Shown here: in pieces, positions 1-32,727 of the stretch
How positions within the stretch are numbered: the stretch's first letter is position 1
Layout of the letters: each line of letters starts with the position of its first letter
Assembly (NCBI GenBank): GCA_026388765.1
Contig: JAPLJC010000262.1
Location: forward strand, 1 to 32,727
Length of the DNA stretch: 32,727 bases
From: Deltaproteobacteria bacterium
GTDB lineage: Bacteria; Desulfobacterota; Desulfobaccia; Desulfobaccales; 0-14-0-80-60-11
Reading direction: 5' to 3'
The notes under the pieces: generated by a model
Seen by the model: only the letters and a program-made list of their open reading frames with translations
Databases searched by the model: none
Told to the model about the DNA's origin: nothing
Translations under genes and position numbers: made by a program

Positions 1-1900
1 GCTCAAATCGGCTGTAAAGATCTTTAGCGCGGCCGATGATTACCTCATCTAATAAAGAACATGCTCGGACTTGCATAGATGTCATTGGAGTATCTTTATC
101 TTGCGTGACATACCAGAGAACTCTGGCAGGACTCAAGATTCCCCCACCCGAGCGAGCGCTACGATAATAGACGTTTTCGTTGCGCAAAAGGAGATCATCT
201 CTGCCTCCCAATAGTGTCTGACGTGCAATACCTTCGTCAAATAAATGCTGTGCCCAAACCGGCATTATGGAAACGATAAAGTTAGGGATGTTAGCGTCAA
301 GGATTCTCACTGGCCATAACCTTCGTTCCAAATCTGCCAACCTGAGAGAATCTTGTTCCTCTGCCGCATTGAGCAACTCAGCAATCAAATTATCCACTAT
401 GGGCATGGTAGCAGAGAAGCGTTCCCCCAAACTAGATAATCGAGTCAATATGCCTTCTAGATTATCAGCCACCGGTAAACTGATTTTAAACCACTTGTCT
501 TTAAACTTCGTAAAACCGCACTCTTCCAAGGATCGTTCAAACCCTCCCTGAGCTTGAATATCGGTGACTCTGACAAATGGACGATTTTCTTTGACCGATA
601 ACTGGACCGCTCTGCGCAACAAATGGCGTAGCACTGTACCGGATAGGGTTGATCGTGATACTCTGACCATCGGAATCCCAAGTTCTGATACATCACTGCG
701 ATCATACACGATAAAGGCCAGAGGGTTTGAACCTATCTTCTGGCAAAGTTCAACTCTATATCTATTTGATTGAGCAATGAAATTACGAATTTTGGATTCG
801 AACTGGCTTTTCCGTTCTTCAGGGTTCCCACATTGATAAATTGGAAACAGAAGCGAGATAAGACTACTGGGCGCTCTTCGGATTGTCAAAGCGCAAGCTC
901 CCCCCAAACGTCTAGGAAGATATTCGACCTCTCGAATGATTTCGTCTAGACGCCCAATGAACCTTCCTGGAGATAGTATTCGGATACCGAACTCTCTATG
1001 GAATTCCTCAGTTTTCTTCAATATCCCCCTATCCTGAGTAATGAAATAAAGGGCATCTCCCTTGATGGAATAGGCCAACTGTCTGATATCGGATCGATCG
1101 CTCTCATTCGATTGAATTGAGAAGAAAATTGAGAGCCGTTGCTCAAGGCTGAGAACATCATCAAAATTGGCGGTTACGGTTCCAAATTGATTTGCAAATT
1201 TACGCCTGCGCATCCGCTCGGTAGGATTGTCATTTCTTTGGATCTCGTTAAAAGCCTCAGGTGTGATTAGCAGTACCACATCCTCAGCTATCCAGTCTTC
1301 CTGGAGAGCCTTGGCCTCTTCACTAAGTATTCTATCTCTATCAAAGACCTCTGGCAGGGGGTCTTGTAAGCGGTACAAAATATTCATGTCAATGACTGCA
1401 CGGGTCTTTTGGGCCGAACTCTGCTCCATTAATGCCATTAACGGCAATTGGCGTAGCTCCATTTCCCATCGGAGAATGGGGTGACCGCTACGGCCGATGG
1501 TTTCTCCTTTATAGATAAAGCCACTTTTTGGCCAAAAATCAGTTGCATCATAGTCTCGCCGGCAATTCACTTCGAGCCTTAGAAAATTATTTATTGTGAT
1601 GCTACGCAATTTCTTTACGAGGGCTCTGGCAATGCCCATTTTACGATATGGCTCATCGACACATAAGTGCACAATAACCCCTACCGGCCAAACTCCGCCC
1701 CGGTGAACGACACGATAAAGTAGATAACCATAAAATTCATCTTTCCCACTTCGGGCTCGGGCTACTATCACGCACCCCTTGGCTGCGTGTTCCTCGAAAG
1801 CCCCCTCGGGAAAGAACCCAAGGGTCTGGCTGTTCTTACGCCCAAGGTCTTTGACTATAGGCAAGAAGCGCGATTTTTCGTCTATGTATTCTATTATCAT
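1..1900 (-). CDS. GNAT N-acetyltransferase / PIN-domain fusion protein, 3' end beyond window
   Basis: Manual reverse-strand translation from the ATG at 1900-1898 stays open to the window edge (about 633 codons). N-terminus MIIEYIDEKSRFLPIVKDLGRKNSQTLGFFPEGAFEEHAAKGCVIVARARSG...VIVHLCVDEPYRKMGIARALVKKLR is GNAT-like. The middle AVIDMNILYRLQDP...NESDRSDIRQLAYSIKGDALYFITQDRGILKK is PIN-like. Absent from the supplied ORF track because no stop lies inside the window. Confidence 0.85.
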   Translation of the reverse strand, partial: MIIEYIDEKSRFLPIVKDLGRKNSQTLGFFPEGAFEEHAAKGCVIVARARSGKDEFYGYLLYRVVHRGGVWPVGVIVHLCVDEPYRKMGIARALVKKLRSITINNFLRLEVNCRRDYDATDFWPKSGFIYKGETIGRSGHPILRWEMELRQLPLMALMEQSSAQKTRAVIDMNILYRLQDPLPEVFDRDRILSEEAKALQEDWIAEDVVLLITPEAFNEIQRNDNPTERMRRRKFANQFGTVTANFDDVLSLEQRLSIFFSIQSNESDRSDIRQLAYSIKGDALYFITQDRGILKKTEEFHREFGIRILSPGRFIGRLDEIIREVEYLPRRLGGACALTIRRAPSSLISLLFPIYQCGNPEERKSQFESKIRNFIAQSNRYRVELCQKIGSNPLAFIVYDRSDVSELGIPMVRVSRSTLSGTVLRHLLRRAVQLSVKENRPFVRVTDIQAQGGFERSLEECGFTKFKDKWFKISLPVADNLEGILTRLSSLGERFSATMPIVDNLIAELLNAAEEQDSLRLADLERRLWPVRILDANIPNFIVSIMPVWAQHLFDEGIARQTLLGGRDDLLLRNENVYYRSARSGGGILSPARVLWYVTQDKDTPMTSMQVRACSLLDEVIIGRAKDLYSRFE

Positions 1901-2054
1901 GCTTCCGAAATCTATATCGGAGGATGGTATTATTATTCTCTGATATTTCAATAAGAGGTAGAAAAATATTTGTCAAGCAAATAGCTACTCTGATTGATAT
2001 ATTTGGTTTTAGAATTATTGCAAACTCGACTGCTCTTGACTATAATTATTCAAT

Positions 2055-2948
2055 ATGGCTAAAGAAACCTGGATTGAGGTGCGCTTCCTGATGCCGGCCG
2101 GGATGCAGGAGGAGGGGGGCCTGTTCCTCACGGAGTTCAGCGGCCGGGGGGTAATCCTGGAGGAGGAGGGGGCGCCGGCTGGAGGGGTGATTGTCCGGGC
2201 CTTTTTCCGGCCCGAGGAATTTGGCGCCTGGCAGGAGGAGCAGTTGCAGGAATACCTGAAGCGCCTGGCCGGCCATGATCTCTTGCCCCTGGGGCTGGAG
2301 ATGCGCCAGGTGGCCGAGGAGGATTGGGCCGAGGCCTGGAAGGCCCATTTCAAGGCCCAGAAGGTCACCGACCGCCTGGTGATTTGTCCGCCCTGGGAGG
2401 ACTATGCCCCGGCGGCCGGGGAGATCGTGGTCACCATCTACCCGGGCATGGCCTTCGGCACCGGCCGGCATGCCACGACGCTCTTGTGCCTTAAGGCGCT
2501 GGAGGAGGTCTGGGAGCAGGACCTGCCGGAGACTCACAAGCCCTGGCAGGTGCTGGACGTGGGCACCGGCACCGGCATCCTGGCCCTGGCCGCGGCGCGC
2601 CTGGGAGCGGGGGTGCTGGCCATCGACGTGGACCCCGAAGCGGTGGCCGCGGCCCTGGAAAACGTGCGCCTGAATGCTTTGGAGGAACGGATTTTGGTGG
2701 AGGACACCCTGCTCCAGGCCATCCGGCAGCAATTCGCCTTGATCCTGGCCAACCTCACCACCCTGGACCTGCTGCACCTGGCCGATTCCTTGACGGGCCG
2801 ACTCTTGAGCGGCGGGGCCTTGATCATTTCAGGGTTTCTGGAGAAAGACCGGCCGCAGTTGGAGGCCCGTTTCCTGGGGTTGGGGCTGACCGAGGCCGGT
2901 TATTTCAGCCAGGACGATTGGGGCGTCTTGATCTTGCGGCGGCCGTGA
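2055..2948 (+). CDS. prmA: ribosomal protein L11 methyltransferase
   Basis: ORF with SAM motif VLDVGTGTGILALAAARLGAGVLAIDVDPEAV, GMAFGTGRHATT and LANLTT, typical of PrmA. Confidence 0.93.
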   Translation: MAKETWIEVRFLMPAGMQEEGGLFLTEFSGRGVILEEEGAPAGGVIVRAFFRPEEFGAWQEEQLQEYLKRLAGHDLLPLGLEMRQVAEEDWAEAWKAHFKAQKVTDRLVICPPWEDYAPAAGEIVVTIYPGMAFGTGRHATTLLCLKALEEVWEQDLPETHKPWQVLDVGTGTGILALAAARLGAGVLAIDVDPEAVAAALENVRLNALEERILVEDTLLQAIRQQFALILANLTTLDLLHLADSLTGRLLSGGALIISGFLEKDRPQLEARFLGLGLTEAGYFSQDDWGVLILRRP

Positions 2949-2994
2949 GTCAGTAGTCAGTAGTCAGTAGTCAGTAGTCAGTAGTCAGTAGTCA
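2948..2994. repeat. heptamer tandem repeat (AGTCAGT)x6 plus partial unit
   Basis: Read directly: six perfect AGTCAGT units starting at the prmA stop codon. Confidence 0.97.
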
Positions 2995-3141
2995 AATGAT
3001 TATGGCGGTTTTTTTTGATGTCAAGGTAAAAGTTTTATGAAATTAAAGACATATTACAAAAGGCATGGTTTTTCGGCAAGGAGCTGCAAATAATAATCAG
3101 TAAGCTGATGTGCGGCGAAGCCCGAAGTTAGCTTTTTTTCT

Positions 3142-3178
3142 CTTCCCCCTGAGAGGGGAGGGTAGGTTGGGGGTGAGA
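3142..3178. repeat. C/G-rich interspersed palindromic repeat (CCCCCTGAGAGGGGAGGGTAGGTTGGGGGTGAG type)
   Basis: Related to 3204-3242 (opposite orientation) and 3603-3644. Confidence 0.7.
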
Positions 3179-3203
3179 TAGTCTTTAAAATTAAATACGT
3201 TAG

Positions 3204-3242
3204 CCACCCTCCCCCCAGCCCCCTCCCCTCAAGGGAAGGGGA
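3204..3242. repeat. C/G-rich interspersed palindromic repeat (inverted mate)
   Basis: CCACCCTCCCCCCAGCCCCCTCCCCTCAAGGGAAGGGG; CCCCT/AGGGG-type palindrome. Confidence 0.7.
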
Positions 3243-3271
3243 TAAAACCAATCTTGATAATGGAGAACGCC

Positions 3272-3583
3272 ATGAAGGAATTCTTACAGAAGGCCTGGTT
3301 ATTTGGCGCCGGGGTGTTTGAGTTCACCAAGGAAAAAGTGGAGGAACTGGTCCAGGAGATGGTGCGCCGAGGGGAAATCAGCCAGAAGGAGAGCCCCGAG
3401 ACGGTGAAGGAGTTCCTGGCTAAGGCCCAGGAGGCGCAGACGGCCTTGGTGGAACGGGTCAAGGGAATGGTGAATAAGGCCCTGGCGGAGGCGAAGCCGG
3501 CCCTGGCCGCGGACCTGGAGGCCCTGGAGAAACGGCTGGCGGCGCTGGAAGAAGAGGTGAGGAAGTTGAAGGAGGATGGGTGA
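3272..3583 (+). CDS. phasin-like coiled-coil protein
   Basis: MKEFLQKAWLFGAGVFEFTKEKVEELVQEMVRRGEISQKE...LEKRLAALEEEVRKL; phasin/PhaF-like pattern. The ORF can start at 3254, 3260 or 3272. Confidence 0.7.
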   Translation: MKEFLQKAWLFGAGVFEFTKEKVEELVQEMVRRGEISQKESPETVKEFLAKAQEAQTALVERVKGMVNKALAEAKPALAADLEALEKRLAALEEEVRKLKEDG

Positions 3584-3602
3584 GCCAACGGAAAGGAGTT
3601 TC

Positions 3603-3644
3603 GCCACCCCCACCCCAGCCCTCCCCCCTCAAGGGGGAGGGGGT
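3603..3644. repeat. C/G-rich interspersed palindromic repeat
   Basis: CACCCCCACCCCAGCCCTCCCCCCTCAAGGGGGAGGGGG; same family as 3204-3242. Confidence 0.7.
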
Positions 3645-3709
3645 AAAAGCAGGAACTTATTTGATGCACTGATTAGACTTCCTAACTCGTAACTGCTAGC
3701 TGACTAAAT

Positions 3710-4438
3710 ATGCGCCGCTTCTATGCACCGCCCGAGCGTTTTCAGGATGACACGGTGTGGCTCGACTCCGAGGAAACCCGGCATCTGGCCCGGGTCTTGC
3801 GCCTGGGGGTGGGCGAGAAGGTGGAGGTTTGCGATGGCGCCGGCAGGAATGTCGAAGCCCGGGTGGCGGTCATAGAGGCTGGCGGGGCGCAATTGCAGGT
3901 GCTCCGGGAGTTGGCCTTTTGGGGGGAATCGCCCCTGCGCCTGGTGCTGGGCATCGGCCTGGCCAAAGGGGAGGCCCTGGATGGGGTGCTGCGCCAGGCC
4001 ACCGAAATGGGGGTGCAGCAAATTATCCCGTTTATCTCAGAGCGCTCGGAACGGGTGACCCGGGAGCGATTCCTACGGCGCCGGGAACGCTGGCAGCGCT
4101 TGGCCCGGGAAATCATTAAATCCTGCCAACGATCGGTGCTACCGGAGATCAGCGCGGTGCAGGAGTTTGGCGCGGTGTTGGCGGGCCCCGAGGCGGTGAA
4201 ACTCATCTTTTGGGAAGAAGAGCGGGGCGGGGGACTGCAAGCCTGCCTGAGCCAGCCCCGACCGGCCGCGGCCCGGGTCCTCATAGGCCCCGAGGGAGGC
4301 TTTGCCGCCGCTGAGGTGGACCGGGCAAAGGCTGCGGGCTTTAAGGTGGTGAGTCTGGGACCCCGGCGCCTCAAGGTCGAGACCGCGGCCCTGGCGGCCC
4401 TCACCCTGCTGCAGTTCGCCTGGGGGGACCTGGCCTGA
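3710..4438 (+). CDS. rsmE: 16S rRNA (uracil(1498)-N(3))-methyltransferase
   Basis: MRRFYAPPERF...HLARVLRLGVGEKVEVCDGAG...IGPEGGFAAAEVDRAKAAGFKVVSLGPRRLKVETAALAAL. Confidence 0.94.
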   Translation: MRRFYAPPERFQDDTVWLDSEETRHLARVLRLGVGEKVEVCDGAGRNVEARVAVIEAGGAQLQVLRELAFWGESPLRLVLGIGLAKGEALDGVLRQATEMGVQQIIPFISERSERVTRERFLRRRERWQRLAREIIKSCQRSVLPEISAVQEFGAVLAGPEAVKLIFWEEERGGGLQACLSQPRPAAARVLIGPEGGFAAAEVDRAKAAGFKVVSLGPRRLKVETAALAALTLLQFAWGDLA

Positions 4439-4443
4439 AGAAT

Positions 4444-4503
4444 AGTTCAAAGTTCAAGGTTCAAGGTTCAAAGTTCAAAGTTCAAAGTTCAAAGTTCAAA
4501 GTT
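4444..4503. repeat. heptamer tandem repeat (A/G)GTTCAA x8 plus partial unit
   Basis: Read directly; two units are GGTTCAA. Confidence 0.97.
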
Positions 4504-4505
4504 GT

Positions 4506-4686
4506 GACCTCTGCGAAAGTCCTCCAATCTGTCATTCTGAGGTAGCGAAGCGACTGAAGAATCTCGGTTTGGTAGCACAGCATTTCCAGGCTGTGCCCAT
4601 TCCAGCACAGGCTAGAAAGCCTGTGCCACCAAAAGCCGAGATCCTTCGCTTCGCTCAGGATGACAAAAAGGCTTTTCGCAGAGGTC
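4506..4686. mobile_element. long-hairpin MITE-like/palindromic repeat element
   Basis: Outer arms GACCTCTGCGAAAG / CTTTTCGCAGAGGTC; inner arms TGTCATTCTGAGGTAGCGAAGCGACTGAAGAATCTCGG / CCGAGATCCTTCGCTTCGCTCAGGATGACA. AGTTCAAAGTT is present on both flanks. Confidence 0.75.
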
Positions 4687-4728
4687 TTAAGTTCAAAGTT
4701 GGCTAAGATGCCGGAGTTTTTATAACTT

Positions 4729-5661
4729 ATGGGAGAGCCGACGGTTCCTGAGGGACTGCCATACCTGGATCTCAATACCCATCTGCGGCGGCGTTTTGGG
4801 GTGCGGGTGCAGAAGATCACTCTGGACGCCGGCCTGACCTGCCCGAACCGGGACGGCCAGGTGTCCGGCGGCGGTTGTCTCTATTGCAACGCCCGGGGCT
4901 CCGGCACCGGCGCCTGGGCCCGGGGGCTCAACCTCAAGGCGCAAATGCAGGAGGGCCTGGCCCGCCTCAAGGCCCGCTATCAGGCTTCCCGGTTCATCGC
5001 TTATTTCCAGAGCTTTTCCAATACCTACGCCCCGGTGGCGCAACTGCGGGCCCTCTATGATGAGGCCCTGGCCTTTCCCGAGGTGGTGGGCCTGAGTATC
5101 GGCACCCGCCCCGATTGCCTGGGCGATGAGGTGCTGGATTTGCTGGCGGCCTATGCCCAGGAACGCCTGCTGTGGCTGGAGCTGGGGCTGCAGTCGGCCC
5201 ACGATCAGACCTTAAAGGCCCTGAACCGGGGCCATGACGTCGCCTGTTTCTCCCGGGCCGTGGCCCGGGCTGCGGCGCGAGGTCTGGAGGTAGTGGCCCA
5301 CGTGATCTTGGGGCTACCCGGGGAGGGCCCCAGGGAGATGGCGGCCACTGCGGCTTATCTGGCCCGGCTGCCCTTGCAAGGGGTCAAGATCCACCTGCTT
5401 TACGTGGTCAAGGGCGCCAAACTGGCCCGGCTCCATCAGGACGGGGCCTACACCTGCCTCACGGAAGATGAATATGTCCGTCTGGTGGCGGATTTTGTGG
5501 AACTCCTGCCGCCCCAATTCGTCATCCACCGCCTCACCGGGGATCCCCACCGCCAAGAACTGCTGGCGCCGGACTGGTGCCTGGACAAGCCCCGGGTTCT
5601 GGGCCTTATCCGGGAAGAGTTCGCCCGCCGGGGCAGCCGCCAGGGGAGCCGACTGAAGTGA
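4729..5661 (+). CDS. TIGR01212-type radical SAM protein
   Basis: LTCPNRDGQVSGGGCLYCNARGSG, YFQSFSNTYAP, GTRPDCLGDEVLDLL, LELGLQSAHDQTLKALNRGH. Confidence 0.93.
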   Translation: MGEPTVPEGLPYLDLNTHLRRRFGVRVQKITLDAGLTCPNRDGQVSGGGCLYCNARGSGTGAWARGLNLKAQMQEGLARLKARYQASRFIAYFQSFSNTYAPVAQLRALYDEALAFPEVVGLSIGTRPDCLGDEVLDLLAAYAQERLLWLELGLQSAHDQTLKALNRGHDVACFSRAVARAAARGLEVVAHVILGLPGEGPREMAATAAYLARLPLQGVKIHLLYVVKGAKLARLHQDGAYTCLTEDEYVRLVADFVELLPPQFVIHRLTGDPHRQELLAPDWCLDKPRVLGLIREEFARRGSRQGSRLK

Positions 5662-5795
5662 GCAGTGAGCAGTAAAAGCAGGAGTTCTCATAATTTTGAA
5701 TCCTCATAGTAAGAGAAAAAAGACTTTGCCGGGATGCGACACTTTGGCTATATTGAGGGCAAATTTTCGAACCCGAGGACAAGACCAAAAAAAGA

Positions 5796-6605
5796 ATGAC
5801 TTCCAAGAATCCTGAGAACAACCAGGCTGCCGCGGTCCCCCCGGCCTTTTGGCAGCAAGGGCTGGCCTCCATGCGGCGCTACTGGCTCATCTGGTCCCTG
5901 GTGGGGCTGGCGCTGCTGGGCCTGTTGGCTTATTTCACCAGGTGGGCGGTGTGCAGCAGCGGCATGTGGGATTGGGTTTGCCACTATTACGACCTCCTGG
6001 ACGACAAAGAGAAGGTGCGGGCCTTCCTGCAGGCCGCCGGCCCGGCGGCGCCCTTGACCTTCATCCTCACCCAGATCCTGCAAGTGGTGTTCGCGCCCAT
6101 TCCGGGAGAGGCCACCGGTTTTATCGGCGGCTACCTGTTCGGGGTGCCCCTGGGGATGCTGTACTCCACCATCGGCCTGACCGTCGGCTCCCTGATGGCT
6201 TTTATGCTGGGGCGCTGGCTGGAACATAAGTTCGTAGCCCGAGTGGTCAGCAAGGAGAGCATCGAGAAGTTTGATTTTTTGATGGAGCGCCAGGGGGCCC
6301 TTATCGCCTTTTTTCTTTTTGTGGTACCCGGTTTTCCCAAGGACTACCTCTGCTTCATCCTGGGCCTGAGCACCATGTCCTGGAGGCTTTTTTTACTCTT
6401 GTCCACCGTGGGCCGGCTACCCGGCACCCTGATGCTCACCTTGCAGGGGGCCCAGGTTTACAAGGGCAATTACATGGTTACCGGGCTGCTGCTGGGCTTC
6501 TGTCTGCTGTTGGCAGGGATGCTTTATTACTACCGGGAGCCGCTGTATCACTGGCTGCGCAGCTGGCATGAGAATCAGGTGAATAATCACTCAAGCGAGG
6601 TCTGA
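5796..6605 (+). CDS. TVP38/TMEM64 (SNARE-associated/DedA-superfamily) membrane protein
   Basis: Hydrophobic protein; FAPIPGEATGFIGGYLFGVPLGMLYSTIGLTVGSLMAFMLGRWL. Confidence 0.85.
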   Translation: MTSKNPENNQAAAVPPAFWQQGLASMRRYWLIWSLVGLALLGLLAYFTRWAVCSSGMWDWVCHYYDLLDDKEKVRAFLQAAGPAAPLTFILTQILQVVFAPIPGEATGFIGGYLFGVPLGMLYSTIGLTVGSLMAFMLGRWLEHKFVARVVSKESIEKFDFLMERQGALIAFFLFVVPGFPKDYLCFILGLSTMSWRLFLLLSTVGRLPGTLMLTLQGAQVYKGNYMVTGLLLGFCLLLAGMLYYYREPLYHWLRSWHENQVNNHSSEV

Positions 6606-6651
6606 GCAGGCGGTCTTATTGGTTGGGGAAAGTTATTCAGGGGTGAAAATT

Positions 6652-6687
6652 GAGGGGAGGACCGGCATTGATGCCGGGCCTCCCCTC
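6652..6687. terminator. strong hairpin downstream of the TVP38 gene
   Basis: GAGGGGAGGaCCGGCAT TG ATGCCGGgCCTCCCCTC; no T-run, so possibly not an intrinsic terminator. Confidence 0.5.
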
Positions 6688-6691
6688 GAAG

Positions 6692-6724
6692 CTCCTGCTG
6701 CCCTAGCGGGCAGTTAGGAGTTTT
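6692..6724 (+). terminator. intrinsic terminator candidate
   Basis: CTCCTgCTGCCC TAGC GGGCAGttAGGAG followed by TTTT. Confidence 0.6.
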
Positions 6725-6990
6725 GCACCGCCTTACCGGGTTGGGGAGAATCGCCCGGACTGGCGGCTGGCGGGAAAATCCCCAAAAATTTTTGTCGATG
6801 GTTCGGCCGTGGTTTCCAGGCGGCCCCTCTCACCCAGGACTCGCTTTAACCGGCCCGGATGGTTACTCCTGTGACGACACCTCAGCACGGCTGCGCCCGA
6901 TCTCTTACCTAAATATTATGAACGAGGCCCGACGCGTCCGGCTCGGATCCCTCCATACGGGGCCGCTCTTGCATTAAGAGTGACAGAAAA

Positions 6991-7263
6991 CTACTTTACC
7001 ATGTCTTTCAGCTGTTTTCCCGGTTTGAACTTCACTACCTTGGTGGCCGGAATCTTGATGGGCTTGCCGGTTTGCGGATTCCGACCTTCCCGGGCCTTCC
7101 GTTCCGTCACGGAAAAGGTGCCAAAGCCTGCCAACGCCAGGCGGCCCTGCTTCTTCAGGGTGGCTGAAACGATCCGGATCAGGCTGTTGATGGCTTTTTC
7201 CGCATCCACTTTCCTAACTTGGGCCTCTCCCGCGACTGCTGCAATCAATTCTGCTTTGGTCAT
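6991..7263 (-). CDS. hup: HU-family DNA-binding protein
   Basis: MTKAELIAAVAGEAQVRKVDAEKAINSLIRIVS...GRLALAGFGTFSVTERKAREGRNPQTGKPIKIPATKVVKFKPGKQLKD. Confidence 0.96.
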   Translation of the reverse strand: MTKAELIAAVAGEAQVRKVDAEKAINSLIRIVSATLKKQGRLALAGFGTFSVTERKAREGRNPQTGKPIKIPATKVVKFKPGKQLKDMVK

Positions 7264-7679
7264 AATCCTTTCTCCCTTTCTCCTGGTTTGCGGTTGACTA
7301 CAATTCCCCTATAGCCATGGCCATCTTCTTGGAAAATGGGTTTTCCGACGCCCATCCCCCCCTTTATAAAAGATATATTTTCGAGTCCCGATGGGCGCGC
7401 TGCGCCTGCTGCCGCTATATCAGAGGCCATCGGAAGTGACAGCTTCCCCTTGATAGCATAAAATATCGGCGGATGACAATAAAATTATTGCAATGTTTTC
7501 TTTTATTCATCACATTTTCATCCATTTTTTCAGGGGCCGGAGTCAGCCGGACCGGACGCGGACCGCTTAGGTGTGGGGCGGCCATGGTTAACTTATTAGA
7601 ATATCGTTTATTTATCGCTGAAGGCCGCCTCCCCTAATACACGGGAGGTGAGGCTCCGGTCGGGTAAGAAAATATTTCC

Positions 7680-8783
7680 CTATCTGCTCACCTGGCGCAG
7701 CAATCCCAGGGCCAGGCCGCCGAAGACCAGGTGCGGGAAGATGACCGCCAGAACGGGCGGCAGGCGGCCGGCCTGGCCAAAAGAGGCGCAAAAGCCGAAG
7801 AAGAGCCAGTAGCAGAACATCAGCCCCATACCCAGGGCGACGATGGAGGTGAGGTGGGCCCGGTTATGACGCAAGGCCAGGGCCAACCCCAAAATGACCA
7901 TGATCAGGGGGGTTAGCGACAGGGACAGGCGGCTGTACAGGTCCACCCGGTAGGGAGTGGACTTGTAACCGTCCCGCTCGAGGCGCGCCACGTAGCGGTA
8001 GAGCTCGGTGATATCCATCTCGGTGACCTTTTTCTCGAGGTCGGCAAAGTCAGCCGGGCGTTCCGTCAGGACGATGTCCCGCTCTTGGAACTTCTCCCCG
8101 GAGAGGATGCCCCCGGCGCCCAGGGTCTGAATCTGGCCCTGGGTAAAGTGCCAATGGGTCCCCTGGAAATGGGCCCGGGCCGCGGCAATGATCTGCACCA
8201 ACTGGAATTGCCGGTCGAAGAGATAGATCTTGACCCCCTCCATGGTTTGGATATCTTTGCGGAAGATGAGGATACTATAGATAGCCTGGTCGCCTTTGTA
8301 CCAGAAGTGCTCCATGGTGTGGAGGTTGCGGGGCGGCTTCTTGTCCACTTCGCTTTGCCAGAAACTATTGAGCCGCCCCTGGCTCCAGGGGATCAGGAAG
8401 AGGTTGAGGGCCAGCATGACGGCCACTACATAGCCGGTTAGAACCATCACCGGCCGCACCAGTTGCAGGATGTCCAATCCGGAGGTGCGCACGGCCAGGG
8501 TCTCCTGGCTTCGGGACATGAGACCGAAGGTGAGCATGATCCCCAGCAACACCGCGGCGGGTAGTACCTGGCCCACCGCGAAAGGGATCTTCAGGAGAGA
8601 ATATTCCAACAGGTCCCCCAACCCCAAATGAGCCCGTACCAGGCGGTCGATCTTCTCAAAAAAGTCGACAATGACGAAGAGGGAGACGAAGGTGACCAGG
8701 CTCAAACCCGTGAGTTTGAGAAACTCCCGGGCCACGTAAGCTTCCAGGATCTTGGGGCGCCAGTAACGGGTGGAATCCTGCAT
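7680..8783 (-). CDS. lptG: LptF/LptG-family LPS export permease (LptG-like)
   Basis: YjgP/YjgQ-like: AREFLKLTGLSLVTFVSLFVIVDFFEKIDRLVR...VLLGIMLTFGLMSRSQETLAVRTSGLDILQLVRPVM...YRVDLYSRLSLSLTPLIMVILGLALALR. Confidence 0.85.
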   Translation of the reverse strand: MQDSTRYWRPKILEAYVAREFLKLTGLSLVTFVSLFVIVDFFEKIDRLVRAHLGLGDLLEYSLLKIPFAVGQVLPAAVLLGIMLTFGLMSRSQETLAVRTSGLDILQLVRPVMVLTGYVVAVMLALNLFLIPWSQGRLNSFWQSEVDKKPPRNLHTMEHFWYKGDQAIYSILIFRKDIQTMEGVKIYLFDRQFQLVQIIAAARAHFQGTHWHFTQGQIQTLGAGGILSGEKFQERDIVLTERPADFADLEKKVTEMDITELYRYVARLERDGYKSTPYRVDLYSRLSLSLTPLIMVILGLALALRHNRAHLTSIVALGMGLMFCYWLFFGFCASFGQAGRLPPVLAVIFPHLVFGGLALGLLRQVSR

Positions 8784-8800
8784 GATGCTGGATATATCAG

Positions 8801-8883
8801 AAAGGGGAAAGGGTTAAAAGGGGAAAAGGGGAAAGGGTTAAAAGGGGAAGGGGTTAAAAGGGGAAAAGGGGAAAAGGGAAATG
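8801..8883. repeat. purine-only-rich G/A tandem repeat (about 23-nt units, GGGGAAAGGGTTAAAA), G-quadruplex-capable
   Basis: Directly visible tandem tract immediately upstream of the lptG start. Confidence 0.9.
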
Positions 8884-8998
8884 ACCCGAAACAATTTGCA
8901 GAATTTTTAAGGAAGGAAGGGAAGGATGAGGCGAATAAAGACCAAAGGCGCAGGTTTTTCCCGTTTAACCTTTTCCCCGTTGCCCCGCAGGTGATTAA

Positions 8999-9850
8999 AT
9001 GCGCTTAGGCTTTCATCTGTCCATCGCCGGTTCGAGGCTCAAGGCCATCTCCCAGGCCCAGGTCCTGGGTTGCCAGGCGCTGCAGATTTTCGGGCAAAAC
9101 CCCCGGGCCTGGAAATGGCGCCCGGTGGACCCGGGGGAGATTAGGGATTTTACCCGGGCCCGGCGGCGAGCCGGTCTGGGCCCGCTGATGGTGCATCTAA
9201 GCTACCTGGCCAACCTGGCGGCCCCGGACCCGGTCCTCCACCAGCGTTCGGCGGCGCGGCTGGCTCAGGAGTTGGCCCTGGCCCGAGATCTCGAAGCCGA
9301 CTACCTGGTGACCCATCCCGGCCACGGTGAGCTGACGGAGGCCAGTTTCCGGCTGGCGGCCGCGGCCCTGGCCGCGGCGGTCTCGCAGGTGCCGCCGCCG
9401 CCACTGGTGCTCCTGGAAAATACCGCCGGCCAGGGCCGGGAATTGGGCTGGCGCATCGACCACCTGCAACGCCTCATGGAGTTGAGCGGGGTGGAACTGG
9501 GGTTGTGCCTGGACACGGCCCATGCCTTCGCCGCGGGCTACGACCTGCGGAGCCCCCACGGGGTCTCGCTGCTGTTGGGGGAAATCGCCCGGGGGCCGGG
9601 GTTGGACCGGCTGAAGATGCTGCACCTCAACGACTCGAAGGCGGCCTTTAACTCCCGGGTGGACCGCCACGAGCATCTGGGTTTGGGAAGCCTGGGCCTG
9701 GCCGGGCTGCGCCAGTTACTGGCCCACCCCTGGCTCAGGCCCGAAGGCGCTATCATGGAAACCCCGAAACGCCATCCGGCCGACGAGTGGCGCAACCTGC
9801 TGGTGGCCCGGAGCCTGGTGCCGACCCTATCCTTGCCCTCCCCTGGTTGA
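8999..9850 (+). CDS. nfo: deoxyribonuclease IV / endonuclease IV
   Basis: RLGFHLSIAGSRLKAISQAQVLGCQALQIFGQNPRAWKWR, LVTHPGH, LLENTAGQGRELG, LCLDTAHAFAAGYD, LHLNDSKAAFNSRVDRHEHLGLG. Confidence 0.94.
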   Translation: MRLGFHLSIAGSRLKAISQAQVLGCQALQIFGQNPRAWKWRPVDPGEIRDFTRARRRAGLGPLMVHLSYLANLAAPDPVLHQRSAARLAQELALARDLEADYLVTHPGHGELTEASFRLAAAALAAAVSQVPPPPLVLLENTAGQGRELGWRIDHLQRLMELSGVELGLCLDTAHAFAAGYDLRSPHGVSLLLGEIARGPGLDRLKMLHLNDSKAAFNSRVDRHEHLGLGSLGLAGLRQLLAHPWLRPEGAIMETPKRHPADEWRNLLVARSLVPTLSLPSPG

Positions 9851-9862
9851 GAGGGGGTGAAG
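9831..9862. repeat. C/G-rich repeat overlapping the nfo 3' end
   Basis: CCTTGCCCTCCCCTGGTTGAGAGGGGGTGAAG; encodes the last residues LPSPG and the stop. Confidence 0.5.
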
Positions 9863-9870
9863 TTGCCGGA

Positions 9871-9891
9871 GGGCGGTTCGAGAAACCGCCC
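9871..9891. repeat. short hairpin/REP-like sequence GGGCGGTT-CGAGA-AACCGCCC
   Basis: Perfect 8-bp stem, 5-nt loop. Confidence 0.65.
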
Positions 9892-9972
9892 CAACAATGC
9901 CCCTGACCTTGAAATCCCTCTCCGGCATAATTATTTTACTGATGATAGCTAATCAGTCGGAAGGAGAAGACC

Positions 9973-10137
9973 ATGCCCACCTATGTTTATCTCTGTGAAA
10001 AATGTGGGGAGGAGTTCAGCCGCATCATGAGCTTCAAGGAGTATGAGGAAGCCAAGATCGCCTGCCCCAAGTGCAAATCCAAAAAGGTAAGACAGCAGTT
10101 AACCGAATTCATTTCCAGAACCTCCCGGAAGAGCTGA
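9973..10137 (+). CDS. FmdB-family zinc-ribbon regulatory protein
   Basis: Manual translation MPTYVYLCEKCGEEFSRIMSFKEYEEAKIACPKCKSKKVRQQLTEFISRTSRKS*; CxxC...CxxC; below the ORF-track length cut. Confidence 0.9.
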   Translation: MPTYVYLCEKCGEEFSRIMSFKEYEEAKIACPKCKSKKVRQQLTEFISRTSRKS

Positions 10138-10287
10138 GGGAGATAGCTCTCGGCGGTCAGCTTGCAGCAATCAGCAAAGACTAAGGACGGCGAAGGACGC
10201 TAAAAGGTAGGGTGGGGACCGTCCACCCCAGGCAAGGGCTAAAAAACACCCGGGTGCGTCCTTTGCACTTTTTGGTTTTCTTGCTCC

Positions 10288-12714
10288 TCAATGCCTCCAC
10301 TGGCGGACTCTCACGCCATCGTCTCCGAGATAAACGCTCACCGCACCATCCCGGGTGAAATGGCAGGGTATGCCGGTTTCCGGTCCGGTAGCTCCGGGAT
10401 CGCCCCCGTAAACTATCAAGAGCCGGGGTTGCAGGCGAGCCAGGGAGGGGGGTAAGCCGCCGGGAGAGCCGACCGGTCCCGCCGGTAGGACCAGCAGGTC
10501 CAGGCCGGTTGCAGAGGGCTCGAACTGCGGGGGCAGTTCCAGATCCCGGCCCGGCGGCAAGATCAGGGCCCGGCGCCCCTGACCGGTGACTTGCAGGGCG
10601 AAGCCCTGATCCTGGCCCAGCTTCAGGTATTTTAGGGCCGCGCTTCCCAGGCCGGCCGGCGGTTGCGGCCCCCGGCGCCAGGGTTCCAGGGGCAGGGGCA
10701 AGCAGCCCCGATCTCCCAGATAGTTCCACAAATCCCATAAGGCCGGTCCGGGATAACCCCGGCGGCCGTACCAGTACCCGGCTACCGTGAACTGTTGGGC
10801 CAAGGTGAGTAATTCAGCGGCATTTTCCTGGGACAGGGACAGGGCCAGCAACTGGTCAAGAGTGCGCCATTGGCGCCAGTGGCAGTAAGCGGGCAGTGTC
10901 CCGGGGCCGCCCGCCTGGCGGCCGGGCCAGGAGCGGCGCGGGGCGGAAACCGCCAGGCGCCGCCCCTCCGGGCTCACCACCACGCCGCTGAGGCCGCCGT
11001 AGGTGTCCAGGCAGGTTATCTCCAGGGTTCGGGGTGCAGCTATCATGGGCGCAGCCACTGAGACAATGAGGGCTACCCCGGCCAGGCCGGCGCCGGCCCA
11101 GGTCCAGAGATGGCGCCGCGGGGCGAATATGAGGATCAGCACCAGAAAATAGAGGGCGATCTGCAGCCAGGTGGGGATGGGGACGATGAAGGCGCTGCCG
11201 GGCAGGGAGGCCCCCAGGCAGACGGCCTGCCAGCCCAGCCACAGGGGCCATTGACCCAGGAAAAGCAATCCCTGGGCCAAGGGGGTCAGATGGATGGCCT
11301 GGGCGAAGACCGCGGCCTCCCCTAACGGCAGGGCCAAGAGCAATACTAAGGGGATGGCCACCAGATTGACCACGATTCCCAGGAGGGAGACCACCTGGAA
11401 GTAGGCCGCCACCAGGGGGGCGGTGGCCAGGGTGGCCACGGCGGAGGCCGCGGCCAAGTCTTTCACCCGAAGGTAGAGTTTCCATCCCAAACCGGGCTGG
11501 AACTCTCGGTCAAAAACTGACCCATCAATTCTCAGCAACCGTGGCATTAAAAAAATTAGGCCAGCCACCGCCGCGAAGGAGAGCTGCAAGGAGATGGAAA
11601 AGAGGCGTAGCGGGGTAAAACTGAGGATGATCAGGGCGGCCAGGGCCAGGGCGCTCCAGACCTCCCGGGGCCGGCCCAGGAAGACCAGGAGGAGATAGGC
11701 CAGGACCATGACCTCGGCCCGCTGGGTAGAGGGGGAGCCGCCCGCCACCCAGGCGTAACCCACTACCGCGGCCGCAGCCATCAAGGTGGCCACTTTCACT
11801 ACATTGAGGCGCAGCAGCAGCCAGGCGGAGCGCCGCATCAGCCAACTGCTGAGGAAAAAGATGACCGCGGCCACCATGCCCAGGTGCAGGCCGTTGACCA
11901 CCAGCAAGTGGCTGGTGCCGGTCCGGGCCAGGTTGTGGCGCATTTCCGGGGTGACTTCACCCTGGTCCCCCAACAGCATGGAGAGATAGATGGCCCGCAG
12001 GGCCGGGTCCAGGCTCTTTAACAGTTGCCGGATGCCGCCACGCAGCCGTTCCCCCAAGGGGTAGCCGGCGTCTTCGGCCAGAAAAACCAGAGCGGTGCGG
12101 TCCTTGAGGCGCAGCTCCCGGAAGATGCCGTCGGCGGCCAGGAACCGGGGCCGGTCGAAGGTCCCGGGGTTTTTTAAGCTCCCCGGGGCGCGCAGCCTGC
12201 CTTTGACCACCAGGTCGGCGCCCACCGGCGGGTGCGCCAGATTCGGGGCGGCCACCAGCAGCCGCCCCGCGGCCGGGCGCCAGCCCTGGGGGCTCAGCCA
12301 GGCCCGGGCAGTGAGAAACAGTTGGACCCGTTCCGGAGCCAGCTTGCCAGGGTGGTCCAGGCGTCCGAGGATGGTGAGTTCCTGTCCCGGGGGCAGATGC
12401 ACCAGATGGTGGGGCGGGAAGGTGGGTTGGAGGGCCTGCTGGCAAAAGGCCGCTCCTAGGAGCCAGAAGAAGATCAGGGGCAGCAACCGGGCCGGGCGCC
12501 GGGCCAGCCAGACGGCCCCCAGCGCCAGCCACAGCAGGAGCAGAACCGCCGGCAGCCATCTTGCCGGCAGGTTAAGCCCCCAGGCCGGGGCGGCGATCCC
12601 CGCCATCAGGGCCAGGACCACCGGCGTCAGGGGCCGGGAGAAGGGAGGGTTTTCAGTTTTCAGCTGGCGGTTGGCAGTATCCAAATTATCGGCTTTAAGG
12701 AAGATAATCATCAA
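10288..12714 (-). CDS. comEC: ComEC/Rec2-family DNA internalisation protein
   Basis: LLVVNGLHLGMVAAVIFFLS, GGSPSTQRAEVMVLAYLLLVFLGRP, multi-TM competence domain. The N-terminal start is probably downstream of 12714. Confidence 0.88.
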   Translation of the reverse strand: MMIIFLKADNLDTANRQLKTENPPFSRPLTPVVLALMAGIAAPAWGLNLPARWLPAVLLLLWLALGAVWLARRPARLLPLIFFWLLGAAFCQQALQPTFPPHHLVHLPPGQELTILGRLDHPGKLAPERVQLFLTARAWLSPQGWRPAAGRLLVAAPNLAHPPVGADLVVKGRLRAPGSLKNPGTFDRPRFLAADGIFRELRLKDRTALVFLAEDAGYPLGERLRGGIRQLLKSLDPALRAIYLSMLLGDQGEVTPEMRHNLARTGTSHLLVVNGLHLGMVAAVIFFLSSWLMRRSAWLLLRLNVVKVATLMAAAAVVGYAWVAGGSPSTQRAEVMVLAYLLLVFLGRPREVWSALALAALIILSFTPLRLFSISLQLSFAAVAGLIFLMPRLLRIDGSVFDREFQPGLGWKLYLRVKDLAAASAVATLATAPLVAAYFQVVSLLGIVVNLVAIPLVLLLALPLGEAAVFAQAIHLTPLAQGLLFLGQWPLWLGWQAVCLGASLPGSAFIVPIPTWLQIALYFLVLILIFAPRRHLWTWAGAGLAGVALIVSVAAPMIAAPRTLEITCLDTYGGLSGVVVSPEGRRLAVSAPRRSWPGRQAGGPGTLPAYCHWRQWRTLDQLLALSLSQENAAELLTLAQQFTVAGYWYGRRGYPGPALWDLWNYLGDRGCLPLPLEPWRRGPQPPAGLGSAALKYLKLGQDQGFALQVTGQGRRALILPPGRDLELPPQFEPSATGLDLLVLPAGPVGSPGGLPPSLARLQPRLLIVYGGDPGATGPETGIPCHFTRDGAVSVYLGDDGVRVRQWRH

Positions 12715-13009
12715 GCTGCAATAATTTGACGACTACGACTGTTACGGTTCATCATGGTAATTGATTAAAGCAGCAAAAGCCCGATGAAATTGGGCGCCGA
12801 TTGGGTGAGTTTGTTTTTGGGTTGCAATTGCTCCGGGATCAGACTCAATGATTTCTGCGGTATCTTACAACGTCTCGTATCATTTGACAAAATTAAACTT
12901 TAAGTTATTGGCATAAATCTCTCCCAACGCCTCACGGAAGGTAGAGCAATTACTTAGGGGGCTCTTTTTCCTTGACAAATTGAGGAAAATATCGAATAGA
13001 ATTATAGTT

Positions 13010-13906
13010 ATGAGGAGAATTTTCTTCATTCCGGCCCTGATCTTTTGCTTAACGGGGTTGGCCGCTGGGGGTGAGGCTCCTAAGGTGGGGTCGGACGGCG
13101 GCTCCCTGGTCCTGGAGAGTGCCAAAGATGCCAAGGATTCCCGGAAGGCCGGCGCTGCCAGCGACACCCTCTACGACCTCCTGGGCCAGGAAGTGCAGGT
13201 CTATATCTTCAATAACAAGACCCGGGTCTGGCCCAAAACCGTGGTGCGTTCCGGCCCCTGGGCTTATCAGAGCACCGGGGCTTATCGGAGCGCCTTAGCG
13301 GGACGCCACGACCCCCGGGTAGACACTTTTATCAATAAATATGCCATGGCTTACGGGGTGGACCCGGCCCTGGTGCGGGCGGTGATGCGGAACGAATCCG
13401 GTTTCAACGCCGGGGCGGTCTCCCCCAAGGGGGCCCAGGGTCTGATGCAGTTGATGCCCGGCACCGCCGCCCTCATGGGGGTGCGCGACCCCTTCGATCC
13501 GGAGCAAAATATCGCCGGCGGGGTGGGCTATCTGCGCCACTGCCTGGACCGGTTCGGGCACAACGTGCCCCTGGCGGTGGCGGCCTATAACGCCGGCCCG
13601 GAAGCGGTGGCCAAATATTGCAGTATCCCGCCCTACCAGGAGACGCAGCTCTTCGTTAACAACGTCATGGGGACTTATGGCGGCTACGGCCCCAATCGAG
13701 CGCTAACCAACCCCGCCGCCAATCCCAAGGCGTCTGCCGCCGGGGTGAAGAAGGTCGAAAAGGGCGCCGCGGGCAAAGTGGCGGCGGCCCGGGACAAAGA
13801 CAAAGACCAAGACAAGGACGCCCCCCGCCGCCGCCCGAGGGCCAAGATCATCGAAGTCAGGTCCAACAAAGTCCAGACCAAGGCCATCTCCATCCTGAAA
13901 GATTGA
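13010..13906 (+). CDS. secreted SLT-domain lytic transglycosylase
   Basis: MRRIFFIPALIFCLTGLAAG signal peptide; AYGVDPALVRAVMRNESGFNAGAVSPKGAQGLMQLMPGTAALMGVRDPFDPEQNIAGGVGYL...AVAAYNAGPEAV; charged C-tail. The ORF track starts at 12980. Confidence 0.92.
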   Translation: MRRIFFIPALIFCLTGLAAGGEAPKVGSDGGSLVLESAKDAKDSRKAGAASDTLYDLLGQEVQVYIFNNKTRVWPKTVVRSGPWAYQSTGAYRSALAGRHDPRVDTFINKYAMAYGVDPALVRAVMRNESGFNAGAVSPKGAQGLMQLMPGTAALMGVRDPFDPEQNIAGGVGYLRHCLDRFGHNVPLAVAAYNAGPEAVAKYCSIPPYQETQLFVNNVMGTYGGYGPNRALTNPAANPKASAAGVKKVEKGAAGKVAAARDKDKDQDKDAPRRRPRAKIIEVRSNKVQTKAISILKD

Positions 13907-13915
13907 GCCTGCCCG

Positions 13916-14013
13916 AAAAAAAATAGGGACACCTCCTATTTTTGCTGAAAAAGTCCAGTGACAAAATTGGTTTTCTCAGGCATGGCAAAAATAGGAAGTG
14001 TCCCTATTTTTTT
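13916..14013. repeat. REP doublet (AAAATAGGGACACCTCCTATTTTT...AAAAATAGGAAGTGTCCCTATTTTTTT), copy 1
   Basis: Inverted arms, each a mini-hairpin AAATAGG/CCTATTT; second and third copies at 14274 and 26319. Confidence 0.92.
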
Positions 14014-14266
14014 CGTCAACAACGTCATGGGGACTTATGGCGGCTACGGCCCCAATCGAGCGCTAACCGGCCCCGCCGCCAAGGCCGCGGCGGCAGCCGC
14101 CGGGGTGAAGAAGGTTGAAAAGGGCGCCGCGGGCAAAGTGGCCGCGGCCCAGGACAAAGACAAAGATCAAGACAAAGACGCCCCCCGCCGTCGTCCCAGG
14201 GCCAAGATCATCGAAGTCCGGTCCAACAAAGTCCAGACCAAGGCCATCTCCATCCTGAAGGATTGA
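14012..14266 (+). pseudogene. duplicated 3' end of the lytic transglycosylase gene
   Basis: 255 nt collinear with 13652-13906, no indels; encodes FVNNVMGTYGGYGPNRALT...AISILKD*. Confidence 0.92.
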
Positions 14267-14273
14267 TCCTGCC

Positions 14274-14386
14274 AAAAATAGGGACACCTCCCATTTTTGC
14301 TGAAAAAGTGACTACATAAGCTTAACCAGTGACAAAATTGGTTTTCCTAACCACGGCAAAAAATAGGAAGTGTCCCTAGTTATTTT
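14274..14386. repeat. REP doublet, copy 2
   Basis: CAAAAATAGGGACACCTCCCATTTTT...AAAAAATAGGAAGTGTCCCTAGTTATTTT; shares the interior GACAAAATTGGTTTTC with copy 1. Confidence 0.9.
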
Positions 14387-16994
14387 CCGGCCAGTCCTTG
14401 ATGTGCAGGTCCCGCTGGGGAAAGGGGATCTCGATGCCGTGCTGCTGGAAGGTCTCCAGGATGGCGCTGTTCAGCTCATGGGTGGCGGGGATCCGGTCCG
14501 CCGGAGTCTTGAGGAAGACCCAGATGGTGAAATCCAGGGTACTATCGCCGTAAGCGCTAAACTGGATTTGGGGCGGCGGCTCCTTCACTGCCCGGGGGTT
14601 GGCCAGGCAGACCTCAGTGAGTAATTGGGTCACCCGCCGCACGTCGGAGTCGCAGGCCACCCCGACCTTCAAGGTGAGGCGGTTGAGGCCCCGGCCATAG
14701 TGGGTCCAATTGAGGACCTTCTCGGAAATGAGCTGCGAGTTGGGGATGATGAGCATCGAGCGGTCGGAGGTTTCGAAGATGGTGCTCCGGATCCGGATCT
14801 CCTTCACCGTGCCAAACTGGCCGTCGATGACCAGCAGGTCCCCCACCTTGATGGGCCGCTCGAAGAGCAGAATCAGGCCGCTGATGAAATTATTGACGAT
14901 GTTTTGGAGGCCGAAGCCGATACCGACGCCCAGGGCCCCGGCCACCAGGGCCAGGTTGGTCAGGGGAAATCCCAACATCGTCAGGGCGACCAGGGCCGCC
15001 AGGATCAAGATGAGGTAGTGCAAGGTGGTGGAGATGGTGTACTGGACCCCGTGGTCCAGACCGGTGCGGGGGAAGATCCGCAAGCTCATGAGGCCCCGGA
15101 TCAGGCGGGAGAGCCAGAAACCCAGGTAAAGGGCCAGGCCGGCGGCGCCGATATTGAGAATGGTGAGCTTCACCGGGCCCAGGGCCGGCCCCCAGGTGAG
15201 CCATTGGAAGGCCCAGGCCACCCGGTCCGGCGGGAGGCCCCAAGTGCTCAGGGCCCAGAAGATCACGGCCGCCCCGAGGATGAGGGAGAGCACCAGTCGG
15301 CAGAAATAATAAATCCTGTGGAGCATTTCCTGCTGCTCCGGATAACGCTGTTTGGCCCAGCCGAGGTCAGGGTGCAACAGGTGGCGGATGAGGGTCTCCC
15401 CGGCCAGCCACAGAAACCAAATCAGGAGGGCTACCAGGCCGGTCCAGACTGCGGCCTGGGCCACGTAGACCGCCAGGTTGGACAGGCCCAGGAGGTCCGC
15501 CAGGATGGTGACCGCCAGCAGAAAGAGCACCGTTCCATGGAGGACGCGGGCCACGGCCCGCCGGCGCACCCAGGCGGGGTCGGGCAGCACCGGCTGGAGC
15601 CGAGCCAGATGAGGCCGGCGCAGCAGCCATAAGACCCAGACCAGCAGGCCAATTAGAAAGAAGTGGGCCGCGAAGAGGCGGGAGGTTTCGGGGAAGTTAA
15701 GCAGCGGGGCGATCTTTAGGGCAAAGAGTCCCAGGACCAGGTAGAAGGCGAAGACTTTCAGGGAACGACGATAGAACCGGGCCGTGGCCGCATCCAGAGG
15801 CAAAAGCCCGGCCGCGGCCTTCCCGGCAAAGTAGGCCTGTACCAGGGCCAGGGCCAGGCGCCAGGCCCACCAGGCCCCCAGGAGATAAAGGACAAATTGG
15901 GCCGGGTTGGAGCCCAGGATGCTGAAATCCCATAATATTACGCCGACCCAAAAGATCAAACCCAGGCGGAACAGGGAATCCACCAGGATCCGTCCGAGGA
16001 CAAAAATGGGCAGGAGATCATGATCGGTAGTACCGGCCCGCCAGTCTTTGAAACGACTGGCGGTTAGACGCCGCAGGCGGCGAGTGCTCCAGCCCAACAG
16101 GGCCAGAAAAAAGACCAGGCCCACCAAGTGGAGCAGATGGTCCCAGAAAAAGGCTTGCAGTTGCCCGGAGGCCACCAGGGCGGTGAACCAGAGCCAACCA
16201 TGCCCGGGAACGGCGGCCAGACTGACCCAGAGGCGGCCCAGTTGTTCCCGCGGAGACTGCCGGGAAGGCGGCCGTTTGAGTAACTCCGTCTTCCAGGCCT
16301 CCTCCAAGTTTTTCAGGGCTGGCTGCAATCCGGCCAGCAATTGCCGTTCCTGCTCCAGAATTTTTCGGGTCTGGTCCAGATTGTCCAAGACCCGGGCTGC
16401 CAGTAGGTCCCGGCTATTGGCCAGTTGCAGGTAGCGGCTCAGAGCCTGCTGCAGCTCCGGGGTGGCGACGGTGGCCTCGCCGGCGGCTTGCAGGAAGCCT
16501 ATCTGCATTCGCAGGGTATTTTCGGCCACCGTCTCAGCCTCCATCTCCTGCCTTAAGGTGTCGGTTTCCCCGGCCAGGGCCTTGGCGCGGTCCTTGGCTC
16601 GGGCTTCCCGAATGGCATAGCCGGCCGCCAACTTCTGCACCTTGGTTAGCGGAGGTTTGGTCACCGCCAGGGCGGCCCGCAGAGAAGCCGCGGCCAACTG
16701 GAGATCCTTCAGGTCATTCTCCCGTTCGGCCAGTTGTCGTTGGCTGTCAGCCAGCCGAGCTTCCAGGGCCTTGAGTTTACTTTCCAGGTCCGTGGCGCCC
16801 CCGGCCAGCACCCGGGACAGGCTCTCGGGTGCGAGCCCCGCCGCCGCCAATTGCTCCAGCCGGCCCGGCGCGGTTGTAGCCGGCTGGGCCAGACCTGGGG
16901 AAGCTAAGGCCAGCAAGGAAATCAGGCAGGACGAGACAATGGCGCGCAATGACAAGATACCGAGCATCGGTTCACCTTGAGTCGTTTTTCTCAA
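14376..16994 (-). CDS. large MscS-family mechanosensitive channel with long periplasmic N-terminus
   Basis: LALVAGALGVGIGFGLQNIVNNFISGLILLFERPIKVGDLLVIDGQFGTVKEIRIRSTIFETSDRSMLIIPNSQLISEKVLNWT; signal peptide and coiled coil at N-terminus. Confidence 0.93.
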   Translation of the reverse strand: MRKTTQGEPMLGILSLRAIVSSCLISLLALASPGLAQPATTAPGRLEQLAAAGLAPESLSRVLAGGATDLESKLKALEARLADSQRQLAERENDLKDLQLAAASLRAALAVTKPPLTKVQKLAAGYAIREARAKDRAKALAGETDTLRQEMEAETVAENTLRMQIGFLQAAGEATVATPELQQALSRYLQLANSRDLLAARVLDNLDQTRKILEQERQLLAGLQPALKNLEEAWKTELLKRPPSRQSPREQLGRLWVSLAAVPGHGWLWFTALVASGQLQAFFWDHLLHLVGLVFFLALLGWSTRRLRRLTASRFKDWRAGTTDHDLLPIFVLGRILVDSLFRLGLIFWVGVILWDFSILGSNPAQFVLYLLGAWWAWRLALALVQAYFAGKAAAGLLPLDAATARFYRRSLKVFAFYLVLGLFALKIAPLLNFPETSRLFAAHFFLIGLLVWVLWLLRRPHLARLQPVLPDPAWVRRRAVARVLHGTVLFLLAVTILADLLGLSNLAVYVAQAAVWTGLVALLIWFLWLAGETLIRHLLHPDLGWAKQRYPEQQEMLHRIYYFCRLVLSLILGAAVIFWALSTWGLPPDRVAWAFQWLTWGPALGPVKLTILNIGAAGLALYLGFWLSRLIRGLMSLRIFPRTGLDHGVQYTISTTLHYLILILAALVALTMLGFPLTNLALVAGALGVGIGFGLQNIVNNFISGLILLFERPIKVGDLLVIDGQFGTVKEIRIRSTIFETSDRSMLIIPNSQLISEKVLNWTHYGRGLNRLTLKVGVACDSDVRRVTQLLTEVCLANPRAVKEPPPQIQFSAYGDSTLDFTIWVFLKTPADRIPATHELNSAILETFQQHGIEIPFPQRDLHIKDWPENN

Positions 16995-17212
16995 AACTAG
17001 ATACTAACTCAACCAGGGAAGGTTCGGCAAATACCTTTATTCGGATGTACGAATCTTGGCCGGGCGGACCGGGGTGGCCAGCCGTCGTAATCTACCGGGG
17101 CTTACCTGTCGCTGAGTTTTTTACAGAGAATCGGGGACCGGAGGCCGGGATCTCCCCGGTCTAGGCAGGAGTTCTTTACTGCTCGCCAAGATAGGTAGCC
17201 GCCGCCCGGTAG

Positions 17213-18310
17213 TCAGTCCATCAGCAAGTAATCGACCGCGGTAAGGATATTTTTGGTAATGGTAAAGGTATCAAATATGCTGTAAGCACCGGTATTGCCG
17301 CTATAACTGTTTACCGTTACGCGGTTGCCGTTGATATCCACTACACTGAAATAGTAGGTGTTGGCACCCTGAGAAATATGCCAGAGAGTCGGGTCGACCG
17401 TGGGGGTACCTGTATCTACCGGTGCGCCACAGGTGCCGTTGAGCACTTGAACGACATTGTTGTGCCATTGGAGCGGAGTGACGGGTAGGGGGTTGGGGGC
17501 AATGCTGCTGTCGATGGTCTTTCGGGAATAGAGATGGGTATGCCCACAAAAAAAGATGTCAAAACGGTTATTATCCAAGAGCCTCCACAGGTTCGTATAG
17601 GTCATATCGGGGGGATAGGGCGGGGGGGTAGGGGTAAACTGGGTTACATAGTAATAGGGCCCATGGGCGAAAAGAAACTTATGGGTTGCCTTGGTCTGGG
17701 CCACCTGGGCTGTGAGCCAGTTTAGTTGGTTATTATCAAAAGTGCCGGTAATGTCAGGCGGAGGGTTGGGGCCCACATTGGCAGTAAGATAATAAGGATC
17801 CAACACGGCAAAGAAGGCGTCACCCCCGGGAGATTCAAAGGAATAGACCAGCTGTTCATAACCGGACGGCCCGTTGGCGGGATTTCCCGTAAATACCTGT
17901 TGGTATGCGGTTTGATTGGCGAGAACAAAGGCGTCAGAAACCTGGTTATAGAGTTCATGATTGCCGAGGACGGTATATAACGGTATGCCGGTACTCGTCA
18001 TGATGTTCTTAAATGTCTGGAAATTATAGGTGCCATTGTAACAGCCCCGATAGGCCTGGTCGCCGCCGTAGATCACAAATGACGGCTTAGGATTTAACGC
18101 CGCAATTTGGGCATTGATGGCGTTCAAGACGGGCGCGTTGATTAGATCGGTGGGAGTGGGATTGGGCATGGTGGGGTCGCCTGAACGGCTATCGGCCAGG
18201 AAGACGAAACGTAAGGTTTCGCAAGAGCCCGATACCGGCAGGAGCACGACCGAGAATAGGGCCGCCAGCAAACAGAGAACCGAGACGAGCCGTTTGATTT
18301 TGTAAGTCAT
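17213..18310 (-). CDS. secreted metallophosphoesterase (paralogue A)
   Basis: Signal peptide; YGGDQ, VLGNHELYN, FAHGPYYY, CGHTHLYSR motifs; SD AAGGAG. Confidence 0.88.
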   Translation of the reverse strand: MTYKIKRLVSVLCLLAALFSVVLLPVSGSCETLRFVFLADSRSGDPTMPNPTPTDLINAPVLNAINAQIAALNPKPSFVIYGGDQAYRGCYNGTYNFQTFKNIMTSTGIPLYTVLGNHELYNQVSDAFVLANQTAYQQVFTGNPANGPSGYEQLVYSFESPGGDAFFAVLDPYYLTANVGPNPPPDITGTFDNNQLNWLTAQVAQTKATHKFLFAHGPYYYVTQFTPTPPPYPPDMTYTNLWRLLDNNRFDIFFCGHTHLYSRKTIDSSIAPNPLPVTPLQWHNNVVQVLNGTCGAPVDTGTPTVDPTLWHISQGANTYYFSVVDINGNRVTVNSYSGNTGAYSIFDTFTITKNILTAVDYLLMD

Positions 18311-18343
18311 TTTTTATCTCCTTAAATCACACCCCAGAGGCGG

Positions 18344-19462
18344 TCAGTCCAGCAGCAGCATCAAGTTGGTCGCAGGGGTTGCATTTTTGTTGATGGTAAA
18401 GGAGTCAAAGACACTGTAAGCTCCGGTGTTGCCACTATAACTGTTTACCGTCACCTGGCTGCCGTTGATATCCACCACACTAAAATAATAGGTGTTGGCG
18501 GCTTGAGAAATATGCCAGAGAGCCGGGTCCACTATGGGGGTATCAGTAACTATAGGGGCGCCGGCGGTGCCGTCGAGGAGCTGAACCACATTGTTATGCC
18601 ATTGGATCGGAGGGATGAACTGTGAGGAGGGGGCAATACTGATGTCGATGGTCTTCCGTGAATAGAGATGGACATGCCCGCAACCATAAAGGTCAAAACG
18701 GTTATTATCCAGGATTCTCCATAGCTTCGTATAGGAAATATCCGGAGGGTTTGCGCCCCCTTCGGGGGAGGTTGGATAGTAACAGGGTCCATGAGTGAAA
18801 AGAAACTTATGGGTGGCCTTGGTCTGGGCCACCTGGGCTGCAAGCCAGTCTAGTTGGGTATTATCGAAAGTACCGGTAAGGTTAGGGGTGGGGTCATCGG
18901 CGGTCAGATAATAAGGATCCAACACGGCAAAGAAGGCGTCGCCCCCGGGTGATTCAAAGGAGTAGACCAGCCGCTCGTAACTGTGGGACGAGTCGGACGG
19001 CCCGTTGGTGGGGTTACCAGTAAAGGCCTGTTGGTATTGGGTCTGATTGGCGAGATAAAAGGTATCAGGGGCAGATAGGTTAAATGTTGGGTTAAAGAGT
19101 TCGCGAGTGCCGAGAGCCGTGTAGAATGGTATGCCGGCATTTGTCAGTGGCGCCATAACACTTTTAAAGGCCTCGAAAGTATAGGCGCCCTGATAACAGC
19201 CACAAGCGGCCTGGTCGCCGCCGTAAACCACAAATGACGGCCGGGGAGATAACGCCAGGATTTGGGTAATGATGGGAGTTAAGACGGCCGTGTTGATCAG
19301 ATCGGTGGGGGTGGGATTGGATGGGATAGTGCCTACAGGGCTATCGGCCAGAAAGACGAAACGTAAGTTCTCACAATAACCGGATGCGGGCAGGAGCGCG
19401 GCCGAGAACAGGGCCGCCACCAAACAGAGAACCGAGACGATTTTTTTGATTTTGTAAGCCAT
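18344..19462 (-). CDS. secreted metallophosphoesterase-like protein (paralogue B), GNHE motif degenerate (GTRE)
   Basis: Clear paralogue of 17213-18310; YGGDQ, ALGTRELFN, THGPCYY, CGHVHLYSR. Confidence 0.85.
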   Translation of the reverse strand: MAYKIKKIVSVLCLVAALFSAALLPASGYCENLRFVFLADSPVGTIPSNPTPTDLINTAVLTPIITQILALSPRPSFVVYGGDQAACGCYQGAYTFEAFKSVMAPLTNAGIPFYTALGTRELFNPTFNLSAPDTFYLANQTQYQQAFTGNPTNGPSDSSHSYERLVYSFESPGGDAFFAVLDPYYLTADDPTPNLTGTFDNTQLDWLAAQVAQTKATHKFLFTHGPCYYPTSPEGGANPPDISYTKLWRILDNNRFDLYGCGHVHLYSRKTIDISIAPSSQFIPPIQWHNNVVQLLDGTAGAPIVTDTPIVDPALWHISQAANTYYFSVVDINGSQVTVNSYSGNTGAYSVFDSFTINKNATPATNLMLLLD

Positions 19463-19627
19463 GTTGTTCTCTTTAAATCCCGTTGCAGAGGCAGGTGAGG
19501 TTTGGGGACCTAATCAGACCGGTTCACTGAATATTGGCCTGCACAGTTACGAGTAACAAATACCCTTAACTTAGCGATTATTTTTATTTTATCAAAATAT
19601 TATATCTACTTCAGCGAACATGGCGGC

Positions 19628-21376
19628 TCAATCCTGTAACAATAGCAGGTAGAGTTGCGGCGCGATAGTTTTGGGCACCGCCTGCAGGCCAAAGCTGTTG
19701 GTGGTATAAATCGGCCGCCAGGATAAGTTTGGGGCCTCGGAGGCGACGACGATCTGGCTGAAGGTGCCGCTCAGGCCGCCGCTGGCGGTGATGATATTGG
19801 GAAAGACCTGATTGTTCGCGGGCACATAATCGTTTTGCATGTCGATGGACAAAACGCCGTTCAGGGTGGCGGTGCCCGGAGAACCGGCAATTATGAGTTG
19901 ACTGTATTCGCTGGCCGAGCCGATGTTGACTTTGAAAGTTCCGGCCGCACTTTGAGCATAATTGCCGGTGACATTCAAAATCCAAGGCCCGCTATAAAGC
20001 CCGGGGCAGACATTGCCGTTATTAGTCAGCGTCCCGAAGACCGTGCCGGTGCCCTCCAGGCTGCCGGCGGGACTGCTGGTCACCTGGTTGAGGCTGCCGC
20101 CATGCAGCGTCGCCAGACCGCCGCCACTCACCGTCACCGGGGCGCTGGCATAGTTGCCGTAAACCCGAAGTTTACCGCCGGAGACCGTGATCGGCTGCGA
20201 ATAAGGGCTGCTCCCGGCACTTAACGTCAGAGTGCCGGAACCTTTTTTATTAATAGCAATACCGGGATAAAAATCGCTGAGGATTTGCGGGACGATGGTT
20301 TGGCTGACGTCATTTAAACCCAAGGTTTTGGAGGTGATGGTGTAACTGAAGGTTTCATAAGGCACCCAGGAGGTGGGCACGGCATTGGCAGGCAGGCCGG
20401 CATAGTAAGTGATGGAGACCTGGTTGCCGTTCACCGTCACCACGGCGTAGCCGAATTGGTTTTCCAGATGGTTCCCCAATGTCGGGGTCACCACATCAGG
20501 TTGCGGGGGCTGGCCACCCTGTTTCTGGTAGGAATAATAATTGCCGTCCCAAGGTCCCAACGGGCCGCCTCCCCCGCCGGCAATCAGTTGGGTGATGGGG
20601 GGGGTGGTCTTACCATTGACGTCGGTAATGGTTATGGTGGCCCGGTTATAGAGATGGCTATGCCCGCAGAGATAGACCTGGCAGCCGCCAATGCCGAGGC
20701 TTTCCCAGAAGGCGTCCCGGTTGAGGGGATAATAGGCCATACTGCTCAGGTCTTCAGTCACGGCCACGGCGGGCAAATGGCCATAGACAAAGACGTGGGG
20801 CAGGATATTGGCGGCCAACTGCTCATCTAACCAGTTCTGGTTGAGCCTCTCATCATAATCCGGCATGAATTCGTCCATCCCGACAAAAAAGGCATTCTGG
20901 TTGGCAAAGGAAAAGGTCAGGCCCTTTTCCTCAGCCGGACCGTTTTGGGGGATTTGGGTCAGAACCTGGGCGATGCAGGTATCCCAATAATAGGGATAAT
21001 ACGGGCTGGAAATTTCACCATAGGTCTCATGATTGCCGCGCACCGGATAGGAGATGTCCAAGATCAGTGCCATGGCATTGCGCCAGTTTTGGTACATGGT
21101 CGGCAGGGATGCCTCGGTGGAGCTATGATGCCCATGAATCTGGTCCCCGCCGCACAGCACCAGAAAAACCCCCCGGTTATAAAAAATATCGCTGGCCATG
21201 GCCTGGACCACCGGGGTATTAATTCCCACGGCGCCATCGCTGTCACGCTGATCCCCCAGCACCGCAAAACTCCAGGGCGCCGCCTCGGCCAAACTGGAAA
21301 ATAATATGAAGGCCAAGGACAAAATTGCCAGCAGCATCACCAGGCGCTGACGCCAGTTTGAATTTAAGCGGTTCAA
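19628..21376 (-). CDS. secreted metallophosphoesterase with C-terminal autotransporter-passenger-like beta-repeat region
   Basis: CGGDQIHGHH, PVRGNHETYG, VYGHLPAV, CGHSHLYNR; then GSGTLTLSAGSSPYSQPITVSGGKLRVYG...GSLEGTGTVFGTLTNNGNVCPG. Confidence 0.87.
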   Translation of the reverse strand: MNRLNSNWRQRLVMLLAILSLAFILFSSLAEAAPWSFAVLGDQRDSDGAVGINTPVVQAMASDIFYNRGVFLVLCGGDQIHGHHSSTEASLPTMYQNWRNAMALILDISYPVRGNHETYGEISSPYYPYYWDTCIAQVLTQIPQNGPAEEKGLTFSFANQNAFFVGMDEFMPDYDERLNQNWLDEQLAANILPHVFVYGHLPAVAVTEDLSSMAYYPLNRDAFWESLGIGGCQVYLCGHSHLYNRATITITDVNGKTTPPITQLIAGGGGGPLGPWDGNYYSYQKQGGQPPQPDVVTPTLGNHLENQFGYAVVTVNGNQVSITYYAGLPANAVPTSWVPYETFSYTITSKTLGLNDVSQTIVPQILSDFYPGIAINKKGSGTLTLSAGSSPYSQPITVSGGKLRVYGNYASAPVTVSGGGLATLHGGSLNQVTSSPAGSLEGTGTVFGTLTNNGNVCPGLYSGPWILNVTGNYAQSAAGTFKVNIGSASEYSQLIIAGSPGTATLNGVLSIDMQNDYVPANNQVFPNIITASGGLSGTFSQIVVASEAPNLSWRPIYTTNSFGLQAVPKTIAPQLYLLLLQD

Positions 21377-21603
21377 TTTATGGTCTCCTTTTCATGGCAA
21401 AAAAGTGCCATTGCCTTGGCGCGAGTTCAAGCCCTAAGAAGCCGTTATTCTTGGGGGCTACGAAAAATATGGTAGCATAATATTTTGTAAAGGAAATCAA
21501 TTTTATCCTTAGTTCGGGCAGACCAGACCAGCGGTGACCAGGACCAGCAATGCGCGGTTAATGGCGAGCCGCGAGGGAAAATCCACTAGTGAAATTCGAT
21601 GGA

Positions 21604-21632
21604 TTGACTTATCATTTTCCCCGGAATATACT
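21604..21632 (+). promoter_or_regulatory. sigma70-type promoter of the M-box operon
   Basis: TTGACT-17 nt-TATACT, placing the TSS just before the M-box. Confidence 0.8.
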
Positions 21633-21639
21633 GATTTCA

Positions 21640-21802
21640 CCTCAGTTAGGTGAGGCTCCTGCATAAACACAGGCCACTGCCCAGAAACGTCGAGAGACGC
21701 CAATGGGCCGAACAGGTATTACCGGCTTAAGGTTTTACTTAATGTGGCTGAGTAGACGTACTCTACGTTGTGCAGTGCCGAAGCTCCACGAGTGAGGAAG
21801 GT
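21640..21802 (+). ncRNA. M-box (ykoK leader) Mg2+ riboswitch aptamer
   Basis: GTTAGGTGAGGCTCCTGCATAAACACAGGCCACTGCCCAGAAACGTCGAGAGACGCCAATGGGCCGAACAGGTATTACCGGCTTAAGG...GTGCAGTGCCGAAGCTCCACGAGTGAGG matches the remembered M-box consensus; adjacent Mg-type genes. Confidence 0.93.
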
Positions 21803-21825
21803 CGATAGCCGGCGTCTTTAACGAG

Positions 21826-21854
21826 GGCCTTCCGCCACGTGGGAGGCCTTTTTT
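21826..21854 (+). terminator. intrinsic terminator, expression platform of the M-box
   Basis: GGCCTTCC-GCCACGT-GGGAGGCC followed by TTTTTT. Confidence 0.85.
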
Positions 21855-21886
21855 CTTTGCCGGTGGTCTTAAAGAGGAGTGCAGCC

Positions 21887-23179
21887 ATGAGTCACAAGGT
21901 CCAGGTCGAGGTGCTGGGGGAATTCTTCTTCAGCCAGATTCAGGGGGTCCCCATTTACGACCACGCCGGCAAGCAGGTGGGTGAGTTGCGGGATGTGGCC
22001 ATCCGCTGGGACGGAGAGATCCCGAAGGCCACCGGCCTCAAATATGCCAAGGGGGTTAATGAACTTATCCCGGTGGATCAGGTCGATCATTTTAACCAGG
22101 AGGGGGTCAAGCTCAAGGGGCCGCTGGCGGCAGAAAGGCTCGTATCCTTACAGCCCGATGAGATTTACATGGGCAAATGGTTGATGGACAAGCAGATCAT
22201 CGACATCAAAGGGGCCAAGGTGGTCCGGGTCAATGACATCAAGATCTTCTGGCTGCAAACCGGGGACCGGAAGTTTCTGCTGCCCGTGGCGGTGGACATC
22301 GGCCTGCGGGGCCTGGCCCGGCGTCTGGGGGTAGAGTTCTTGTTGAAGAAACGGGAGAACCACTTTGTCTGGTGGCACTCCATCCAGCACCTGGAGGAAA
22401 AGACGGCGAGTCTGAAGCTGGTCTCCGACCGGGCGCAATTGGATAAGCTGCACCCGGTCGACCTGGCGGATATCCTGGAAGACCTGGACTACAAGAAAAG
22501 AACCGACTTCATCGAAGACCTGGACGTGGAGACCGCGGCGGAGGCCGTGGCAGAAATGGAGTCGGACACCCAGATCGAGATCATCGAGCATCTGGACAGC
22601 CAGCAGGCCGCCGATCTCCTGGAGGAAATGCCTCCGGACGAGGCCGCCGACCTCCTGGGGGAACTGCCGGAGGAGAAGGCCGACGAACTTCTGAACCTCA
22701 TGGAGCCGGAGGAAGCTCAGGAAGTCCGGGAACTCATGGAGTACGAGGAGGGTACCGCCGGCGCCTTGATGACCACCGAATACATCGCCCTGGCGTCGGA
22801 ACTCACCGCGGCCGAGGCCTTCCCCGTACTGCGGAAACTGGCTAAGGAAGCGGAGACCATCTATTATCTTTATATCCTGGGGGAAGGGGAGACCCTGCTG
22901 GGGGTCGTCTCCTTGCGGGAACTCCTCATCGCCGAACCGGACTCCAGATTGGACAGTATCATGCAGGAAAGGATCATCTCGGTGTTGCCCGAGGATCCGG
23001 ACGAGCGGGTGACGGAACTCATCGACAAATATGCCCTGCTGGCGGTGCCGGTGGTGGAGGAAAGCGGCAAGATGCTGGGCATCATCACGGTGGACGATGT
23101 CCTGGATATGCTGATCCCGGACCGCGGCAGTCTGGAAACATTCTCAAATTTCTTCACCAGAAAACGGGCCATGAAATGA
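21887..23179 (+). CDS. MgtE N-domain + CBS-pair protein with PRC-barrel-like N-terminus, lacking the MgtE transmembrane domain
   Basis: ATG at 21887 preceded by AAGAGGAG. FSQIQGVPIYDHAGKQVGELRDVAIRW is PRC-like; LHPVDLADILEDLDYKKRTDFIEDLDVETAAEAVAEME...LLEEMPPDEAADLLGELPEEKADELL is MgtE_N; two CBS repeats; ends in RKRAMK* with no TM helices. Confidence 0.9.
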   Translation: MSHKVQVEVLGEFFFSQIQGVPIYDHAGKQVGELRDVAIRWDGEIPKATGLKYAKGVNELIPVDQVDHFNQEGVKLKGPLAAERLVSLQPDEIYMGKWLMDKQIIDIKGAKVVRVNDIKIFWLQTGDRKFLLPVAVDIGLRGLARRLGVEFLLKKRENHFVWWHSIQHLEEKTASLKLVSDRAQLDKLHPVDLADILEDLDYKKRTDFIEDLDVETAAEAVAEMESDTQIEIIEHLDSQQAADLLEEMPPDEAADLLGELPEEKADELLNLMEPEEAQEVRELMEYEEGTAGALMTTEYIALASELTAAEAFPVLRKLAKEAETIYYLYILGEGETLLGVVSLRELLIAEPDSRLDSIMQERIISVLPEDPDERVTELIDKYALLAVPVVEESGKMLGIITVDDVLDMLIPDRGSLETFSNFFTRKRAMK

Positions 23180-23187
23180 GGGGTTAA

Positions 23188-24429
23188 ATGAAATTTAAAT
23201 CGCCAATTTTCCGTCGGCTCTTCCTCTTCCTGGCGATCATGGGGCCCGGCATCATCACCTCCAACGTGGACAATGATGCCGGCGGCATTACCACCTATTC
23301 CGTGGCCGGCGCCGTTTTAGGCTACAAAATTCTGTGGCTCTTCCTGCCCATGATCCTGGCCCTGGTGGTTATCCAGGAGATGTGCACGCGCATGGGCGCG
23401 GTCACCGGTAAAGGGCTGGCGGACCTGATCCGGGAGCGCTTCGGGGTCAGGATCACCTTTTACGCCATGGCGGGTCTGTTCCTGGGCAACCTGGGCAACA
23501 TAATGAGCGAATTTGCCGGGGTGGCGGCCAGCATGGAGCTGTTCGGGGTGAGCAAATATATATCGCTGCCCCTGGCAGCCTTGTTCACCTGGTGGCTGGT
23601 GCTGCGCTGGTCGTACAAAGTAGTGGAAAGGGTCTTCCTGGCCGCCTGCCTTATCTATTTCAGCTACATATTTTCCGGCTATTTGGCTCACCCGAACTGG
23701 GGGATGGTAGCTAAAGAACTGGTAGTGCCCAGCTTTTCTTTCGACAGTTCCTATGTGGTGATTGTCGTCGGCCTCATCGGCACCACCATCGCCCCCTGGA
23801 TGCAGTTCTACATCCAGTCGGCGACGGTAGAAAAAGGCATTACGGTGAAGGATTACAGGTATACGAAATATGACGTTATCGTGGGCAGCATCATGGTCAA
23901 CCTGGTGGCCCTGTTCATCGTAATTTCCTGCGCCGCCACCTTGAACACCCACGGCATCAAGGTGGAGTCCGCCGCGGAGGCGGCCCTGGCTTTGGCCCCC
24001 CTGGCCGGTCCCTGGGCCTCCACCCTCTTTGCCATCGGTCTGTTGAACGCTTCGCTGTTTTCAGCCTCGATACTGCCCCTGTCGACGGCGTATTTCATCT
24101 GTGAGGCCTTCGGCATCGAAGCGGGCATCGACAAGACCTGGGGGGAAGCCCCGTCTTTTTACTGGCTCTACACCATCTTGATCATCGTCGGGGCCGGCTT
24201 CATCCTGATCCCCAACATTCCACTGATCAAGGTAATGTTTTGGTCCCAGGTGATTAACGGGGTCATGCTGCCCTTTGTCCTGATCTTTATGCTCATGTTG
24301 ATCAACAATAAAGATATCATGGGAGATTACGTCAACACCCGGACCTATAATATTATCTCCTGGATTACGGTGGTGATTATGGTCGTCCTGACCCTGTTGA
24401 TGGTCGTGACGGCTTTTTTCCAATCCTGA
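23188..24429 (+). CDS. NRAMP-family divalent metal (probable Mg2+, NRMT-like) transporter
   Basis: LAIMGPGIITSNVDNDAGGITTYSVAGA (TM1), GLIGTTIAPWMQFYIQSATVEKG (TM6); about 11 hydrophobic segments; starts 8 nt after the previous stop. Confidence 0.88.
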   Translation: MKFKSPIFRRLFLFLAIMGPGIITSNVDNDAGGITTYSVAGAVLGYKILWLFLPMILALVVIQEMCTRMGAVTGKGLADLIRERFGVRITFYAMAGLFLGNLGNIMSEFAGVAASMELFGVSKYISLPLAALFTWWLVLRWSYKVVERVFLAACLIYFSYIFSGYLAHPNWGMVAKELVVPSFSFDSSYVVIVVGLIGTTIAPWMQFYIQSATVEKGITVKDYRYTKYDVIVGSIMVNLVALFIVISCAATLNTHGIKVESAAEAALALAPLAGPWASTLFAIGLLNASLFSASILPLSTAYFICEAFGIEAGIDKTWGEAPSFYWLYTILIIVGAGFILIPNIPLIKVMFWSQVINGVMLPFVLIFMLMLINNKDIMGDYVNTRTYNIISWITVVIMVVLTLLMVVTAFFQS

Positions 24430-24599
24430 AGGGTAGAGTATTCGAGCTTGACATCCAATTGAAATCAATAATACTTAATACAACAACCTCGCGGCACCCG
24501 GCCAAGGATGGCGTTGGGCAGAAGCCGATACGACATTCCGGATCAGGAGGGGAAATATCCCCCGTATGGCTCAAAGCCTTGATTCGAGGGGATGCTTAA

Positions 24600-25277
24600 A
24601 TGGAAGCCATCACTAACTGGATCACCCAATACGGCTGCGTTGCGGTTTTTGCTCTGCTGATGCTGGGCATCGTGGGCCTGCCGGTTCCCGACGAACTTCT
24701 CTTAACCTTCGTAGGCTACCTGATCTTTAGCAAGATTCTGCATCCCGTTCCCGTGGCAGTCGCCGCCTTTCTGGGCAGCGTCTGCGGCATTACCCTGAGC
24801 TACTTCTTGGGGCGCACCTTTGGCCTGCCTCTAATCGAAAAATACGGCCGGTTCGTTAATCTAAAAATGAAGCACTTAGAAAAAGTGCGCCGCTGGTTCA
24901 ACCGCATCGGCAAATGGACCCTGACCGGTGGTTATTTCTGCCCGGGGGTGCGGCACTTCACCGGATTCGTGGCCGGCACTTCGAAACTGGAGCTGCGGGT
25001 TTTTGCCGGGTACGCTTATCTGGGAGCGCTGTTCTGGGCGGCGACCTTCATTTCCCTGGGTTATTTCCTGGGTGAAGAATGGCCCCTGATTTCCGCAGGC
25101 TGGTTGCGCATCTCTCAGGAAGTTCATGCGCTTGCCTTAATCGTTGGTCTTCTGAGTCTCACCATCGTGGCCGGGTATCTGTATTTCCGGCCAAGGCTCT
25201 GGTGGAAGACGATAAGCCCCGTTCCGGTAGCGCCGCTCCGGTCCACCGGCCCCTTCGACGCCAAACTGCCGCGCTAA
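24600..25277 (+). CDS. DedA-family membrane protein
   Basis: GIVGLPVPDELLLTFVGYLIF...GSVCGITLSYFLGRTFGLPLIEKYGRF...FCPGVRHFTGFVAGTSKLELRVFAGYAYLGALFWA. Confidence 0.9.
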   Translation: MEAITNWITQYGCVAVFALLMLGIVGLPVPDELLLTFVGYLIFSKILHPVPVAVAAFLGSVCGITLSYFLGRTFGLPLIEKYGRFVNLKMKHLEKVRRWFNRIGKWTLTGGYFCPGVRHFTGFVAGTSKLELRVFAGYAYLGALFWAATFISLGYFLGEEWPLISAGWLRISQEVHALALIVGLLSLTIVAGYLYFRPRLWWKTISPVPVAPLRSTGPFDAKLPR

Positions 25278-25411
25278 GTCCCCCCTTCCAGGCCCACCAA
25301 CGCCGGTTCCTGGCCCGACTCCGGTAATTTTCTCTTGCCACCCCGATCCTCGATGCTTACCTTCTTAAAACAAAGCAAATTAATAGCTTAAGCAGGTGCG
25401 AGGGTTAAATC

Positions 25412-26317
25412 ATGAAAGTCTTTATGACCGGGGGTACGGGTTTTGTGGGTACCTATCTGTCTCAAGAACTGGTTAAGCAGGGCCATGAGGTTACCATCCT
25501 GACCCGCCGGGAAAAGCCGCCCGCCCCGGCGTTCCCCGGCATCAGCTTTATCACCGGCGACCCTACCCAAGAGGGGCCCTGGATGGGGGCGGTGCCGGAG
25601 CACGACTGGGTTATCAACCTGGCCGGGGCCTCCATCTTTAGCCGCTGGTCCACCGGCTACAAGCGGGAAATCTACGACAGCCGCATCCGCACCACCCGCA
25701 ATCTGGTGATCGCCCTGGCCGCCGGCGACCGGCGGCAACTCCTCTGCAGCACCTCGGCGGTGGGCTATTACGGGCCCCGGGGGGACGAGATCCTCACCGA
25801 GGACTCGCCGCAAGACTCATACTTCCTGGCCACTCTGTCCGAGGATTGGGAGGCGGAAGCCCTGAAGGCCCAAGAGCTGGGGATGCGGGTGGTGATCACC
25901 CGCTTCGGCATCGTTTTAGGCCGGGGCGGCGGCGCCCTGAGCCAGATGGCCCGCATGTTCCGTCGATTCCTGGGCGGCCCTTTGGGTTCCGGGCAGCAGT
26001 GGTTTTCGTGGATTCACCAGGCGGACCAGGTCCGGGCCTTCAATTTCGTCTGGGAGCATCCCAAGATCCACGGCCCGGTGAACTTCAGCGCGCCCGAGCC
26101 GGTGCGCAACGGGGAACTGACCAAGGCCTTGGGGAGAGTCTTGCACCGCCCGACTTTGCTGCGGGCTCCGGAGTTCATGATGCGCCTGGTGCTGGGGGAA
26201 TTTGCCGACGCCCTGCTGACCGGTCAACGGGTTATCCCGAAGAAACTGCTGGACGCGGGATTCAGGTTTAATTTCCCCACCATTGAGGAGGCGTTAAAGG
26301 ATTTGTTGGAAAAATAG
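25412..26317 (+). CDS. TIGR01777-type NAD-dependent epimerase/SDR protein (YfcH-like)
   Basis: MKVFMTGGTGFVGTYLSQELVKQGHEVTILTRR...VINLAGASIFSRWSTGYKREIYDSRIRTTRNLV...SAVGYYGPRGDEILTED. Confidence 0.93.
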   Translation: MKVFMTGGTGFVGTYLSQELVKQGHEVTILTRREKPPAPAFPGISFITGDPTQEGPWMGAVPEHDWVINLAGASIFSRWSTGYKREIYDSRIRTTRNLVIALAAGDRRQLLCSTSAVGYYGPRGDEILTEDSPQDSYFLATLSEDWEAEALKAQELGMRVVITRFGIVLGRGGGALSQMARMFRRFLGGPLGSGQQWFSWIHQADQVRAFNFVWEHPKIHGPVNFSAPEPVRNGELTKALGRVLHRPTLLRAPEFMMRLVLGEFADALLTGQRVIPKKLLDAGFRFNFPTIEEALKDLLEK

Positions 26318-26318
26318 G

Positions 26319-26408
26319 AAAAAATAGGGACACCTCCTATTTTTATGGGCAAGACCTTAGTATGGCGGGGATAAAACTAGTAAAAAATAGGAGGTGTCCC
26401 TATTTTTT
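26319..26408. repeat. REP doublet, copy 3, between convergent genes
   Basis: AAAAAATAGGGACACCTCCTATTTTT...AAAAAATAGGAGGTGTCCCTATTTTTT; arms are perfect reverse complements over about 25 nt. Confidence 0.95.
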
Positions 26409-27416
26409 CTTGGCCACCAGGACACCGGCATCGGGGCTGGTCGAGAGCTGCTCCGGGGCGCTCAGACCTGCCTCCTGCAGCCACTCCGCCACCTCCTGGT
26501 AAGTAAAGGCCCGGCCCCGGGGGGTGACGGCCAGCATGTGGACCCCGAACAGGGCGGCGCCCGGCGGGGTGCAGCCGTCGGGGTTGAGGAAGAAGTCTTG
26601 GACAGCCAAGGTACCGCCGGGGACCAGGGCCGCCACCGCCTTTTGGATGATGCGCCGGCACTGCTCTTCGTTGTGGCTGTGGAGGATGTGGGAGATCCAG
26701 ATGAAGTCATAGCCCGAGCCGATGTCGTCCTGGAGAAAGTTGCCCGCCAGGGTGTCGATCCGGGCGCCCAGGCCGTGTTTGGCGATGTTCTCCCGGGCGA
26801 TTTTGATGGGGTCGGGCAGGTCGAAGACCGTGGCCTTCATCCCCGGGTTCGCCTTGGCAAAGGTGATGGCATAGGTGGCGGGGCCGCCGCCCAGGTCCAG
26901 GAGGTGGCGCACGCCGGATAACTTCAATTTGGGGGCCACCCGGGGCGCCAGGTCGCGGGCCAGGGCGTCCATGCCGCAGATGAAGGAACGCACCTCGGTT
27001 TCATCCCGCTCCGGCCGGGTGCCGACCCAGGTCTCCGGGTCCACGTCCTTGGGATGGCCCACCAGGACCGTGGTCTTAAGGTCGTTCCAACCCCGCTCCC
27101 AGGTGTGCCCCATGTGGATGATGATGGCCCCGCGGTAGTCGTCCCGGCCCCGCACCAGAAAGCGGGAGGCGAGCTTGCTGTTCTGGAAGTAATCCACCCC
27201 CTTGGTCAGGAGGCCCAGGGCGACCAGGCCGTTCAGGAAGAGGCCCACGGCCCGGTCATCGGCCTTAAGCCAGGCCGCGGCCTCCACGGCGCTGTGGGGC
27301 TCTTCCAGGAAATCGAAGACCGCCAGGTCCACGGCCACCATGAGCATCTTGGCGGCCTGGAAGCCCCGGCCCAGATTCATGAGCTGCTCAAAACCGCCTT
27401 CAGGGTCCAGAGTCAT
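26400..27416 (-). CDS. SAM-dependent O-methyltransferase (family 2, acetylserotonin O-methyltransferase-like)
   Basis: N-terminal dimerisation-type domain (AVDLAVFDFLEEPHSAVEAAAWL); HLLDLGGGPATYAITFAKANPGMKATVFDLPD; GYDFIWISHILHSHNEEQCRRIIQKAVAALVPGG. Confidence 0.88.
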   Translation of the reverse strand: MTLDPEGGFEQLMNLGRGFQAAKMLMVAVDLAVFDFLEEPHSAVEAAAWLKADDRAVGLFLNGLVALGLLTKGVDYFQNSKLASRFLVRGRDDYRGAIIIHMGHTWERGWNDLKTTVLVGHPKDVDPETWVGTRPERDETEVRSFICGMDALARDLAPRVAPKLKLSGVRHLLDLGGGPATYAITFAKANPGMKATVFDLPDPIKIARENIAKHGLGARIDTLAGNFLQDDIGSGYDFIWISHILHSHNEEQCRRIIQKAVAALVPGGTLAVQDFFLNPDGCTPPGAALFGVHMLAVTPRGRAFTYQEVAEWLQEAGLSAPEQLSTSPDAGVLVAKKK

Positions 27417-27623
27417 CGAGATATCTCCTTCCGTTGTGCGAAGTATCGTCAGATGAAGATTGCTTTCAGATTAACTATAAGAAGGCGAATGCGTTTGTCA
27501 TCCAAGCGCCAAGATAAATGCAGAATTTATAGGGCGGGCGGTGCCCGGCGAATAATGGCGGCCACAGGCCGCCCCAGAGCCTTAGTCATCCTGGATCAGT
27601 GGTTTTGCGAGCTCACGAGAAGA

Positions 27624-28025
27624 TTAGTTTTTTTCATCGCCATGGTTTTCATGGTCGTCGTTGGCTTCTAAAAGAGGATTCAAATGATTAGCCGCATAGA
27701 AAAATCCACCGGAGGTAATGATGGTAGCGCAGGCGATGATGAAGGCCAGCGATTTTCCCTGCCATAACCCGACAAACCAGCGCCTGAACTGATCTGCCAG
27801 CACATTGGCCTTGCCGCCATAAAGTTCCATACTCCGTAAATACTGCTTGGAATCATCGGGCATAACCGGATAAAGAATTCCACCCTCATTTACATAACCC
27901 AGAGCGCCATACGGAACATTCTCTGCCCTCTGATAAATCCAGGCGGCACAACCCAAGCCGACCAGCAGGATGATGATGCTGATGAGTTTAAGGCGGGTTG
28001 GTTGATCTGGAATTTTTATTCTCAT
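27624..28025 (-). CDS. small hypothetical membrane protein (two predicted TM helices)
   Basis: LISIIILLVGLGCAAWIY and SLAFIIACATIITSGGFFYA segments. Confidence 0.65.
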   Translation of the reverse strand: MRIKIPDQPTRLKLISIIILLVGLGCAAWIYQRAENVPYGALGYVNEGGILYPVMPDDSKQYLRSMELYGGKANVLADQFRRWFVGLWQGKSLAFIIACATIITSGGFFYAANHLNPLLEANDDHENHGDEKN

Positions 28026-28043
28026 GTCGGGAAGATCCTAAAC

Positions 28044-28086
28044 AGCCAATCTGGTTCCCAAGTTCAACTTGGGAACCAGATTGGCT
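28044..28086. repeat. perfect 43-bp palindrome (21-bp arms, 1-nt centre)
   Basis: AGCCAATCTGGTTCCCAAGTT-C-AACTTGGGAACCAGATTGGCT. Confidence 0.98.
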
Positions 28087-28094
28087 CAGAATGG

Positions 28095-29510
28095 TTAAAT
28101 GGCCGCTATCACCCCCTGCAAGGCCGCCTTGAGGGCCGGCAGGTCGTCCGGCAGCAGGGTGCGCAGATCCAGGAGCAGGGTGTCTTGCTCGATCCGGGCG
28201 ATGATGGGGGGTTGGGCCCGGCGGAGGCGGGCTTCCAGTTGCGGCGGGCTCAAGGGGGGGATGGCCAGGGCCAGGGCCCGGCTCGGCAGGCTCACCTGGG
28301 GCAGGGCGCCGCCGCCCACGCGACCGATACTGGGCACCACCTGGACCTGAATCCCGGGCCCCAGGGCTCGGCGCAGGCTCCGGGCCAGACCGCGGGCCTG
28401 GCGGTCCAGCTCAGCCACCGGATGAGTAAGCATCCGCAAGGTGGGAATGTCGGCAATTGCCTGGGGCTCATCCAGATAAAGGCGCAGGGTGGCCTCCAGG
28501 GCCGTTAGGGTGAGTTTGTCCGGCCGCAGGGCCCGGGTGAGGGGATGGTGGCGCAAGCGGTCGACCACCGAACGTTCGCCCAGGGCCAGCCCGGCCTGGG
28601 GACCGCCCAGGAGCTTGTCGCCCGAAAAGAGCACCAGGTCGGCCCCGGCCTTCAAGGTTTCTTGTACCGTGGGCTCCCGCTCCAGGCCGTATCGGGACAG
28701 GTCGATGAGGCAGCCGCTGCCCAGGTCCTCCACCACCAGGAGATTATAGCGGCGGCCCAGGGCCACCAGTTCCGGCAGGGGCACCTCGGAGGTAAAGCCG
28801 GTGATGCGGAAGTTACTGGGGTGGACCTTGAGCAGCATGGCGGTCTCTGAGGTGATGGCCTGCTCATAGTCATGCAGATGCGTCTTGTTGGTGGCGCCGA
28901 CCTCCCGCATGAGGGCGCCGCTTTCCGCCATGATTTCCGGCAGGCGGAAGGAGCCGCCGATCTCCACCAGCTGGCCCCGGGAGATGATGACCTCCCGGCC
29001 CTGGGCCAGGGCCCGCAAGGCCAGGACCACCGCCCCGGCATTGTTGTTCAAGACCAGGGCGGCCTCGGCCCCGGTGATTTCCTGGAGCAGCCCCTCTAAG
29101 TGGTCATGGCGGGAGCCGCGCTCGCCTTTCGCCAGGTCGTATTCCAGGGTGCTGTAATGGGCGGCCACTTCCTGGATTTGGGCCAGGGCGGCCGCGGCCA
29201 GGGGGGAGCGCCCCAGGTTGGTGTGGATCACCACCCCGGTGGCGTTGATGACCCGGCGCAGGGAGGCTGTCCCGGCGGCCTGGATTTTTGGTAAAAGCTC
29301 CTGGAGGAGGCTCTTTAGATCTAACTCGGCGGGCAGGTCGGCAGCGGGACAGGTGGCGAGCCATTGGCGCTTCGCCGCCAGGGTGCGGCGCACGGCGGCG
29401 GCGGCCAGAACCCGAAGCCGGGGGGGGACCGCCGGGAGGAGGGTAGGGTGGCGCAGCAGTTCGTCCACCTGGGGCAGCTGGCGCAACAGACGGGCGCGGT
29501 CCGGGTCCAT
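28095..29510 (-). CDS. selA: L-seryl-tRNA(Sec) selenium transferase
   Basis: LPQVDELLRHP, VINATGVVIHTNLGRSPL, EYDLAKGERGSRHDHLEGLL, VNNNAGAVVLALRALAQGREVIISRGQLVEIGGSFRLPEIM, FSGDKLLGGPQAG. Confidence 0.96.
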   Translation of the reverse strand: MDPDRARLLRQLPQVDELLRHPTLLPAVPPRLRVLAAAAVRRTLAAKRQWLATCPAADLPAELDLKSLLQELLPKIQAAGTASLRRVINATGVVIHTNLGRSPLAAAALAQIQEVAAHYSTLEYDLAKGERGSRHDHLEGLLQEITGAEAALVLNNNAGAVVLALRALAQGREVIISRGQLVEIGGSFRLPEIMAESGALMREVGATNKTHLHDYEQAITSETAMLLKVHPSNFRITGFTSEVPLPELVALGRRYNLLVVEDLGSGCLIDLSRYGLEREPTVQETLKAGADLVLFSGDKLLGGPQAGLALGERSVVDRLRHHPLTRALRPDKLTLTALEATLRLYLDEPQAIADIPTLRMLTHPVAELDRQARGLARSLRRALGPGIQVQVVPSIGRVGGGALPQVSLPSRALALAIPPLSPPQLEARLRRAQPPIIARIEQDTLLLDLRTLLPDDLPALKAALQGVIAAI

Positions 29511-29625
29511 GAGGTTTACTCCTTTAACAGGAAATATGCCACCAACTGCGGGGTTCTGTCAAATTGAAAGGCGTGGCTGAGCTCAAATTCAGCGCAGCAA
29601 TTCGGGTCAAGTTGCGCCAAACCTC

Positions 29626-30279
29626 TTAGCTCAGTAAATCTACCATAATCAAGGTGACGATAATTTGGATCAACACAACCGTGGTGATTAATAAAGGTCG
29701 ATGGGCCATTTTTTGTTCTAAACCTGGAATAGCTTTGAAAAACATCGATAGATTGGCCAGATTAAATAATATTATCATTATAAGAAGGGTGAAACTTCCC
29801 TCGTATATCCACCAACAAACAACGCCGTATGCTATCTCTAAAAAAAATGCCGGGATAGGTTTTTTAAAATATAGACCGAGCCCGAATTTTGGCTGGTTGA
29901 TGAAAGGCGCCAGGGCGATATCTTGGCTATGAGTTATTAAATCTAGAACAAGATGTGATAAAATCCCGAGACCGACGGCCAGTCCAACTTCGGGTAGGCC
30001 AAACAGCTTAGCAATAACGAGCCAGGCTGCGATCCCTACACCGCTCATGGTGACAATCGAGTGCGAGAAAGGCATATAGGAAAGGTGAATGTTGCCGACG
30101 TACTTTACTTCTTCATCGGTAGTTGTCTTCTCAATGCCTAGAAAATTCAAAGAGACCCAGAGTAATTCCATGAATTGCACCGAGATTAGAAGCCAAATAA
30201 TTGGAACATCTTTAAAGACCTTCTTAATGATGAGAGCAGTGGCGGCATGATTAATGGCAAACATAAATTTCCTGGTCAC
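29626..30279 (-). CDS. hypothetical membrane protein, resembling YdjM/YbcI-type (DUF457) proteins
   Basis: Multi-TM with MFAINHAATALIIKK, SYMPFSHSIV, GILSHLVLDLITHSQDI. Confidence 0.65.
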   Translation of the reverse strand: MTRKFMFAINHAATALIIKKVFKDVPIIWLLISVQFMELLWVSLNFLGIEKTTTDEEVKYVGNIHLSYMPFSHSIVTMSGVGIAAWLVIAKLFGLPEVGLAVGLGILSHLVLDLITHSQDIALAPFINQPKFGLGLYFKKPIPAFFLEIAYGVVCWWIYEGSFTLLIMIILFNLANLSMFFKAIPGLEQKMAHRPLLITTVVLIQIIVTLIMVDLLS

Positions 30280-30369
30280 CAGACGATAAACTAGATTTTT
30301 AGTTAAGAATTACCTTGGCAAAATTCAAGTTTTTTCGGATGACGGGCAGATCAGAGAATCGATTACGCC

Positions 30370-30720
30370 ATGTTTGTTAAAATTTATGGGGAAACAGGGG
30401 AAGGACAGAGGCGTTATAGCCCGTCTGAGTGCATCGGCTGTAAAACTGAGATTATCACTGGTAACCCTGATCAAAGGCATATTTCTACCAGCTACGCAGA
30501 GCGTCAGAATTTAACCATGAGAATGTCCATGCGCCGGTTTACCCGCCTTACTAATGCCTTTTCAAAAAAGGTAGAGAACTTGGCTCACGCGGCATCCCTG
30601 CATTTTATGTTCTATAATTTCGGGAGAATCCACAAGAGCCTGAGAGTGACCTCGGCGATGGAAGCGGGAATTTCAGATCATGTTTGGAGCTTGGAAGAAA
30701 TCGCAGGGCTGGCGGATTGA
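30370..30720 (+). pseudogene. 5'-truncated IS1-family transposase
   Basis: ISTSYAERQNLTMRMSMRRFTRLTNAFSKKVENLAHAASLHFMFYNFGRIHKSLRVTSAMEAGISDHVWSLEEI is the C-terminal part of IS1-type transposases; N-terminal part absent. Confidence 0.85.
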
Positions 30721-30829
30721 CATTTTTAATTGAAAATATTTTCTGCCCATGGCAGGGTTGAGGCAATTGGCAGCGAACAACTGATTAAATTATCATCATG
30801 TTAATTTTCATCTTGATTTTCGGTAAAGG

Positions 30830-31120
30830 ATGATGATAATAGATATCCAGCAGATCGAATCGCAGATCAGGAGAATTGCAAAAACCAGGTCTAGAGGTGT
30901 GGCTCTCAGTAAACATTGCAGAGAAGAGAGCATGTCTGACCATGATGTTGAATTTCAGGACATTTTAAATGTCCTGAACTGGGGCCAAGTGACCCATGAC
31001 CCCGATGAAAATTGTGATATGAAGTTCAAGGTTAATGGCTCGGATTTGGAAGGTGAACCCTTAACTGCCGTTGTGGTTTTTCTTGATACAAATTCTTTGC
31101 TTGTAGTAACTTTGTGGTGA
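30830..31120 (+). CDS. DUF4258-like small protein, putative toxin
   Basis: RGVALSKHCREESMSDHDVEFQDILNVLNWGQVTHDPDENCDMKFKVNGSDLEGEPLTAVVVFLDTNSLLVVTLW; followed by an MqsA-like gene. Confidence 0.75.
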   Translation: MMIIDIQQIESQIRRIAKTRSRGVALSKHCREESMSDHDVEFQDILNVLNWGQVTHDPDENCDMKFKVNGSDLEGEPLTAVVVFLDTNSLLVVTLW

Positions 31121-31126
31121 AATGCT

Positions 31127-31639
31127 ATGGCAGCAATGACTTGTCCTACCTGTAAACAAGAAGGGCAGACCCATATAGGGAAACATCACTATACAGAATC
31201 AGGTTTGCAAAATGTATGGTTGAAGGGTGTGGAGATTTTTGTGTGCAATAAGTGTGGGGAGAATTTTGCTTTTATCCCATGCGCTCAAGAAATACATAAA
31301 TTACTTGCAGAGATTTTATTACAAAAAGAAGATCAATTATCGGGTCGCGAGATTAGATTTTTAAGAAAGCATATGGGAATGAAATCTAAGGATTTCGCTG
31401 AACGACTCGGCGTGAAGAATGTAACAGTTTCCAGGTGGGAACACGAAGAAACTATACCACCTACAACAATTGACCGTTTGATTCGATACTTTTATGCAGC
31501 AGAGATGAACCTTTTAAAATTAGCTCCTAAGATTAAGGATATTAGATTTCGAAAACATAAAAAAGATCAGGAAGCCCCTGTAATCAACTTGCCAATTGGC
31601 AAAGCAAGGGGGAAGGAAGCCTGTGTAGTTAACGCATAA
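31127..31639 (+). CDS. MqsA/YgiT-type antitoxin (zinc ribbon + HTH)
   Basis: CPTCKQEG...VCNKCGENF zinc ribbon, then SGREIRFLRKHMGMKSKDFAERLGVKNVTVSRWEHEETIPP HTH. Confidence 0.88.
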   Translation: MAAMTCPTCKQEGQTHIGKHHYTESGLQNVWLKGVEIFVCNKCGENFAFIPCAQEIHKLLAEILLQKEDQLSGREIRFLRKHMGMKSKDFAERLGVKNVTVSRWEHEETIPPTTIDRLIRYFYAAEMNLLKLAPKIKDIRFRKHKKDQEAPVINLPIGKARGKEACVVNA

Positions 31640-31662
31640 ATTGTATATCCTAAGGGTATTCT

Positions 31663-31686
31663 AAGCGGCCTCCGGGCCGCTTTTTC
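31663..31686 (+). terminator. intrinsic terminator of the TA operon
   Basis: AAGCGGCC-TCCG-GGCCGCTT followed by T-run. Confidence 0.85.
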
Positions 31687-31747
31687 GTTTTAAACCGTTT
31701 GCATTTTAATCAATTTCTAACAGATAGCAAAACTAGTTATATTCCCC

Positions 31748-31769
31748 CTTCGTTCATCTCTGAACGAAG
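31748..31769. other. perfect 9-bp hairpin CTTCGTTCA-TCTC-TGAACGAAG
   Basis: Read directly, in the intergenic region upstream of the tRNA cluster. Confidence 0.6.
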
Positions 31770-31987
31770 CAGCTAATCCTCTCCTAGATTTTCGCCTTCT
31801 AGATTTTTCAAACTGATACACTACCAGAGAATCAATGGACTTGACCGGGGGGTATTTTTCGTTTAAAATAATTAAGATTTTGAAAAATGCTTTCTGGAGG
31901 CGTTCTTCCCCGCCCTGCCCGTCCCACCTTCCTCCGGCGTGTGGTGATGATTTACCCCCCCGGCTCAACAAATATTCGGGAAAAGCG

Positions 31988-32015
31988 TTGACAAATGTTT
32001 TGCAAAGTAATAACT
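31988..32015 (+). promoter_or_regulatory. possible promoter of the tRNA-tuf operon
   Basis: TTGACA at 31988; AT-rich TAACTTTATA downstream, but -10 is poor at 17-nt spacing. Confidence 0.4.
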
Positions 32016-32066
32016 TTATAGAGTTAAAATTCGGGCAGTTCTGGCCTAGGAAATGGGGCTCGCGAG

Positions 32067-32141
32067 GCTGGCGTAGCTCAATGGTAGAGCGGCTGATTTG
32101 TAATCAGCAGGTTGCGGGTTCGAGTCCCATCGCCAGCTCCA
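32067..32141 (+). tRNA. tRNA-Thr (TGT), CCA encoded
   Basis: Cloverleaf; anticodon loop TTTGTAA. Confidence 0.96.
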
Positions 32142-32163
32142 GGGATGGAATATTAGTTTTTCC

Positions 32164-32248
32164 GGAGAGGTACCCGAGTGGCCAAAGGGGACGGGCTGTA
32201 AACCCGTTGGCGCAGCCTACGGAGGTTCGAATCCTCCCCTCTCCACCA
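32164..32248 (+). tRNA. tRNA-Tyr (GTA), CCA encoded
   Basis: Class II tRNA with variable arm; anticodon loop CTGTAAA. Confidence 0.96.
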
Positions 32249-32263
32249 TTTTTCCCTCAGGAA

Positions 32264-32339
32264 GCGGGAATAGCTCAATGGCCAGAGCGTCAGCCTTCCA
32301 AGCTGAGGGTTGCGGGTTCGAGTCCCGTTTCCCGCTCCA
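32264..32339 (+). tRNA. tRNA-Gly (TCC), CCA encoded
   Basis: Cloverleaf; anticodon loop CTTCCAA. Confidence 0.96.
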
Positions 32340-32347
32340 GTTTAAGG

Positions 32348-32424
<77 letters not shown>

Positions 32425-32534
32425 TGTTTCAAGAGCGCAACGAGTTAATGAATTTGGTGAGCCGCAGGCTGCGGCCTGCGTTGATTCTGGATCTGGGGAG
32501 CGGCCGGCAGGCTGCGGCGATAGAAGCTGAAGAA

Positions 32535-32566
32535 TTACCCCGAGGCCCTGGGGCCTTCAGGGGTAA
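32535..32566 (+). promoter_or_regulatory. hairpin in the tuf leader
   Basis: TTACCCCgAGGCCCtgGGGCCTtcaGGGGTAA, ends about 20 nt before the tuf ATG. Confidence 0.55.
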
Positions 32567-32586
32567 CCTATTTCTGGAGAAAAGAG

Positions 32587-32727
32587 ATGGCCAAGAAGAA
32601 GTTTGAGCGCAAGAAGCCGCACGTGAACGTAGGGACGATCGGTCACATCGACCATGGCAAGACGACCTTGACCGCGGCCATTACCAAGCATTTGGCGAAG
32701 AAGGGATGGGCCTCCTATGTGCCCTTC
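32587..32727 (+). CDS. tuf: elongation factor Tu, 5' part only
   Basis: [47 protein letters not shown]... Confidence 0.97.

Follow-up and report, generated by a model that had tools for sequence, protein, structure and literature searches.

Operons in which M-boxes precede nramp-related genes were described in Clostridia and Deltaproteobacteria by Shin et al. in 2014 (PMC4072509), who also noted that a gene for the cytoplasmic domain of MgtE adjoins most members. Two C. acetobutylicum NrmTs transported Mg2+ without the sensor gene. In the single test of co-expression, carried out with the sensor of A. capsulatum, no added rescue was observed; the A. capsulatum NRMT itself gave full rescue of a mutant in Mn2+ uptake and partial rescue of one in Mg2+ uptake. 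The M-box was tied to the Mg2+-specific members, and feedback regulation or chaperone activity was proposed for the MgtE-like protein (PMC4072509). In the later NRMT literature that we searched, we found no mention of the sensor as an NRMT partner in such a role. The EleNRMT of Eggerthella lenta (7qia) transports Mg2+ without proton coupling and also carries Mn2+ (PMC8806188). EleNRMT was studied by itself, and no sensor partner is mentioned in the sections of that report drawn on here, whereas the permease gene described below is paired with a sensor gene.

We analysed a stretch of 32,727 nucleotides from a Deltaproteobacteria bacterium (hereafter the window). An M-box, a gene for an MgtE-like cytoplasmic domain (gene 1) and an nrmT gene (gene 2) follow one another in the same direction (Table 1), the same parts in the same order as the M-box/mgtE-like fragment/nrmT operons of Shin et al. 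(PMC4072509). Both the operon class and the idea of regulation in trans, at which the first-pass annotation had also arrived, had thus been published, and the present locus is a further member. What is new here is the near-perfect co-occurrence of sensor and permease, the exclusion of canonical MgtE from most genomes with the pair, the single old lineage of the sensors, the retained sensing residues and the tandem PRC barrel. Among these, the PRC barrels, the pattern of Mg2+-site residues and the exclusion of MgtE are absent from the main text of Shin et al. (PMC4072509), as are unlinked pairs in which each gene has its own M-box. We consider it probable, at roughly 0.6, that the soluble Mg2+-sensing partner docks on NRMT and restrains it in trans. 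With these data, a loosely framed idea becomes a definite hypothesis that can be tested, namely a Mg2+ gate acting in trans on a transporter unrelated to MgtE.

Table 1. Features of the M-box-controlled sensor-NRMT operon in the window
Feature	Coordinates	Strand	Evidence
Sigma-70-type promoter, TTGACT-17 nt-TATACT	21604..21632	+	consensus scan, 10/12
M-box Mg2+ riboswitch aptamer	21635..21802	+	RF00380, 156.5 bits, full model 1-169
Putative antiterminator strand GGAAGGUC	21796..21803	+	complementary to 21826-21833 (terminator 5' arm)
Intrinsic terminator of riboswitch, hairpin 21823-21851 plus T tract	21823..21856	+	13-pair stem, U run
Gene 1, free-standing putative Mg2+ sensor (tandem PRC barrel, MgtE_N and CBS pair; no transmembrane domain), 430 aa	21887..23179	+	Pfam, AlphaFold2, Foldseek
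Predicted tandem PRC-barrel region, residues 7-168	21905..22390	+	model mean pLDDT 90.6, Foldseek, Pfam in relatives
MgtE_N domain, residues 188-288, with E219, D251, D255 (MgtE E59, D91, D95)	22448..22750	+	
CBS pair, residues 289-409, with D404 (MgtE D247)	22751..23113	+	
C-terminal tail at the position of the MgtE plug helix; acidic pair absent, low model confidence	23114..23176	+	
Gene 2, NRMT-type Nramp permease, 413 aa	23188..24429	+	Nramp 338.7 bits (Pfam)

The promoter, M-box and terminator that the first-pass annotation had placed ahead of gene 1 were all recovered, and its proposal of M-box control was supported by Rfam. The aptamer score of 156.5 bits lies far above the gathering score of 44 (E 3.7e-36), and an expression platform with both terminator and antiterminator is present. 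The start site predicted from the promoter coincides with the first bases of the aptamer. Promoter and aptamer are arranged alike in three relatives (L007-L009), in which TTGACA-17-TACAGT precedes the M-box. The putative antiterminator strand GGAAGGUC overlaps the 3' strand of aptamer helix P1. When the leader was folded, the two alternatives had -29.4 kcal/mol (terminator) and -24.8 kcal/mol (antiterminator, forced), and the fold of the whole leader beat 200 of 200 shuffles (z -3.26). In nearly all M-box relatives, a terminator follows at a similar distance. The leader has the usual OFF-switch layout, and by analogy to other M-boxes its switching should depend on Mg2+. At high Mg2+, the aptamer would hold the P1 strand and the terminator would stop transcription; at low cytosolic Mg2+, the antiterminator would form and both genes would be transcribed. 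The M-box of B. subtilis (ykoK) likewise combines a full-length aptamer with a transcription terminator, but it controls mgtE, whereas the one described here precedes the sensor-NRMT operon.

Gene 2 starts 8 nt after gene 1, and Pfam confirmed its product as the Nramp-fold permease that had been proposed from the letters. Its closest solved relative is EleNRMT (7qia, E 4e-119), while the best MntH gave E 2e-30; the score with the MntH model, 135.6 bits, stayed far below its cut-off of 430. The metal site contains the motifs DNDAGG and GTTIAPW. NRMTs are marked by a replacement of Asn by Gly in helix 1 and, in helix 6, of Ala/Met by Thr/Ala and of the first His by Trp (PMC8806188). The gene 2 protein has Gly in helix 1 and Thr, Ala and Trp in helix 6, and it matches EleNRMT closely over the whole length, with the metal-site Asp, Gly, Thr, Ala and Trp in common (PMC8806188). 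The residues D30, G33, T199, T200, A202 and W204 are identical in 85 of 85 relatives, which had been selected by two motifs that cover part of the site. An identity as an MntH/SLC11 Mn2+-Fe2+ transporter was rejected, as DAGG and APW replace the canonical Asn of helix 1 and Met/His of helix 6. Judged from its residues, the permease is an NRMT with a metal site like that of the Mg2+ transporter EleNRMT and unlike that of MntH. The initial assignment to the Mg2+-type Nramps is thus borne out at the level of the metal site, and the gene 2 protein would be expected to transport Mg2+.

Taking into account the rescue pattern of the A. capsulatum clade member (PMC4072509) and the Mn2+ transport by EleNRMT (PMC8806188), we considered a permease that mainly imports Mn2+, with a Mn2+-responsive sensor. 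This appears very doubtful for the present locus, which has an M-box upstream, the mark of the Mg2+-specific members according to Shin et al. (PMC4072509), and the metal site of EleNRMT, and whose sensor-permease pair replaces MgtE as described below.

The host has a second Nramp protein (L002, G000:C2:13368-14441) with a DDDPSG/TPY metal site, which belongs to neither the MntH nor the NRMT type and represents another outgroup type. Genes for membrane proteins with a VTT/DedA domain are found at 24600-25277 and 5796-6605, and the former follows the NRMT gene directly and in the same orientation.

The gene 1 product was then compared with MgtE. Pfam detected two stretches of CBS as well as MgtE_N (104.4 bits), and the transmembrane channel domain of MgtE (PF01769) was absent from the protein, as was the case in the initial reading. 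With the full MgtE model the score was 196.6 bits, short of the cut-off of 232.75. The AlphaFold2 model (mean pLDDT 86) was matched best by the MgtE cytosolic domains 2oux, 8gpv and 2yvy in Foldseek (E 1e-22 to 1e-21). The N-terminus, about residues 1-168, was modelled as two small barrels (pLDDT 90.6), whose best PDB matches were the PRC-barrel proteins CdpB1/CdpB2, MTH1859, RimM and reaction-centre H. The Pfam PRC score of gene 1 itself, 19.8 bits, is just below the cut-off of 21.2, and PRC was detected in 66 of 68 relatives (E 0.01 or better). The model and these matches identify the N-terminus as a conserved tandem PRC barrel. It had been regarded at first as an extra module. The PRC assignment held, whereas the accessory status did not: the second barrel and MgtE_N are conserved to the same degree (0.61 and 0.63, respectively), and the barrel has more near-invariant positions (14 vs 9), so that the PRC part belongs to the core of the sensor family. 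Patches reading DKQ, RVND and RRLG are invariant in the PRC barrels. A search of the literature on PRC barrels together with MgtE or CBS found no earlier description of this part.

We examined the residues of gene 1 at positions corresponding to the Mg2+ sites of T. thermophilus MgtE listed in PMC5882242 and the ATP site listed in PMC5529423, where mutation of F227 abolished ATP binding. The fold shared with the MgtE cytosolic domain (2yvy/2zy9; Foldseek E 7e-22) is accompanied by four acidic Mg2+-site residues: E59 (Mg7), D91 and D247 (Mg4) and D95 (Mg6) are kept as E219, D251, D404 and D255, and D95 is conserved in 72 of 72 sensors. On the other hand, the membrane domain is missing and a tandem PRC barrel is added. 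D226 and F227 are replaced by A383 and L384; Leu at the F227 position is also found in canonical MgtEs of neighbouring genomes, and ATP binding by the sensor would accordingly be expected to be weak or absent. The acidic pair E258/D259 of the plug helix is missing as well, the tail of gene 1 reading IPDRGSLETFSNFFTRKRAMK where canonical relatives have EEATEDIYRLG. The alignment thus indicates that the sites by which the N domain is clamped to the CBS part are kept and that the channel-contacting parts are gone. The sensor probably binds Mg2+, and as D226, F227 and the acidic residues of the plug helix are not conserved, its output cannot be that of MgtE. In the first-pass annotation, the Mg2+ gate of MgtE was supposed to have been separated from its channel; this stands for a channel-less sensor with E59, D91, D95 and D247 retained, and fails for an intact gate. 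Both Mg4 residues are retained in 24 of 24 sensors with an M-box and were lost jointly in 18 sensors, 0 of 18 with an M-box; these 18 form one clade, and the match therefore counts as one event and not as statistics.

In a tree of the MgtE_N-CBS region, a supported branch separates 73 sensors from all MgtEs. As far as the tree can tell, the sensors are one old lineage and not truncated copies of mgtE. Gene 1 does match the cytosolic half of MgtE without the membrane half, as would an mgtE that had decayed to a truncated copy and adjoined a permease unrelated to it. This origin is barely conceivable and was rejected on the basis of the branch together with the PRC region common to nearly all relatives, which also have a common end point and no MgtE channel; in addition, the reading frame of gene 1 is intact throughout. 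A fused MgtE channel, which would have marked the present copy as simply truncated, is thus missing from nearly all relatives.

A scan of GTDB with an NRMT alignment gave 80 loci, 75 of which were not cut by a contig end. The sensor gene adjoined the permease in 72 of the 75 (immediately upstream in 71, downstream in one), and in the other three it was present elsewhere in the same genome, in agreement with the conserved pairing that had been predicted. The 72 include two loci (L092, L109) with long permease frames extending upstream; these overlap a separate sensor gene in another frame, and a natural sensor-permease fusion was found in none of the 80 loci. Among 198 genomes of the phylum, 43 had both sensor and NRMT, one had only the sensor and none had only NRMT, a co-occurrence that, like the residue data, is in itself no proof of contact. 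Seven pairs in these genomes were linked but convergent and six were split over different contigs, and the association is therefore independent of a shared operon. The convergent, tail-to-tail neighbours (L115-L121, in G051, G184, G209, G117, G167, G189 and G086) come from one group of families.

Two Peptococcaceae-type genomes, one from Peptococcaceae (L074/L144) and the complete chromosome of Acididesulfobacillus (L080/L145), have unlinked pairs, with NRMT and sensor separated by about a megabase or located on different contigs. In both cases each gene directly follows an M-box of its own (137-147 bits): an M-box and a lone sensor without transporter at L144:1116-2733 and L145:1121-2745, and an M-box and NRMT at L074:5539-7224 and L080:5585-7227. 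By eye, dnaA-like and phosphofructokinase-like genes flank the L145 sensor. An M-box precedes 27 of the scanned NRMT loci. Its absence in most of the others was checked with Rfam, which reported no Mn2+ riboswitches near the M-box-less pairs.

Canonical MgtE (PF01769, above cut-off) was present in four of the 43 genomes with the pair and in 117 of the 155 others (Fisher p 2e-15, ignoring relatedness; the genomes are related, and p-values overstate their independence). In the class of the host, eight genomes have the pair, 12 have MgtE and none has both. The MgtE channel domain (PF01769) was not found in the host genome, which encodes one CorA in addition to the second Nramp. The sensor-NRMT pair thus largely excludes canonical MgtE.

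The sensor might also serve Mg2+ homeostasis without gating NRMT, by buffering or delivering metal, or by reporting the Mg2+/nucleotide state to CorA or to a cytosolic partner bound through the PRC barrels. The presence of CorA in the host and a PRC region that equals the MgtE part in conservation and might bind some other partner are compatible with this, as are the chaperone alternative and the lack of a co-expression effect in Shin et al. (PMC4072509). We nevertheless regard it as rather unlikely, taking into account that a soluble protein of small size can do little to buffer millimolar Mg2+ and that the sensor co-occurs almost perfectly with NRMT specifically, unlinked and convergent cases included. 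The co-expression result is compatible with a brake on NRMT and could not have revealed one, since better rescue at low Mg2+ is not what a brake would bring about.

Regulation of NRMT by the sensor would work as follows. The permease would import Mg2+, probably without proton coupling, as suggested by metal-site residues identical to those of EleNRMT. An uncoupled importer driven by the membrane potential alone has no intrinsic stop, and a brake would therefore be needed. MgtE avoids unlimited import through its cytosolic gate. Here the sensor would be a soluble MgtE_N/CBS protein that carries a tandem PRC barrel and is probably dimeric, as MgtE is, and we infer that it contacts NRMT and inhibits it. 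Mg2+ bridging its N and CBS domains would restrain NRMT and provide a second, fast feedback loop as a protein brake, beside which the M-box would act as the slow loop. A fuller version seems to us about evenly balanced: the cytosolic gate of MgtE would have become a regulatory subunit in its own right, which uses its PRC barrels to dock on an importer of the unrelated LeuT fold and shuts this importer in trans at high cytosolic Mg2+. If regulation in trans does occur, one operon would combine Mg2+ feedback at the RNA level and at the protein level, and a cytosolic Mg2+ gate would explain how cells with a passive, uncoupled NRMT avoid over-accumulation. The permease would then be the first member of the Nramp family known to us that has a soluble subunit dedicated to gating.

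Several other features were noted elsewhere in the window. A direct repeat of 267 nt (92%) occupies 13652-13918 and 14012-14278, where a gene for a lytic transglycosylase has its 3' end duplicated just downstream. The minus strand carries three consecutive metallophosphatase-like genes at 17213-21376, two of them tandem duplicates (~77-90% in aligned blocks) and the third with a PATR-like repeat, and also selA for selenocysteine synthase (28095-29510), which suggests selenoprotein synthesis in the host. An ORF at 30370-30720 resembles, by eye, the remnant of an IS1-type transposase. At 30830-31639, a DUF4258 protein gene followed by one for an MqsA-like HTH protein resembles a toxin-antitoxin pair, and a tRNA cluster, Thr(TGT)-Tyr-Gly-Thr(GGT), lies at the contig end (32067-32424).
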